Below, one piece after another: positions 1-64,000 of a stretch of DNA of 64,000 nucleotides. Position numbers and translations under genes: made by a program. Under the pieces are notes generated by a model, which was not told the origin of the DNA, made no database searches, and was given only the letters and a program-made list of their open reading frames with translations. The DNA comes from Vandammella animalimorsus. Its GTDB lineage: Bacteria; Pseudomonadota; Gammaproteobacteria; Burkholderiales; Burkholderiaceae_C. Where the stretch lies: positions 248,001-312,000 of the forward strand of contig NZ_NSJF01000004.1 of assembly GCF_002285285.1 (NCBI RefSeq), written 5' to 3'. Position 1 is the stretch's first letter; each line of letters starts with the position of its first letter.

Positions 1-1
1 T

Positions 2-946
2 GTCAGTGGGATTGGAAACGGGGGGCACAGACAGGCCTTGAGCCTGTGCCGGCACGGGGCGCACGCTGACTTCGCCGCTGCCCACTTCGAGCACCTGGCC
101 CTGGCAATCGAGCAGCAGTTCGCCGGTGGCGCTCACACCCAAGCAAGTGCCGCTGCGGCCATCGCTGAGCGCCACCTGCCGCCCGGCCAGCAAGTCCCAG
201 GCGGCAAAGGCCTGCCAGAAAGCGCCAAAGCCCTGCTGGTGGAATTGCTGCACCGCCGCCAGCAGCGCCGGCAGCAGCTGGCACAGCAGCGCCGGGCCAT
301 GCGCAATCGGGCCCAGCCCAGGCAGCCATTGCGCCACGCCCACGGGGGGCACGGCGGCCTCAGGCACAGGCGGCGCCTGCAGATTCAGGCCGATGCCGAT
401 CACGGCGTAGCGCGCGCCAGGAACAGTCGTCGCGCCAGGCGCAGCGCCGCCAGCCTGGGCGGCGGTTTCAATCAGAATGCCTGCCATCTTGCTACCCTGG
501 CCAGCGGCATCGAGCAGCCAGACGTCGTTGGGCCACTTCAAGCCCAGGCGCAGTTGTGGCGCTGGCAGCGCGCCGTTTTGGCGCGCCCAATCGCTCAAGG
601 CCGAGACCACGGCAATGCCCACGGCCAGCGACAGGCCCGACCAATCGCGCGGCGCCAACGGCAGGCCCAGGCTGAAGGTCAGCGCAGCGCCGGCCTGCGC
701 CCCATCCTGCGGGGTGTGCCAGCGCTTGCCCATGCGACCGCGCCCAGCAGTTTGCTGCCCGGCCACCAGCACGCAAGGCGTGTGTTGGCCTTGCGCAGCG
801 CGGCGCATCAATTCGGAGTTGGTGGAATCGATGCTGGGCAACCACTGCAGCTGCAGACCCGGCCAAGCGGCCTGGGCCACGTTGCGGGCATGGGCCAAGC
901 TGCGGGCGTCCCAGTCGCGCAATGCGGCGGTACTGCTCTGGCTCAT
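2..946 (-). CDS. birA: Biotin--[acetyl-CoA-carboxylase] ligase (partial, C-terminus off window)
   Basis: Activates biotin as biotinyl-AMP and transfers it to the lysine of the biotin carboxyl carrier protein of acetyl-CoA carboxylase, in the cytoplasm. Reading leftward from the ATG at 946, the protein shows the family motifs in order: STNSEL near residue 32, the biotinyl-AMP loop GRGRMGKRW, the substrate motif LKWPNDVW, KMAGILIE and GIGLN. The frame is open for 315 codons to the window edge, already full length for the family, so probably only the last few residues are missing. There is no N-terminal helix-turn-helix, so this looks like a mono-functional ligase rather than the repressor type. 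Its start overlaps the stop of the upstream SET gene as ATGA, implying translational coupling. Confidence 0.93.
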   Translation of the reverse strand, partial: MSQSSTAALRDWDARSLAHARNVAQAAWPGLQLQWLPSIDSTNSELMRRAAQGQHTPCVLVAGQQTAGRGRMGKRWHTPQDGAQAGAALTFSLGLPLAPRDWSGLSLAVGIAVVSALSDWARQNGALPAPQLRLGLKWPNDVWLLDAAGQGSKMAGILIETAAQAGGAAPGATTVPGARYAVIGIGLNLQAPPVPEAAVPPVGVAQWLPGLGPIAHGPALLCQLLPALLAAVQQFHQQGFGAFWQAFAAWDLLAGRQVALSDGRSGTCLGVSATGELLLDCQGQVLEVGSGEVSVRPVPAQAQGLSVPPVSNPTD

Positions 947-1572
947 GCGCGCCCCTCCGTGCTGCGGCGCTGGCGCTTCGGCTGCGGTTTGGCCTTGGCG
1001 CGCGCGCGGCGCGTCTTGAGCAGCGTGCCCCGGCACTGGGCGCTGCCGCACAGGCAGGCGTAGTCTTTCTTCAGCTCGGCCGTGAGCGGCTCGTCGATCT
1101 CCAGCGCGTAGTCGTAGAACAGTTCCTGCCCGGCCTCGATGGGCACGATGGCGACGATGAACACCCGGCCCTGCTCGTCCTCCTCGGTCTCGCAGTTGGG
1201 CTCGCAGGAGTGGTTGATCCAGCGCGCCGAGTTGCCCTGCACGCCGCCGTCGATGACCGGGCCTTGCTCGGTCTGGAAGTAAAAAGTGTGGCAAGGGTCG
1301 CCATCCTTGCGCGCATGGCGGCGCTGGGCTTCGCGCCAGCTGATGCGCTCGCCTTTGTATTCAAGGATGCGCTCGCCCGGCTCCAGATCGCGCAGCGCGT
1401 ACACGCCCTTGCCATGAATGCCCGAGCGGCGCACCTGAGTTTTGCGCCCGCTGTGGCGGGGCGCGTCAGCGGCCGCCTCGGCACTGGCAGCGGCTGCGGC
1501 GCCAGCACGGGCGCGGCGCGGCGCGCGGGCCTGTGGTGCATGGGGCGCTGGGCCTGGCGCGGATTGGGCCAT
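943..1572 (-). CDS. SET-domain protein (putative protein-lysine methyltransferase)
   Basis: A 209-residue protein. SET domains use S-adenosylmethionine to methylate protein lysines. Residues 1-45 are Ala/Arg-rich and low complexity. The SET fold runs from about 47 to 160, with RRSGIHGKGVYA at the start, the active-site/knot motif NHSCEPNC at 120-127 and ELFYDYALE around 150. A post-SET zinc motif CxCx4C follows at 173-180, then a basic tail. All hallmark residues are present, so activity is plausible. The frame is open further upstream to 1929, but this ATG (1572-1570) starts the domain-bearing protein and avoids overlapping the divergent topB. It is the first gene of a leftward pair with birA. 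The substrate is unknown; the neighbouring topoisomerase with its lysine-rich tail is a candidate by inference only. Confidence 0.85.
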   Translation of the reverse strand: MAQSAPGPAPHAPQARAPRRARAGAAAAASAEAAADAPRHSGRKTQVRRSGIHGKGVYALRDLEPGERILEYKGERISWREAQRRHARKDGDPCHTFYFQTEQGPVIDGGVQGNSARWINHSCEPNCETEEDEQGRVFIVAIVPIEAGQELFYDYALEIDEPLTAELKKDYACLCGSAQCRGTLLKTRRARAKAKPQPKRQRRSTEGRA

Positions 1573-1840
1573 GGTGCGTAAAAACTCTGTTACCGTATAA
1601 AAAAGATCGGGCGATGCAGCAGCATTGCCGGCTTGGCTGCCCGCCATGGGCGCTGCGCCGCAGCCATTGCCCGCCGACTCCGACGCGCGATTGTAGAGGG
1701 GCTGGGCTGGTGCCAGCCAAGGCACAGGCCCTGCCCCGCCAAGCCCTAGCTCTATGCCGCCATTGGCGCCGCACCTGAGCGCCGTGTGCGCCGTCGCCCG
1801 CCAGCCCCTTGCCGCCTGCCCACCGATCACAAGAGACCAA

Positions 1841-4801
1841 ATGTCCAAATCCCTGGTCATTGCCGAGAAACCTTCCGTCGCCCAAGACATCGTGCGCGCC
1901 CTCACCCCGGTGGCGGGCGCTTTTGCCAAGCACGAGGACTATTTCGAGAACGATCGCTACATCGTCACCAGCGCCGTGGGCCATCTGGTGGAAATCCAGG
2001 CGCCCGAGGAGTACGACGTCAAGCGCGGCAAATGGAGCTTTGCCCACCTGCCGGTGATTCCGCCGCACTTTGACCTCAAGCCGGTGGAAAAGACCAAGGC
2101 GCGCCTGAACGCCGTCACCCGCCTGGCCAAGCGCGCCGACGTGAGCGAGCTGATCAACGCCTGCGACGCGGGCCGCGAGGGCGAGCTGATCTTTCGCCTC
2201 ATCGAGCAATACGCCGGCCCCGTCAAGGGCGGGCAGCGCCAAAGCCTGGGCAAGCCGGTGCAGCGCCTGTGGCTGCAATCGATGACACCGCAGGCCATCC
2301 GCGAGGGCTTTCAGAACCTGCGCAGCGACGCGCAAATGCGCGGCCTGGCCGATGCGGCGCGCAGCCGCTCCGAGGCCGACTGGCTGGTGGGCATCAACGG
2401 CACGCGCGCCATGACGGCCTTCAACTCGCGCGATGGCGGCTTCTTCCTCACCACCGTGGGCCGGGTGCAAACGCCCACGCTGTCGCTGGTGGTCGAGCGC
2501 GAGGAGCAAATCCGCAAATTCATCAGCCGCGACTATTGGGAAATCCACGGCGACTTCGCCGCCCAGGCCGGGCACTACCTGGGCAAATGGTTCGACCCGC
2601 AATTCAAGAAAAGCGCCGACGAGCACGCCCGCGCCGACCGCCTGTGGGACGAAGCCCGCGCACGCGCCATCGCCGATGCCGTGCGCGGCCAAAACGCCAC
2701 GGTGCAGGAGCAAAGCAAGCCCACCACCCAGGCCAGCCCGCTGCTGTTTGACCTCACCAGCCTGCAACGCGAGGCCAACGGCAAGTTCGGCTTCTCGGCC
2801 AAGACCACGCTGGCGCTGGCCCAGGCCCTGTACGAGCGCCACAAGGCGCTGACCTACCCGCGTACCGACTCGCGCTACCTGCCGCAGGACTACCTGAACG
2901 TGGCGCGCGACACCTTCCAGGCGCTGGCGGGCAGTCGCCTCTCGCACCTGGCGCCGCACGCCGCGCACGCGCTGGAGCAGGGCTACGTCAAGCCCAGCCG
3001 CCGCATTTTTGACGACAGCAAGGTCAGCGACCACTTCGCCATCATCCCCACCACGCAGCCGCCCTCGGGCCTGTCCGAAGCCGAGCAGAAAATCTACGAT
3101 CTGGTGGCGCGCCGCTTCATGGCCGTGTTCTACCCCAGCGCCGAATACCTGGTGACCACCCGCATCAGCACTGTCGCTACCCCCGCGCTGCCCGAGCCGG
3201 CGCAGCACTTCAAATCCGAAGGCCGCGTGCTGGTCAACCCCGGCTGGCTGGCCATCTACGGTAAAGAGGCCGACAGCGAGCTGGGCGCAGAAGGCAAAAA
3301 AGACGGCAAGGACGAAGGCAAAGGCGGCGAGAGCAAATCCCTCGTGCCCGTGCAACCGGGCGAGACCGTGCGCGCCGACGAAGCCGACATCAAAGCCCTC
3401 AAAACCAAGCCCCCCGCGCGCTACAGCGAAGCCACGCTGCTCTCGGCCATGGAAAGCGCGGGCAAGCAAGTCGAGGACGAAGAACTGCGCGCCGCCATGC
3501 AGGAAAAAGGCCTGGGCACGCCCGCCACGCGCGCGGCCATCATCGAAGGGCTGCTGACCGAGAAATACATGCTGCGCGAAGGGCGCGAGCTCATCCCCAC
3601 CGCCAAAGCCTTCCAGCTCATGACCCTGCTGCGCGGCCTGCAAGTGCAGGAGCTCTCGCGCGCCGAACTCACCGGCGATTGGGAATACAAGCTCAGCCAG
3701 ATCGAAAAAGGCGAACTCTCGCGCGCCCAATTCATGGCCGACATCGCCGCCATGACCGAGCGCATCGTCAAAAAAGCCAAGGAATACGACCGCGACACCA
3801 TCCCCGGCGACTACGCCACCCTCAGCGCGCCCTGCCCACACTGCGGCGGCGTGGTCAAGGAAAACTACCGCCGCTTCGCCTGCACCGGCGCAGGTGGGCA
3901 GGGCGAAGGCTGCGGCTTCTCCTTTGGCAAATCGCCCGGCGGGCGCACCTTCGAGCTGGCCGAAGCCGAGCAACTGCTGCGCGAGCGCCGCATCGGCCCG
4001 CTGGAGGGCTTTCGCTCCAAGGCGGGCTGGCCCTTCACCGCCGAACTGGCCCTGGTGCCCGACACCGAGCGCAACACCCTCAAGCTGGAATTCGACTTCG
4101 GCAACGACGCCCAGGACGAAGCCGACGGCGAACTGGCCGACTTCAGCGGCCAGCAGCCCCTGGGCCCCTCCCCCGCCGACGCAGGCCAAGTCTATGAATG
4201 GGGCAACCAATACGTCAGCGAACTGGCCGTGCCCACGGCGCAAAACCCAAAGCCCAGCAGCCGCTTCAAAGTCGGCAAGATCATCCTGCAACAGCCCATC
4301 GAGCCCGAGCAAATGCGCAAGCTGCTGCATGAAGGCCAAACCGACGTGCTGGACAAATTCATCTCCAACCGCACGCGCCGCCCCTTCAAAGCCCGCCTGG
4401 TGTGGGACGGGGCCGCCGGCAAAGTCGGCTTCGCCTTCGAGCCGCGCGAAGGCGGCAAAGGCGGCGGCGCAGCGGCCAAAACGGGCTTAAGAGCCGCCGC
4501 GAAAACCGCGACCAAGGCCGCTGCAGCAAAAACCACGGCGAAAAAAGCGGCCACCAAAACCCCGCGCAAAACCGCCGCAGGCAAGCCCCCCAGCCCCGCC
4601 CTGGCCGCCCTCATCGGCCCCGAGCCCGTCTCCCGCCCCGAGGCGCTGAAAAAACTCTGGGACTACATCAAGGCCCACAACCTGCAAGACCCGCAGGACA
4701 AGCGCACCATCGTCGCCGACGACAAACTGCGCGCCGTGCTCGGCCAGGACCGCATCGGCATGTTCGAGCTCACCGGCAAGCTGGGGCCGCATCTGGGCTG
4801 A
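1841..4801 (+). CDS. topB: DNA topoisomerase III with H1-like tail and C-terminal SWIB domain
   Basis: Type IA topoisomerase of 986 residues that relaxes and decatenates DNA through a transient 5'-phosphotyrosine link. Visible parts: an N-terminal TOPRIM domain (KSLVIAEKPSVAQ; DACDAGREGE with D109 near residues 108-116), the catalytic tyrosine Y339 in LTYPRTDSR, and a zinc-finger-like region from residue 665 (CPHC, then two more Cys). Residues about 883-915 are an Ala/Lys/Thr-rich, histone-H1-like stretch of AAAK/TAKKA repeats. Residues about 918-986 form a SWIB/MDM2-type domain (ALKKLWDYIKAHNLQD, then KLRAVLGQDRIGMFELTGKLGPHL). Ordinary TopB proteins are about 650 residues, so the last 320 are extra. 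The ATG at 1841 gives the canonical N-terminus; the gene diverges from the SET gene with a 268-bp gap. Confidence 0.95.
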   Translation: MSKSLVIAEKPSVAQDIVRALTPVAGAFAKHEDYFENDRYIVTSAVGHLVEIQAPEEYDVKRGKWSFAHLPVIPPHFDLKPVEKTKARLNAVTRLAKRADVSELINACDAGREGELIFRLIEQYAGPVKGGQRQSLGKPVQRLWLQSMTPQAIREGFQNLRSDAQMRGLADAARSRSEADWLVGINGTRAMTAFNSRDGGFFLTTVGRVQTPTLSLVVEREEQIRKFISRDYWEIHGDFAAQAGHYLGKWFDPQFKKSADEHARADRLWDEARARAIADAVRGQNATVQEQSKPTTQASPLLFDLTSLQREANGKFGFSAKTTLALAQALYERHKALTYPRTDSRYLPQDYLNVARDTFQALAGSRLSHLAPHAAHALEQGYVKPSRRIFDDSKVSDHFAIIPTTQPPSGLSEAEQKIYDLVARRFMAVFYPSAEYLVTTRISTVATPALPEPAQHFKSEGRVLVNPGWLAIYGKEADSELGAEGKKDGKDEGKGGESKSLVPVQPGETVRADEADIKALKTKPPARYSEATLLSAMESAGKQVEDEELRAAMQEKGLGTPATRAAIIEGLLTEKYMLREGRELIPTAKAFQLMTLLRGLQVQELSRAELTGDWEYKLSQIEKGELSRAQFMADIAAMTERIVKKAKEYDRDTIPGDYATLSAPCPHCGGVVKENYRRFACTGAGGQGEGCGFSFGKSPGGRTFELAEAEQLLRERRIGPLEGFRSKAGWPFTAELALVPDTERNTLKLEFDFGNDAQDEADGELADFSGQQPLGPSPADAGQVYEWGNQYVSELAVPTAQNPKPSSRFKVGKIILQQPIEPEQMRKLLHEGQTDVLDKFISNRTRRPFKARLVWDGAAGKVGFAFEPREGGKGGGAAAKTGLRAAAKTATKAAAAKTTAKKAATKTPRKTAAGKPPSPALAALIGPEPVSRPEALKKLWDYIKAHNLQDPQDKRTIVADDKLRAVLGQDRIGMFELTGKLGPHLG

Positions 4802-4979
4802 GGCGCGCTGACGCCACCGCCATCAATCCGCCATGCAACGCCGCTGCCCGTGCTGTACTGCCATAGTGGGTGAGGCGGCTTCGCACAGAGGTTCTGCCAT
4901 GACGCCTATTTGCGAGCCTTGATTGGTTCGGGCCATAGACAGCCCGATGCGAAGCACGCCCAGAAATCTCAACATGCCA

Positions 4980-5960
4980 TCAGGAGTCGGCGGTAAAACC
5001 GATTTTTTTGACCAGCGGCCCCCAACGTTCACTTTGAGAGCGTTGGGACTGCGCCATTTCCTCTGGGGATGAGGGCGTAGGCAACAAGCCCATGCCAGCC
5101 AGTGACTCCACAACGCTGGCACTTTGCAACGCTTGACGCAATGCCTGATTTGCGGACTGGATCAAACGCGCGGGGGTATTGGCCGGGGCGTAAAAGCCAA
5201 ACCACTCTTCGCTGACCAATGTGGGAAACCCTTGCTCGGCAAACGTGGGGACCTCAGGCGCGAATACGCTGCGCTGTGTGCCAGAGGTGGCCAGCAAACG
5301 CAGCTTGCCTGCCTTGTAGTTGGGCAGCAAATCACCAGTGGTGGTGAACATGACGGGGATTTGCCCTGCCACGACATCCGCAATGCCAGGCACTGCACCA
5401 CGATAGGGCAACTGCACCAGGGGCAGATTGTTTTCCAGCCCCAGCAAGGCGCCCAGAAAGTGTGATGTGGAACCGGCTGCAGGCGAGCCGTAGCTGTTGT
5501 GTTGCGGATTGGCGCGTACCCAAGCCAAATAATCCGCAACGGTTTTAACACTCTGGGGCACCAATGGCCCCACTGCCATAGCTTGCGTAGTGGTAGCGGC
5601 AATTCCTACAGGGCTGAAATCGGCCACGGGGTCATATCCCAGTTTCTTATAGACAAAGGGGAAGATGACCATGCACGAATAGGGTGTGCATAACAGGGTC
5701 TGCCCATCCGGAGGCGCATTTTTGACGTTGACACAGGCAATTTGCCCGCTGGCACCGGAGCGGTTATCCACAATGGCCGTTTCGGCAAAGTCACCGCCCA
5801 TGCGCTCGGCAATACGGCGGCCAACCAAATCAGTGGTGCCGCCTGGTGCAAAACCCACTACCACTTTGACGGTCTTGAGCTTTTGCGCCCAGGCTAAAGG
5901 CGTGAGCGGCAAAAAAGCGGCAGCGGCGCTGGCGGCCAGCAGGCGGCGACGTGTGTGCAT
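4980..5960 (-). CDS. Bug-family (TctC-like) tripartite tricarboxylate receptor
   Basis: A 326-residue periplasmic substrate-binding protein of the Bug/TctC family, which is greatly expanded in Burkholderiales. The N-terminus is a signal peptide with a twin-arginine-like start (TRRRLLAASAAAAFLPL) and a cleavage site after AWA. The mature protein carries the family motifs VKVVVGFAPGGTTDLVGR, NRSGASGQIA and the GSPAAGSTSHF segment that lines the ligand pocket. No TctA or TctB membrane partners lie nearby, so it is an orphan receptor, as is usual for this family. It is the last gene of a leftward operon with an SDR enzyme, a dienelactone hydrolase and a GntR regulator, so its ligand is probably the substrate of those enzymes, perhaps an aromatic-derived carboxylate. 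Ligand not determinable from sequence. Confidence 0.9.
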   Translation of the reverse strand: MHTRRRLLAASAAAAFLPLTPLAWAQKLKTVKVVVGFAPGGTTDLVGRRIAERMGGDFAETAIVDNRSGASGQIACVNVKNAPPDGQTLLCTPYSCMVIFPFVYKKLGYDPVADFSPVGIAATTTQAMAVGPLVPQSVKTVADYLAWVRANPQHNSYGSPAAGSTSHFLGALLGLENNLPLVQLPYRGAVPGIADVVAGQIPVMFTTTGDLLPNYKAGKLRLLATSGTQRSVFAPEVPTFAEQGFPTLVSEEWFGFYAPANTPARLIQSANQALRQALQSASVVESLAGMGLLPTPSSPEEMAQSQRSQSERWGPLVKKIGFTADS

Positions 5961-6036
5961 GGCTGTCTCCTTGTTGGTTTTGGTGCGTGATGAAAGCTTA
6001 GATGGTGACGGGCGTGTGTCTTTCGCTTTGGTCGCT

Positions 6037-6789
6037 TCACGTGGCGCAATAGCCGCCGTCGACTGGCAAGGTGATGCCCGTGATGCATGCGGCCTCAGGC
6101 GATGCCAAGAAGCGCACAGCGTGGGCTACGGCTTCAGGTGGTATGGCACAGCCCAGAGGAACGCGGCTCAAATAAGTCGCCAGCGCAGTGGGCGCTTGAC
6201 GTGTGCCCTGGGTCATGTCGGTGGCGGTCAAGCCAGGGGCTACGGCGTTGACGCGCACCTTGCTCGGCCCCAGCTCCAGTGCCAAGGCTTGGGTCAGTTG
6301 TTTCAGACCACCTTTGGATGCGGTGTAAGCGGCCGAATTGCGCACTGCCACGAAAGCATGGATAGATGCCATGTTGACGATGCAGCCCTGAGTACGGCGT
6401 AACTGGGGCGCCCAGGCATGGGCGGCATAAAAGCAGCCATCCAAATTCACAGCCAGGGTGCGACGCCATTGCGTCAGCGCATCAGGCCCATCGAGTGGGC
6501 CACGCAACAAGACGCCAGCGTTGCTGACCAGCACATCGCACGGCCCCAACTCTTGTTCAGCCTGGGAAGCGACGTCCCGCAGTGCCTGTGCATTGCTGAC
6601 ATCTGCCTCGTACGCATGGACGCGCGCACCTTGCTGGCGTAGGGCCTCGCAGGCGGCACGCAAGCGCGTAGCGTCCACATCCAGAAGCGCAAGGTGCGCG
6701 CCTTCTTGCGCGAACCGCCGGGCTACGGCCAGCCCAATTCCTTGTGCTGCACCAGTGATGACGACGGCTTTGTTTTTGAACATGTTCAC
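6037..6789 (-). CDS. SDR-family NAD(P)-dependent oxidoreductase
   Basis: A 250-residue classical short-chain dehydrogenase/reductase. It has the nucleotide-binding motif TGAAQGIG near residue 12, NAG in SNAGVLL, the catalytic serine in NMASIH and the YTASK catalytic pair, with a C-terminal DGGY typical of FabG-like members. An acidic residue (LLDVD) at the end of the second strand suggests NAD rather than NADP preference. Two in-frame ATGs lie two codons apart (6789 and 6783). It sits 76 bp upstream of the Bug receptor and 30 bp downstream of the dienelactone hydrolase, in one leftward operon. The substrate is probably a hydroxy intermediate of the same catabolic route, which is an inference from position. 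Confidence 0.9.
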   Translation of the reverse strand: MNMFKNKAVVITGAAQGIGLAVARRFAQEGAHLALLDVDATRLRAACEALRQQGARVHAYEADVSNAQALRDVASQAEQELGPCDVLVSNAGVLLRGPLDGPDALTQWRRTLAVNLDGCFYAAHAWAPQLRRTQGCIVNMASIHAFVAVRNSAAYTASKGGLKQLTQALALELGPSKVRVNAVAPGLTATDMTQGTRQAPTALATYLSRVPLGCAIPPEAVAHAVRFLASPEAACITGITLPVDGGYCAT

Positions 6790-6819
6790 GTGCCGTCCTG
6801 CGTTTGCGCTGCTACGTGC

Positions 6820-7503
6820 TCAACCGCGCAAAAAATCCAACGTGCGCTGACGCGCCAGATCTGCGGCCTGGGCATCGAAATGCTCACCGTCTGGGCGTGC
6901 AAAGGCATGGTCGCAGCCTTCATACACATAAGCCGGCATATTTGCTTGCAAGGCGGCACGCTCCAGAATGGTTTGGCGCGCCGGCGGAGGAACAAAAGTG
7001 TCACGCTCGGCAATGTGCAACAGGCAGGGGGCCATGTTGATGCGTTCGGCGGGCAACAAATCCTCCAGTCCCACACCGTAATAACTGACAGTGGCGCTGA
7101 TGGGAGTTGACAAGGCCATCATCACGGCCAGCCGCCCACCCAGACAATAGCCCAGGGCTGTGACTTTATCGCCCCGGCCCTGGTCCACAAACCACTGGCG
7201 GGCCACATTCAGGTCTTTCACGGCACGCTCAGGGTCCATGCCTTGCATGAGGGCCACGCCACGCTGAAATTGCTCGGGCACGCGCGGCTCCAGCACCACG
7301 CCTGCTTCCTGCCGGGCAAACAGATCGGGACACAGAACTTCAAAGCCATCCTGCGCCCAGGCCTGGGCGGCAGCGCGCATGGCATCGTTGATGCCAAAGA
7401 TCTCTTGAATCAAGACCATCGGGGTACCTTGCCCCTGGGCGCTGGGCATATGCAACGCGGGCAACGAGAAGCCGTCGTCGGTTTGCAAGGTAATGAAATT
7501 CAT
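6820..7503 (-). CDS. Dienelactone hydrolase family protein
   Basis: A 227-residue alpha/beta hydrolase of the dienelactone hydrolase family, which opens lactones formed after ring cleavage of (chloro)catechols. The triad is visible: nucleophile C120 in GYCLGG, D168 in AERDTFVPP and H199 in CDHAF. A cysteine nucleophile is diagnostic for this family against ordinary esterases. The ATG at 7503 was chosen because it is preceded by AAAGGAAAAG at a good distance and gives the family N-terminus; an open extension of 11 codons upstream is not convincing. It lies between the GntR regulator (38 bp) and the SDR gene (30 bp), so it is the first enzyme gene of this operon. The exact lactone cannot be told. 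Confidence 0.92.
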   Translation of the reverse strand: MNFITLQTDDGFSLPALHMPSAQGQGTPMVLIQEIFGINDAMRAAAQAWAQDGFEVLCPDLFARQEAGVVLEPRVPEQFQRGVALMQGMDPERAVKDLNVARQWFVDQGRGDKVTALGYCLGGRLAVMMALSTPISATVSYYGVGLEDLLPAERINMAPCLLHIAERDTFVPPPARQTILERAALQANMPAYVYEGCDHAFARPDGEHFDAQAADLARQRTLDFLRG

Positions 7504-7541
7504 GACGCTTTTCCTTTCTGAAGGGCTGAAAAACAAAGTGC

Positions 7542-8276
7542 TCAGGTATTGCGATCGCTGCTCAACTCAATGCAAATCAAAGCTGGGTTATGCACTGAGC
7601 GTACGTACTCAATCAGGCTACCGTCCTGGGCATGCAGCCAAGCTTGCACCTGCAGGCCTGCCGCGCCGAGTGGCAAAGACAGTGTGCGGGCTTGATCGGG
7701 CTGCAACACACAAGCGCTGATGCGATGGCGGATGCTATGCACAGGCATGGCGTACACACGCTCGACCAGGCCGCACACCGAATCGACTTCGCCCTGCAGC
7801 AACGGGACAATGCCAGCGTACTTGTGATCGAGGTAAACCGTGCTGCAGGTACACGGCTCGCTACTGCCTTGCAAACGTCGCACACCCGCCACTGCCAGCC
7901 AATGCCCCGTCACACTGACAAAGCCATGCAAACCTTGGTCAGGAAGGTCTTGCAGGGTGCGCACATCGTCAATGCGCATGGCTGTTTGCCCTGCCAAGCG
8001 CAAGCTGCTACTCAACCCGTCCATGTGCTGCACGAAGCTGACCACTGGGCGTTCAGAAATGACCCGGGTACCCACTTTTTTCTGACGCTGCACCACACCG
8101 TTTTTTTCCAGGATGTGCAGCGCTTGTCGCAAGGTCATGCGGCTAATGCCCAAGGCTTTGGCCAAGTCCACCTCTTTGGGCAACACAGTGCCCACAGCCC
8201 ACTCCCCAGCCTGGATGCGTTGCAGCAAACCTTGGCTGACTTGACGATATAGGGGCTCGGAACTGGTAGCAGACAT
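7542..8276 (-). CDS. GntR-family (HutC/UTRA type) transcriptional regulator
   Basis: A 244-residue repressor-type regulator. The winged helix-turn-helix occupies about residues 5-70 (PLYRQVSQGLLQRIQ, VLPKEVDLAKALGISRMTLRQAL, KVGTRV). The rest is a UTRA ligand-binding domain. The ATG at 8276 is preferred over a TTG three codons upstream because it leaves the operators outside the gene. It heads the leftward operon of hydrolase, SDR and Bug receptor. Two copies of a 12-bp palindrome lie just upstream of the start (8287-8317), so autoregulation of the whole operon is likely. The effector is presumably an intermediate of the pathway. Confidence 0.9.
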   Translation of the reverse strand: MSATSSEPLYRQVSQGLLQRIQAGEWAVGTVLPKEVDLAKALGISRMTLRQALHILEKNGVVQRQKKVGTRVISERPVVSFVQHMDGLSSSLRLAGQTAMRIDDVRTLQDLPDQGLHGFVSVTGHWLAVAGVRRLQGSSEPCTCSTVYLDHKYAGIVPLLQGEVDSVCGLVERVYAMPVHSIRHRISACVLQPDQARTLSLPLGAAGLQVQAWLHAQDGSLIEYVRSVHNPALICIELSSDRNT

Positions 8277-8285
8277 CGCTCTCAA

Positions 8286-8317
8286 TAAGTTCGAACTTAA
8301 TTTTAAAGATCGAACTT
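8286..8317 (-). promoter_or_regulatory. Double operator in front of the GntR-family gene
   Basis: A perfect palindrome AAGTTCGAACTT (8287-8298, extending to 14 bp with the flanking T/A) is followed by AAGATCGAACTT (8306-8317), which matches at 11 of 12 positions. The copies start 19 bp apart, about two helical turns, separated by the AT-rich TTTAAA region that could hold the -10 element. The first copy ends 10 bp before the GntR start codon. This is the usual layout of an autorepressed GntR operon; the assignment to this regulator is inferred from position. Confidence 0.65.
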
Positions 8318-8685
8318 GATTGATGTGCTGGGGAAAACACTATGCAGTTCAGCAGTGCCAGCAGCGCTGGTACTGCTGTCAGAGAAAGAAGCCTGGCAGG
8401 GCAAACAACGTCCAGAGGCATAAGGACTCTGCCTCTCAATCATTCAGCTCAACTGCATGGCAGCCAATGCTTTGAGTTTGAGTCCCGAGCAGGCAACGGA
8501 TGAAAGGCCGTGAAACAACATCTCGCTCAGGATGGCACTATCGAGGGCGACCATGCATGCATGGTTACGAAATGCCCTCTCGCGCAAAAGCTTTGTAGAG
8601 AACAGCGCCCACCTCCAAGCCTGGCGCATTGGCACAGCGCCGCCAAGCCGAAATGTCCTGGGGGACGATGGGAAATATGGGGAAA
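8318..8685. other. Intergenic stretch without a recognised gene
   Basis: About 370 bp between the GntR operators and the tRNA. No convincing coding frame was found. It holds one clear hairpin: AGCAGTGCCAGC (8351-8362) pairs with GCTGGTACTGCT (8366-8377), eleven of twelve pairs plus one wobble, with a 3-nt loop and no T-run on either side. Its role is unknown. The rest shows no obvious repeat or motif. Confidence 0.5.
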
Positions 8686-8759
8686 TGGAGCGGGCGATGG
8701 GAATCGAACCCACGTCTTGAGCTTGGGAAGCTCAGGTCCTACCATTGAACGACGCCCGC
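8686..8759 (-). tRNA. tRNA-Gly (anticodon CCC)
   Basis: On the minus strand the acceptor stem GCGGGCG pairs with CGCCCGC. The D arm is GTTCAATGGTAGGAC, and the anticodon stem TGAGC/GCTCA encloses the loop TTCCCAA, giving anticodon CCC (reads GGG codons). The T arm is GTGGG-TTCGATT-CCCAT. The discriminator T and an encoded CCA complete the 3' end. The cloverleaf is intact; total 74 nt with CCA. Confidence 0.95.
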
Positions 8760-8863
8760 ATGGGCCGCCCTGCGCGAGCGGCAAAGACTTGCGCTTTGTG
8801 GTTTACGGCCCGCCTTGGGCCCAAAGCGATCTGGCCGCCGTGGCAGCGGCCAGCACGGCGCGC

Positions 8864-8892
8864 ATTATAGATAGAGTGCGCGGCAAAGCAGG
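8864..8892 (-). promoter_or_regulatory. Possible promoter for tRNA-Gly
   Basis: On the minus strand a perfect TATAAT (8869-8864) lies about 105 bp upstream of the tRNA 5' end, preceded at 17 bp by the poor -35 CCTGCT. No better candidate was found closer to the tRNA, and the leader would be rather long, so confidence is low. Confidence 0.35.
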
Positions 8893-9055
8893 CCAATCTT
8901 GCACCTGCCCACAGGCGCTGCGCACAAGCTGGGGCTGGCTGCATGGGGCCGCGCAACGCACACTGTGGGCCTGGGGTAACCGGACTCGTACAGGCATGCC
9001 CTGGGCGCCACAGGCTAAAATCTGGTCGATTCAACCAGTCTTCAGGAGCTTTGCC

Positions 9056-9367
9056 ATGACCGCCGCCGTTGGCCTGTTCGAGGCCAAGACCCACCTGAGC
9101 GAATACGTCGCCCGCGCCGAGCGGGGCGAGGAAGTCATCATCACCCGCCACAACAAGCCCGTGGCCAAGCTGGTGCCGCTGCACGCCCCGGCGCAGGCTG
9201 CCGCGCCCGAGGCGCCACCCTTCGTGCAGCGCACCTTCCACACCGGCGTGCCGCTGGTGGATCTGACCAAGGCCAACCAGCTCGCTGGCGAGCTGGAGGA
9301 CGAGGAGCTGATCGAAAAAATGCGCCGCATCGAGCAGGCATACCAGGAGCGCCATGCTGCTTCCTGA
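9056..9367 (+). CDS. Phd/YefM-family antitoxin
   Basis: A 103-residue antitoxin. The N-terminal Phd/YefM DNA-binding and dimerisation fold is visible: VGLFEAKTHLSEYVARAERGEEVIITRHNKPVAKLVP, ending near residue 43. The C-terminal half is acidic with DLTKANQLAGELEDEELIEKM and is the likely toxin-binding tail. CAGGAG lies 6-7 bp before the ATG. The end of the gene overlaps the toxin gene by 14 bp, the usual coupled arrangement. The protein should neutralise the PIN-domain toxin and bind the pair's own promoter. The pair sits between tRNA-Gly and alaS. Confidence 0.88.
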   Translation: MTAAVGLFEAKTHLSEYVARAERGEEVIITRHNKPVAKLVPLHAPAQAAAPEAPPFVQRTFHTGVPLVDLTKANQLAGELEDEELIEKMRRIEQAYQERHAAS

Positions 9368-9779
9368 CACCAATGTGCTGCTCAACGCCGTTCATGCCGA
9401 CAGCCCCCAGCACGCACAGGCCAAGCAGGCGCTGGAGGCCGCGATGCTGGACACGCGCGGCATGGCGCTGGCCTGGGTGGTGCTGATCGGCTTTGTGCGC
9501 CTGTCCACCAAGCGCGGCATCCTGCCTGCGCCGCTGGACGTGGCCGATGCGCTGGGCGTGGTCGATGAATGGCTGGCCCACCCGCGCACCCGCGTGCTGG
9601 AGCCTGGGCCGCTGCACGCGGGCATCTTCGGCCGCCTGCTGCTCTCGGCTGGCACGGCGGGCAACCTCACCAACGACGCCCACATCGCCGCACTGGCCAT
9701 CGAGCACCAGGCCGAGGTGCTCACTTTTGACAAGGATTTCGCCCGCTTCAGCGGGCTGCGCTATCAACTGCTTGCATGA
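9354..9779 (+). CDS. PIN-domain toxin (VapC family ribonuclease)
   Basis: A 141-residue PIN-domain endoribonuclease. Acidic metal-binding residues are in place: D5 in LLPDTNVLL, the later NDAHIAALA aspartate and the TFDKDFARF aspartates. VapC-type toxins cut structured RNAs, often initiator tRNA or rRNA; the target here cannot be predicted. The start overlaps the antitoxin by 14 bp and no separate ribosome site is needed. The stop is 57 bp before the alaS start chosen here. VapC toxins more commonly pair with VapB; pairing with a Phd/YefM-type antitoxin is a known mixed arrangement. Confidence 0.9.
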   Translation: MLLPDTNVLLNAVHADSPQHAQAKQALEAAMLDTRGMALAWVVLIGFVRLSTKRGILPAPLDVADALGVVDEWLAHPRTRVLEPGPLHAGIFGRLLLSAGTAGNLTNDAHIAALAIEHQAEVLTFDKDFARFSGLRYQLLA

Positions 9780-9836
9780 AACGGCTTGCATGACACCGAC
9801 CGCGCCGGCCCTGGGGCCGCGCTTGCTTTTCACACC

Positions 9837-12770
9837 ATGACCACCGACAAACCCACCACCCCCACCTCCGTCGCCGAAATCCGCCAGAGCTTTCTGGACT
9901 TCTTCGCCGCCAAGGGCCACACCATCGTGCCCTCGTCCTCGCTCGTGCCTGCCAATGACCCCACGCTGATGTTCACCAACAGCGGCATGGTGCAGTTCAA
10001 GGACGTGTTCCTGGGCACTGACAAGCGCCCCTACGTGCGCGCCACCAGCGTGCAGGCCAGCCTGCGTGCCGGCGGCAAGCACAACGATCTGGAAAACGTG
10101 GGCTACACCGCGCGCCACCACACCTTTTTCGAAATGCTGGGCAACTGGAGCTTTGGCGACTATTTCAAGAAGGAATCCATCCTCTGGGGCTGGGAGCTGT
10201 TGACCAAGGTCTACGGCCTGCCGCCCGAAAAGCTGCTGGCCACTGTCTATCACGAGGACGACGAGGCCTACGACATCTGGACGCAAGTCATCGGCCTGCC
10301 GCCCGAGCGCGTGATCCGCATTGGCGACAACAAGGGCGGCAAGTACAAGAGCGACAACTTCTGGATGATGGCCGACACCGGCCCCTGCGGCCCCTGCTCG
10401 GAAATCTTTTACGACCACGGCCCGCATATCCCCGGCGGCCCCCCGGGCAGCCCCGATGAAGACGGCGACCGCTTCATCGAAATCTGGAACCACGTGTTCA
10501 TGCAGTTCGAAATGCATGAAGACGGCAGCGTGACTAAACTGCCCGCGCCCTGCGTGGATACCGGCATGGGCCTTGAGCGCCTGGCAGCCATCCTGCAAGG
10601 CGTGCACAGCAATTACGAAATCGACCTGTTTCAGGCGCTCATCCAAGCGGCCGCGCGCGAAACGGGCTGCACCGATTTGAACCATCCCTCACTCAAGGTG
10701 ATTGCTGACCACATCCGCGCCACCGCATTTTTGGTCAGCGACGGCGTGATTCCGAGCAACGAAGGCCGTGGCTACGTGCAGCGCCGCATCATCCGCCGCG
10801 CCATTCGCCACGGCTACAAGCTGGGGCAGAAAAAGCCCTTCTTCCACAAGCTGGTGCGCGATCTGGTGCAGCAAATGGGTGCGGCCTACCCGCGCCTGGC
10901 CGAGCAGGAAGCGCGCATCACCGAAGCGCTCAAGACCGAGGAAGAACGCTTCTTCGAAACGCTGGCCAATGGCATGGAAATTCTTTTGGATTGGGTCTTT
11001 GACCTGCGAAAGCTGATGCTGGATGCATGGTGCCGGGAAACTGGGAAAGATCGTAGCCTGTTATTCACAATACCATCGGAAACCACCAGACCTTTTTGGT
11101 GGGGGAAGGATTCGCTGGATAACGAAAAAATCCAACTAGTTCCTTATCTTCCTTCTAGCCATAAGGATGGCCCATCTTTGGGATGTTCAAGCGCGTTGAA
11201 AACGGTCGTTATATTGCCTGATGAGATATACAAATCGCGAGACCTCTTGGATCTTTGTAAAGCACCCGGGTGTGATGTTCATGTTCTGACAGAGTCATGG
11301 CGACAGTTGCCAGGGGAGATTGCCTTCAAACTGCACGACACCTATGGCTTCCCGCTTGACCTCACGCAAGACGTGTGCCGCGAGCTCGGCGTGACGGTGG
11401 ACGTGGCGGGCTTCGACGCCGCCATGCAGCACCAGAAAGACACGGCCCGCGCCGCCGGCAAGTTCAAGATGGACAAGCAGCTCGCCTACGACGGCGTGCC
11501 CAGCCGCTTCACCGGCTACACCAGCCTGCAAGAGCAGGCTACCGTGCTCGCCCTGTATGCCGACGGTGCGCCCGTGCAGCAACTGCAAGCCGGGCAGCAC
11601 GGTGTGGTCGTGCTCGACACCACGCCCTTCTACGCCGAAAGCGGTGGCCAGGTGGGCGATCGCGGCCAAATCACCACCGCCAGCGGCGCGGTGTTTGAGG
11701 TGCAGGACACGCAGAAAATCAAGGCCGACGTGTTCGGCCAGCACGGCGTGCTGCAAAGCGGCAGCCTCAAAGTGGGCGATGCGGTGCAGGCCGCGGTCAA
11801 TGCCGAGCTGCGCGCCGCCACCACGCGCAACCACAGCGTGACGCACCTGATGCACAAGGCCTTGCGCGAAACCCTGGGCGAGCACGTGCAGCAAAAAGGC
11901 TCGCTGGTCGATGAGGACAAGACCCGCTTCGACTTCGTGCAAAACGCCCCCGTCACGCAAGAGCAATTGCACCGCATCGAGCAATTGGTCAACGCCGAAA
12001 TCGTGCAGGACGCGCCCACCGTCATCCGCGAAATGGGCATCGAGGACGCCAAAGCCAGCGGCGCCATGATGCTGTTTGGCGAGAAATACGGCGACGTGGT
12101 GCGCGTGGTGGACATTGGCGAGAGCCGCGAACTCTGCGGCGGCACGCACGTGCAGCGTGCCGGGGAAATCGGCCTGTTCAAGCTCGTCATGGAAGGCGGC
12201 GTGGCCGCTGGCGTGCGCCGCGTGGAGGCCATCACCGGCGCCAAGGCCCTGGCCTATGTGCAGCAGCTCGAAAGCACCGTGGCCCAGGCCGCGCGCACCC
12301 TCAAGGCCCCCGTGCATGAGCTGCAAGCCAAGCTGGAGCAGCAGCTCGAGCATGCCAAGGCGCTGGAAAAGGAAATCGCCGCCCTCAAGGGCAAGCTCGC
12401 CTCATCCCAAGGCGACGAGCTGGCCGCCCAGGCCATCGACGTGGGCGGCCTGAAAGTGCTGGCCGCCCAGCTCGACGGCGCCGATGCCAAGACCCTGCGC
12501 GACACGCTGGACAAGCTCAAGGACAAACTCAAGAGCGCCGCCATCGTGCTCGCCGCGGTGGATGGCGACAAGGTGCAACTGGCCGCAGGCGTCACCAAAG
12601 ACGCCGTGGGCCAGCTCAAGGCCGGCGAGCTGGTCAACTTCGTCGCCCAACAAGTGGGCGGCAAAGGCGGCGGCAAGCCCGACATGGCCATGGCCGGCGG
12701 CACCGACGCCGCCGCCCTGCCCGCCGCGCTACACAGCGTGCAGGGCTGGGTGGCGGAGAAGCTGGCCTGA
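9837..12770 (+). CDS. alaS: Alanyl-tRNA synthetase with an extra internal block of about 107 residues
   Basis: Charges tRNA-Ala and edits mischarged serine and glycine. The catalytic core begins at the N-terminus ([54 protein letters not shown]). The editing site residues are H666 and H670 (NHSVTHLMH) and C767 and H771 (CGGTH). The C-Ala domain ends with [16 protein letters not shown]. The protein is 977 residues, where about 875 is usual. In E. coli the editing residues are H564, H568, C666 and H670, so everything after the insertion is displaced by about 101. The excess lies at residues 384-490, between ANGMEIL and [15 protein letters not shown] (separate entry). The ATG at 9837 gives the standard N-terminus; an open 17-codon upstream extension is rejected. 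No frameshift or stop, so the gene appears functional. Confidence 0.97.
10983..11306 (+). other. Low-GC in-frame insertion within alaS
   Basis: About 324 bp replacing what is normally an 8-10-residue loop in the helical tRNA-recognition part of alanyl-tRNA synthetase. By hand count 10981-11306 is about 47% G+C (152 of 326), against roughly two-thirds in flanking alaS. Codon use changes sharply (TTT, ATA, AAA, TTA, CTA appear) and returns to normal at the LPGE motif. The encoded block (residues 384-490) has four cysteines and several tryptophans ([53 protein letters not shown]) and matches no family I recognise. The frame stays open throughout. It lacks intein end motifs and intron-like features. 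Function unknown. Confidence 0.85.
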
Positions 12771-12786
12771 GCCTGCACAGCTTGAA

Positions 12787-12819
12787 GCGGCCAAGCCGTG
12801 CACCCCATGGCTTGGCCGC
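12787..12819 (+). terminator. Hairpin after alaS
   Basis: GCGGCCAAGCC (12787-12797) pairs perfectly over 11 bp with GGCTTGGCCGC (12809-12819) around an 11-nt loop, 16 bp after the alaS stop. No T-run follows, so it is either a poor intrinsic terminator or an mRNA 3'-end stabiliser separating alaS from the sigma-factor gene. Confidence 0.55.
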
Positions 12820-12855
12820 GCTGTTCGCACTGCCCACTTCCAGCCCCGCCCACGC

Positions 12856-13428
12856 ATGACTGCTGTGCCCGCCACCGCCTACCCCCTGCCGCCCGGCTGC
12901 GGCGGCCAGGCCGTGGCCCTGCTCTACCAGCAGCACCAGCGCTGGCTGCAAAACTGGCTGCGCCTGCGGCTGGGCCACGACGGCGACGCCGCCGACCTGG
13001 CGCAAGACGTGTTCGTGCGCCTGCTGCGCAAGAGCGAGCCGCCCGCCCTCGAAGGCCCGGCCCAGGCCCGCGCCTACCTGGGCAAGATTGCCAGCGACCT
13101 GTGCGCCAATCTCTGGCGCCGCCGCGCGCTGGAGCAGGCCTGGCTCGACGCCCTGGCCGCCCAGCCGCCCGCGCTGGCGCCCTCACCCGAGCAACAGGCC
13201 ATCGTGCTCGAAACCTTGCGTGAAATCGGCAGCGCCATCCTCAGCCTGCCGGGCCGGGGCGCGCCCGCCTTCATCCTGGCCTGCGTGCACGGCATGAGCG
13301 AGCAGGAGGCCGCCCAGGCGCTGGGCCTGTCCACCCGCACCGTGCGCAAGCACGTCGCGCGCGGCGTGCTCGCCTGCATGCAACTCAAGGCCCGCTACCA
13401 CGCCCAGGGGCTGTGGCCGGGCGTTTGA
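12856..13428 (+). CDS. FecI-like ECF sigma factor
   Basis: A 190-residue extracytoplasmic-function sigma factor of the iron-uptake (FecI) type. Region 2 is LRLGHDGDAADLAQDVFVRLLRK followed by ARAYLGKIASDLCANLWRRRALE. Region 4 holds the helix-turn-helix HGMSEQEAAQALGLSTRTVRKHVARGV. It is followed after 30 bp by a FecR-type anti-sigma gene and then a transducer-type TonB receptor, the classical cell-surface signalling order. The sigma factor is predicted to transcribe the receptor gene once the receptor binds its ligand. No convincing Fur box was seen in the short gap after alaS, which is odd for this class. Confidence 0.92.
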   Translation: MTAVPATAYPLPPGCGGQAVALLYQQHQRWLQNWLRLRLGHDGDAADLAQDVFVRLLRKSEPPALEGPAQARAYLGKIASDLCANLWRRRALEQAWLDALAAQPPALAPSPEQQAIVLETLREIGSAILSLPGRGAPAFILACVHGMSEQEAAQALGLSTRTVRKHVARGVLACMQLKARYHAQGLWPGV

Positions 13429-13458
13429 GCGCCCACACCGCCGCCGCTGGCACAGCCC

Positions 13459-14514
13459 ATGAACGCTCGCGACCTGCCCCCTGCCGATGCCGCCGCGCCG
13501 CCCTGCCCTGCGGCGATGGAGCAGGCCGCCCAATGGTTTGCCCTGTTGCAATCGGGCCAGGCCAGCGCAGCGGATCGCCAACGCTGGCAGGACTGGCTGG
13601 CCGCCAACGCCGAGCACCGCCGCGCCTGGGCCTATGCCGAGGCCGTGGGGCAAGACTTGGCCCAGCTGCGCGCCAGCGCCCACCCGCCCACGCTGGCCGA
13701 GCACCTGCTGAGCGCCCAACGCCGCCTGGCGCGCCGCCGCACTCTGCTGGGCCTGGCCCTGATGGCTGGCAGCGGCAGCCTGGGCTGGGCGCTGTGGCGC
13801 CACACCAGCCTGCCGCAAACCGTACTGGCCTGGCAGGCCGACGAACGCACGGCCACCGGCCAAATCCGCGCCCTGACCTTGCCCGATGGCACCCGCCTGT
13901 GGCTCAACACCGCCAGCGCCGTCAACCTGCGCTACGGCCCGGCCGAGCGCCGCGTCGAACTGCTGCGCGGCGAAGTGCTGATCGCCACCGCGCCCGATGC
14001 CGCCCCGGCACAGGCTCCAGCCCGCGCGCGGCCATTTGTGCTCGATACCCCCCACGGCCGCCTGCACGCGCTGGGCACGCGCTTTGCCGCCCGCTTGCTG
14101 GATGACGACGCTCAGACTTTGGCCAGCGTCAGCGAAGGCGCGGTGCAGCTGCTGGCCCCTGGCGCAACGCCAGCGGATGCCACCGCCGTTGCGCCCGCCC
14201 CCATCCTGCGCGCCGGGCAGCAGGCCCGCCTGGGGCCACAGGGCGTGCAGCACATCGCCACAGCCGACCCGCTGGCGCAAAGCTGGGCCAGCGGCACGCT
14301 GCAAGCGCAAGGCATGGCCTTGCAAGCCCTGGCCGATGAGCTGGGCCGCTACTGGAGCGGCCACATCAGCGTGCATGAGGCCGTGGCCCAGCGCACCGTT
14401 TTCGGCAGCTTCGATGTGCGTGACGTGCCACGCTCGCTGCACGCGCTGCAGGCAGCCCTGCCCGTGCGCGTCAGCCAGCCGCTGCCGTGGTGGATTCGCA
14501 TCCAGCCCCGCTGA
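13459..14514 (+). CDS. FecR-family anti-sigma factor / signal transducer
   Basis: A 351-residue inner-membrane regulator. The cytoplasmic N-terminus (about 1-85) is the sigma-binding DUF4880-type domain with AAQWFALLQSGQASAADRQRWQDWL. One membrane segment lies near residues 95-110 (TLLGLALMAGSGSLGWALW). The periplasmic FecR domain follows: GQIRALTLPDGTRLWLNTASAVNLRY, LLRGEVLI and FVLDTPHGRLHALGTRFAARL. The C-terminal part resembles the STN-interacting region. It relays ligand binding by the downstream TonB receptor to the FecI-like sigma factor encoded just upstream. The 30-bp spacing from the sigma gene implies co-transcription. Confidence 0.93.
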   Translation: MNARDLPPADAAAPPCPAAMEQAAQWFALLQSGQASAADRQRWQDWLAANAEHRRAWAYAEAVGQDLAQLRASAHPPTLAEHLLSAQRRLARRRTLLGLALMAGSGSLGWALWRHTSLPQTVLAWQADERTATGQIRALTLPDGTRLWLNTASAVNLRYGPAERRVELLRGEVLIATAPDAAPAQAPARARPFVLDTPHGRLHALGTRFAARLLDDDAQTLASVSEGAVQLLAPGATPADATAVAPAPILRAGQQARLGPQGVQHIATADPLAQSWASGTLQAQGMALQALADELGRYWSGHISVHEAVAQRTVFGSFDVRDVPRSLHALQAALPVRVSQPLPWWIRIQPR

Positions 14515-14819
14515 GCAACCGCCACCGCTCTTGGGCAATGCAGGGGCGCCTTGTTGCAAAAAATTACAAACAAAGTACGACCCAGGCTTCCGGTTTTCCC
14601 CCTCTGGCGTGGTTGACCGAATGAGAGACAGATCAACGACAGCGGTGCGATGCACACGCGCCGCTCACGTTCCGCGCCTCCCCCAGCCAGCCGCCAAGCC
14701 AGCCAGTCCGCCGCCCTCGTGGCGCAAGGGCAGGACCCGGTCTCTCGTCCCTTCGTCCGGGCAGATGCCGAATGCGCATGCCCGGTGTTCTGATTGGTCG
14801 AAACAAGAGGCTTTTTCCT
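14515..14819 (+). other. Intergenic region upstream of the TonB receptor
   Basis: A 305-bp gap where the promoter recognised by the FecI-like sigma factor would be expected. An AT-richer patch at about 14553-14575 (TTGCAAAAAATTACAAAC) is the most conspicuous element. No confident Fur box, FecI-type promoter or terminator was recognised. No coding frame of its own. Confidence 0.4.
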
Positions 14820-17390
14820 ATGAACCGACACCCTCGCCCCTTCGCAGCTCACAGCGCTCAGGCTGCTGGCCGGGCGCTTTCCTACCTATCCGCGGGCGCT
14901 GTGCCCGCTGCGCGCGTGCATGCACTGGCCTGGGCCGCCGCACTGGCCAGCGGCCTGCTGCTGGCCGCCGGGCCGCAAACGGGCTGGGCGCAAGCCCATC
15001 CTGGCACGGCCCAAAGTGCAGCGCGCAACTACCAAATACCGGCCGGGCCGCTGGGCGCGGCGCTGGCGCGCTTCGGGGCCGAGGCCGGGCTGATCCTGGC
15101 CGCTGACGGCCAACTCGTGCAAGGCAGGCAAAGCCCTGGCCTGAACGGCCGCTTTGATGCCGCCAGCGGCCTGGCCGAGCTGTTGCGTGGCACTGGCCTG
15201 CATGCCGTGCGCCGCGCCGATGGCAGCTACGCCATTGCGCCCGCGCCCGCATCGGCGCAGGCCCAAGCGCCGGCAGCACCGGCTCGGCCAGCCGCCCCCG
15301 CCAGCGCCCAAACCCTGCCGGCCGTCACCGTCACCGCCGCGCCCGATTTGAGCGGCACAACCGAAGGCACGCGCTCCTTCACCACCCGCGCCATGGCCAG
15401 CGCCACCGGCCTGGCCCTCTCGCCGCGCCAGACGCCGCAGTCGGTCAGCGTCATCACGCGCGAGCGCATCGAGGCGCAGGGCATGAGCAGCCTGAGCGAT
15501 GCCGTGGCGGCCACGCCAGGCGTCTATACCGCGCCGTATGACGGACGCGGCGAGGAGTTCAGCGCGCGCGGCTTTTTCATTCACAGCATCCAAGTGGACG
15601 GTGTATCCATGGAGTGGGAAAGTGGTTGGTCTGCGGGTGAAACCCGCAACAACCTGGCCATGTACGACCGGGTGGAAGTGGTGCGCGGCGCGGGTGGCCT
15701 GATGACCGGTACGGGTGAACCGTCCGCCTCCGTCAACATGATTCGCAAGCGTGCCGATTCGGACGTGTTCACCGGCCAAGTGCAAGGTGAGCTGGGCTCT
15801 TGGAAAAACCGCAGCGGCATGGTGGATCTGTCCGCCCCGCTCAACGCCAGCCGCAGCGTGCGCGCCCGCGTGGTGGCGCAGGCGGGCAGCCGCGACACCT
15901 TCCGGGACCGCGAGCATTTCAGCAACAGCCTGCTCTATGGCACGGTGGAGGCCGATCTCTCCGACGCCACCCGCCTGACCGTTGGCGCCGACTGGAAACG
16001 CAACCGGCCGCGTGGCATTCCTTGGGGCGGGCTGATCCCGTGGTACAGCGATGGCAGCCGCATCGACTGGCAGCGCGGCTACAGTCTGGCACCCCACTGG
16101 TCGCAATGGCATTCCTCGCAAAACACGGTGTTTGCCAAGCTCAGCCACAACTTCAACAGCCGCTGGAAGCTGGAGGTAGATGCTCAAAAAAGCCGCAGCA
16201 CTGCCGACGTCAAAGTTTTATGGCCCGAGGGCTGGCCCGATCGCGCCACGGGCCTGGGCTTGGAAACCGAACGTGACCAGTACGATGCCACGAACACTTA
16301 CAGCAACATCAACTTGCGCATCCAAGGCGGCTTCGACGCCTGGGGGCGGCAGCACGAGCTCACGGCGGGCCTGTCCAGCGCGCGCCACAAGCTGGTGGGA
16401 TTCCGTTTCAAGCCCGGTTACGGCGTTCTGGGCAGCATTTGGGATTTCGATGGCCAATACCCCGAGCCTGACACCACCGTGGGCATTGAGCCGCTGCACC
16501 ATACAACCACGCGCCAGCGGGCCATCCACGCCGCCACGCGCCTGCACCTGGCCGAGCCGCTCAAGCTCATCGTCGGCGCGCGCCTGACGAGCTGGGAGCG
16601 CCAGGGCGAGGACACCACCTTCGAGCCCGCCTTCCGCCAGCGCCACAGCGCGGTGATGACGCCCTACATCGGCGCGGTGTACGACATCAATGACAGCTAC
16701 TCGGCCTACGCCAGCGCCACGCGCATCTTCAACCCGCAGAAAAAACGCGACCGCCACGGCGGCTACCTCGACCCGCTCAAAGGCCAGAACCTGGAAGCGG
16801 GCCTGAAGGCCGAATGGCTGGACGGCCAGCTCAACGGCAGCCTGGCCGTGTTCCAGACCACGCAAGACAACTTCGGCGTGGAAGACGGCAACCTGCGCGT
16901 GCCCGGCAGCGCCGACGAGCAAGCCTGGCGCGCCGCCAAAGGCGTGAAAACGCGCGGCTACGAGCTGGAGCTGGCCGGCCGCCTGGCCCCCGGCTGGGAC
17001 GTGGGCCTGGGCTGGACGCAGTTCAGCAGCAAGGACGCGAGCGGCGAGCGCGTGGGCACCACCCGCCCCGGCCGCATGCTCAAGCTGCACACGCAATACC
17101 GCCTGGGCGGCGCGTGGAACAAGCTCACGCTCGGCGGCGGCCTGTACTGGCAGGGCCGCATCTACAAGGACGTGCCAAACCCCGTCACCGGCGCGCCCGA
17201 GCAATTGCGCCAGAACGCCTACGCACTGCTGAACCTGAGCGCGCGCTACCAGTTCACCCCGCAACTGGCCGCGCGCCTGGCCGTGAACAACGTGTTGGAC
17301 AAGAAGTACTGGGCCAACGTGGGCTTTTTCGACCGCATGACCTATGGCGCGCCGCGCAGCGTGATGCTGACGGTGGATTACCGCTGGTAA
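14820..17390 (+). CDS. TonB-dependent siderophore receptor with STN signalling domain
   Basis: An 856-residue outer-membrane receptor of the transducer class (FecA/FpvA/FoxA-like). Domain order: a long signal peptide ending near residue 58; a STN domain at about 68-140 (RNYQIPAGPLGAALARFGAEAG) that talks to FecR; an Ala/Pro linker; a TonB box region around LPAVTVTA; a plug domain (TPQSVSVITRERIEAQGM, DRVEVVRGAGGLMTGTGEPSASVNMIRKR); and a 22-strand barrel ending in the aromatic VDYRW. The plug motif with PSASVNMIRKRP-like sequence is typical of ferric-siderophore receptors. The ATG at 14820 gives the correct signal peptide. The cognate siderophore is unknown and no synthesis genes are nearby, so uptake of a foreign siderophore is likely. 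Confidence 0.95.
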   Translation: MNRHPRPFAAHSAQAAGRALSYLSAGAVPAARVHALAWAAALASGLLLAAGPQTGWAQAHPGTAQSAARNYQIPAGPLGAALARFGAEAGLILAADGQLVQGRQSPGLNGRFDAASGLAELLRGTGLHAVRRADGSYAIAPAPASAQAQAPAAPARPAAPASAQTLPAVTVTAAPDLSGTTEGTRSFTTRAMASATGLALSPRQTPQSVSVITRERIEAQGMSSLSDAVAATPGVYTAPYDGRGEEFSARGFFIHSIQVDGVSMEWESGWSAGETRNNLAMYDRVEVVRGAGGLMTGTGEPSASVNMIRKRADSDVFTGQVQGELGSWKNRSGMVDLSAPLNASRSVRARVVAQAGSRDTFRDREHFSNSLLYGTVEADLSDATRLTVGADWKRNRPRGIPWGGLIPWYSDGSRIDWQRGYSLAPHWSQWHSSQNTVFAKLSHNFNSRWKLEVDAQKSRSTADVKVLWPEGWPDRATGLGLETERDQYDATNTYSNINLRIQGGFDAWGRQHELTAGLSSARHKLVGFRFKPGYGVLGSIWDFDGQYPEPDTTVGIEPLHHTTTRQRAIHAATRLHLAEPLKLIVGARLTSWERQGEDTTFEPAFRQRHSAVMTPYIGAVYDINDSYSAYASATRIFNPQKKRDRHGGYLDPLKGQNLEAGLKAEWLDGQLNGSLAVFQTTQDNFGVEDGNLRVPGSADEQAWRAAKGVKTRGYELELAGRLAPGWDVGLGWTQFSSKDASGERVGTTRPGRMLKLHTQYRLGGAWNKLTLGGGLYWQGRIYKDVPNPVTGAPEQLRQNAYALLNLSARYQFTPQLAARLAVNNVLDKKYWANVGFFDRMTYGAPRSVMLTVDYRW

Positions 17391-17397
17391 AGCCCCA

Positions 17398-17418
17398 GGG
17401 CCGTGCGCGCCACGGCCC
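17398..17418 (+). terminator. Hairpin terminator after the TonB receptor
   Basis: GGGCCGTG (17398-17405) pairs with CACGGCCC (17411-17418) around a 5-nt loop, 8 bp after the receptor stop codon. Only a short CTTC follows, so termination may need help from the next hairpin. Confidence 0.5.
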
Positions 17419-17428
17419 CTTCACAAAA

Positions 17429-17467
17429 ACAGCCCATGGCCTGCATCCCTTGCAGACCATGGGCTGT
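17429..17467. terminator. Bidirectional terminator between TonB receptor and rpmJ
   Basis: ACAGCCCATGG (17429-17439) pairs perfectly over 11 bp with CCATGGGCTGT (17457-17467). On the minus strand the stem is followed directly by a T-run (TTTTG), making an intrinsic terminator for the leftward rpmJ gene, whose stop is 35 bp away. On the plus strand it backs up the receptor terminator. Confidence 0.75.
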
Positions 17468-17501
17468 GTTGGTTTTCAAGCCGCCCGCGCGGGGCTTGGG
17501 C

Positions 17502-17651
17502 TCAACCCTTGCGGCGGTTCTTCGCGCCGCCTTGGCGGGCCTTGAAGCGCGGGTTGCTCTTGCAGATGACGTAGATGCGGCCACGGCGGCGCACGACCTG
17601 ACAGTCGCGGCTGCGCTTTTTGGCTTCCTTGAGCGATGACAGTACTTGCAT
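17502..17651 (-). CDS. rpmJ: 50S ribosomal protein L36, zinc-independent paralogue (YkgO type)
   Basis: A 49-residue ribosomal protein starting [20 protein letters not shown]. It matches the alternative (C-minus) L36, seen in E. coli as YkgO: the zinc set of ordinary L36 (two Cys in CRNC, a third Cys and a His) is reduced to two isolated cysteines, the HPD/RD-C region replaces CxxC, and the tail continues [19 protein letters not shown]. Such paralogues replace zinc-binding L36 under zinc starvation and are often Zur-controlled. The gene stands alone, far from the spc operon where the normal copy belongs, and is divergent from maeB. A Fur/Zur-like inverted repeat lies about 80 bp upstream. Confidence 0.93.
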
Positions 17652-17726
17652 GGTGTTTCCTGATGGTGTGAAAAAGCGGCTCGGGGCAGCGGCAAAGGTT
17701 GGCTGCATGCCGCGCCCAAAACCGAG

Positions 17727-17748
17727 ACGAGAATCATTCTAGATGATA
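17727..17748. promoter_or_regulatory. Fur/Zur-like inverted repeat upstream of rpmJ
   Basis: GAGAATCATTCTAG (17729-17742) resembles a 7-1-7 Fur-family half palindrome (GAGAAT-C-ATTCT), and overlaps a second inverted pair ATCAT/ATGAT with a 5-bp spacer. It lies in the AT-rich gap between divergent rpmJ and maeB. Given that this L36 type is commonly zinc-regulated, Zur is the likely binder, but the site could serve Fur. Inference from resemblance only. Confidence 0.4.
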
Positions 17749-17911
17749 TTTGTTTATTGAAAAGACTGCGGCCTGCTGCGCCTGGGGCCAGCAGCAAGGC
17801 ATCAGGGCTGCACCTACAATGCTTGGCCGTTGTTTCTGCGCCGCAGGCGCATGGCTGCCATGCGGCTTGCCTGCGGCGCAATTGTTGGATTGCTGGATTT
17901 CTGGAGCTTTG

Positions 17912-20251
17912 ATGCCTGACCACCCTGTTGCCCCGCCCGCTGGGGCCCCTGCCGACAAGCGCGCGCTGCTGCGCGAGGCGGCGCTCGAATACCACGAGAA
18001 GCCCGTGCCGGGCAAGATTTCCGTCACGCCGACCAAGCAGCTGATGAACCAGTACGAGCTGTCGCTGGCCTATTCGCCCGGCGTGGCCGCGCCCTGTGAG
18101 GAGATCCAGAAAGACCCGGCCGCCGCTGCGCGCTACACCAGCCGCGCCAATTTGGTGGGCGTCATCAGCAATGGCACGGCGGTGCTGGGCCTGGGCGATA
18201 TTGGCGCGCTGGCCTCCAAGCCGGTGATGGAAGGCAAGGGGGTGCTGTTCAAGAAGTTCTCGGGCATCGACGTGTTCGACATCGAGATCGACGAGAAGGA
18301 CCCGCAGAAGCTGGTGGACATCATCGCCGCGCTGGAGCCGACCTTTGGCGGCATCAATTTGGAGGACATCAAGGCCCCCGAGTGCTTTTTCGTCGAGCGC
18401 GAGCTGCGCAAGCGCATGAAGATCCCGGTGTTTCACGACGACCAGCACGGCACGGCCATCGTGGTGGGCGCGGCCGTGATCGGCGGGCTGAAGGTGCTGG
18501 GCAAGCGCATTGAGGAGGTCAAGCTGGTGACTTCGGGCGCAGGCGCGGCGGCGCTGGCCTGCCTGGGGCTGCTGCTCAAGCTGGGTTTGAAGAAAGAAAA
18601 CGTCTGGGTCACCGATATTGAAGGCCTGGTCTATGAAGGCAGAACGGCGCTGATGGACGAGATCAAGGCCCAGTACGCGCAGCAGACAGACAAGCGCACG
18701 CTGGCCGAAGCGATCGAGGGCGCGGACGTGTTCCTGGGGCTGTCGGCCGGCGGCGTGCTCAAGCCCGAGATGGTGGCGCGCATGGCCGACAAGCCGCTGG
18801 TGCTGGCGCTGGCCAACCCGACGCCGGAAATCCTGCCCGATGAGGTCAAGGCCGTGCGCAGCGATGCAGTGATTGCCACGGGGCGCAGCGATTACCCCAA
18901 CCAGGTCAACAACGTGCTGTGCTTCCCGTACCTGTTCCGTGGCGCGCTGGACTGCGGCGCCACGGCCATCACCGATGAGATGGAGGTGGCGGCCGTACAT
19001 GCCATTGCCGAGCTGGCCCAGGCCGAGCAAAGCGAGGAGGTGGCGCGCGCCTATGTGGGCGAAAAGCTGATGTTCGGGCCAGAGTACGTCATCCCCAAGC
19101 CGTTCGACCCCCGCCTGATGATCAAGATCGCGCCGGCCGTGGCGCGCGCGGCCCAGGCCAGCGGCGTGGCCTCGCGCCCGATCGAGGACATGGACGCCTA
19201 CGTGCAGCGGCTGCAGAACTTCGTCTACACCTCGGGCACGATGATGAAGCCCATCATCCTGGCGGCCAAGGCGGCGCAGAAAAAGCGCATCGCCTACAGC
19301 GAGGGCGAGGAAGAGCGCGTGCTGCGCGCAGCGCAGATCGTGGTGGACGAGCGCATCGCCCGCCCGACGCTGATCGGCCGCCCGGCCGTGATCGCCCAGC
19401 GCATCGAGAAGTTCGGCCTGCGCCTGCAGCAGGGGCGCGACTACGATGTGGTCAACGTCGAGCAGGACGAGCGCTACCAGGACTTCTGGACCAGCTACCA
19501 CCGCATGACCGAGCGCAAGGGCGTCACAGCCCCCGTGGCCAAGATCGAGATGCGCCGGCGCCTGTCGCTGATCGGCAGCATGCTGCTGCACAAGGGCCAC
19601 GTCGAGGGGCTGATCTGCGGCACCTGGGGCGGCTACCACAACCACCTGCACTACATCGACCAGGTCATCGGCAAACAGCCCCAGGCGCGCACCTATGCGG
19701 CCATGAACGCGCTGATCCTGCCTGGGCGGCAGGTCTTTCTGGTGGACACGCACGTGAACTACGACCCCAGCGCCGAGCAGCTGGCCGAAATCACCATCGC
19801 CGCCGCCGCCGAGATGCAGCGCTTTGGCATCCAGCCCAAGGTGGCGCTGCTGTCGCATTCGAGCTTTGGCAGCAGCGACACGCCCAGCGCCGTGAAGATG
19901 CGCCAGACCCTGGCGCTGCTGCGCGAGCAAGCGCCCTGGCTGGACGTGGACGGCGAAATGCACGGCGACGTGGCGCTCGACGAACAGGCCCGCCGCGCGC
20001 TGATGCCCAGCACCACGCTGCAGGGCGACGCCAACCTGCTGGTGCTGCCCAATATCGACGCGGCCAACATCGCCTACAACCTGCTCAAGACCGCTGCCGG
20101 CCACAACATCGCCATCGGCCCCATGCTGCTGGGCGCGGCCAAGGCGGTGCACGTGCTCACGCCCAGCACCACGGTGCGCCGCATCGTCAACATGACGGCG
20201 CTGGCCGTGGTCGATGCCAACTCCCGGCACGGCGAGGCCGCGCAGCCATGA
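17912..20251 (+). CDS. maeB: NADP-dependent malic enzyme (MaeB type)
   Basis: A 779-residue two-part enzyme: an N-terminal malic enzyme (about 1-430) that decarboxylates malate to pyruvate, and a C-terminal phosphotransacetylase-like domain (about 440-779) that is regulatory and binds acetyl-CoA in this family. Motifs include [57 protein letters not shown] and [14 protein letters not shown] lies a few bases before the ATG at 17912. It links the TCA cycle to pyruvate and NADPH, and works with malate synthase G (42.8-45 kb) when cells grow on two-carbon or fatty substrates. The stop overlaps the first possible start of the next gene as ATGA. Confidence 0.96.
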
Positions 20252-20346
20252 GGCCCGCGCCTGGCCTGGGCCGCCAGCAGACACGCCAGGCCCCAAGCGC
20301 CCTGGCGGCGGCCCCAGCAACAACCATGGCATCGGGCGCAGCCACA

Positions 20347-20853
20347 ATGCAGCGGCTGCGCCACCGCGCCCGGCCAGTGGTGCGCGCCACCAGCGCTGCT
20401 TTGCTGACGGCCTGGGCAGGCTGCGCCATGGCCATGGGCGTGATGCTCTCGCCCGCCGACCCGGCCCCGACGCACGCCGCGCCCACCGAGCAAACGCAAG
20501 CGGCCCAGCCACCGTCCCGCGCCGATCGCCAGGCCAAAGCCGACGCCGATGCGCCACGCATGGCCACCATCGGCTGGCGTCAACTGCCGCAGAAAGCGCG
20601 CGACACCTATGCGCTGATCTTGCAGGGCGGCCCCTTCCCCTACGACAAGGACGGCAGCGTCTTCGGCAACCGCGAGCGCCTGCTGCCCGTGCAGGCGCGC
20701 GGCTACTACCGCGAATACACCGTGCCCACGCCCGGCGTGCGCCACCGCGGCGCGCGGCGCATCGTTTGTGGCGGCCGGCAAGCCACTGCGCCCGAGCATT
20801 GCTATTACACGGCCGACCACTACGCCAGCTTCCGTCGCATGCTGTTGCCGTAG
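20347..20853 (+). CDS. Secreted guanyl-specific ribonuclease (RNase Sa/N1-T1 family)
   Basis: A small RNase of the bacterial RNase Sa/barnase-like family, exported to the periplasm or medium. With the ATG at 20347 the protein has 168 residues, a basic n-region and hydrophobic core (TSAALLTAWAGCAMA), then a Pro/Ala-rich linker and the enzyme domain: GWRQLPQKARDTYALILQGG, PFPYDKDGSVFGNRE, GYYREYTV, the HRGARRIVCGG strand and the C-terminal CYYTADHYASFRRM with the likely catalytic histidine. Catalytic Glu, Arg and His positions all appear present. An alternative start at 20248 overlaps the maeB stop as ATGA but would put a 45-residue extension before the hydrophobic core. No barstar-like inhibitor gene is adjacent. 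Confidence 0.82.
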   Translation: MQRLRHRARPVVRATSAALLTAWAGCAMAMGVMLSPADPAPTHAAPTEQTQAAQPPSRADRQAKADADAPRMATIGWRQLPQKARDTYALILQGGPFPYDKDGSVFGNRERLLPVQARGYYREYTVPTPGVRHRGARRIVCGGRQATAPEHCYYTADHYASFRRMLLP

Positions 20854-20984
20854 TTGCAGGCCACACTGGCGCAACCCCAGGCGGCCCCTGGCATTGCCAA
20901 GGCATTGCACACCTTGCCGCCCAAAACCCCAACAGATGCACAGGCGCCCGCCAGGCTGGCGGCGTGCCGCTACCATTGCACGCC

Positions 20985-21680
20985 ATGAAGACTCTTTCGA
21001 TGCTGTCAGGCTACGACTGGTTGGCCCTGGCCTGCTTTCTGGGCGTATGGTGGGGCTACATGGGCATGACCAAATACAGCCGGATGCGCCACCGCTCGCT
21101 GCTGGCCACCACCAACCGCTACCGCCGCTACTGGATGAAGCAGGCCACGATGCGCGACCCGCGCATGCTCGATGGTCTGATCACGCAAAACCTCTCCAGC
21201 ACGCCCACCTTCTTCAGCTCGACCACCATCATCGTCATCGGCGGTCTGTTTGCGCTGCTGGGCACCACGGACAAGGCCGCCGAGCTGATGCGCGCCTTCC
21301 CCTTCGCCCAGCCCGCGCCGCCAGAGGTGTTCGAGCTGAAGATCCTGCTGCTGATCTCCATCTTCGTGTACGCGTTCTTCCGCTTCTCGTGGTCCATGCG
21401 GCAGTACACCTTCGTGGCGCTGGCCATTGGCGGCATGCCCCCCGTCGATGAGTTCAAGGCTGGGCGCTTTGACCCCAATTACTACGCCGAGCGCGCCGGC
21501 AAGCTGGTGGGCCGCGCCGCCGAGGCATTCAACGACGGGCTGCGCGCCTACTACTTCTCCTTTGCCGCCCTGGCCTGGTTCTTCTCGCCCCTGGCGCTGA
21601 TGGCCGCCACGGCACTGGTGGTGTTCATCCTGTACTCGCGCGAATTCCACTCCGACGTGCTCAAGATCCTGGCCGAGTAG
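20985..21680 (+). CDS. DUF599-family membrane protein
   Basis: A 231-residue integral membrane protein of the DUF599 family, function unknown. Four hydrophobic segments are visible: DWLALACFLGVWWGYMGM (about 10-27), IIVIGGLFALLG (about 75-90), FELKILLLISIFVYAFFRFSW (about 110-130) and the C-terminal SFAALAWFFSPLALMAATALVVFIL (about 195-220). The conserved segments NRYRRYWMKQ and NQNLSST-like ITQNLSSTPTFFSST mark the family. The stretch between 20854 and 20984 contains no gene. It appears to be a single-gene unit. Confidence 0.88.
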   Translation: MKTLSMLSGYDWLALACFLGVWWGYMGMTKYSRMRHRSLLATTNRYRRYWMKQATMRDPRMLDGLITQNLSSTPTFFSSTTIIVIGGLFALLGTTDKAAELMRAFPFAQPAPPEVFELKILLLISIFVYAFFRFSWSMRQYTFVALAIGGMPPVDEFKAGRFDPNYYAERAGKLVGRAAEAFNDGLRAYYFSFAALAWFFSPLALMAATALVVFILYSREFHSDVLKILAE

Positions 21681-21833
21681 CCCAGCTCCTGCGCAAAAGC
21701 CGACACATTGGCCTGCAATGTGTTGCAGAATGACACGCTTACCGCCTGCTCAAACGGCCGGCGGTTGAAGATCATCCCCCGGCAGGCTTAGCAGCCTCGG
21801 CAGGGCTGTCTCAACAAATGCAACAACCACAGC

Positions 21834-22685
21834 ATGCAAGAGTACCGGCAAGTGCTGGCGCGGGCGGAGCAACTGATGCGCGCAGGCGATTACCAGGCGG
21901 CGTTGGCCATCCTGGAGTTCCTGCTGCCCAGGCACCCCAACGTCGTGGCCTTGCATTGGTACCGCAGCCGCTGCCTGGTGCGGCTGGGGCAGCGCGACAA
22001 GGCCCGCATTGCGCTGACGGCTGTGCTGCGCGCGCGGCCCAACTTCGTGCCAGCGCTGATGATCCGCGTCAAGCTCGCACGCGACGATGCGGAGGACTTC
22101 GACGTCGAGCCGCTGCTGCGGCGCATTTTGCTGCTCGAGCCCGAGCGCGCCCGCGCCATGTACTGGCTGGCCGATACGCTGCTGCAGCGCGGCCCCGAGC
22201 ACCAGCGCGAAGCCCTGCAGCTGCTCGACCAAAGCATCGCTCTGTCCCCGGATCTGCTCAAGGCACGGTTGCGCCGCGCTGATTTGCTGATCGAGCAAAG
22301 CGAAGACCCCGAGCAGCTGCCGCAAGACGCTCAGCTGCACACCGACGCCCTGGGCGTAGGCCTGGACCGCAGCAAGCTGGAGGCCGCGCTGGCCGATCTG
22401 CAATACGTGGCCGATCGCCGCCACCATGAAAAAGCCGACATCCGCGCCGCGCACATCCTGCTGCGCCTGGGCCGCCAGCAGGAAGCCCTGGGGCATTTCG
22501 ACCGCATGTTGGCGCGCCTTGCTTCAAACGATCCCCGGCGCGCCGCGTTGCAGCTGCTGCGCCAGCAGGCCCTGCAACGCCCCCTGCCAGATGCTGGGTT
22601 CACCACCAGCGGCGCCGCCACAGCCAGCGCGCCCGATCACGGCATGGGCAACGCCACTGGCAGCGCGCAAGCTGCGGCACAATAG
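21834..22685 (+). CDS. Tetratricopeptide-repeat protein
   Basis: A 283-residue protein made of helix-turn-helix TPR-like units: [51 protein letters not shown], then two further units with the P-at-position-32 pattern ([19 protein letters not shown]). No signal peptide or membrane segment, so cytoplasmic. TPR proteins scaffold protein-protein contacts; no partner can be named. The tail (about 250-283) is Ala/Gly/Ser-rich and low complexity. It ends 146 bp before ssb. Confidence 0.75.
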
Positions 22686-22831
22686 CCTGCCCTTGCTGGC
22701 ACCAACGGCTGCCCGGGCCTTATCCGCACACCCCCAGGCGCGCTTTGCGCGGGCCGCCACGAACGACGCGGACAGGGCCAGCGCCGACAACCGCTGCCAG
22801 TCATTTGTCCCGTCTTGAAAGAAAACGCACC

Positions 22832-23353
22832 ATGGCCTCAGTCAATAAAGTCATCCTCGTCGGCAACCTCGGACGCGACCCCGAGTTGCGCATGTTCCCC
22901 AGCGGCGGCCAGGTGGCCAACGTCAGCGTGGCCACGACCGAACAATGGCGCGACAAGCAAACCGGCGAGCGGCGCGAGCTGACCGAATGGCACAACGTGG
23001 TCTTCAATGACCGCCTGGCCGAAATCGCTGCGCAGTACCTGCGCAAAGGCTCGTCCGTCTACATCGAAGGGCGCATCCGCACGCGCAAATGGCAAGACCA
23101 ATCCGGCCAGGATCGCTACACCACCGAAATCCGCGCCGACGTCATGCAAATGCTCGGCGGCCGGGGCAGCGGCGGTGGGGACGGCGGCTACGACGGTGGC
23201 GGCTACAGCAGCGGCGGTTATGGCGGCGGCGCCCCGGCCCGCCAGCAGCCCGAGCGCCCGCCCCAAGCCGCCCCCGCAGCCCAGCGCCCCGCTGCCCCGC
23301 CGCCGCCGGCACAGAGCTTCGACCAGTTCGAGGACGACGACATTCCGTTCTGA
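22832..23353 (+). CDS. ssb: Single-stranded DNA-binding protein
   Basis: A 173-residue SSB that coats single-stranded DNA during replication and repair. The OB-fold spans about residues 1-110 ([60 protein letters not shown]). The linker is a Gly/Tyr/Ser-rich tract followed by Pro/Ala/Gln. The acidic tip FEDDDIPF is the conserved docking peptide for partner enzymes. GAAAGAAAAC precedes the ATG. A hairpin and a palindromic repeat element follow the gene. Confidence 0.97.
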
Positions 23354-23388
23354 GAACAGTCCTCAACCAAGGGCTGAGCAAAGCAAAA

Positions 23389-23425
23389 TGGCCCAGGCAA
23401 TGCCTCTTTCTGCCCCCCTGGGCCA
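23389..23425. terminator. Hairpin after ssb
   Basis: TGGCCCAGG (23389-23397) pairs with CCTGGGCCA (23417-23425) around a 19-nt loop, 35 bp after the ssb stop. There is no T-run, so it may be a weak terminator or stabiliser. The remaining gap to pyrF is filled mainly by the repeat at 23536-23702. Confidence 0.4.
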
Positions 23426-23535
23426 GCAGTGGCACAGGTTGCCCCGATGCGCAGCAAAGGGGCCCAAGCATCCCGGCCCCTGCCCCCACACGGGCGGCAA
23501 CTACCGAGCCAATCTCACCAAGACTTTGAACGCTC

Positions 23536-23702
23536 TTAGAGCCTGTTCAAAATCTCGGCGCGAGTGGGCAAGAAGCAGTTTGGGGTGGGCGGCAAGGCGC
23601 AAAACGCAGCCATAGCTGGGGCTATGGCGAGGCTTTGCAACGCAGCAGAGCGCCCAAATCCGCTCTCTTGACCGCCGTGCAAAGATTTGGAACAGGCTCT
23701 TA
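23536..23702. repeat. Palindromic intergenic repeat, subfamily A, copy 1
   Basis: A 167-bp element that is one long imperfect inverted repeat. Terminal arms TTAGAGCCTGTTCAAAATCT and the complement of the right end (TAAGAGCCTGTTCCAAATCT) match at 18 of 20. Inner arms share CAAGA-AGC, TTTGGG and other blocks. The centre is the perfect 8-bp stem GCCATAGC/GCTATGGC (23609-23628) with a TGGG loop. Related copies lie at 36358 and 46343. The right terminus overlaps the pyrF stop codon. It encodes no protein and resembles ERIC or MITE elements in build, not in sequence. Confidence 0.8.
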
Positions 23703-24527
23703 CGCCGGCACTGCCGCGTTGAGCTCGTCGCGCGTGCGCAATGCCTGGGCGCGCGCGGCCTGGGCAAAATCGGCCCCCTGGCTGGCGTAGAGGATGGCGC
23801 GCGAGGAGTTGATGGCCACGCTGCCTGGGCCGGTATAAGCGGCGCGCACCGTGGCCACGGCATCGCCGCCCTGCGCGCCCACGCCCGGGATCAGCAGCGG
23901 CAGGCTGGGGGCGCAGCGGCGCACGGCCGCCACGTCCTCGGGGTAGGTCGCGCCCACCACCAGGCCCAGCTGGCCATTGCTGTTCCAGCCCCCCTGGGCC
24001 TGGGCGGCCAGGTGCTCGAACAGACGCGGCTGACCCGGCACGTCAGCCAGGCGCTGTGCCTGAAAGTCATTGCCGCCAGGGTTGGATGTGCGGCACAGCA
24101 GGAATACGCCCTTGTCCGGATATTGCAGATAGGGCTGCACCGTGTCTTGCCCCATGAAGGGCGAGACCGTGACGGCATCGGCCCCATAGCGCTCAAAGGC
24201 TTCGCGCGCGTACTGCACGGCAGTGGCGCCAATGTCGCCGCGCTTGGCGTCGAGGATGACCGGCACGCCGGGCGCGGCTTTGCGGATGTGGGCGATCAGG
24301 CGCTCGAGCTGCGCCTCCGCGCCTTGCGCGGCAAAGTAGGCAATCTGCGGCTTGAAGGCACAGGCCAGATCGGCCGTGGCATCGACGATGGCCGCGCAAA
24401 AATCGTAAATGCCTGCCGCGCCCTGGGGCAGGTGGGAGGGGAAGCGGGCCGGCTCGGGATCCAGCCCGACGCACAGCATGGTGTGCTGGCTGCGCGATGC
24501 AGCCGTCAGTTGATCGGTAAAACGCAT
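23700..24527 (-). CDS. pyrF: Orotidine 5'-phosphate decarboxylase (Mycobacterium-type)
   Basis: A 275-residue enzyme for the last step of UMP synthesis, OMP to UMP plus CO2. It is the longer type-2 form found in mycobacteria, Myxococcus and many betaproteobacteria. The active site [10 protein letters not shown] lies at 91-100 with K95. Further motifs are [37 protein letters not shown] and the phosphate-binding PGVGAQGGD. The ATG at 24527 gives the canonical MRFTDQL start; the 24-codon open extension upstream is not used. Its TAA stop lies inside the terminal arm of repeat copy 1. It is transcribed leftward, downstream of secA by 104 bp. Confidence 0.95.
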
Positions 24528-24631
24528 GGCGCGAGATTGTGGCACAGCGCCTGCCGGCCCAATGCAGAGCCAGCGGCCCGGGCAGTGCGACGGCGCCAAG
24601 CGCTGTGAACCTCAGCGCCGCACCGCGCAAC

Positions 24632-27358
<2,727 letters not shown>

Positions 27359-27689
27359 GAAAAATCACCACCTCGCAACACCCGGGGCGCAGCCCAGGCC
27401 GAGGGGCCTTCAAATATCAATTGCAAATCAAAAGTCCGCCACGCGCCTGAGCCCAAAAAGCCAAGCCAGCCAATGCCGAACTCGCGGTGAAAACCGCCGC
27501 GCATTCTACCTACCGCGCGACCAGCCAGCGCCATGCCCGCTGGCCATGCAGGCATCTGGGGCTGTCGGCGGCCTTTTCAAGCCCGCTCCTGCCCACGCAG
27601 CGCGATCCGCAACGGTTGCGCCGCCGCCACGGATGCGCTCTTGGGATGGTCTGTGGGCTCACTACAATAGCCCGCCGATTGGAAGTGAC
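27359..27689. other. Divergent intergenic region between secA and gspL
   Basis: 331 bp that must hold the leftward secA promoter and the rightward gsp promoter. An AT-rich island at 27410-27432 (TTCAAATATCAATTGCAAAT) is the best place for the secA promoter, but no clear -35/-10 pair was fixed. No gene or repeat was found. Confidence 0.45.
27641..27668 (+). promoter_or_regulatory. Putative sigma-70 promoter of the gsp operon
   Basis: TTGGGA (27641-27646), 16-bp spacer, TACAAT (27663-27668), 21 bp before the gspL start codon. The -10 is good (5 of 6), the -35 moderate (4 of 6). Confidence 0.5.
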
Positions 27690-28988
27690 ATGCCCGCCCT
27701 GATTCTCGAAGCCCCCTCGCACCTGCTGCCCGCGCAAAGCCCGTGGGCCTTCGTGCGCAGCGCCGATGGCCAGACCATCAGCGACAGCGGGCACAGCCCC
27801 GTGGGCCTGCTGCCTGTGCCGGGCAAAGGCACGGAGGTGGTGCTGGTGCTGCCGGTGCAGGATGTGTCCTGGCACTGGGTGCGGCTGCCGCAGATCGCCC
27901 TCAAGGATCGCGCCCGGCTGCGCGCCGTGCTGCAGGGCCTGCTGGAAGACCAGCTGCTCGACGAGCCCGAGCAACTGCACTTTGCGCTGGCGCCACAGGC
28001 GCGCGCTGGCGCACCTTGCTGGGTGGCGGTGTGCCAGACCGGGCGCCTGCAAGCCCATGTGACCGCCCTGGCCCAGCAGGGCCTGCAGGTACAACGCATC
28101 GTGCCGGCCTTTGCCCCGCCGCCGCACGAGCCCACCGCTGCAGCCGATGCCAGCGACGCCGCGCCGGCGACCGCCAGCCTGTATGCCATCGGCACCGAGG
28201 ACGATCCCTGGCTGGTGGCCGTAGGCGCCGGCCAGGGCGGTAGCGCGCCAACGCCACAGGCCGGCGTACTGGCCCTGCCGCTGACGGCCAGCGCCGCCGC
28301 GCTGGACTGCGTGGCCCAACCCGGCGCAGCCGTGCAGGCCGAGCCGGCCCTGTACCAGCTGGCCCAGCAGCGCCTGGGCCGCCCGGTGCAGTTGCTGGAG
28401 CCACCCCAGCGCCTGCTGCAGGCGGCCCAGTCGCCGTGGAACCTGGCGCAGTTCCAGTTTGCCAACAGCGGGCGCGACCGCCTGGGGCAAAACCTGAACA
28501 AAGGGCTGCAGAATTTTCTGCGCGCCCCGGCCTGGCGCTGGGCACGCTGGGGCGCAGCCCTGCTGGTGCTGGTGCAGCTGGCCGGCGTCCAACTCTGGGC
28601 CTGGCAGGCGCGCCGCGATTTACAGCAGCTGCACGCCCAGGTCGATACGGTGTTTCGCAGCACCTTCCCAAAAGTGGCGGTGGTGGTCGATGCGCCACGG
28701 CAAATGCGCCAGGAGCTGCAGCGCCTGCAACAGCAAAGCGGCGCGCTGACGCCCGGCTCCTTCGAGGTGTTGGCCGGCGCGGCCGGCCTGGGCCTGCCCG
28801 AGGACATGCGCCCGCAGGAGCTGCACTATGAAAACGCCCAGTTGCGTCTGGGCGGCCTGCCGCATGGCAGCGAATTACTGCAGCAATGGGAGGACGGCCT
28901 GGCCGCACAAGGCCTGCTGGCGCAGTGGCACGAAGGCCGCCTGCAGATCGAGCCGGCGCCGACCACCCCAACAAGGGGCCAGCCATGA
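27690..28988 (+). CDS. gspL: Type II secretion system protein GspL
   Basis: A 432-residue inner-membrane assembly protein linking the GspE ATPase to the pseudopilus platform. The cytoplasmic part (about 1-270) is the actin-like GspL fold (VVLVLPVQDVSWHWVRLPQIALKDRARLRAVLQGLLEDQLLDEP). One membrane segment lies near 290-310 (WGAALLVLVQLAGVQLWAW), followed by the periplasmic ferredoxin-like domain. The ATG at 27690 starts the MPALILEAPSH sequence. The stop overlaps gspM as ATGA. First gene of a gspL-M-N-D-E operon. Confidence 0.9.
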   Translation: MPALILEAPSHLLPAQSPWAFVRSADGQTISDSGHSPVGLLPVPGKGTEVVLVLPVQDVSWHWVRLPQIALKDRARLRAVLQGLLEDQLLDEPEQLHFALAPQARAGAPCWVAVCQTGRLQAHVTALAQQGLQVQRIVPAFAPPPHEPTAAADASDAAPATASLYAIGTEDDPWLVAVGAGQGGSAPTPQAGVLALPLTASAAALDCVAQPGAAVQAEPALYQLAQQRLGRPVQLLEPPQRLLQAAQSPWNLAQFQFANSGRDRLGQNLNKGLQNFLRAPAWRWARWGAALLVLVQLAGVQLWAWQARRDLQQLHAQVDTVFRSTFPKVAVVVDAPRQMRQELQRLQQQSGALTPGSFEVLAGAAGLGLPEDMRPQELHYENAQLRLGGLPHGSELLQQWEDGLAAQGLLAQWHEGRLQIEPAPTTPTRGQP

Positions 28989-29581
28989 ACCGCCCTGCAC
29001 AGCCCCCCGCCAAAGCCTCCGGTCATGGGCCGAGCCGCGTCGGCGCGACGCTGGCGCCGCTGCGCCAACGCTGGCACAACCTGCAGGCGCGCGAGCGCAG
29101 CATGCTGGCGCTGGCCGCGGCCGTGGTGGCTGGCGGGCTGCTGTGGGCACTGGCGCTGCAACCGGCTTGGCGCACCTGGCAAGGCTACGAGCCCCGGCGC
29201 CTGGCGTTGGAGCAACAGCTGCAACACATGCAGGCCATGCGCCAGCAAGCGCAGCAATTGCAGCAGCAGCTGGCCAGCAGCGCCACGGCCAGCAGCACGC
29301 CAGCGGCGCTGGCCGCCGCCGTGGAGGCCAGCGCCAAACGCCTGCTGGCCGCGCCCGGCCAGAGCGCCGATGCCGCGCCGCAGCTGACCGTGGCCGGCGA
29401 CCGCGCCACCGTGCGCCTGCGCGCCGTGCCCGCAGCCCAGCTGCTGCAATGGCTGCGCGAAGTGCGCGAGACCACGCGCAGCCAGCCCGTGCAAGTGCAG
29501 CTCAGCCGCGACGCGGGCAATGGCACGCCACGCTGGAGCGGGCACATCGTCCTGGCGCTGCCCAGCGGCGCCCAGCCTTGA
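28985..29581 (+). CDS. gspM: Type II secretion system protein GspM
   Basis: A 198-residue bitopic inner-membrane protein that pairs with GspL. It has a cytoplasmic N-terminus, one membrane segment around residues 38-56 (MLALAAAVVAGGLLWALAL), a Gln-rich coiled-coil stretch (LEQQLQHMQAMRQQAQQLQQQL) and a periplasmic domain ending VQLSRDAGNGTPRWSGHIVLALP. The ATG overlaps the gspL stop by 4 bp, so translation is coupled. Assignment rests on order and the typical build; sequence conservation of GspM is low. Confidence 0.85.
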   Translation: MNRPAQPPAKASGHGPSRVGATLAPLRQRWHNLQARERSMLALAAAVVAGGLLWALALQPAWRTWQGYEPRRLALEQQLQHMQAMRQQAQQLQQQLASSATASSTPAALAAAVEASAKRLLAAPGQSADAAPQLTVAGDRATVRLRAVPAAQLLQWLREVRETTRSQPVQVQLSRDAGNGTPRWSGHIVLALPSGAQP

Positions 29582-29690
29582 GCAGCACGGCCATGGTCAT
29601 GCATTGCCACAGCCAGCCGATGATCGCCACCAGGCCACCTGCTGCGGCCTGGCCCTGGCTGCGCCGCGCCACGGCCGGGAGCAGACCGCG

Positions 29691-30494
29691 ATGAGCCAGC
29701 GCCAACGCAACCCACGTACAGCGCCCGCACCGGCCCGCATGGGGCGCTGGGCGCTGCTGGGCGCGCTGCTGGGCATGCTGTGGGCGCTGGCCCTGTATGC
29801 ACCGGCGCGCTGGATGGCCCAGGCGCTGGAGCATGCCAGCCAGGGGCAGGTGCAGCTGCAACAGGCGCGCGGCACGCTCTGGAATGGCTCGGCCGTGCTG
29901 GTGCTCACCGGCGGCGCGGGCAGCCAAGACCGCATGCGCCTGCCCGGCCGCCTGAGCTGGGCGCTGCGCCCGGCCTGGCTGGGCGCCCGGCTGCAGCTGC
30001 TGCCCGATTGCTGCGCCGCCGAACCTGCCCAGCTGCGGCTGCGCCTGGGCTGGCAGCGCGCCGAGCTGCACATAGCCACGCACCAAAGCCAATGGCCGTC
30101 GAGCCTGCTGCAGGGCCTGGGCGCGCCGTGGAACACCTTGCAACTTGACGGCCAGCTGAGCCTGCACATAGAGAATTTGCGCCTGCAATGGGCAGCTGGC
30201 CGCAGCCTGGTGCAAGGCACGCTGGAGGCCTCGCTGAAAAACGCCACGTCGCGGCTGAGCACCATCCGGCCCCTGGGCAGCTATCGCCTTATCATGCACG
30301 GCGGCGAGGCCCTGGGCCTGCAGCTGTTGACCGATGCCGGGCCGCTGCAGCTCAGCGGCCAGGGGCACTGGCAAGCCCAGCGGCTGCGCTTTGCCGGCCA
30401 GGCCAGCGCCACGCCGGAGCATCTGCCCGCCTTGTCCAATCTGCTGAGTTTGCTCGGTCGCCGCGATGGCGATCGCGCCATTTTGAATTTCTAG
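29691..30494 (+). CDS. gspN: Type II secretion system protein GspN
   Basis: A 267-residue GspN, an accessory subunit found in some type II systems. It has an N-terminal membrane anchor (about 22-42, WALLGALLGMLWALALYAP) and a periplasmic beta-rich body. Family features are GTLWNGSAVL, LSWALRPAWLGARLQL and the C-terminal LSNLLSLLGRRDGDRAILNF. The ATG at 29691 follows GCAGACCGCG with no strong ribosome site. A 109-bp gap separates it from gspM, and the stop TAG abuts the gspD ATG directly. Confidence 0.85.
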   Translation: MSQRQRNPRTAPAPARMGRWALLGALLGMLWALALYAPARWMAQALEHASQGQVQLQQARGTLWNGSAVLVLTGGAGSQDRMRLPGRLSWALRPAWLGARLQLLPDCCAAEPAQLRLRLGWQRAELHIATHQSQWPSSLLQGLGAPWNTLQLDGQLSLHIENLRLQWAAGRSLVQGTLEASLKNATSRLSTIRPLGSYRLIMHGGEALGLQLLTDAGPLQLSGQGHWQAQRLRFAGQASATPEHLPALSNLLSLLGRRDGDRAILNF

Positions 30495-32921
30495 ATGGTC
30501 CGCATGGATTTCCTACACACCGCCCAGGCGGCTGACCGCACTGGCGCCGCACCCTTCCCCAAGGCCAAGACCGCACTGGCCAGCGGCGCGCTGGCATTGG
30601 CCCTGGCGCTGGCTGGCCAGGGCATGGCCTGGGCCCAGGCCGGCCAGCCCAGCGTGCGCCGCGGCGAGCCGGTGACGCTGAATTTCGAGAACGCCGAGAT
30701 CGAGGCCGTGGCGCGCACCATGGCCACCATCACCGGCCGCAACGTGGTGGTCGATCCGCGCGTGCGCGGCACGCTGAATTTGGTCACCGAGCACCCGGTG
30801 TCGGCGCAGGCGGCCTTTGACCAGTTCCTGGTGGCGCTGCGCCTGCAGGGTTTTACGGTGGTGGAGGCCGCCGGCCTGTACAAGGTGGTGCCCGAAGCCG
30901 ATGCCAAGCTGCAAAGCGGCGGCGTGCACGTCTCGCAAGGGGCCTTCCCGGCGCGCGGGCCGCGCGGCGGGCAGATCGTCACACAGATCTTCCGCCTCAA
31001 CTATGAAAGCGCGGCCAATCTGGTGCCGACGCTGCGCCCGCTGATCAGCCCCAACAACACCATCAACGTCAACCCCGGCACGAATGCGCTGGTGATCACC
31101 GATTACGCCGACAACCTGGCGCGCATCGCCAAGATCATTGCCGCACTGGACGTGGCCGAGGGCACGGATCTGGAGGTCATCCCCCTCAAGCACGCGGTGG
31201 CCAGCGAGATGGTGCCACTGCTCACGCGCCTGCTGGGCAGCGACGGGGGCGCGGCCGTGGTGGCCAACGGCGGCGGCCAGGCGGCAGCGGCCGTGCCGGG
31301 CGGCGGGCAGGGCTTTCGCGCCACCATCCTCTCGGACATGCGCAGCAACAGCATCATCGTGCGCGCGGCCAACCCGGCGCGGCTGGCGCAAATCCGCAAG
31401 CTGGTGCAGCACCTGGACCAGCCGCCCGCGCCCGGCAGCTCGGCCGAGCACGGCAACATCCACGTGGTGTTCCTGAAAAACGCCGAGGCCAAGCAGCTGG
31501 CGCAAACCCTGCGCGCCGCGCTGGCTGCCGGGCGGCTGGGCGGCAGCCAGGGCAGCGCCGACGAGGGCCGCAGCAGCAGCGCCGGCACAGGCCGCAGCGA
31601 GGGCACTGCCGCCGCCGGCGCCACGGGCGCAGGCCTGAGCAGCAGCGCGGCCCTGGGCGAGGGCGGCAGCGCCCACTTCGGTCAGAGCCAGGCCGTCTCC
31701 ACCGGCGGCATCATCCAGGCCGACCCGGCCACCAATTCGCTCATCATCACCGCGCCCGATCCGCTGTACCGCCAACTGCGCGCCGTGATCGACAAGCTCG
31801 ACAGCCGCCGCGCCCAGGTGCTGATCGAGAGCATGGTGGTGGAGGTGCGCGCCGACAAGGCGGCCGAGTTCGGCATCCAGTGGCAAGGCGGCATCGGCCG
31901 CCAGGGCGACTCCAACGTGGGCGCCATCGGCACCAACTTCCGAGGAACGGGCAACATCATCGACCTGGCCGTGGCCGCAGAGGCGGCGCGGCGCGGCCGC
32001 GGCGGCCTGGGCAGCTTGTCATCGGACATGCTGGGCAACGGCATCAACCTGGGCTTGGCGCACAACTACGGCGGCACCTACGTGCTGGGCCTGCTGGCGC
32101 GCTTTCTGGAAGACACGGGCGATGCCAACGTGCTGTCCACGCCCAACATCCTGACGCTGGACAACGAGGAGGCGCGCATCATGATCGGCTCGAACGTGCC
32201 CTTCGTCACCGGCCGCTACACCAACAACAACAGCATTGGCAGCGGCTCGGTCAACCCCTTCCAGACCATCGAGCGCCAGGACGTGGGCCTGTCGCTGCGC
32301 GTCAAGCCGCAGATCAACGAGAACGGCACCGTCAAGCTGGCCGTGGTGCAGGAAATCTCCGACGTGCTGGCCAGCACCATCAACAACGCCAGCGGCCCCA
32401 GCACCAGCAAGCGCCTGATCGAAACCAACATCCTGGTCGAGGACGGCGGCATCATCGTGCTCGGCGGCCTGCTGGAAGACCGCTACGGCCAGCGCCAGGA
32501 AAAAGTGCCGCTGCTGGGCGACATCCCCGTGCTGGGCAATGCCTTTCGCAGCGAGCGCCGCACCCGCGACAAGGTCAACCTGATGGTGTTCCTGCGCCCC
32601 ACCGTGATCTACGACAGCGCCGGCAGCGACGCCATGGCCATGGAACGCTACGACATGATCCGAGGCGACCAAAGCATCGTGCAGCCAGGCCGCCATCTGA
32701 TTCTGGACAGCATCAACGCCGCGCCGCAACTGCCGCAGTTGCCGCAACTGCCCTCGCCCCCGGCGCAGGAGTCGGACAAGGAGCGTCAAGCCCGTCAGGC
32801 GCGGCGCACGCCGCCGCTCTCCAGCCTGACGCGCGACTCCCTGCATGCGCCGCCCGCTGGCGGCCGCCAGGTCGATGCGCGCCAGCTGCGCAGCGGCGAA
32901 TCCGACGGCTGGGCCGATTGA
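30495..32921 (+). CDS. gspD: Type II secretion system secretin GspD
   Basis: An 808-residue outer-membrane secretin that forms the exit pore. A signal peptide ends near AWAQA (about residue 48). Then come the N0 domain ([33 protein letters not shown]), repeated N1-N3 modules ([60 protein letters not shown]) and a Gly/Ser-rich loop. The secretin core shows [42 protein letters not shown] and [17 protein letters not shown]. Translation may begin at the ATG at 30495 or the one at 30504. It lies in the gspL-E operon; GspD is normally helped by a pilotin or GspN-type partners. Confidence 0.96.
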
Positions 32922-32971
32922 CGCGGCCAACGCCCAATCTTATTGCTGCTGCGCCGCCCATTCAGTCGCCC

Positions 32972-34369
32972 ATGGCCGCCTTGCACTACCCCCTGCCCTA
33001 TGCCTTTGCCCGCAGCGCCCAGCTGCTGCTGGAGGACGATGGCACCCGCCTGACGCTGTGGCACGGGCCCAGCCCCAATGCCAGCGCGCTGGGCGAAGTG
33101 CTGCGCAACTACCCGCAATTCGAGCCCCAGCCGCTGGACGCCGCCGCCCTGGCGCAGCGCATCAGCGCCGCCTATTCCGGCGGTGACTCCGACGCCGCGC
33201 TGGTGGTCAGCGAAGTCGAAGGCGTGGCCGACCTGACCCGCATGATGCAGGAGCTGCCCGCCGTGGAAGACCTGCTCGAAGCCGCCGACGACGCGCCCAT
33301 CATCCGCATGCTCAACGCCCTGCTGACCCAGGCCGCGCGCGATGGCGCCAGCGACATCCACATCGAGCCTTATGAGCGCCACTCCAGCGTGCGGCTGCGC
33401 GTCGATGGCAGCCTGCGCGAGATCGTGCAGCCCAACCGTGCGCTGCACGGCGCGCTGATCTCGCGCCTGAAGATCATGGCCGATCTGGACATCGCCGAAA
33501 AACGCCTGCCGCAGGACGGCCGCATCGCCCTGCGCCTGGGCACGCGCGCCATTGACGTGCGCGTCTCCACCCTGCCCAGCGCGCATGGCGAGCGCGCCGT
33601 GCTGCGCCTGCTGGACAAAAGCGAAGGCCGCCTGAGCCTGGAAGCCGTGGGCATGCAGGGCCAGACCCTGGCGCAGTTCGAGCGCCTCATCCACCAGCCG
33701 CACGGCATCCTGCTCGTCACCGGCCCCACCGGCTCGGGCAAGACCACCACGCTTTACGCCGCGCTGCACCGGCTGGACGCGCGCGCGCAAAACATCATGA
33801 CGGTGGAAGACCCCATCGAATACGAGCTGCCCGGCGTGGGCCAGACCCAGGTCAACAGCAAGATCGACCTCACCTTCGCCACCGCGCTGCGCGCCATCCT
33901 GCGCCAGGACCCGGACGTCATCATGATCGGCGAGATCCGCGACTTCGAAACCGCGCAAATCGCCATCCAGGCCTCGCTGACCGGCCACCTGGTGCTGGCC
34001 ACGCTGCACACCAACGACGCCGCCAGCGCCGTCACGCGCCTGATCGACATGGGCGTGGAGCCGTTCTTGCTTTCCTCCTCGCTGCTGGGCGTGCTGGCCC
34101 AGCGCCTGGTGCGCAAATACTGCACGCACTGCCACGGCAAAGGCTGCGGGCACTGCAACCAAAACGGCTACCACGGCCGCACCGGTCTGTTCGAACTGCT
34201 GGTGGTGGACGAGGCCATCCGCGCCCTCATCCACGGCGAGCAGGCCGAAGCCGCCATCCGCGAGCACGCCCTGGCCCACGGCATGCAACTGATGCGCGAG
34301 GACGGCCAGCGCCTGGTGCAAGCGGGCATCACCAGCTTCGAGGAAGTGCTGCGCGTCACGCGCGATTGA
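32972..34369 (+). CDS. gspE: Type II secretion ATPase GspE
   Basis: A 465-residue cytoplasmic hexameric ATPase that powers pseudopilus assembly. The Walker A motif is GPTGSGKTT at 251-259, the Asp box is [18 protein letters not shown], Walker B-like [21 protein letters not shown] and the His box [16 protein letters not shown] tetracysteine zinc motif [12 protein letters not shown] starts at C384. It is a little shorter than typical GspE (about 500) because the N-terminal domain is reduced. Last gene of this gsp block: gspF to gspK are not in the window. Confidence 0.96.
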
Positions 34370-34381
34370 TGCTTCAAAGGT

Positions 34382-34410
34382 TTGCACGAAAGGCCCAAGG
34401 CCGCTACAAT
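34382..34410 (+). promoter_or_regulatory. Sigma-70 promoter of rplU-rpmA
   Basis: TTGCAC (34382-34387), a 17-bp spacer and TACAAT (34405-34410): a good match to the housekeeping consensus. Transcription would start near 34417, leaving a leader of about 160 nt before rplU, long enough for autoregulation by ribosomal protein, although no specific structure was identified. Confidence 0.65.
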
Positions 34411-34577
34411 GCGCGGTTCATTTGCCCGGCTTGGCGCTGCCTGGTGCTTTTTGCCATTGTGCTGCTGGCCAAACGCAGCAGCGCGTAGGGCAGGTGCAAA
34501 TCCCGTCATTGCGTTTTTTCCTTTCTTGGCCGGCAGCGGCCAGGCAGGGCAAGAACCTCGTTTTTTGGATGAATCAC

Positions 34578-34889
34578 ATGTACGCAGTCATAAAAACCGG
34601 CGGCAAGCAGTATCGCGTTGCAGCCGGCGACAAAATCAAGGTAGAACAGATCGCTGCGGACGTGGGCCAGGAAATCGTGCTCGATCAAGTGCTTGCCATC
34701 GGCAACGGCGCTGATCTGAAAATCGGCACGCCATTGGTTTCCGGTGCCAGCGTCAAGGCGACTGTGCTCTCGCAGGGCAAGCACGACAAAGTGCGCATCT
34801 TCAAGCTGCGCCGTCGCAAGCACTACCAGAAGCATCAAGGCCATCGCCAGCGCTACACCGAGCTGCAGATTGGCGATATCGCTGCATAA
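34578..34889 (+). CDS. rplU: 50S ribosomal protein L21
   Basis: A 103-residue ribosomal protein. The sequence [20 protein letters not shown] is the canonical L21 start, with [24 protein letters not shown] near the C-terminus. It is the first gene of the conserved rplU-rpmA-obgE block, 34 bp before rpmA. Confidence 0.98.
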
Positions 34890-34923
34890 CACAGCACCTC
34901 ACGCAGCAGGAAAGGATTAAGAC

Positions 34924-35184
34924 ATGGCACAGAAAAAAGGCGGCGGCTCTACGCGCAACGGTCGCGACTCCAAGCCCAAGATGCTGGGTGTCAAGGCCTA
35001 TGGTGGCGAGCTGGTCAGCGCCGGCTCGATCATCGTTCGTCAGCGTGGCACTCGCATGCACGCTGGCACCAATGTCGGCATGGGCAAGGACCACACGCTG
35101 TATGCACTGGTCGATGGGCACGTGGTATTCCGCAACAAGGGTGCGCTGAACAAGCACACCGTGGAAATCGCCCCTGCGGCCTGA
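34924..35184 (+). CDS. rpmA: 50S ribosomal protein L27
   Basis: An 86-residue ribosomal protein with the peptidyl-transferase-centre N-terminus [17 protein letters not shown] and the conserved [10 protein letters not shown]-like [22 protein letters not shown] lies upstream of the ATG. A strong terminator follows, so obgE needs read-through or its own promoter. Confidence 0.98.
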
Positions 35185-35230
35185 TCGGTCTGCGCCCGTA
35201 GCAAACGCTGCGGGCGGCAGCAGTGGTTTT

Positions 35231-36357
<1,127 letters not shown>

Positions 36358-36360
<3 letters not shown>

Positions 36361-36530
36361 GAGCCTCTGTTCACGGTCTCGGTACGCGTGGGCAAGAAGC
36401 GGTTTGGACTGGGCTGCAAAACGCAAAACACCGCCATATGGCCCCCCAGCCATGGCGAGGCTTTGCCAGACCAAAGCCGCCCCAATCCACTTCCATTGCC
36501 TGCCCTGCAGGGGCTTTGAGCAGGTTCTAA
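36358..36530. repeat. Palindromic intergenic repeat, subfamily A, copy 2
   Basis: About 173 bp with the same build as copy 1: left end GAGAGCCTCTGTTCACGGTCTCGG, right end GCTTTGAGCAGGTTCTAA (complement TTAGAACCTGCTCAAAGC). Shared internal blocks are TGGGCAAGAAGCGGTTTGGACTGGG and GGCGAGGCTTTGC. The centre pairs GCCATATGGC with GCCATGGC. It begins at the obgE stop codon and ends 13 bp before the stop of the convergent glycosyltransferase gene. Confidence 0.75.
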
Positions 36531-36543
36531 GCCTCTGCCGCGA

Positions 36544-37686
36544 TTACGGCGCAGCGTCGTCGTCGCCCGGCGGGCGCGAGCTGCGCCAGCGCATGTAGGC
36601 TGGCACCTTGAAGCGCACGATGGTGATGTAGGCAAAGGTGTAGAGGCCGGCAAACAGCACGCAACAGGCCAACAGCACCCAGGTGGTGTGCCAGAACAGA
36701 ATGGCCGGCAGCACCGTCAGCACGGTAAAGCCCCACAAATAGGGCGAGGTGCGGTTGTTGCGCATCAGCATGTCGCGCGCCTCGTTGTCGTCATCGAAGA
36801 CGCGGTGCACGATGCGGCGGTAAATCAGCTGGTGGATGTGCAGTGCATCGGCCACGCCCGGCGAGCTACCCCGCACCCATTTGCGGTACATGGAAAACAG
36901 CGTCTCCCACACTGGGTAGATCAGCAGCAGCAACGGGAACCAGGGCGAGACCATCGGGTGGCGCTGCACCAGCAAAATGCTGCCGATGGACAGCACGCTG
37001 CCCCACAGGTAGGCGCCGCCGTCGCCCGCAAACAGCAGCCCGCGCGGGTAGTTCCAGATCAAAAAGCCGCCGCTGGCCGCTGCCGTGACCAGAAACACCA
37101 CGGCCAGCGTGCGGTCCTGCACCTGGATGCTCACGTGCGCCAGCGCCAGCGCCACGATGATGGCCACCATGCCGGCCAAGCCGTTGTAGCCGTCGATGAT
37201 GTTGAAGGCGTGCGGCAAGCCCGCAATGGCCAGCAGCGCAATGGCCACGCCCAGCCAGGGCCACAGCCCGGGGGCGGCATCCAGCCAGGCAATGTCCAGT
37301 CGCGGCACGCTCACCCCCAGCCAGGCCACGGCCAGCAAAGCGCTGGCCAAAGTCAGCGCAAAGCGCCAGCGCACGGCCATGCGCTGGCTCAGATCTTCGA
37401 GCACGCCGCCCAGCACCGCCGGCACCATGCACAGGCCCCAGCACAGCACCCACCAACCCAGCTGCAGGCCAGCGGCGTCACCCCGCAGGGTTTGCAACAC
37501 ACCCACGCAAATGGCCACGCCCATGCCTGCGGCCAGCGCCACGCCGCCCAGGCGCGGCACATCGCCCATATGGAAGCGCTGCGGCATATCGCCCGGATAG
37601 CGCCTGGCATGGCGACGCGCACTGCGCACCAACAGTCCGGCAGTGATGGCGGTGACAAAGAACGCACAGACGCACAGCAACAGCAT
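36544..37686 (-). CDS. Undecaprenyl-phosphate sugar-1-phosphate transferase (WecA/TagO type)
   Basis: A 380-residue polytopic membrane enzyme of the MraY/WecA superfamily that starts a polysaccharide by moving a sugar-phosphate from a UDP-sugar to undecaprenyl phosphate. About eleven hydrophobic segments are visible. Family motifs: PRLGGVAL near residue 44, EDLSQRMAVRWR in the first acidic loop, NIIDGYNGLAGM in the centre, FAGDGGAYLWG and the late HIHQLIYRR histidine motif. The first acidic motif reads ED rather than DD, as in some subfamilies. It lies 22 bp downstream of the glycosyltransferase gene on the same strand, so the two form an operon for O-antigen or exopolysaccharide. Confidence 0.88.
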   Translation of the reverse strand: MLLLCVCAFFVTAITAGLLVRSARRHARRYPGDMPQRFHMGDVPRLGGVALAAGMGVAICVGVLQTLRGDAAGLQLGWWVLCWGLCMVPAVLGGVLEDLSQRMAVRWRFALTLASALLAVAWLGVSVPRLDIAWLDAAPGLWPWLGVAIALLAIAGLPHAFNIIDGYNGLAGMVAIIVALALAHVSIQVQDRTLAVVFLVTAAASGGFLIWNYPRGLLFAGDGGAYLWGSVLSIGSILLVQRHPMVSPWFPLLLLIYPVWETLFSMYRKWVRGSSPGVADALHIHQLIYRRIVHRVFDDDNEARDMLMRNNRTSPYLWGFTVLTVLPAILFWHTTWVLLACCVLFAGLYTFAYITIVRFKVPAYMRWRSSRPPGDDDAAP

Positions 37687-37708
37687 CGCTTAGACCTTGT
37701 ACAAAAAA

Positions 37709-38554
37709 TCACTGCAATGCACGGCGCTGGGCGCTGGGGTGGTGGCGGGCCCAGCGGAAGCTGGGCAGGCGCCACAGCCGCAGCAGGCTGTGCACATGCC
37801 ACAGCAGCGGCCGCAGCTGGCGGCGGCTGGCGCGCTGCGCCAGATGCTGCATGCGGGTCTGGGCGCGCACCAAGGCGCCAATGTCGCGCCGCACACGCAG
37901 GCTCAGGTCCACATCCTCGCAGTACATGTGAAAGCCTTCGTCGAAGCCGCCCAGGCGCTGCCAATCGCGCAGTCGCAGCACCATGCAGGCGCCGCTGACC
38001 CAATCCACCACCTGCTCCTGACGCCCCAGCACGCGCCGACGCCACAGATTGCCCAGGCTGGGCAGGGCGCGCTCGTTGTCCTGCACCTGACCTTGGGCAT
38101 CGAGCAGCCGCGGATAGGCCAGGCCAGTGCCCGGCGCGCGCAACGCCGCCACCAGCTGTGCCAGCGGCTGGGCATCGAGCAGCTGAACGTCAGGGTTGAG
38201 AATGCAAATGTGCGTGGGCATGTCGGCACAGGCGGCGAGAGTGGCGATGGCGGCATTGTGATTGCGGCCAAAGCCAGCGGGCGCGCTATTACAAACGATT
38301 TCCAGTGTGAAAGGCAGCGCGCCCTGGGCCTGCAGGGCCTGCAGGGCCTGTTGCAGCGCTGGCTCCGGAACATTCAGTGTCACAATCACGCGGCCCAGGC
38401 AGGGCTCTGCCTGCTGCTGCAGTTGCCGCACCAGCGCCTCGATCCACTGGCCGTGGCCGTGGCTGACGATGGATACGGCCACGCACTCGCGCTCCGGGCT
38501 GGGCGATGCCGCAGACCGCTGCGCACCAGCAAACACCGCGTTCGAATCAGGCAT
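37709..38554 (-). CDS. Glycosyltransferase family 2 protein (rhamnosyl-type)
   Basis: A 281-residue GT2 enzyme of the rhamnosyltransferase/WcaA-like group. The GT-A fold shows VAVSIVSHGHG at the start, LPFTLEIVCNSAPAGFGRNHNAAI, the DxD-equivalent ILNPDVQLL, VDWVSGACMVLRLRDWQRLGGFDEGFHMYCEDVDLSLRV and a short C-terminal helical part. The ATG at 38554 gives the full fold. It is divergent from the large glycosyltransferase gene with 54 bp between starts and precedes the WecA-type gene. Confidence 0.9.
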   Translation of the reverse strand: MPDSNAVFAGAQRSAASPSPERECVAVSIVSHGHGQWIEALVRQLQQQAEPCLGRVIVTLNVPEPALQQALQALQAQGALPFTLEIVCNSAPAGFGRNHNAAIATLAACADMPTHICILNPDVQLLDAQPLAQLVAALRAPGTGLAYPRLLDAQGQVQDNERALPSLGNLWRRRVLGRQEQVVDWVSGACMVLRLRDWQRLGGFDEGFHMYCEDVDLSLRVRRDIGALVRAQTRMQHLAQRASRRQLRPLLWHVHSLLRLWRLPSFRWARHHPSAQRRALQ

Positions 38555-38608
38555 GGGCAGTTGCAGAGCTGGCCCGGCAATGCCCAGGCCAATGGTTGAC
38601 AAGAGACG

Positions 38609-41600
38609 ATGACACTTTCCACGAACGAACTGCACATCTACCTGCGCAATATCGACGACGGCGAGCGCACTTCCCTGTCCGTGCTGGTACAGGAAATCGC
38701 CCCGGGCAGCCAGGTGCTGGACCTGGGCTGCGGCAGCGGCGCGCTGGGCCAGTACCTGCACACGAAAAAGCAATGCACCGTCGATGGCGTGACCTTCAAC
38801 GATGCCGAGGCGGAACTGGCCAGACCCTATTATCGTCAGGTCGCCGTCGCCAATCTGGAGCTGACGCTGCCCAGCGCACTGTTTGGCGAGCAGCGCTACG
38901 ACGCCATCGTCTGCGCCGACATCCTGGAGCACCTGCGCCAGCCCCAGGCCGTGCTGGCCGACCTGCGCCAGCTGCTGAAGCCAGCCGGGCAGCTGCTGAT
39001 CTCCATCCCCAACAGCAGCTATGCGGGGCTGGTCGCCGAGCTGGTCGAGGGCGAGTTCCGCTACCGCGAAGAAGGTCTGCTCGATGCCACGCATGTGCGC
39101 CACTTCACGCGCCGCTCGCTGCTGCGCCTGCTGCAAGAGCAAGGCTGGCAGGTGCAGCAATTGCAGGCCATCGAGCGGCCACTGCAGGAGTCGGAGTTCA
39201 AGCAGGCCTTCGACGCCCTGCCGCCCGCCGCGGCGCGCTACCTCTTGGCCGCGCCCGATGCGCTGACCTACCAGTTCATCGTCAGCGCCTCAGCGCATGA
39301 GGGCCAGGCGCCGGACAACACGCCCTGGCTGCTGCCACAGGCCGAGGCACTGCCCGGCCAGACGCTGGCGCGCCAGGCCCATTTCTCGGCCCAGCTGTAC
39401 TGGGACGAGGGCCAGGGCTTTGCCGAAGAACGCAAGCTGGTGCAGCCCGGCGCCATAGGCCAGCCACGGCAAACCCTGCGCTTTGCGCTGCCCGTACCAG
39501 CGGCGCAGCTGCATGGGCTGCGGCTGGACCCCGCCGACCGGCCTGGCATCCTCTACCTGCACGCGCTGCGCCTGTTCGATGCGCAGCAGCGCCCGCTGTG
39601 GCAGTGGCAGCCCGATGCCGACGGCCAGCCGCTGCTGCAAGCCGCGCCCTCACAACAAATCGCCTGGGGCGGCGCCCTGCTGGGCCAGGCGCAAGCCATG
39701 CCACTGATACTGACCGGTGACGACCCCTGGCTGCAGCTTCCGCTGGACCTGGCCCGGCTGCAGCAGGCCGAATCCCCAGGCCCGCTGACGCTGGAAGTGG
39801 AGCTGGGCTGGCCCATGTCGGCCGATTACCTCAGCCTGGTGGGCCAGGTGCAACCACTGGAGCGCGCGCAGCGCCAACTGCACGAGCAGCTGCAGGCCCA
39901 GGGCGAGCGCCTGGCGCAGATCTGGCGCGACCATGAGCAACTGGCCCAGGCCCATGCCCAACTGCAGGGCGAACGCGCCCAGCTGCACACCGCACACGAA
40001 GCGCTGCAGGCCCGGTGGCAGCACACCGAGCAGGAAGCGCGGCAAGTGTTTGCCGAGCGCGCCCAGGCCCAGGCCGAAGTGGCCGATCTGCACCAGCAAC
40101 TGCGCGGCATGGCCGAGCACCTGCAAAACATGCGCAATTCGCGCCCATTCCGCTACACCAGGCCGCTGGTGCGCATGCGCGACTGGGGCCGCCAGCTGCT
40201 GCAAGGCCCAGGCCAGACCGCTGCCAACCCCGCAGCCCCCCCGCCACCGGCACCGGCTGGCCTGGCCAATGCCACGGCAGGCGCCCCTGCCCAAGACCCA
40301 GCCGCCAGCGCCCCCGTGCCCGCGCCGCTGGGCGAGACCGTGGACATCGTCGTGCCGGTTTACCGCGGCCTGGCCGACACCCAGCTGTGCGTCGAATCGG
40401 TGCTGGCCAGCCCGGTGCGCGCGCCCTACCGGCTGATCGTCATCAACGACTGCAGCCCCGAGCCCGAAGTCACCGAGTGGCTGCGCCAGAAGGCCGCGGC
40501 CGAGCCGCGCATCACGCTGCTGGAAAACGAGCAGAACCTGGGCTTCGTGGGCACCGTCAACCGGGGCATGCAGGCCTCGCAAAGCCACGACGTGCTGCTG
40601 CTCAACAGCGATACCGAAGTGGCCAACGACTGGCTGGACCGGCTGCGCCGCACGGCCTACGCCGCTGCCAACGTTGGCACGGTCACGCCCTTTTCCAGCA
40701 ATGCGACGATCTGCAGCTACCCGGTGTTCTGCGCCGCCAACCCCCTGCCGCCAGGGCAGACCACAGCTTCGCTGGACCAACTCTTTGCCCAGGCCAATGC
40801 CGGCGCCCATGTGGACGTGCCCACCGGCGTGGGCTTTTGCATGTACATCCGCCGCGACTGCCTGCAGGACGTGGGCCTGTTCGACGAGGAGCACTTCGGC
40901 AAGGGCTACGGCGAGGAAAACGACTTCTGCCAACGCGCCATCGCCAAGGGCTGGCGCAACCTGCATGCGCTGGACACCTACGTGCTGCACACCGGCGGCG
41001 TGAGCTTTGGCGAGAGCAAAAGCCCGCGCGAGCAGGCCGCCATGCAAACCCTGCGCCAGCTGCACCCCAGCTACGAGCTGCAGGTGCATGAATTCCTGGC
41101 GCGCGACCCGGCCCGGCCTGCGCGGCTGGCCGTGGACTGGCTGCGCCACACCGACGCAGGGCGCAAGCCCATCGTGCTGGCCGTGCAGCACCAGCGCGGC
41201 GGCGGCACCGAGCGCCATGTGCTGGAGCTGGCGCAAAGCCTGGCCGAGCAAGCCGTGTTCCTGTCGCTGCGCCCGGCGGGCGCGCAGCGCGTGCAGCTGC
41301 AGCTCATCGAATGCGCCCCGGCGGCACAGGCAAAGGCAGAAGCTGAGGCCGACGCCAATCCCGATACCCACATCAGCGCCGCCGCCCAGCCACAGGCCCG
41401 GCTTTCCAAACAATGGTCGCTGCTGTTCGATCTGGGTACGCAGCGCGATGAGCTGCTGCAATGGCTCAAGGCCCTGCCCGTGGCCCACATCCACTACCAC
41501 CACCTGCTGGGCCATGAACGCCTGATCTGGGAGCTGCCGCAGCTGCTGGGCATGGAGTACGACTTCACCGTGCACGACTTCTACAGCTTCTGCACCAACA

Positions 41601-42685
41601 TCAGCATGACTGGGCGCAGCGGCCGCTACGAAGTCGATGCCCAGGGCGAATGCTGCGGCGGCCAGCACCCGGCGCCCATCCCCGCCGTCGAGCAGGACAT
41701 CGCCGGCTGGCGCCTGCGCAACCGGCTGCTGCTCGAAGGCGCGCGCCAGGTACTGGCCCCCAGCCTGGACGCGGCTGTACGCATCCAGCGCTTTGCGCCT
41801 CAGGCGCGGGTGCGCTTGGCGCCGCACACCGATGTGCAGGCCAGCGCCCTGCCCCAACCCGCACCGCGTCCCCTGCCAGCCCAACGGCCGCTGCGCATTG
41901 CCGTCATCGGTGCGCTCAGCGTCATCAAAGGCGCCGACGTGCTCGAAGCCGTGGCGCGCCTGGCCAAACAGCAGGGCGCGGCGCTGGAATTTCACCTCAT
42001 CGGCTTTGCCTACCGCCATCTGCAAACCGCCCCGGCCAGCGCGCTGCACGTGCATGGCCAATACGACGAGCAAGACCTGCCGGCCATCCTGCAGCGCCTG
42101 GCGCCCGATCTGGTCTGGCTGCCCGCGCAGTGGCCCGAGACCTACAGCTATACCCTCAGCGCGGCGCTGCAGCAAGGCCTGCCCGTGGTTGTGCCCGACC
42201 TGGGCGCCTTTGCCGAGCGCGTTGCAGGCCGGCCCTGGAGCTGGGTTCTGCCCTGGGACTGCACGCCCGCGCAATGGCTGGAACATCTGCTGGCCCTGCG
42301 CGAGCGGCATTTCCTCACCGGCAATGCGCCCACACCGCCCGAGCTGCCCACGGCACTGGCGCAGTACCCAGCCCAGAACACCGCCGAGCACACGCCAAGC
42401 TGGGACTATGCACAGCACTACCTGCCCCCAGCCAACAACGACGGCGCACCCGCCGCCAGCTCCCAGGCCACAGCCCAGGCCGTGGCTGGTGCCCATGCCT
42501 TCGCGCGGGCCTTGCAGGCCGCCCCAGCCCACCAGCAAACAGGCTTGCATGGCGGCGCACAGGGCCTGCGCAGCACCATCCTGACGCAACTTGTGCGGCT
42601 GCGCGCCATGCCTGCGCTGCGCCCCGTGGCCCGCGCCATCCCGCCCCGGCTGCAAACCCGCGTCAAGAGCTGGCTGCAGCGCTGA
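38609..42685 (+). CDS. Multidomain methyltransferase–glycosyltransferase (1358 residues)
   Basis: A very large cytoplasmic enzyme with three parts. Residues about 1-230 are a class I methyltransferase (VLDLGCGSGALGQYL, YDAIVCADILEHLRQP, SIPNSSYAGLV). A middle section holds a carbohydrate-binding-like stretch and then a long coiled coil (about 410-510, rich in Gln, Ala and Glu). A Pro/Ala linker leads to a GT2 domain at about 575-840 (VDIVVPVYRG from 578, NSDTEV near 666, GYGEENDFCQRA). The last part (about 850-1300) is a GT4-like glycosyltransferase with GGGTERHVLELAQSL and RIAVIGALSVIKGADVLE near 1095. Such fusions build or cap O-antigen and capsule chains, with the coiled coil perhaps measuring chain length. 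Exact sugars unknown. Confidence 0.88.
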   Translation: MTLSTNELHIYLRNIDDGERTSLSVLVQEIAPGSQVLDLGCGSGALGQYLHTKKQCTVDGVTFNDAEAELARPYYRQVAVANLELTLPSALFGEQRYDAIVCADILEHLRQPQAVLADLRQLLKPAGQLLISIPNSSYAGLVAELVEGEFRYREEGLLDATHVRHFTRRSLLRLLQEQGWQVQQLQAIERPLQESEFKQAFDALPPAAARYLLAAPDALTYQFIVSASAHEGQAPDNTPWLLPQAEALPGQTLARQAHFSAQLYWDEGQGFAEERKLVQPGAIGQPRQTLRFALPVPAAQLHGLRLDPADRPGILYLHALRLFDAQQRPLWQWQPDADGQPLLQAAPSQQIAWGGALLGQAQAMPLILTGDDPWLQLPLDLARLQQAESPGPLTLEVELGWPMSADYLSLVGQVQPLERAQRQLHEQLQAQGERLAQIWRDHEQLAQAHAQLQGERAQLHTAHEALQARWQHTEQEARQVFAERAQAQAEVADLHQQLRGMAEHLQNMRNSRPFRYTRPLVRMRDWGRQLLQGPGQTAANPAAPPPPAPAGLANATAGAPAQDPAASAPVPAPLGETVDIVVPVYRGLADTQLCVESVLASPVRAPYRLIVINDCSPEPEVTEWLRQKAAAEPRITLLENEQNLGFVGTVNRGMQASQSHDVLLLNSDTEVANDWLDRLRRTAYAAANVGTVTPFSSNATICSYPVFCAANPLPPGQTTASLDQLFAQANAGAHVDVPTGVGFCMYIRRDCLQDVGLFDEEHFGKGYGEENDFCQRAIAKGWRNLHALDTYVLHTGGVSFGESKSPREQAAMQTLRQLHPSYELQVHEFLARDPARPARLAVDWLRHTDAGRKPIVLAVQHQRGGGTERHVLELAQSLAEQAVFLSLRPAGAQRVQLQLIECAPAAQAKAEAEADANPDTHISAAAQPQARLSKQWSLLFDLGTQRDELLQWLKALPVAHIHYHHLLGHERLIWELPQLLGMEYDFTVHDFYSFCTNISMTGRSGRYEVDAQGECCGGQHPAPIPAVEQDIAGWRLRNRLLLEGARQVLAPSLDAAVRIQRFAPQARVRLAPHTDVQASALPQPAPRPLPAQRPLRIAVIGALSVIKGADVLEAVARLAKQQGAALEFHLIGFAYRHLQTAPASALHVHGQYDEQDLPAILQRLAPDLVWLPAQWPETYSYTLSAALQQGLPVVVPDLGAFAERVAGRPWSWVLPWDCTPAQWLEHLLALRERHFLTGNAPTPPELPTALAQYPAQNTAEHTPSWDYAQHYLPPANNDGAPAASSQATAQAVAGAHAFARALQAAPAHQQTGLHGGAQGLRSTILTQLVRLRAMPALRPVARAIPPRLQTRVKSWLQR

Positions 42686-42697
42686 AAGCCGAGACTC

Positions 42698-42731
42698 AAA
42701 GCCTGTTCACGATTTCGGCGCGAATAGGCCA
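42698..42731 (+). repeat. Solo terminus of the subfamily A repeat
   Basis: CAAAGCCTGTTCACGATTTC followed by GGCGCGAATAGGC closely matches the first 34 bp of copy 1. It starts about 13 bp after the stop of the large glycosyltransferase gene; the rest of the element is absent, so it is a remnant. Confidence 0.55.
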
Positions 42732-42746
42732 CAGATGGACGTACTG

Positions 42747-42778
42747 AAAGCCCGCTCCTTTGCAGGAAGCGGGCTTTT
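42747..42778. terminator. Bidirectional terminator between the glycosyltransferase gene and glcB
   Basis: AAAGCCCGCT (42747-42756) pairs with AGCGGGCTTT (42768-42777), with inner CCT/AGG pairs. T-runs follow the stem on both strands. It serves two convergent genes. Confidence 0.8.
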
Positions 42779-42805
42779 CACAGCGCGGTGCGGCAAACCG
42801 CTGCC

Positions 42806-45004
42806 TCAGGCGGCCGCCTTGCGACGCAGGCGCCAGGCGTGCAGCAGGGGCTCGGTGTAGCCGCTGGGCTGCTGCACCCCTTTGAACACCAGGTCGGTGG
42901 CGGCGCGGTAGGCGTAGGAGTCGGCAAAGCGCCCAGCCATGTTCTGATAAAGCGGGTCGCCCGCGTTTTGTGCGTCAACGACGGCGGCCATGCGCTCGAA
43001 GGTCTCGCGCACCTGCTGCTCGCTGACCACGCCATGGGCCAGCCAGTTGGCGATGTGCTGGCTGGAGATGCGCAGCGTGGCGCGGTCTTCCATCAGGCCG
43101 ATGTTGTTGATGTCGGGCACCTTGGAGCAGCCCACGCCCTGGTCGATCCAGCGCACCACGTAGCCGAGGATGCCCTGGATGTTGTTGTCCAGCTCCTGCT
43201 GTTTTTCTTCCTCGCTCCACTTGGCCGCCTGCACCACGGGGATGTGCAGCAAATCGGCCAGCAGGCCATCGCGCACGCTTTCGTAGTCCGTCTGGCCCAG
43301 CTCGGCCTGGATGCTGGGCACGTCCACCTGGTGGTAGTGCAGCGCGTGCAGGGTAGCGGCCGTGGGCGAGGGCACCCAGGCGGTGTTGGCGCCAGCCTTG
43401 GGGTGGCCGATTTTCTGCTCCAGCATCTGCGCCATCAGATCGGGCATGGCCCACATGCCCTTGCCGATCTGCGCACGGCCGCGCAGTCCGCAGGACAGGC
43501 CCACCAGCACGTTGTTCTTCTCGTAGGCGGCGATCCAGGCGCTGGTCTTCATGTCGCCCTTGCGGAACACCGGGCCGGCCTGCATGACGCTGTGGATTTC
43601 ATCGCCGGTGCGGTCCAGGAATCCGGTGTTGATGAAAGCCACGCGCGCCGGGGCGGCGGCGATGCAGGCCTTGAGGTTGACGGAAGTGCGGCGCTCCTCG
43701 TCCATGATGCCGAGCTTGACGGTGTGCTCGGGCAGGCCCAGCAGCTTTTCCACGGCGCCAAACAAGGCGTTAGCAAAGGCCACTTCGGCCGGGCCATGCA
43801 TCTTGGGCTTGACGATGTAGACCGAGCCCTTGCGCGAGTTGCGGATACCGTTCTGGCCGTGGCCTTGCAGGTCGTGCATGGCAATGGCCGTGGTGATGGC
43901 CGCGTCCATGATGCCCTCGGGGATTTCCTGGCCCTGCTCGCCCCAGAGGATGGCCGGGTTGGTCATCAAGTGGCCAACATTGCGCACGAACATCAGCGAG
44001 CGGCCATGCAGGCGCAGGGGCTGACCATCGACGCCGGTGTATTCGCGGTCCGGGTTCAGGCTCCGCGTGAAGCTGCGCCCGCCCTTGCTGACCTGCTCAG
44101 TCAGCGTGCCCTTGAGGATACCCAGCCAGTTGGCGTAGCCGGCGATTTTGTCCTCAGCATCGACGGCGGCCACGGAATCTTCCAAATCGAGGATGGTGGA
44201 CAGCGCCGCCTCCAACACCACGTCGCTGATGCCGGCCGCGTCGCCCTGCCCGATGGGGGTGCTGCGGTCGATCTGGATGTCGATGTGCAGGCCGTTGTGC
44301 ACCAACAGCACCGACGAGGGCGCATCGGCCTGGCCCTGGTAACCCACCAGCTGCGCTGCATCCTGCAGGCCGGTGCTCAGGCCATTGCCCAACGAGACCA
44401 CCAGCTTGCCGCCCTCGATGGCCAGGCCCGTGGCCTGCTGGTAGGAGCCATTGGCCAGCGGCGCAGCCGCATCCAGGAACTGGCGCACATAGGCAATCAC
44501 CTTGGCGCCGCGCACTGGGTTGTAACCGGCGCCAGCCTCGGCGCCGCCATCGCTGGGGATGGCGTCCGTGCCGTACAGCGCGTCGTACAGCGAACCCCAG
44601 CGCGCATTGGCCGCGTTGAGCGCATAGCGCGCGTTCAGAATGGGCACCACCAGCTGCGGCCCGGCCAGCTTGGCCAGCTCGTCGTCCACCTGCTCGGTAG
44701 TGGCCTGGGCGTCGGCCGGGTTGGGCACGATGTAGCCAATGCCTTCCAGAAAGCTGCGGTAGGCGCCAATGTCCTGAATCGGGCCGGGGTGGGCACGGTG
44801 CCACTTGTCCAGCTCGGCCTGCAGCCGCTCGCGCTCAGCCAGCAATGCAGCATTCTTGGGCGCGAACTCATGCACGATGGCAGCAAAGCCCTTCCAGAAC
44901 ACTTCGCTGTCGATGCCAGTGCCAGGCAGCACCTGCTCGTCCACAAAGGACTTCAGCGCCGGGGCCACTTGCAGGCCATGCACAGGGGTGCGGGTGGAAC
45001 TCAT
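42806..45004 (-). CDS. glcB: Malate synthase G
   Basis: A 732-residue monomeric malate synthase that condenses glyoxylate with acetyl-CoA to malate. Isoform G is shown by its length and by the sequences [86 protein letters not shown] and [25 protein letters not shown]. The ATG at 45004 starts [13 protein letters not shown]. It works in the glyoxylate/glycolate route and, with maeB at 17.9 kb, gives pyruvate and NADPH. A divergent LysR-type gene lies 270 bp upstream and may control it, though such linkage is an inference. Confidence 0.97.
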
Positions 45005-45167
45005 GAAAACACTCCGGTAAAAATGATCGAGAGGGCGTACTGTATGCAATCTTTCAGTCCGTATCAGACAAGCAAAAATACAATCGCCATTGACGAAAAG
45101 TAAAAAATTAGCCCGCGCAACGCGGTTATGCAGCACACAGCAGTAGTAAAAGACAGCCCAGCCCTCA

Positions 45168-45263
45168 GGGGTTTTGAGATTGGGTTTGCGAAGCGGTTTT
45201 TCCGAGGCAAAAGCCGCAGATGCCAGGCCAGAACTCCGCCGTAACATTCCATCTCAGCCCCCA
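45168..45263 (+). repeat. Palindromic repeat, subfamily B, internally deleted copy
   Basis: About 96 bp. Left part GGGGTTTTGAGATTGGGTTT then GCGAAGCGGTTTTTCCGAGG, AAAAGCCGCAGATGCCAGGC matches the copy at 47571 at roughly 50 of 59 positions. The right end CATCTCAGCCCC is the inverted counterpart of the left terminus. The middle seen in the full copy is missing. It lies in the glcB/LysR divergent region, about 160 bp upstream of glcB, and ends 11 bp before the LysR start. Confidence 0.65.
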
Positions 45264-45274
45264 GCGCAGCCCCC

Positions 45275-46315
45275 ATGGACAAGTTCAAAGCCATCGAAAC
45301 CTTTGTGCGCGTGGCCAGCCAGGGCAGCCTCAGCGCTGCGGCCAGGTCGGAGCAGGTGGTGCCGGCCATCGTCGGCCGCCGGCTCGACGCGCTGGAGGCG
45401 CACCTGGGCGTCAAGCTGCTGGTGCGCACCACGCGCCGCATCACCCTGACGCGTGAAGGCGCAGCTTTTTTAGAAGACTGCCAGCGCCTGCTGGCCGACT
45501 GGGCGGACGCCGAGGCCAGCGTCTCGGCCGGCAATGTGCGCGCCAGCGGCTCGCTGCGCATCACCGCACCGGCTGGCTTCGGCCGCCGCCATGTGGCGCC
45601 GCTGGTGCCACAGTTCCAGGCCCAACACCCGCAGCTGCGCATCTCGCTGAACCTCAGCGACCGCCTGGTGGACCTGACCGGCGAAGGCTACGACTGCGCG
45701 GTGCGCGTGGGCGATCTGCCCGACTCCAGCCTGGTGAGCATCCGCCTGGCCGACAACCGCCGCCTGTGCGTGGCCGCGCCCAATTACATCGCCCAGCACG
45801 GCCAGCCGCGCCACCCGACCGAGCTGGCGCAACACAACTGCCTGGGCCTGTCCAGCGAAGCCTCGCAAAGCCGGGGCTGGGCCTTTTCCGTACCGGATGA
45901 CCAAAGCCAGCCATCTGGTGGCAAGGGGCGGCCGCGCCATTCAAGCGCGCCACGCGAGCCAGCGCGGCACATTGTCTACATCAAACCGCGCGGCTGGCTG
46001 GACTGCAGCGACGGCCAGGTGCTGCACGACTGGTGCCTGGCCGGGCACGGCGTGGCCTGGCGCAGCCTCTGGGAGGTGCAAGACGACTTGGCACAAGGCC
46101 GCCTGGTGCAGCTGCTGGAAGCCTTTGCCGCACCGCCCAACGGCATCTACGCCGTACTGCCCGAGCGCCGCCACGTGCCGCTGCGCGTGCGGCTGTGGAT
46201 CGACTTCCTGCGCCAGCACTACGGCCAGCCGCACTTCTGGCTGCGCCCCAAGGATGCGCTCTATACCCCTATGAGCGCCAACAACAGGGCCAGCAAAACT
46301 GTCAATCAATCCTGA
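45275..46315 (+). CDS. LysR-family transcriptional regulator
   Basis: A 346-residue LysR regulator. The N-terminal winged helix-turn-helix is MDKFKAIETFVRVASQGSLSAAARSEQVVPAIVGRRLDALEAHLGVKLLVRTTRR. The effector domain follows with LRISLNLSDRLVDLTGEGYDCAVRVGDLPDSSL. It is about 45 residues longer than usual, partly because of a polar insert around residues 210-235 (DDQSQPSGGKGRPRHSSAP) and a short tail. Divergent from glcB, so glcB is a natural candidate target. GCCCCCAT at the start provides no strong ribosome site. Confidence 0.9.
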   Translation: MDKFKAIETFVRVASQGSLSAAARSEQVVPAIVGRRLDALEAHLGVKLLVRTTRRITLTREGAAFLEDCQRLLADWADAEASVSAGNVRASGSLRITAPAGFGRRHVAPLVPQFQAQHPQLRISLNLSDRLVDLTGEGYDCAVRVGDLPDSSLVSIRLADNRRLCVAAPNYIAQHGQPRHPTELAQHNCLGLSSEASQSRGWAFSVPDDQSQPSGGKGRPRHSSAPREPARHIVYIKPRGWLDCSDGQVLHDWCLAGHGVAWRSLWEVQDDLAQGRLVQLLEAFAAPPNGIYAVLPERRHVPLRVRLWIDFLRQHYGQPHFWLRPKDALYTPMSANNRASKTVNQS

Positions 46316-46342
46316 TTCAGCATTTTGCGATAATGCCCCGCT

Positions 46343-46515
46343 TTAGAACCCGTTCAGAGTTTCGGTGCGACTGCGCAAAAAGCGGTTTTGGATGGACTGC
46401 AAAAGGCACAAAAACACTGCCATAGCCCCGGCTAGGGCAAGGCTTTGTGCAACGCTGCAGACCGCCCTCATCCGCTTCCCTTGCCTAGCGTGCGGAGGCT
46501 TTGAACTGGCTCTTA
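46343..46515. repeat. Palindromic intergenic repeat, subfamily A, copy 3
   Basis: About 173 bp. Left end TTAGAACCCGTTCAGAGTTT, right end GGCTTTGAACTGGCTCTTA (complement TAAGAGCCAGTTCAAAGCC). Internal blocks AAAAAGCGGTTTTGGATGG and GGCAAGGCTTTG match copies 1 and 2, and the centre pairs GCCATAGCC with GGCTAGGGC. It fills the LysR–gltI gap and ends 54 bp before the gltI start, so it probably lies in or near the gltI leader or promoter. Confidence 0.75.
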
Positions 46516-46568
46516 CGCCGCTGATGTACAAAGGCGGCTCTGCATTCATTCCATCAAAGGAGCACGTG

Positions 46569-47462
46569 ATGAAAAAACAAGTTTTTGCCCTGGCCATTCT
46601 GGCCGCCGCTGCCACGGCCACCGTGGCCCAAGCCGATACGCTGGAGAAGATCAAAAACTCCGGCGAGGTGACGCTGGGCGTGCGTGAGTCCTCCGGCCTG
46701 GGCTACACGCTGGGCAATGGCGTGTACGTGGGCTTCCACACCGAGATGGCAGAAAACATCATCAAGGATTTGGAAAAAGACCTGGGCAAACCGCTGAAGA
46801 TCAAGTACCAGCCCATCACCTCGCAAAACCGCATCCCGCTGGTGACCAACGGCACCGTCGATTTCGAATGCGGCTCGACCACCAACAACCGCGCTCGCCA
46901 GAAGGAAGTGGACTTTGCCCACACCACCTACGTGGAAGAAGTGCGCATGGCCACCAAGAAGGACTCGGGCATCCAGTCTGTGGCTGATCTGAACAACAAG
47001 ACCATTGCCGTCACCACCGGCACGACTTCGGTGCAAACGCTGCGCAAGCACCGCCGCGCCGAGGGCGTGAGCTTCAAGGAAGTCATGGGCAAGGACCACG
47101 CCGACAGCTTCCTGCTGCTGGAGACCGGCCGCGCCGATGTGTTCGTGATGGACGGCTCCATCCTGGCGGCCAATATCTCCAAATCGCGCACACCGGACAA
47201 CTATCGCATCGTCGGCGAAGTCCTCAGCGTCGAGCCCATCGCCTGCATGCTGCGCAAGAACGACGACGCCTTCAAGGCCGCGATCAACAAGAGCATCGAG
47301 CGCCAAATGAAGGACGGCACGCTGGAGAAACTGTGGGACAAGTGGTTCCTGCAGCCCACGCCGCCAGCCAACACCGTGGTCAATCTGCAGCTGTCGGAAA
47401 GCACCAAAAAAGCCTGGGCCGACCCCAACAGCAAGCCGATGGAAGACTACCAGGTGGAATAA
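46569..47462 (+). CDS. gltI: Glutamate/aspartate ABC transporter substrate-binding protein
   Basis: A 297-residue periplasmic receptor of the amino-acid family SBP_bac_3. Signal peptide MKKQVFALAILAAAATATVAQA, then DTLEKIKNSGEVTLGVRESSGLGYTLGNGVYVGFHTEMAENI, the binding motif FECGSTTNNRARQKEVDFAHT and VTTGTTSVQTLRKHRR, closely following E. coli GltI. AAAGGAGCACGTG precedes the ATG. The permease and ATPase genes follow after a 342-bp gap that contains a terminator and a repeat, so the receptor can be made in excess over the membrane parts. Confidence 0.93.
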   Translation: MKKQVFALAILAAAATATVAQADTLEKIKNSGEVTLGVRESSGLGYTLGNGVYVGFHTEMAENIIKDLEKDLGKPLKIKYQPITSQNRIPLVTNGTVDFECGSTTNNRARQKEVDFAHTTYVEEVRMATKKDSGIQSVADLNNKTIAVTTGTTSVQTLRKHRRAEGVSFKEVMGKDHADSFLLLETGRADVFVMDGSILAANISKSRTPDNYRIVGEVLSVEPIACMLRKNDDAFKAAINKSIERQMKDGTLEKLWDKWFLQPTPPANTVVNLQLSESTKKAWADPNSKPMEDYQVE

Positions 47463-47508
47463 ACGCCTGGAAACAATAGCCCGGGGCCGCAGGCCTGCTG
47501 CCCCGTCA

Positions 47509-47554
47509 AACGCTCCGTTGGCAGGACGCCGCTCCCGCCGACGGGGCGTTTTTG
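47509..47554 (+). terminator. Intrinsic terminator between gltI and gltJ
   Basis: AAACGCTCCGTTGGC (47509-47523) pairs at 13 of 15 positions (the others are G-T) with GCCGACGGGGCGTTT (47538-47552), loop 14 nt, then TTTTG. It lies 47 bp after the gltI stop and should terminate most gltI transcripts, or act as an attenuator for gltJKL. Confidence 0.7.
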
Positions 47555-47570
47555 AATCTGGCTGCGGCAG

Positions 47571-47732
47571 GGCTTGCTGAGATTTGGTTTGCAAAGCGGT
47601 TTTTCGAGGCAGAAGCCGCAGATGCAAGGCGAAAATGCGCGCAGGCTTACACACCTTGCAAGCATTTTCCAACGCAGCATGCGGCGTTTTGACCGAAAAG
47701 GCCGCCCGCAATACTGAATCTCAACAGCGCCT
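47571..47732. repeat. Palindromic intergenic repeat, subfamily B, full copy
   Basis: 162 bp with ends GGGCTTGCTGAGATT and AATCTCAACAGCGCC, inverted at 11 of 15. The whole element folds on itself: the left half carries GCGGTTTTTCGAGG and GCCGCAGATGCAAGGCGAAAATGC, and the complement of the right half carries GCGGCCTTTTCGG and GCCGCATGC...GAAAATGC. It shares the design of subfamily A, and the AAGCGGTTTT motif, but not its ends. It lies within the glt operon, between the gltI terminator and gltJ. Confidence 0.75.
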
Positions 47733-47804
47733 AGGCCGCCCGAATCCGCAGTGCATACGGCGCTGCATTGGGCGCAGACCTGGCTTGGTCATCAGGAGGA
47801 CGCA

Positions 47805-48560
47805 ATGAACTGGGATTGGCAAGTCTTTTGCCAGGACAACATCAGCAACGAAGTGGTGCAAGGCTGCTTTGGCAAAGGCGGAGACATCACGTACCTGGAC
47901 TGGATGCTCTCGGCCTGGGGTTGGACCCTGGCCGTGGCCGGGCCGTCGCTGCTGCTGGCACTGCTGGTGGGCTCGGTCATCGGCACCATCCGCACCTTGC
48001 CCAACAGCCCCTGGCTGGTGCGCCTGGGCAATGCCTGGGTGGAGCTGTTTCGCAATATCCCGCTGCTGGTGCAGATCTTCCTCTGGTACCACGTCGTGCC
48101 CAGCCTGTTTCCCGCCATGCGCGCCCTGCCCGGCTTTGTGCTGGTGGTGCTGGCGCTGGGCTTTTTCACCTCGGCGCGCATTGCCGAGCAGGTGCGCGCT
48201 GGCATCCAATCGCTGCCGCGCGGCCAGCGCTATGCCGGCATGGCGCTGGGCCTGACCACGCTGCAGTGCTACCGCTACGTGCTGCTGCCCATGGCCTTTC
48301 GCATCATCATCCCGCCACTGACCAGCGAGACGATGAACATCCTCAAAAACACCTCGGTGGCCTTCGCCGTATCCATTGCCGAACTGACCATGTTCGCCAT
48401 GCAGGCACAAGAGGAAACCGCCCGCGGTGTGGAAATCTACCTGGCGGTCACGGCGCTCTACGCCTTGTCGGCCTTTGCCGTCAACCGCATCATGGCATTC
48501 ATCGAACAGCGCGTGCGCGTGCCTGGCTTCATCGCCGGCGCTGCCGCAGGGGGGCATTGA
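47805..48560 (+). CDS. gltJ: Glutamate/aspartate ABC transporter permease GltJ
   Basis: A 251-residue inner-membrane permease of the His/Glu/Gln family. About five membrane segments and the ATPase-docking EAA loop IAEQVRAGIQSLPRGQRYAGMALGL are visible. It opens with MNWDWQVFCQDNISNEVVQG like E. coli GltJ. AGGAGGA lies 7 bp before the ATG at 47805. It is followed after 1 bp by gltK. Confidence 0.93.
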   Translation: MNWDWQVFCQDNISNEVVQGCFGKGGDITYLDWMLSAWGWTLAVAGPSLLLALLVGSVIGTIRTLPNSPWLVRLGNAWVELFRNIPLLVQIFLWYHVVPSLFPAMRALPGFVLVVLALGFFTSARIAEQVRAGIQSLPRGQRYAGMALGLTTLQCYRYVLLPMAFRIIIPPLTSETMNILKNTSVAFAVSIAELTMFAMQAQEETARGVEIYLAVTALYALSAFAVNRIMAFIEQRVRVPGFIAGAAAGGH

Positions 48561-48561
48561 G

Positions 48562-49227
48562 ATGGGCTTTGACTGGAGCTTCTACAACTGGGACATCGTC
48601 AGCCAGTACATCCTCAAGGGGCTGTACTTCAGCCTGTACTTGACGGTGATTGCCACACTGGGCGGCATCTTCTTTGGCACGCTGCTGGCCATGATGCGCC
48701 TGTCGGGCAGCAAATGGCTGCAAGTGCCTGCCACCATCTACGTCAACGGCATGCGCAGCATCCCGCTGGTGATGGTCATCCTGTGGTTCTTCCTGCTCGT
48801 GCCACTGATCACCGGCCGCTCGGTTGGGGCCGAGCTCTCGGCCATCATCACTTTCATCGCCTTCGAGGCGGCGTACTTCAGCGAAATCATGCGCGCGGGC
48901 ATCCAGTCGATCCCGCGCGGCCAGATCCATGCAGGCCAGGCGCTGGGCATGAGCTACGCGCAAAACATGCGCCTGGTGATCCTGCCGCAAGCCTTTCGCA
49001 ACATGCTGCCGGTGCTGCTGACGCAGACCATCATCCTGTTTCAGGACACCTCGCTGGTCTACGCCATCGGTGCCTACGACATGCTCAAGGGCTTCGAGAC
49101 CGCCGGGCGCAACTTTGGCCGCATGGTCGAGGCCTACATCGGCGCCGCTGCGGTGTACTTCATCATCTGCTTCTCCCTCTCCAGGCTGGTTAAACACCTG
49201 AACCAGAAAATCGCCATCATCCGTTGA
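48562..49227 (+). CDS. gltK: Glutamate/aspartate ABC transporter permease GltK
   Basis: A 221-residue permease partner of GltJ. Sequence starts MGFDWSFYNWDIVSQYILKG, with EAA loop EIMRAGIQSIPRGQIHAGQALGMS and LTQTIILFQDTSLVYAIGAYD near the C-terminus. The start is 1 bp after the gltJ stop, and AGGGGGGCATTGAG sits just upstream. GltL follows after 39 bp. Confidence 0.94.
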   Translation: MGFDWSFYNWDIVSQYILKGLYFSLYLTVIATLGGIFFGTLLAMMRLSGSKWLQVPATIYVNGMRSIPLVMVILWFFLLVPLITGRSVGAELSAIITFIAFEAAYFSEIMRAGIQSIPRGQIHAGQALGMSYAQNMRLVILPQAFRNMLPVLLTQTIILFQDTSLVYAIGAYDMLKGFETAGRNFGRMVEAYIGAAAVYFIICFSLSRLVKHLNQKIAIIR

Positions 49228-49266
49228 GGCCGCCCCCGCGCGGCTCAGCCCCAGCAAAGGTTTTCC

Positions 49267-50004
<738 letters not shown>

Positions 50005-50040
50005 GCGCCTGCTCACGTTCTCGATACGATTGCCCGCCAT
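50005..50040 (+). repeat. Possible solo terminus of the subfamily A repeat after gltL
   Basis: GCGCCTGCTCACGTTCTCGA followed by TACGATTGCCCGCC resembles the left end of copy 2 (GAGCCTCTGTTCACGGTCTCGGTACGCGTGGGC, with a few changes), immediately after the gltL stop codon. The rest of the element is absent. Confidence 0.4.
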
Positions 50041-50069
50041 CAGGCTCAGGGTTTGTACGACTGTTCAAT

Positions 50070-50093
50070 GACATTGAACGATCGTTCAATGTC
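50070..50093. promoter_or_regulatory. 24-bp perfect palindromic operator at the TetR gene start
   Basis: Half-site GACATTGAACGA followed by its exact complement: 24 bp without a mismatch, centred on GATC at 50080-50083. An extra partial half-site GTTCAATG lies at 50063-50070. It ends 4 bp before the ATG chosen for the TetR gene, and overlaps other in-frame starts. The size and symmetry fit a TetR-family dimer site, so autoregulation and control of the downstream TRAP/cyclase/fumarylacetoacetase genes are likely. Confidence 0.75.
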
Positions 50094-50097
50094 TGGC

Positions 50098-50826
50098 ATG
50101 CTCACACCGTCCGCCCCTGCATCCCATTCAAAAGACCCTGTACTTGGCCGCCCCCGAGCCACTGATGCTGCGCGGCGTGACCGGCGCGCCGACATCCTGC
50201 TGGCCGCCGAGCGGCTATTTGCCCAGCGGGGCTACCACGCTGTTTCGCTGCGTCAGATTGCCGCCGAGGCCAGCGTGCCTCTGGCATTGGTGAGCTACCA
50301 CCATGGCAGCAAGCAAGAGTTGTTTCACGCCATCTTCGCGCACTGGAAGCCAACCCTGGATGCCCGCCTGCAACGCCTAGCCGCGGTGCGCCACCAGGCC
50401 GACGGTGGCAGCGATGCGCTGCCACGCATCGTGCAGGCCTTTGTCGAACCAGTCTTGCAGCTGCGCTCCAGCGCTGAGGGCGAGTACTACGCCATGCTCG
50501 TGGCCCGTGAGGTGGCACTGGGCTCCAGCGATCTGGGCAGCGTGCTGCACGATTTTTTCGATCCCCTAGCCAATGCCTTCATCGATGCATTGCATGCCGC
50601 ACGCCCCCAGGCCACACGCACCCAGGCCGCCTGGGCCTACCAATTCGCGCTGGGCGCGCTGCTGCACCACTTGTGCGACAAGCGCATCGGGCCTCTCTCC
50701 CACGGCCAAGCATTGCCCAACGATGCGCAGGCCGCACCCCTGTTGCAACGCTTCATTTGCTGTGGCATCGATGCCGTGCTGAACCCACCATCCTCCCTGC
50801 CCGTTTCCGAAGGAGATACACCATGA
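50098..50826 (+). CDS. TetR-family transcriptional regulator
   Basis: A 242-residue regulator with an N-terminal helix-turn-helix (RRADILLAAERLFAQRGYHAVSLRQIAAEASVPLALVSYHHGSKQELFHAIF), a helical ligand domain and a C-terminal CefD/YcdC-like part. The start is uncertain: in-frame TTG at 50053 and ATGs at 50068, 50089 and 50098 exist. The last is preferred because the 24-bp palindrome then lies outside the gene. No strong ribosome site precedes any. It overlaps the TRAP receptor gene by ATGA and is probably co-transcribed with it. Confidence 0.87.
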   Translation: MLTPSAPASHSKDPVLGRPRATDAARRDRRADILLAAERLFAQRGYHAVSLRQIAAEASVPLALVSYHHGSKQELFHAIFAHWKPTLDARLQRLAAVRHQADGGSDALPRIVQAFVEPVLQLRSSAEGEYYAMLVAREVALGSSDLGSVLHDFFDPLANAFIDALHAARPQATRTQAAWAYQFALGALLHHLCDKRIGPLSHGQALPNDAQAAPLLQRFICCGIDAVLNPPSSLPVSEGDTP

Positions 50827-51899
50827 AACGACGAACCACGCTGTTGCTCTGGGCTGCTCTGCTGGCCTGGCTGGGATTGACCGGCCACGCTGCGCACGCG
50901 CAGCAAACCATTCGCCTGACCGCCGCTGGCGGCCATCCGCCAGTATTCCTATGGGTCAAGCTGATCGACGAATTCTTCATCCCCGAAGTAGACCGGCGCT
51001 TGGCCGATGCGGGCAATCAGCACCGCATCGAATGGACCCGCGCCTGGGGCGGCACGCTGATCAAGATTGGCGCTGAATCCAAGGGCATTGCCGACGGCGT
51101 GGCCGATCTGGGCTTCGTTGGCACCCTGTTCGAGGCATCGCGCTTTCCGCTGCAAAACGTCAGCTATTACGCGCCTTTTGGCACCGAGAACATCGCCACC
51201 GTCACCCAGGTGGTGGACGACATGCAAGACAGCATCGCCGCCATGGGACAGGCCTGGACAAAAAACGGCCTAGTCTACCTAGGCGGCGCGGCATTGGACA
51301 CATACCACATCTGGACAAACTTCCCCATCCGCTCCGTGGACGACTTGAAGGGCAAAAAAATCACCGCGCCCGGCTCATCGGCCAACTGGATTGCCGGCAC
51401 GGGCGCAATCGCTGTGGCGGGCAACCTGAACACCTATTACGAGGACATCAAGTCCGGGGTTTCCAGTGGCGTCATCACCTTTGCCACGGGCGCCTGGGGC
51501 GCCAAGGTGCATGAAGTGGCGCCCTACATCACCCAGGTCAACTTTGGCTCGCAATACGCGGGCGGCGTGGTCATGAACAAGCGCCGCTTCGAGCGCCTGC
51601 CGCCCGAGGTGCAGCAAATCTTGCGCGAGGTGGGCGCCGAGTATCAGCAGCGCTTTGCCGCCGCACAAACCCAGGCGGCTGCCAGCGTGCTGCAAAAAAT
51701 GGAGGCAGCCGGGGCCAAGATGAGCGTACTCCCAGCCGAAGAACGCAAACGCTGGGCCGATACGCTGGCACCTGTGGCCCAGACTTGGGCCACCGAGCTA
51801 CAGGCCAAGGGCCTGCCCGGCAGCCAGGTGCTGCAAAGCTTCATGGAGGGTCTGAAAAAAGCCGGCGTGCAGCCAGCGCGCGACTGGTCACAGCAATAA
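50823..51899 (+). CDS. TRAP transporter solute-binding protein (DctP family), system 1
   Basis: A 358-residue periplasmic receptor. Signal peptide LLLWAALLAWLGLTGHAAHAQ ends near residue 26. The mature protein has the DctP pattern: EWTRAWGGTLIKIGAESKGIADGVADLGFVGTLFEASRFPL, IRSVDDLKGKKITAPGS and the late QYAGGVVMNKRRFERLPPEVQQIL. A very good GAAGGAGATA precedes the ATG, which overlaps the TetR stop. DctQ and DctM genes follow. The ligand is probably an organic acid, perhaps aromatic, judging from the cyclase and fumarylacetoacetase genes downstream. Confidence 0.93.
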   Translation: MKRRTTLLLWAALLAWLGLTGHAAHAQQTIRLTAAGGHPPVFLWVKLIDEFFIPEVDRRLADAGNQHRIEWTRAWGGTLIKIGAESKGIADGVADLGFVGTLFEASRFPLQNVSYYAPFGTENIATVTQVVDDMQDSIAAMGQAWTKNGLVYLGGAALDTYHIWTNFPIRSVDDLKGKKITAPGSSANWIAGTGAIAVAGNLNTYYEDIKSGVSSGVITFATGAWGAKVHEVAPYITQVNFGSQYAGGVVMNKRRFERLPPEVQQILREVGAEYQQRFAAAQTQAAASVLQKMEAAGAKMSVLPAEERKRWADTLAPVAQTWATELQAKGLPGSQVLQSFMEGLKKAGVQPARDWSQQ

Positions 51900-51926
51900 C
51901 CTGGGCTGCCGCTGCCTGGAGGGCAC

Positions 51927-52481
51927 ATGAGCATGCACACGCACGGCACCACAGACACTAATCAACCGCTGCCTGCAGGCTGGCAGCGGCTCACACAGGC
52001 GCTCAATGCGCTGGGCACACTGTGGATCGTGGCCCTGATGCTGCTGATCAATGCCGATGTGATCGGTCGAGGCTGGCTCGACATGCCCGTGCGTGGCGTC
52101 ACCGAGCTGGTCTCGCTGTCCATCGTCGGCATCGTGTTCCTGCAGCTGGCCGATACGCTGGCAGCTGGGCGCATGACGCGCGCTGACATCCTGCTCGGGC
52201 GCCTGCAGCGCTCGCGACCTGCGTGGGCAGCCATTCTGCAGGCCGTGTACCACCTGGCTGGAGCCCTGCTGATGGGCATCATTGTGTGGGCGGCCTGGCA
52301 ACCATTGGTGGAGTCGATCCGCATCCAGGAGCACATCGGCGCCGTCGGCGATTTCACTGCACCGGTCTGGCCAGTGCGTCTGATCATGCTGATCGGCATG
52401 GGTACAACGCTGCTCACATTCCTGCTGCTGGCACTGCAGGACATGCGCAGCATAGGCAAAGTGCCAAGGAGCATGGCATGA
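51927..52481 (+). CDS. TRAP transporter small permease (DctQ family), system 1
   Basis: A 184-residue protein with four membrane segments (ALGTLWIVALMLLINADVIGRGW; GVTELVSLSIVGIVFLQLAD; AVYHLAGALLMGIIVWAAW; LIMLIGMGTTLLTFLLLAL). The NADVIGRG and GVTELV motifs are typical of DctQ. It lies 27 bp after the receptor gene. Stop overlaps the DctM start by ATGA. Confidence 0.93.
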   Translation: MSMHTHGTTDTNQPLPAGWQRLTQALNALGTLWIVALMLLINADVIGRGWLDMPVRGVTELVSLSIVGIVFLQLADTLAAGRMTRADILLGRLQRSRPAWAAILQAVYHLAGALLMGIIVWAAWQPLVESIRIQEHIGAVGDFTAPVWPVRLIMLIGMGTTLLTFLLLALQDMRSIGKVPRSMA

Positions 52482-53806
52482 GCGCCATCACGGTAGCCGC
52501 CCTGTCGCTGCTGTGCATGCTGGCATTGATCTGGGCCGGCATGCATGTGGCCGTGGCGCTGGGCCTGATCTCCTTCATCGGCGTATGGCTGATCCGAGGT
52601 GACCCGGCCATCGCCGCCAACCTGTTGGCGCAGGCCAGCCAGGATGCCATTGCCAGCCACATTTTCGGCGTCGTTCCACTGTTCGTGTTGACGGGGCTGC
52701 TGGTGGCGCGCGCCGATGTCGGCAAGGATGCCTTCGAGGTGGCCAACCAGCTGCTGCGCCGCGTGCGCGGTGGGCTGGGCATTGCCACCGTGGCCTCCAA
52801 CGCGGTGTTTGCCGCCATCACGGGCATTTCCATTGCCTCGGCCGCGGTTTTTACGCGCGTGGCCGTGCCGCAAATGTTGCGCTTTGGCTATCAGCCACGC
52901 TTTGCGGTCGGCGTCGTAGCCGGTTCATCGGTGCTGGGCATGCTGATCCCGCCAAGCCTGCTGATGATCCTCTACGGTTTCCTGTCCAACCAATCGGTAG
53001 GCGATTTGTTCACGGCCGGCATTGTTCCGGGACTGCTGCTGGCATTGGCCTATGCAGTGGGCATTGTGCTCATGGCAAGGTTCTGGCCACACGCCGTCTA
53101 CGCCGCCCGCTCAGAGGCCGCCGATGCCGAAAACCTGCTCTCGCCCACCGCCATGGCCGCCAAGCTGCTGCCCAGCATCGTGCTCATCGCCACCGTGCTG
53201 GGGGGGCTGTATGCCGGCTACTTCACCGCCACCGAGGCAGGCGCCGTCGGCGCAGCTCTGGCGCTGCTCATTGCCCTGGTGCGCCGCAAGCTCACATTCA
53301 ACGCACTGTGGGGCGTGCTGACCGAAACAGGCCACGTCACCGTCTCTGTCAGTTTTCTCATCATCTGTGCCAGCATCTACACACGCATGCTGGCCATGTC
53401 TGGCTTACCGCAGTTTCTGGTCGAGTACATGGCGCAAATGGGGCTGGGGCCCAAGGGGTTTCTGCTGCTTTACGTGGCCATCGTCATCGCCCTGGGCATG
53501 GTGATCGATTCTTCCTCGATCCTGCTGATCGTGCTGCCACTGATGCTGCCCATCGCCGAGCAGTTCGGCATGAACCTGATCTGGTTTGGCGTGGTGACCG
53601 TGGTCGCGGTAGAAATCGGCCTGCTCACACCGCCATTTGGCCTGTCGGTCTACGTCATCAAAAGCACTCTGCGTGAGCCATCCATCGCCTTGGGCGAGAT
53701 CTTTCGCGGCACCCTGCCGTTCACGCTGATGATGTTGGCCGTATTGTTGGTGCTCATCTTTGTGCCACAGCTGAGCCTGCTGCTGCTCAAGACGCCCGGA
53801 GGATGA
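52478..53806 (+). CDS. TRAP transporter large permease (DctM family), system 1
   Basis: A 442-residue transport channel with about twelve hydrophobic segments. Motifs GVVPLFVLTGLLVARADV, ITGISIASAAVFTRVAVPQM, SVLGMLIPPSLLMILYG, TATEAGAVGAALALL and LTPPFGLSVYVIKS mark DctM. Sodium-coupled uptake is usual for the family. Completes a P-Q-M set with the two upstream genes. Confidence 0.95.
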   Translation: MSAITVAALSLLCMLALIWAGMHVAVALGLISFIGVWLIRGDPAIAANLLAQASQDAIASHIFGVVPLFVLTGLLVARADVGKDAFEVANQLLRRVRGGLGIATVASNAVFAAITGISIASAAVFTRVAVPQMLRFGYQPRFAVGVVAGSSVLGMLIPPSLLMILYGFLSNQSVGDLFTAGIVPGLLLALAYAVGIVLMARFWPHAVYAARSEAADAENLLSPTAMAAKLLPSIVLIATVLGGLYAGYFTATEAGAVGAALALLIALVRRKLTFNALWGVLTETGHVTVSVSFLIICASIYTRMLAMSGLPQFLVEYMAQMGLGPKGFLLLYVAIVIALGMVIDSSSILLIVLPLMLPIAEQFGMNLIWFGVVTVVAVEIGLLTPPFGLSVYVIKSTLREPSIALGEIFRGTLPFTLMMLAVLLVLIFVPQLSLLLLKTPGG

Positions 53807-53904
53807 AACCCTTTTGCACCTTGCACGCACAGGCCACACTGGGCAGAGCCATGCTGGCGCCCACCCCAGCCGCCATGATTCATTGACAACAAAGGAACAT
53901 CACC

Positions 53905-54720
53905 ATGCCCCGCCGCTTCGTCGACCTGTCCATCTACCTCGAAAACGATGTCGTCTCGGATCCGCCGGCCTTCGCGCCGCGCATCGAGTATTTCGACCAC
54001 CAGAACTCATTTGGGCAAATGGCGCCTTTCTTTCCCGGCCTGCAGCAACAGGACCTACCCGATGGCGAGGTATGGGCCGTGGAAATGGTGCAGCTGTCCA
54101 CCCACAACGGCACGCATCTGGACGCCCCCTACCACTTCCACAGCACCATGGACAAGGCGCTGGGCGAGAAAAAACGCTCCTGGACCATTGATGAAGTACC
54201 GCTGGAGTGGTGCTTCCAGCCAGGCGTGAAGCTCGACTTTCGACACTTCGACGATGGTTACGTGGTCAGCGCAGCCGACGTGCAGGCCGAGTTGCAGCGC
54301 ATCGGCCACACCCTCAAGCCGCTGGAGATCGTCGTTGTCAACACGCGCGCGGGCAGCCGCTACGGCCAGCCCGACTACGTCAGCAGCGGTTGCGGCATGG
54401 GCTACGAAGCCACCATGTACCTGCTCGAGCAGGGCGTGCGCTTGACCGGCACCGACGCCTGGAGCTGGGACGCGCCCTTCATCCACACCGCGCGCAAGTA
54501 TGCGGCCACTGGCGACGCCAACCTGATCTGGGAAGGTCACAAGGCCGGCCGCGACATTGGCTACTGCCATCTGGAAAAACTGCACAACCTGGAGGCATTG
54601 CCGCCCACTGGCTTTTTCATCAGTTGCTTCCCACACAAGATCCGTGGCGCATCGGCCGGCTGGACCCGCGCAGTGGCCATTTTTGACGACGCACTGCAGG
54701 AGACGACCGATGGCGCTTGA
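53905..54720 (+). CDS. Cyclase-family metal hydrolase (kynurenine formamidase-like)
   Basis: A 271-residue member of the cyclase/KynB-like family (PF04199 type). The metal-binding motif is STHNGTHLDAPYHF at about 68-81; other conserved parts are the RAG(S) strand VVVNTRAGSRYG, GTDAWSWDAPF and the C-terminal SCFPHKIRGASAGWTRAVAI. Members hydrolyse N-formyl or carbonyl substrates, or cyclise intermediates. It follows the TRAP genes by 98 bp and overlaps the fumarylacetoacetase gene by 11 bp. A role in the same catabolic route is inferred; the substrate is unknown. Confidence 0.88.
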   Translation: MPRRFVDLSIYLENDVVSDPPAFAPRIEYFDHQNSFGQMAPFFPGLQQQDLPDGEVWAVEMVQLSTHNGTHLDAPYHFHSTMDKALGEKKRSWTIDEVPLEWCFQPGVKLDFRHFDDGYVVSAADVQAELQRIGHTLKPLEIVVVNTRAGSRYGQPDYVSSGCGMGYEATMYLLEQGVRLTGTDAWSWDAPFIHTARKYAATGDANLIWEGHKAGRDIGYCHLEKLHNLEALPPTGFFISCFPHKIRGASAGWTRAVAIFDDALQETTDGA

Positions 54721-56029
54721 CTTCACACACGACCCGGCAGCGCGCAGCTGGCTGGCCAGCGCCAACGACTGCCACAGCGACTTCCCGCTGCAAAACCTGC
54801 CCTTTGCCGTGTTGCGCCCGCGCGGCACCGATGGCCCCTGGCGCGGTGCCGTCGCCATCGGCGACCAGGCATTGGATCTGGCCGCGCTGGTGCGCACTGG
54901 GCAGTGCACTGGCGCTGCAGCCGACGCCTTGCAACTGGCTGCGCGCCCAGCGCTGAACGACTTCATGGCCGCTGGCACCGATGCTTGGCGCACATTGCGC
55001 CAGACACTTTTCACACTGCTGGAAGCCAGCGCCCCGCACGCCAGTATCGCCATGCTGCGCAGCTGCCTGCTGCCCCTTGATGACGTGGAGTACACCCTGC
55101 CCAGCCAGATTGGCGACTACACAGACTTCTACACTTCCATCCATCACGCGCGCAACGTGGGCCGCGTCATTCGCCCACACGATCCGCTCACTCCCAACTT
55201 CCAATGGCTGCCCATCGCCTACCACGGTCGCGCCTCCAGCGTGGTCATCAGCGGCACGCCATTTCATCGCCCCCATGGCCAGGCCCGCGCAGCCGGTGCA
55301 GCCACCCCCATCTACACGCCCTGCACGCGCTTGGATTACGAGTTGGAAATGGGGTTTTTCATCGGCCCAGGCAACCCTCTGGGCCGCCGCGTGCCTTTGG
55401 CCGAGGCGGAGCGGCACATCTTCGGCATGTGCCTGCTCAACGACTGGTCGGCGCGTGACCACCAGTTTTGGGAAATGGATCCGCTGGGGCCCTTTCTCGG
55501 CAAGAACTTCTGCACCAGCCTGTCGCCATGGGTGGTGACCATGGACGCTCTGGCGCCTTACCGCACGCCGCTGCCTCGTAGCACCGAAGACCCGCCAGCG
55601 CTGGCCTATCTGGACTCGGCCGAAAACCGCGTCCAAGGCGGCATCGACGTGCAACTGGCCGTGCACATCGAAACCGCCCAGCACCGCGCCCAGGGCTTAC
55701 CGCCCGCGCCCGTCTCACGCACCAGCCTGCGCCACCAATATTGGACGGTGGCACAGATGCTGACTCAGCACAGCGTAGGCGGATGCAATCTGCGCCCTGG
55801 AGACCTGTGCGGCACCGGCACAGTCAGCGGGCCGCTGCCGGAGGAAGCCGGCGCGCTGGTCGAACTAAGCCTGGGTGGCACGCAGCCCATCACTCTGGCC
55901 GGAACGGGCGAGACCCGCACCTTCCTGACCGATGGCGATGCCGTAATCCTCTCTGGATGGTGCGAAAAGCCCGGTGCAGCCCGCATCGGCTTCGGCAACT
56001 GCCGGGGCGAGGTGCTGGCCGCCATCTGA
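54710..56029 (+). CDS. fahA: Fumarylacetoacetase
   Basis: A 439-residue enzyme close to eukaryotic-type fumarylacetoacetase, which splits fumarylacetoacetate into fumarate and acetoacetate at the end of tyrosine/homogentisate breakdown. The N-terminal SH3-like domain (about 1-115) precedes the catalytic barrel. Metal and active-site motifs are IGDYTDFYTSIHHARNVG, LPIAYHGRASSVVISG, LDYELEMGFFIG, LLNDWSARDHQFWEMDPLGPFLGKNF and SVGGCNLRPGDLCGTGTVSG. The catalytic H in IHHARN and acidic metal ligands are present. No homogentisate dioxygenase or maleylacetoacetate isomerase gene is adjacent, so the true substrate may be a related diketo acid taken up by the TRAP system. Confidence 0.92.
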   Translation: MALDFTHDPAARSWLASANDCHSDFPLQNLPFAVLRPRGTDGPWRGAVAIGDQALDLAALVRTGQCTGAAADALQLAARPALNDFMAAGTDAWRTLRQTLFTLLEASAPHASIAMLRSCLLPLDDVEYTLPSQIGDYTDFYTSIHHARNVGRVIRPHDPLTPNFQWLPIAYHGRASSVVISGTPFHRPHGQARAAGAATPIYTPCTRLDYELEMGFFIGPGNPLGRRVPLAEAERHIFGMCLLNDWSARDHQFWEMDPLGPFLGKNFCTSLSPWVVTMDALAPYRTPLPRSTEDPPALAYLDSAENRVQGGIDVQLAVHIETAQHRAQGLPPAPVSRTSLRHQYWTVAQMLTQHSVGGCNLRPGDLCGTGTVSGPLPEEAGALVELSLGGTQPITLAGTGETRTFLTDGDAVILSGWCEKPGAARIGFGNCRGEVLAAI

Positions 56030-56119
56030 AATTTGCAGTGAGCCCCTATCTGGCATTCATTCTTGCCAGCTACCAGCCACGCGCGCGCAAGCACTGGCAG
56101 ACCCAGCTCACCACACAAC

Positions 56120-57745
56120 TCAATCTTTCTGCGTCAGCAGCGCGCGGCGGTATTGCACGGCTTCGGCCACGTGGGCGGGCTCGATGGGGCTGGGCGTGGG
56201 CGCGTTGGGTTCGGCCTGGTTGGCCTGCTGCAGATCGGCGATGGTGCGCGCCACGCGCAGTACGCGGTGCATGGCGCGGGCCGACCATTGCATTTGCTGC
56301 GCAGCCGCCTGCAGCAGCTGGCGCGCGGCATCGCTCAGTGGGGCATGTTGCTGCAGGGCCTTGCCTTCCAACGCCTGGTTGGTGTGGCCTTGCCGGGCCT
56401 GGGCGTACTGCACGGCGCGCACCACGCGCTGTTGGATAGTGGCGCTGGGCTCGCCTCCGCCGGCCTGCATCAGCTCCTGCACGGGCAAGGCCTGCACTTC
56501 GATGTGCAGGTCGATGCGGTCCAGCAAGGGGCCGCTGAGCCGCCCCTGGTAGCGGGCCACCTGTTCAGGCGTGCAGCGGCAGGCGCGCGCCGTGGAGCCC
56601 CAATGGCCACAAGGGCAGGGGTTCATCGCGGCGATGAGCTGAAAGCGCGCCGGGAATTGGGCGTGGCGCCCGGCGCGGGCGATGTGGATGGTGCCGGTCT
56701 CCAGCGGCTCGCGCAGCGCCTCCAATGCCGCGCGCGGGAATTCCGGCAGTTCATCGAGGAACAGTACGCCCTGGTGCGCCAAGGAGATTTCTCCAGGCTT
56801 GGGGGGCGAGCCGCCGCCCACCAGCGCCACGGCGCTGGCCGTGTGGTGCGGGCTGCGCACTGGGCGCACGCCCCATTGCTCCCAACGCAATGGCCCGGTC
56901 AGGCTGGCCATGGCGGCGCTTTGCAGCGCATCGGCCGGCGTCAGCGGCGGCAGCAGGCCGGCCAGGCGCTGCGCCAACATGGATTTGCCCGCCCCAGGCG
57001 GCCCGACCATGAGCAGGTGATGACCGCCAGCAGCGGCAATTTCCAGCGCCCGGCGCGCAGCCAGCTGGCCTTTGACGTCGGCCATGTCCGGGTAGCGCGG
57101 CGGCGGATGGCGGGCATCGCCGGGTTGCAGGCGCACCAGGCCGTGGCCGGGCTCGGCATCGGCTGCGGCAGCGTCCGGCCCCGAGCCGCCCTGGCGGAAG
57201 AAAGCCACCGCATCCAGCAGATGCGCAGCACGGTAAACGGTGCAATCGGGGGCCAGCACGGCTTCTTCGGCGCTACCCGGCGGCAGCACCCATTGCAGAG
57301 GCACGGCGGCCGCTGCGCTCGCATCCGCACCGGGGCTGGGCATGGCCGGCGTTGGTCGTGCCAGCACCATGGGCAGGGCGCCGCGCACTGGCCGCAACGC
57401 GCCCGAGAGCGAGAGCTCCCCGGCAAAAGCAAAGCCTGCCAGGCGCTGCGCATCGAGCAGGCCGCTGGCGGCCAGAATGCCCAGCGCAATGGGCAGGTCG
57501 AACCGGCCTGAATCCTTGGGCAGATCGGCCGGCGCCAGGTTGACGGTGATGCGCTTGTTGCTGGGAAATTCCAGCCCGCTGTTGAGAATGGCCGAGCGCA
57601 CGCGCTCGCGCGCCTCGCGCACTTCCACGTCCGCCAGCCCGACCAACGTGAAGCTGGGCAGGCCATTGGCCAGGTGCACTTCCACCGTCACGCCAGGGGC
57701 CTCCAGACCCAGCAACGCCCGGCTTTGCAGTTGCGCCAGTCCCAT
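56120..57745 (-). CDS. YifB-family Mg-chelatase-like ATPase
   Basis: A 541-residue AAA+ protein of the YifB/ComM family. ComM is a branch-migration helicase for natural transformation. Visible: the N-terminal Lon-protease-like region (ALLGLEAPGVTVEVHLANGLPSFTLVGLAD), Walker A GPPGAGKSMLAQRL, Walker B GVLFLDELPEF, sensor segments and the four-Cys NPCPCGHWGSTARACRCTPEQ. The ATG at 57745 is preceded by AAGGAGGAG and starts MGLAQLQSRALLG; an upstream in-frame extension is rejected. Divergent from maf with a 163-bp gap. Confidence 0.93.
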   Translation of the reverse strand: MGLAQLQSRALLGLEAPGVTVEVHLANGLPSFTLVGLADVEVREARERVRSAILNSGLEFPSNKRITVNLAPADLPKDSGRFDLPIALGILAASGLLDAQRLAGFAFAGELSLSGALRPVRGALPMVLARPTPAMPSPGADASAAAAVPLQWVLPPGSAEEAVLAPDCTVYRAAHLLDAVAFFRQGGSGPDAAAADAEPGHGLVRLQPGDARHPPPRYPDMADVKGQLAARRALEIAAAGGHHLLMVGPPGAGKSMLAQRLAGLLPPLTPADALQSAAMASLTGPLRWEQWGVRPVRSPHHTASAVALVGGGSPPKPGEISLAHQGVLFLDELPEFPRAALEALREPLETGTIHIARAGRHAQFPARFQLIAAMNPCPCGHWGSTARACRCTPEQVARYQGRLSGPLLDRIDLHIEVQALPVQELMQAGGGEPSATIQQRVVRAVQYAQARQGHTNQALEGKALQQHAPLSDAARQLLQAAAQQMQWSARAMHRVLRVARTIADLQQANQAEPNAPTPSPIEPAHVAEAVQYRRALLTQKD

Positions 57746-57908
57746 GTGTTCTCCTCCTTGCCGGCTTGCCCCTTTGCCCGCCATCCTGCCCCCGCCAAAA
57801 CGCTGGATGCAGGATGGCCCCTGCAGAAAATTATCCTGCCCTTGGCAGCACGCGGCCAGTGTGCACGCCATGCGCGGCGGGCGCACTGCGCCGGGCGACA
57901 ATCACGCC

Positions 57909-58535
57909 ATGAACCGCCCGACTCCCTCCCCTTCATCCCCCGGCCAGCAGGGCGCTGCCCTGCGGCTGATCCTGGCCTCAACCTCACGCTACCGGCAGGA
58001 ATTGCTCTCCCGCCTGGGCCTGCCCTTCGAGGCCATCGCCCCAGACGTGGACGAAACCCCGCTGCCGGGCGAGGCCCCGCAGGCGCTGGCCCAGCGCCTG
58101 GCGCTGGCCAAGGCGCACAGCGTGGCCGCGCGCCACCCCGAGGCGCTGGTCATTGGCTCCGACCAGGTGGCCGAACTCGACGGCCAGGCGCTGGGCAAGC
58201 CACTGCAGCACGCACGCGCCGTGGCCCAGCTCACGCAGATGAGCGGCCGCACCGTGGTGTTCCACACCGCCGTGGCCGTGGTCTGCCAGGCGCGCGGCCT
58301 GGCGCTGCAGGAGCTGGCGCCGGTGCGCACGCGCTTTCGCCCGCTGGACGCCGCCACCATCGAACGCTACCTGCTTGCCGAGCAGCCCTACGACTGCGCC
58401 GGCAGCGCCAAGAGCGAGGGCCTGGGCATTGCACTGCTGGACGAAATCGCCAGCGACGACCCCACGGCCCTGATCGGCCTGCCGCTGATCCGCACCTGCC
58501 GCCTGCTGCGCCAGGCCGGGCTGGCCATCCCATGA
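57909..58535 (+). CDS. Maf-family nucleotide pyrophosphatase (YceF type)
   Basis: A 208-residue house-cleaning enzyme that hydrolyses modified nucleotides; the YceF group prefers m7GTP. The N-terminal SxxR motif LILASTSRYRQELLSRLGLPF, the catalytic aspartate in the SDQV strand, and the C-terminal SAKSEGLGI...LIGLPLI are present. The stop overlaps the following methyltransferase start by ATGA. Confidence 0.93.
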   Translation: MNRPTPSPSSPGQQGAALRLILASTSRYRQELLSRLGLPFEAIAPDVDETPLPGEAPQALAQRLALAKAHSVAARHPEALVIGSDQVAELDGQALGKPLQHARAVAQLTQMSGRTVVFHTAVAVVCQARGLALQELAPVRTRFRPLDAATIERYLLAEQPYDCAGSAKSEGLGIALLDEIASDDPTALIGLPLIRTCRLLRQAGLAIP

Positions 58536-59428
58536 GCGCGCCGACCACCACCGCTGCGGCCACCGCGCCGCGCGGGCGCCTGCTGCTGGTGCCCGCGCCG
58601 CTGGACTTCGGCTGCGCCGAACAAGTGCCGCTGGAGCAGGTGCTGCCCGTGCACACGCTGCGCGAGGCGGCACAGCTGCGCCACTGGATTGCTGAGAGCG
58701 CCAAAAGCGCACGCGCCTACCTCAAGCGCATCGACGCGCTGTACCCACTGGCGGCCCCCCTGCAAGAACTGCACATCGCCGAGCTGCCGCGCCACATCCA
58801 CAAACAAGGCGACCACGCCGGCGCCACACGGTCCAGGGCCAGCCGCAACGCGGCCGCCCGCCAGCGGCCCGAACGCCACGGCGCCCACGCCACCCGCAGC
58901 GCCAGCGATGGCGACGCTGCGGCCTTTGAGCCGCGCGCGCTGCTGCAACCGGCACTGGCCGGGCACGACATCGGCCTGGTCAGCGAGGCAGGTATGCCCG
59001 GCGTGGCCGATCCAGGTTCCTCCATCGTGCGCGCCGCGCACCAGCTTGGGCTGGCCGTGCTGCCCTTGGTTGGCCCGGTGTCGCTGCTGCTGGCTCTGGC
59101 CGCCTCTGGCCTCAATGGCCAGAGCTTTGCCTTCGTCGGCTACCTGCCGCAAGACGACGCGGCCCGCGCTGCCGCCATCGGCCAGCTCGAAGCCCAGGCC
59201 CGCCGCAGCGGCCAGGCGCAAATCCTGATCGAAACCCCCTACCGCAACGCGCGCCTGTGGCAGGCGCTGCTGCAACAGCTGCGGCCCGATACCTGGCTGT
59301 CCATCAGCGCTGGACTGAGCCTGCCGGGCGCCATCAGCCAAAGCCGTCCGGTGCAGCAATGGCGCAGCCTGGGCGGCGCCTGCCCGGTCGATGGCAAGAC
59401 CCCGGCGGTTTTCACGCTGGGCTGTTGA
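58532..59428 (+). CDS. SAM-dependent methyltransferase, RsmI-like
   Basis: A 298-residue member of the tetrapyrrole-methylase superfamily resembling RsmI, which 2'-O-methylates 16S rRNA C1402. Motifs: LLLVPAPLDFG, HDIGLVSEAGMPGVADPGSSIVRAAHQLGLAVLPLVGPVSLLLALAASGLNGQSFAFVGYLPQD and LIETPYRN, and a GDGKTPAVFTLG end. It lacks the RsmI C-terminal RNA-binding extension. A low-complexity Arg/Ala/His-rich insertion lies at about 95-130. Translation is coupled to the Maf gene. Probably an RsmI paralogue rather than RsmI itself. Confidence 0.85.
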   Translation: MSAPTTTAAATAPRGRLLLVPAPLDFGCAEQVPLEQVLPVHTLREAAQLRHWIAESAKSARAYLKRIDALYPLAAPLQELHIAELPRHIHKQGDHAGATRSRASRNAAARQRPERHGAHATRSASDGDAAAFEPRALLQPALAGHDIGLVSEAGMPGVADPGSSIVRAAHQLGLAVLPLVGPVSLLLALAASGLNGQSFAFVGYLPQDDAARAAAIGQLEAQARRSGQAQILIETPYRNARLWQALLQQLRPDTWLSISAGLSLPGAISQSRPVQQWRSLGGACPVDGKTPAVFTLGC

Positions 59429-59720
59429 GGGCCTGGCGTTGCCGGTGATGCAAGTCGCTGCTGACGACGCTTCACCCTGCCCCCCATCAGTGCCGCTTTC
59501 TCCTCAGATGCAGACGCGGGCCTGCACGCCATCAAAAACCAAGGCCCCTACTATGCATGGATGCTCAATGCCATCATGACCTTGCGCCCTGCGTCCCCCA
59601 GCAAGCTCACACCGCCTCAAGGCACCTGCCAAAAGCCATTGCCTGGCCAGAGACGCGGCAATACCCCACAGGGTTTGCCCCAGTGCCATGTTTATCAAGT
59701 GAACAGCTCGCTATTTCTGA
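59429..59720 (+). other. Intergenic stretch before the second TRAP operon
   Basis: About 290 bp after the methyltransferase gene without a convincing gene or repeat. Base composition falls gradually toward the TRAP promoter. No terminator with T-run was seen. Confidence 0.45.
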
Positions 59721-59749
59721 TTGATTGCAGGACGGTGTCTGTGTTTAAT
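59721..59749 (+). promoter_or_regulatory. Sigma-70 promoter of the second TRAP operon
   Basis: TTGATT (59721-59726), a 17-bp spacer and TTTAAT (59744-59749; 5 of 6 of TATAAT). Transcription would start about 59756, 49 bp before the receptor ATG. Confidence 0.6.
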
Positions 59750-59755
59750 TCGGCA

Positions 59756-59774
59756 GCCTATCTTGCCGATAGGC
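59756..59774. promoter_or_regulatory. Inverted repeat at the inferred transcription start of TRAP operon 2
   Basis: GCCTATC (59756-59762), 5-bp spacer, GATAGGC (59768-59774). It covers the inferred +1 to +19, a typical repressor position. The IclR-family gene at the end of the operon is the most obvious candidate; alternatively a leader hairpin. Confidence 0.5.
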
Positions 59775-59804
59775 GATAAGGATGGTTCTTAATGGAGAAA
59801 AACG

Positions 59805-60812
59805 ATGAAAATGGTTTTCAAGGCATTCGCACTTTCCATTTCTCTGGCCTGCGGCGCTGCCTTGGCCCAGAGCAAACCAGTGACGTTCAAATTTGCCAAT
59901 TTTGCAGGACCCACCGCCTACCTCACCAAAGGCATGTATGAGCCATTGGCAAAAGATATTGAAAAAGACTCTCAGGGGACTTTAAAAATCAAGATTTACT
60001 CTGGCGCCTCATTGGCCAAGGCAGATGAAGTTTTCGATGCGGTACGACGCGGCTTGGTGGATATGGGATGGGGCGTTACTGGATACATGCCGGGCCGATT
60101 CAAAGCCGCAGACATTCCAGAAATTCCATTCCAGGCGCGCACTATCAAAGAAGCATCGACTGGAATTTGGAGCCTATACGAAGCCGGACTGATGGATGGG
60201 TTTGAGGATGTCAAAGTTTTTGCCTTGGCGTCCTCCGGAATTTTGACTGCCCATTCAACAGAGAAAATCGAGTCGCTGGACGATCTAAAAGGCCAGCGCA
60301 TACGTGCAGCAGGGCCACTGGCCAGCGCCTCTGTGGAAGCGCTGGGCATCATCCCGGTTGGTTTACCCGTGACCCAGACGGCTGAGAACCTTTCCAAGAA
60401 AATTCTTCGCGGCAGCCTCAATGACTGGAATGCCCTCTATACGTGGCAGGTGCTTGATTTCGTGCCTTGGCATGTTGACGCACCTATGGGGTCTGGCACA
60501 GTTTTTCTCGTCATCAACAAACGCTCCTTCGACAAGCTTCCAGAGGCAGCGAAATCTGCCCTAGAGAAGCATGGCGGAGTCAATTTCATTGATCGTTGGT
60601 CAAATGGCTTGGAAAATGAAAACCAGCGCCTTAGGAAAATGCTTGAGGACAATCCTGCACACACCATCATTACACCAAGTGATGCCGATATCGAGCGTTG
60701 GTCAAAAATGGTTCAACCTGTCATTGATCATTGGACAGGATCCATTGAAAATGGCCCAAAGATATGGCAAGTGTATTCAGATGCAATACAGGAAGTCCGC
60801 AAGGCTGAGTAA
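59805..60812 (+). CDS. TRAP transporter solute-binding protein (DctP family), system 2
   Basis: A 335-residue periplasmic receptor with signal peptide MKMVFKAFALSISLACGAALAQ. DctP features: IYSGASLAKADEVFDAVRRGLVDMGWGVTGYMPGRF, IESLDDLKGQRIRAAGPLASASVEALGIIPVGLP and VFLVINKRSFDKLPEAAKSAL. TGGAG lies 11 bp before the ATG. Its G+C is low for the window (about 49% over 59941-60300 by hand count), unlike the following permease gene. The ligand is unknown. Confidence 0.92.
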   Translation: MKMVFKAFALSISLACGAALAQSKPVTFKFANFAGPTAYLTKGMYEPLAKDIEKDSQGTLKIKIYSGASLAKADEVFDAVRRGLVDMGWGVTGYMPGRFKAADIPEIPFQARTIKEASTGIWSLYEAGLMDGFEDVKVFALASSGILTAHSTEKIESLDDLKGQRIRAAGPLASASVEALGIIPVGLPVTQTAENLSKKILRGSLNDWNALYTWQVLDFVPWHVDAPMGSGTVFLVINKRSFDKLPEAAKSALEKHGGVNFIDRWSNGLENENQRLRKMLEDNPAHTIITPSDADIERWSKMVQPVIDHWTGSIENGPKIWQVYSDAIQEVRKAE

Positions 60813-60814
60813 CC

Positions 60815-62728
60815 ATGAGTTCCTCTGCCCATGCAGCACCCATCCCCAGAGAAGGATGGGTTGAAAAGTTTTGCAAAAACCTGGCTCTGGCATCTTTGAT
60901 TGGCCTTTTGCTGATTGCGGCGGGAACGGTCGTCGACATCCTGCTGCGCACTCTGACGCCGTACAGCGTCAGAGGACTTTACGAGCTCAATGGCCTGTTT
61001 ATTTGTATTTGCGTGGCGGGTCTTGCCGGGCTGGTGTTCGTGCGCCATCTCAATATCCGCATGGACATGATGCGGGCTTTGGCCGGACGCAATCAAACCG
61101 CCGTGCGCCTGGTGTGTGATCTGGCCGAAGCCATAGTGCTGGGCTGGTTTGCTGGCGCACTGGCGTTTCGGGCTCAGGACGCGCTGGCTTATGACGAAAA
61201 AACCATGGTGCTGGGCTGGGCAACTGCCAAATGGTGGGGCCTGGCCGCAGCCGTGCTGGCCTTGGCCGCCGCTGCGGTATTGCTCAAGGCGCTGTGGGCC
61301 TGGTGGCTGGCATTGCGCGACCGAGCGTATGGTCAGCCTGGTTTCTGGCGCGCTGCTGCCGTGGTGTTGGGCTCCGTGGCACTCTGTGTCTGGCTGAGCT
61401 TGACTTGGGTCGATACAGACGCCCCTGCCGGCATGCAGGCTGGTATGGCATTTTTGGTGCTGTATCTGCTGATTGCCGTGCAAGTGCCCATTGGGGTGGC
61501 GCTGGCCATTGTGGGCGCAGGCTATCTGGCCCTCACGCTGGGTGCTGAGCAAGCGCTGGTCGTGTCCCAGAACGAGGTGGCCCGGGCCTTGAGCAGTATC
61601 GACATGGTGGCCATTCCGCTGTTCCTGCTCATGGGCAACTTTGCCACGTGGGCTGGATTGTCCGGAGACATTTTCAAATCGGGATCGGCATGGCTGAGCT
61701 CGCGCCGTGGCGGGCTGGCTGTGGCATCGGTACTGGGCTGCGGCGGCTTCGGCGCCATTTGCGGCTCTTCCATTGCCACGACAGCGACATTCGGCAAAGT
61801 GGCCTTTGTCGAAATGGAGCGCCGCAACTACGCCCTGAGCTTGGCTGCCGGCTGCATTGCCGCTGGAGGGACTCTGGGAGCGTTGATTCCCCCTTCAGTG
61901 GTCCTGATTGTGTACTGCCTGGTAGTCGAACAGTCCATCCAAGTCGCTTTCCAGGCTGCCTTGCTTCCAGGACTTTTGGCCGTGCTTATGTATGTGCTAG
62001 CCGTTGCCGCGGCGGTACGTCTCAAGCCAGACATTGCGCCAGCGCCAGAGTCCTTCGACTGGACCTTGGCATACAGGAGCACGCTACAGGCTTGGCGGCC
62101 GGTGGTGTTGTTTGCACTGGTTCTGGGCGGCCTGTATGGCGGTTTCTTCACCACACAAGAGGCGGCCTCGGTCGGTGTGCTGCTGGCACTGGCTTTTGCC
62201 ATCACGACCAAGGGCTTCACATGGGTACAGTTCCGTGCTTCGCTGCTGGATACGGCCTTGAATGCTGGCGCCATTTATGTGATTTTCATTGGCGCCAATA
62301 TCTTTGCCAGCTTCATGAGCTTTACCGACACGACGCAGCTGGTACTCAGCCTGGTGGACCTCGACACCATGCCCCATTGGCTGATTCTGCTGATGCTGGC
62401 AATGTTCTACCTGCTGCTGGGCACGGTATTCGACACTCTGGCAGCCGTGCTGGTCACGACACCCTTGGTGGTGCCTTTGATTGTGGGCATGGGTCATGAC
62501 CTAGTCTGGTGGGGGATTGTGACCCTGTCCTTAGTGGAAATCGGCATGATTACCCCGCCTCTGGGCATGAATGTCTTCGTGATGCGCAGCGTAGTGGGTG
62601 AACGCTTGCCCTTGCTCACCATTTTCAAGGGGGTGACGCCGTTTCTGGCAGCCGACCTGATTCGCCTGACTTTGCTGATCGCATTCCCTGCCATTGCACT
62701 GTGGCTGCCCAAGATCTTGGGCGATTGA
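60815..62728 (+). CDS. TRAP transporter fused permease (DctQM), system 2
   Basis: A 637-residue fusion of the small (Q) and large (M) TRAP membrane subunits. Residues about 1-190 are DctQ-like with four membrane segments; a connecting helix follows; from about 200 the DctM part runs to the end (VPIGVALAIVGAGYLAL, SSIDMVAIPLFLLMGNFATWAG, GAICGSSIATTATFGKV, AAGGTLGALIPPSVVLIVY, TTQEAASVGVLLAL, MITPPLGMNVFVMRS). The ATG is 2 bp after the receptor stop. Fused QM proteins are known for some TRAP systems; system 1 in this window has separate Q and M. Confidence 0.94.
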   Translation: MSSSAHAAPIPREGWVEKFCKNLALASLIGLLLIAAGTVVDILLRTLTPYSVRGLYELNGLFICICVAGLAGLVFVRHLNIRMDMMRALAGRNQTAVRLVCDLAEAIVLGWFAGALAFRAQDALAYDEKTMVLGWATAKWWGLAAAVLALAAAAVLLKALWAWWLALRDRAYGQPGFWRAAAVVLGSVALCVWLSLTWVDTDAPAGMQAGMAFLVLYLLIAVQVPIGVALAIVGAGYLALTLGAEQALVVSQNEVARALSSIDMVAIPLFLLMGNFATWAGLSGDIFKSGSAWLSSRRGGLAVASVLGCGGFGAICGSSIATTATFGKVAFVEMERRNYALSLAAGCIAAGGTLGALIPPSVVLIVYCLVVEQSIQVAFQAALLPGLLAVLMYVLAVAAAVRLKPDIAPAPESFDWTLAYRSTLQAWRPVVLFALVLGGLYGGFFTTQEAASVGVLLALAFAITTKGFTWVQFRASLLDTALNAGAIYVIFIGANIFASFMSFTDTTQLVLSLVDLDTMPHWLILLMLAMFYLLLGTVFDTLAAVLVTTPLVVPLIVGMGHDLVWWGIVTLSLVEIGMITPPLGMNVFVMRSVVGERLPLLTIFKGVTPFLAADLIRLTLLIAFPAIALWLPKILGD

Positions 62729-62758
62729 TCCAGACCCAGCCAACGCTAGGAGGCAAGC

Positions 62759-63520
62759 ATGGAAACAAGAACCGCGCTGGTGACAGGCGCAGCCGGTGGC
62801 ATTGGGCAGGCAGTATGCCGAGCATTGGCACAGCAGGAGCTGCGAATCGTCTTGGCCGATTGCAAAGAGGTGGTGGCCTTGCAGGCTCTGGCCGATACAT
62901 TGCCAGGGCAGCGGCATGCGGTAGTCCAAGTGGATATTGGCGAGCTGGAATCGATCGAGCGGATGTATGCCCGATTGCAATCGCAAGGCATCGGACTGTC
63001 CGTTCTGGTCAATGTGGCAGCCATCTCGCCAGTGGGTGACGGTGGGGCGCGCATTGACGTGAAGGCAACTTCACCGCAACTGTGGAACCGGGTATTTGCT
63101 GTGAATGCCTTTGGCACCTATGCCATGTGCCGAGGCTTTCTGATGCAATTGCCGCCCGACATTGCGCATGGGCGCATCGTCAATTTCGCATCGACGGCTG
63201 CGCAGCTGGGGGGCTACCAGTCCTGCGCCGCCTACGTCGCCAGCAAGGCTGCGGTCATCGCCTTTACCAAGGCCCTGGCCCGCGAAGTAGCGCCACAAGG
63301 AATCACGGCCAACGTCGTTTCACCAGGTCTGATCGACACGCCCATGCTGCGCGCCCGTTTGCGCCCTGGTGATGAGCGCGCAGCCCTGGGCTTGGTGCCT
63401 CTGGAGCGCATTGGCCTGCCCGAGGAGGTGGCCGCTGCCGTGTCGTACCTGATCCGGCCTGAGGCGAGCTACGTAACGGGCAGCACACTGGATGTCAATG
63501 GCGGCTATTACATGGCCTGA
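62759..63520 (+). CDS. SDR-family oxidoreductase
   Basis: A 253-residue short-chain dehydrogenase. TGAAGGIG at the nucleotide site, VNVAAISP in the place of NNAG, NFASTAAQ, the YVASK catalytic pair and a DVNGGYY end. AGGAGGCAAGC before the ATG is a strong ribosome site. It follows the permease by 30 bp and probably oxidises the compound imported by TRAP system 2. The weak NNAG motif (VNVAA) is unusual. Confidence 0.9.
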   Translation: METRTALVTGAAGGIGQAVCRALAQQELRIVLADCKEVVALQALADTLPGQRHAVVQVDIGELESIERMYARLQSQGIGLSVLVNVAAISPVGDGGARIDVKATSPQLWNRVFAVNAFGTYAMCRGFLMQLPPDIAHGRIVNFASTAAQLGGYQSCAAYVASKAAVIAFTKALAREVAPQGITANVVSPGLIDTPMLRARLRPGDERAALGLVPLERIGLPEEVAAAVSYLIRPEASYVTGSTLDVNGGYYMA

Positions 63521-63570
63521 GCAAGGTGCAACAACCAGCCACTGTTAAGAGTCTGTCGAAGGAAAACATC

Positions 63571-64000
63571 TTGTCAGATACCGAAACCTACCCTCGCGTC
63601 AGAGCGCTGGAGCGCGGACTGGATCTGCTGGCCGCATTGAGTGACCTGGGTTGGTCCAACCCTGGTGAGCTGACCAGGCGCACAGGGATCAACCGCGCCA
63701 CGACCTACCGACTGCTGTTCACGCTGGAACAGTCTGGCTACATCTACCGGCGCCCTGGTGATGGGCGTTTTTTCCTGACAAAAAAAATCCAGCAGCTCTC
63801 CGATGGCGTCAAGGATGAGGACCAGATCGTGCAAGTCATAGGACCACACATGGGCCGATTGCTGGCCAAAGTGCAGTGGCCCAGCGATTTTGCAACCTTT
63901 ACTGCAGGGCAACTGGAGATCAAGGAGTCCACACACCGATTCAGCCCTCTGTCCGTACATCGGGCCATGATCGGCAAGACCCGCCCTTTGTTGCATTCCG
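63571..64000 (+). CDS. IclR-family transcriptional regulator (partial, MhpR-like)
   Basis: The first 143 codons of an IclR regulator, cut by the right edge. It starts with TTG at 63571, preceded by GAAGGAAAAC. Helix-turn-helix: RVRALERGLDLLAALSDLGWSNPGELTRRTGINRATTYRLLFTLEQSGYIYRR. The effector domain begins with IGPHMGRLLAKVQWPSDFATFTAGQLEIKESTHRFSPLSVHRAM, which closely follows the MhpR branch that controls aromatic-acid degradation. It is probably the regulator of TRAP operon 2, from the inverted repeat at that promoter. Confidence 0.88.
   Translation, partial: MSDTETYPRVRALERGLDLLAALSDLGWSNPGELTRRTGINRATTYRLLFTLEQSGYIYRRPGDGRFFLTKKIQQLSDGVKDEDQIVQVIGPHMGRLLAKVQWPSDFATFTAGQLEIKESTHRFSPLSVHRAMIGKTRPLLHS

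Follow-up and report, generated by a model that had tools for sequence, protein, structure and literature searches.

Aminoacyl-tRNA synthetases are usually seen as housekeeping enzymes, universal and slow to change, and serve as phylogenetic markers, and their inserted or appended domains are stable within a lineage. In type I restriction systems, the target-recognition domains of HsdS recombine between conserved flanks. In-frame insertions in proteins include repeat peptides such as the Rickettsia palindromic elements, and the minimal mobile elements of Neisseria, as reportedly described by Snyder et al. in 2007, are gene cassettes located between two genes. Snyder et al. 2007 is among the references of PMC3388099 and PMC2911385, and a passage of the former describes DNA uptake sequences (DUS) as closely associated with minimal mobile elements and integration as occurring by homologous recombination. 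Among the synthetases, an 'insertion domain' is treated for GlyRS in PMC12208437, and a naturally occurring mini-AlaRS, which has lost the editing and C-Ala domains, is presented in PMC10036535; the alanyl-tRNA synthetase (AlaRS) described here is likewise a natural architectural variant, but has gained an apparently exchangeable insert.

The window, that is the whole stretch of 64,000 nucleotides of Vandammella animalimorsus DNA analysed here, contains alaS in positions 9837 to 12770 of the forward strand. Our main reading, to which we assign a probability of about 0.6, is that the AlaRS linker running from the ANGMEIL helix to the loop that reads G3-U70 is a slot for exchangeable accessory domains. 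The slot resembles the minimal mobile elements of Neisseria in having varied cassettes at one site, conserved flanks and different contents in related species. Those elements are whole genes between genes, whereas the alaS cassette is located inside one essential coding sequence whose frame and enzyme function it must leave intact; the window insert has the cassette and the flanks of a minimal mobile element and is not a whole gene. An extra domain in the synthetase core is also a feature of the known inserted and appended synthetase domains, but these are stable in a lineage, while the insert in the alaS slot differs between sister species and matches no recognised family. The swapping of a variable domain between conserved flanks is shared with HsdS, which is a non-essential defence protein, whereas the carrier of the slot is an essential synthetase. 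Rickettsia palindromic elements, too, are inserted in frame in proteins; unlike these, the window insert is not repeat-like and has no second copy in the genome in a protein-level search.

The alaS product is 977 residues long, numbered from the ATG at 9837, and at E ≤ 1e-50 the genome gave no other match to AlaRS. The catalytic, editing and DHHA1 domains are all present (Pfam tRNA-synt_2c, 4e-206; tRNA_SAD; DHHA1), and what we take to be the editing-site residues, His666 and His670 (11832..11846) and Cys767 and His771 (12135..12149, both on the forward strand), were computed to lie exactly where the first-pass annotation had placed them. The 107-residue in-frame insert described in that annotation is borne out as well. 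The extra residues (384-490) follow ANGMEIL and precede the next conserved motif, and the low-GC in-frame block stands as described, except that it starts at 10986, three bases further in than the 10983 originally given, and extends to 11306 on the forward strand. Between the same motifs, the plain linker is 10 residues long in all 30 plain loci of the family that were read (L028-L057). The G+C content, taken in 150-base windows, drops across the insert to 0.45-0.48 from about 0.57-0.67. The earlier statement that the insert frame contains no stop and would rarely stay open by chance is also confirmed: the probability of 107 stop-free codons in one frame at the composition of the insert is 0.0024, and the alaS frame is the only one of the six that is open. 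In the 64-kb window, low-GC patches (<0.50 in 150 bp) well inside ORFs of at least 200 aa were limited to the insert and one at 60.1 kb, and the latter adjoins other AT-rich stretches.

Aligned to the E. coli AlaRS 3hxu, the slot is located between chain positions 378 and 387, approximately 10 residues ahead of a D-T-Y-G peptide. The corresponding window peptide, HDTYG (residues 500-504; 11334..11348, forward strand), is the counterpart of the AlaRS peptide contacting G3-U70. A passage of PMC6451123 reports this contact for the equivalent peptide of A. fulgidus AlaRS, and states that Tyr is always found at this position of the peptide in bacterial AlaRS. We noticed that the window peptide starts with a His, and that KLHD is likewise present in the 30 loci of the family (L028-L057) whose plain linkers were read. 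A pattern search of the window genome found at least two tRNA-Ala genes, GGC and TGC, and G3 faces T70 in both, so that the usual identity element is kept; the suggestion of an altered tRNA recognition is given no support by these two genes.

Genomes and alaS loci of the survey are designated by G and L numbers, respectively, G000 being the window genome. Within the genus, eight of ten genomes were matched, the other two being 77-80% complete. Rather than all close relatives sharing one block of normal base composition, five congeners have the plain linker and two, G086 and G204, carry inserts different from that of the window. These two are its closest relatives, with AlaRS sequences 95-97% identical outside the slot. 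The residues between the same motifs number 134 in G086, 77 in G204 and 109 in the window, the G+C content of the inserts is 0.41 in G086 and 0.39 in G204, and no pairwise relation among the three inserts was detected by BLASTP. More than 200 bp out, the identity of the alaS flanks was 93.7% for window/G086, 94.4% for window/G204 and 95.9% for G086/G204, and within 60 bp of the slot (10926..11366 of the window, forward strand) it was 87.5%, 85.0% and 84.2%, respectively. Random placements matched the observed differences in 1038, 258 and 0 of 20000 cases, in the same order; the dip near the slot is clear for G086/G204, moderate for window/G204 and marginal for window/G086. The proposal of a recently acquired in-frame segment which the enzyme tolerates is supported by the differing slots of the sister species and by the short diverged tracts in their flanks, which are marginal for one window pair. 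A link between the insert and a toxin-antitoxin pair was also considered. A Phd/YefM antitoxin gene (9056-9367) and a PIN-domain gene (9354-9779), both identified by Pfam, are located directly upstream of the window alaS and their ORFs are also present in G086; G204 has an insert and no Phd/PIN pair upstream of alaS.

The source of the insert had been called unrecognised, and this description held in searches of families, structures, phages, plasmids and genomes, in which the insert appeared as an orphan sequence. The best Pfam matches (E = 0.011, below the cut-off) were two models of the RA domain, a ubiquitin-like domain, over residues 73-107 of the insert query. No convincing match was obtained in NCBIfam, in PHROGs (best 0.18), among PDB sequences (best 1.6), in plasmids and phages by tblastn, or in genome_contigs and viral_contigs with six 8-residue patterns, and the insert matched no other insert of the survey. 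In 200 family genomes, two 33-residue matches were found besides the insert itself, in G121 (E = 0.005) and G144 (E = 0.009). Both were judged to be chance, the one in G121 lying inside a 336-aa ORF that by eye is exonuclease-like. A protein search of its own genome returned the insert and one chance match of 29 residues containing a stop (E = 0.96). The window insert gave no splicing-domain match of the kind expected for an intein in Pfam or NCBIfam, and the PADLOC models of known defence proteins matched none of nine inserts at E ≤ 1, a set that does not include G640 or the g184 inserts described below.

Searches with the remaining inserts were similar in outcome. For the G086 insert no convincing match was obtained in 199 other family genomes, viral_contigs or Pfam, nor in PDB, where the best was at 0.69, or in plasmids, where there was a single match at E = 6. 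The G204 insert had none in Pfam, NCBIfam, viral_contigs or plasmids (4 matches, E = 5-7). The other inserts gave sub-threshold matches only, with the lowest E values at 0.0036 (G524, WH_GDS1) and 0.018 (G640, NF047937). None of the inserts matched a nuclease, transposase or intein family in the Pfam and NCBIfam results. Among the matches listed in a search of open-access papers, outside which subscription papers fall, none dealt with such AlaRS inserts by its title or the start of its abstract.

The occurrence of inserts in the family was surveyed with an insert-free AlaRS segment as the query, which matched 287 of 299 genomes, 16 of them in two pieces; G212 was dropped from these 16 (contig break). 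At least 23 extra residues are present at the slot in 15 of the 287 matching genomes. Nine, the window included (G000, G086, G204, G042, G095, G185, G211, G219 and G272), have low-GC, domain-like inserts that exceed the plain linker by 65-126 residues, four (G005, G083, G218 and G257) have repeat-like inserts, presumably palindromic-repeat peptides, and the remaining two inserts are short. The repeat-like slot peptides at L062, L065, L069 and L070 are of the PHPNPLPxGEG and PVRPEPVEG types. In the order, 392 of 399 genomes were matched, and in 21 of them, among which are G000 and G042, the match fell into two pieces. Three of the other 19 were dropped, G649 for a run of N, G402 because two contigs were involved and G314 because of contig ends; the remaining 16 have an insert, which in eight is roughly 85 residues long or longer and in the other eight roughly 22-30. 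Short inserts are undercounted in both surveys, since few of the single-piece matches were read and the unmatched genomes (12 of 299 in the family and 7 of 399 in the order) were left uninspected. The presence of repeat-like and short inserts shows that the slot accepts non-domain sequence. Outside the 16, the match in G017 (L058, L085) was split near query residue 65, as if approximately 38 residues were inserted elsewhere in AlaRS. In G272 (L071), the G+C content is also low (about 0.47-0.63) over some 90 codons preceding the insert, as would be seen if more of alaS had been imported along with it.

One insert type is common to G211 and G640, which belong to different families (45% identity; phmmer 2.8e-29), and the same sequences were also found in a Sulfurimicrobium MAG and in the bin of an uncultured bacterium. 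The G204 and G095 inserts are weakly related (1.2e-5), with a contribution from the ends touching the conserved flank. In 249 relatives of G211, the A4 profile found the alaS of G211 and 13 other rows that were weak (E = 6e-4 to 0.09), two of which were inspected. A beta-beta-alpha-beta-alpha-beta order was read by eye in the inserts of G086, G211, G219, G272 and perhaps the window. Pairwise hhalign, which gave at most 3% except for G211/G640 (99.5) and N633/N611 (91), failed to confirm this order, and a single insert superfamily is therefore not claimed. The predicted structure of the G211-type insert had a mean pLDDT of 46.7, with ten-residue blocks of up to 79, and its best Foldseek match in PDB was at E = 0.019, with none at ≤ 0.001; the pLDDT of the predicted window segment (42) is too low to interpret.

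A second genus, g184, which we take to be Neisseria, was matched in 45 of 46 genomes and displayed an insert in 17 species and the plain linker in 28. Thirteen of the 17 inserts are of a single type, here termed type a. The L146 insert (genome G611) is partly related to type a (profile E = 3.6e-6; hhalign 91%), and those of L145, L147 and L153 had no type-a profile match at E ≤ 0.01. The L153 insert (G712) is 159 aa long and contains a glycine-rich hydrophobic stretch whose maximal 19-aa hydropathy (1.63) is the highest of 31 segments compared, as if a membrane-active segment were held inside AlaRS; its match to DUF3482 is weak (E = 0.079, below the cut-off). On the alaS-flank tree of the 45 species at least 12 changes between insert and plain linker are required, a count that is uncertain because 19 of the 42 inner branches have support <80. 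The mean of shuffled states was 13.9, and the insert state is without detectable phylogenetic signal, since 182 of 1000 shuffles reach 12 changes or fewer. Closely related species differ: L146 and L153 have an insert and L149 and L157-L159 have none, with end branches of about 0.01.

Sister pairs in g184 were chosen by hand, 11 with at least one insert and four plain-plain pairs as controls. In all 11 insert-bearing pairs the identity drops to 57-83% on at least one side of the slot, within 30-180 bp of it, and further out these pairs are mostly 90-100% identical, the exception being L135/L161, which is diverged throughout. One of the four controls (L149/L157) dips too, and past insert losses could account for this. 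Short low-identity tracts by the slot are the pattern that homologous recombination leaves. L140 pairs with L143 by insert (99), but its flank places it with L137 (96). Across the type-a pairs, the identities of insert and flank are correlated (Spearman 0.41, p = 2e-4, 78 pairs), and part of the history is therefore vertical.

An alternative to a domain slot is a loop that tolerates almost any in-frame DNA, to which recombination adds, and from which it removes, functionless pieces. The repeat-like peptides (G005, G083, G218, G257) and short inserts sharing the slot agree with such neutrality, as does a window insert without convincing relatives. We nevertheless consider it unlikely, for substitution rates indicate that selection maintains the amino-acid sequence of one insert type, type a. 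Among type-a pairs, four distant ones were compared, in which dN was 0.35-0.47 and dS 1.5-2.4, and the resulting dN/dS of 0.15-0.27 is a rough figure because dS is near saturation; in a close pair dN was 0.01 and dS 0.11. In the distant pairs the left flank has a dN of 0.04-0.07, far lower than the insert. In 12 of the 13 type-a sequences, 28 of 108 columns are invariant; the type-a profile, A5, comprises 12 of the 13. The G211/G640 type (dS saturated) holds its 45% identity across two families, and in 10 of 10 inserts tested the alaS frame is the only open one. This evidence of selection concerns type a, with dS near saturation, and for the window insert no homologue was found. A slot about 10 residues ahead of the G3-U70-contacting peptide would be well placed for a regulatory or tRNA/tmRNA-binding domain with a tuning effect on aminoacylation. 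We regard such a housekeeping role as improbable, given that G3-U70 is retained in the two tRNA-Ala genes found, that close g184 relatives are without any insert, and that a core function would hardly be expected of a slot filled by unrelated sequences.

The low G+C and scattered occurrence of the inserts would also fit a self-moving in-frame element (an intein, a homing element or a palindromic element of the Rickettsia type), and a selfish element had been among the first suggestions. As an explanation this is highly improbable: nuclease, transposase and intein families are absent from the Pfam and NCBIfam results, the matches of the A5 profile, present in 18 of 83 family genomes, are in all 18 cases at the alaS slot, and the flank tracts indicate homologous recombination. 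The G+C step alone might have pointed to an assembly error or chimaera, a concern raised at the outset, but the chance of this is negligible with other in-frame inserts held at the same place in two sister genomes.

With the exchangeable slot as the preferred reading, homologous recombination within the conserved flanks would carry cassettes from one alaS allele to another, the longer inserts would fold into surface domains of the tRNA-recognition part, and alanine charging would be left intact. Exchange is well supported in g184 and less so for the window. As for function, a weak guess is that inserts are kept and replaced through host-parasite conflict, in which they would protect AlaRS against a factor of a phage or competitor at this surface, or sense it; we rate this clearly below even odds. 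Conflict fits better than a core function because unrelated inserts occupy one surface point, gain and loss take place between close species, and there is selection within a type. The wider proposal, in which a hypervariable, recombination-spread AlaRS slot of the Burkholderiales engages an essential synthetase in conflict with phages or competitors as a fast-changing immune or escape surface, with uptake signals inside the cassettes in a genus that bears DUS, is put forward tentatively and is itself doubtful. One AlaRS site changes content between sister species, and at least one insert type appears to be under selection. If the segments act in conflict, AlaRS would be a so far overlooked target of phages or rival bacteria, or a sensor of them; should the segments be neutral, the slot would be a natural insertion-tolerant site by the G3-U70 reader and a clean system for cassette exchange in an essential gene.

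In g184, the exchange of cassettes would probably take place by natural transformation. The 10-mer GCCGTCTGAA, presumably the Neisseria DNA uptake sequence, is present in 192 copies in 171 kb from the 45 g184 loci, as against 0 in 250 kb from 65 control loci, and with this richness in uptake sequences g184 is probably Neisseria. By analogy, uptake-driven exchange may also occur in the window's genus. Counts of uptake sequences within the g184 alaS genes take in three variants. Plain slots contain uptake sequences too, 6 over 1530 bp, and the density outside alaS is 2.4-2.6 per kb. In the inserts the density is 2.60 per kb (15 in 5769 bp), copies in related inserts not being independent, compared to 0.68 per kb (30 in 44067 bp) in the rest of the same insert-bearing genes, and at least one uptake sequence is present in 9 of the 17 inserts.
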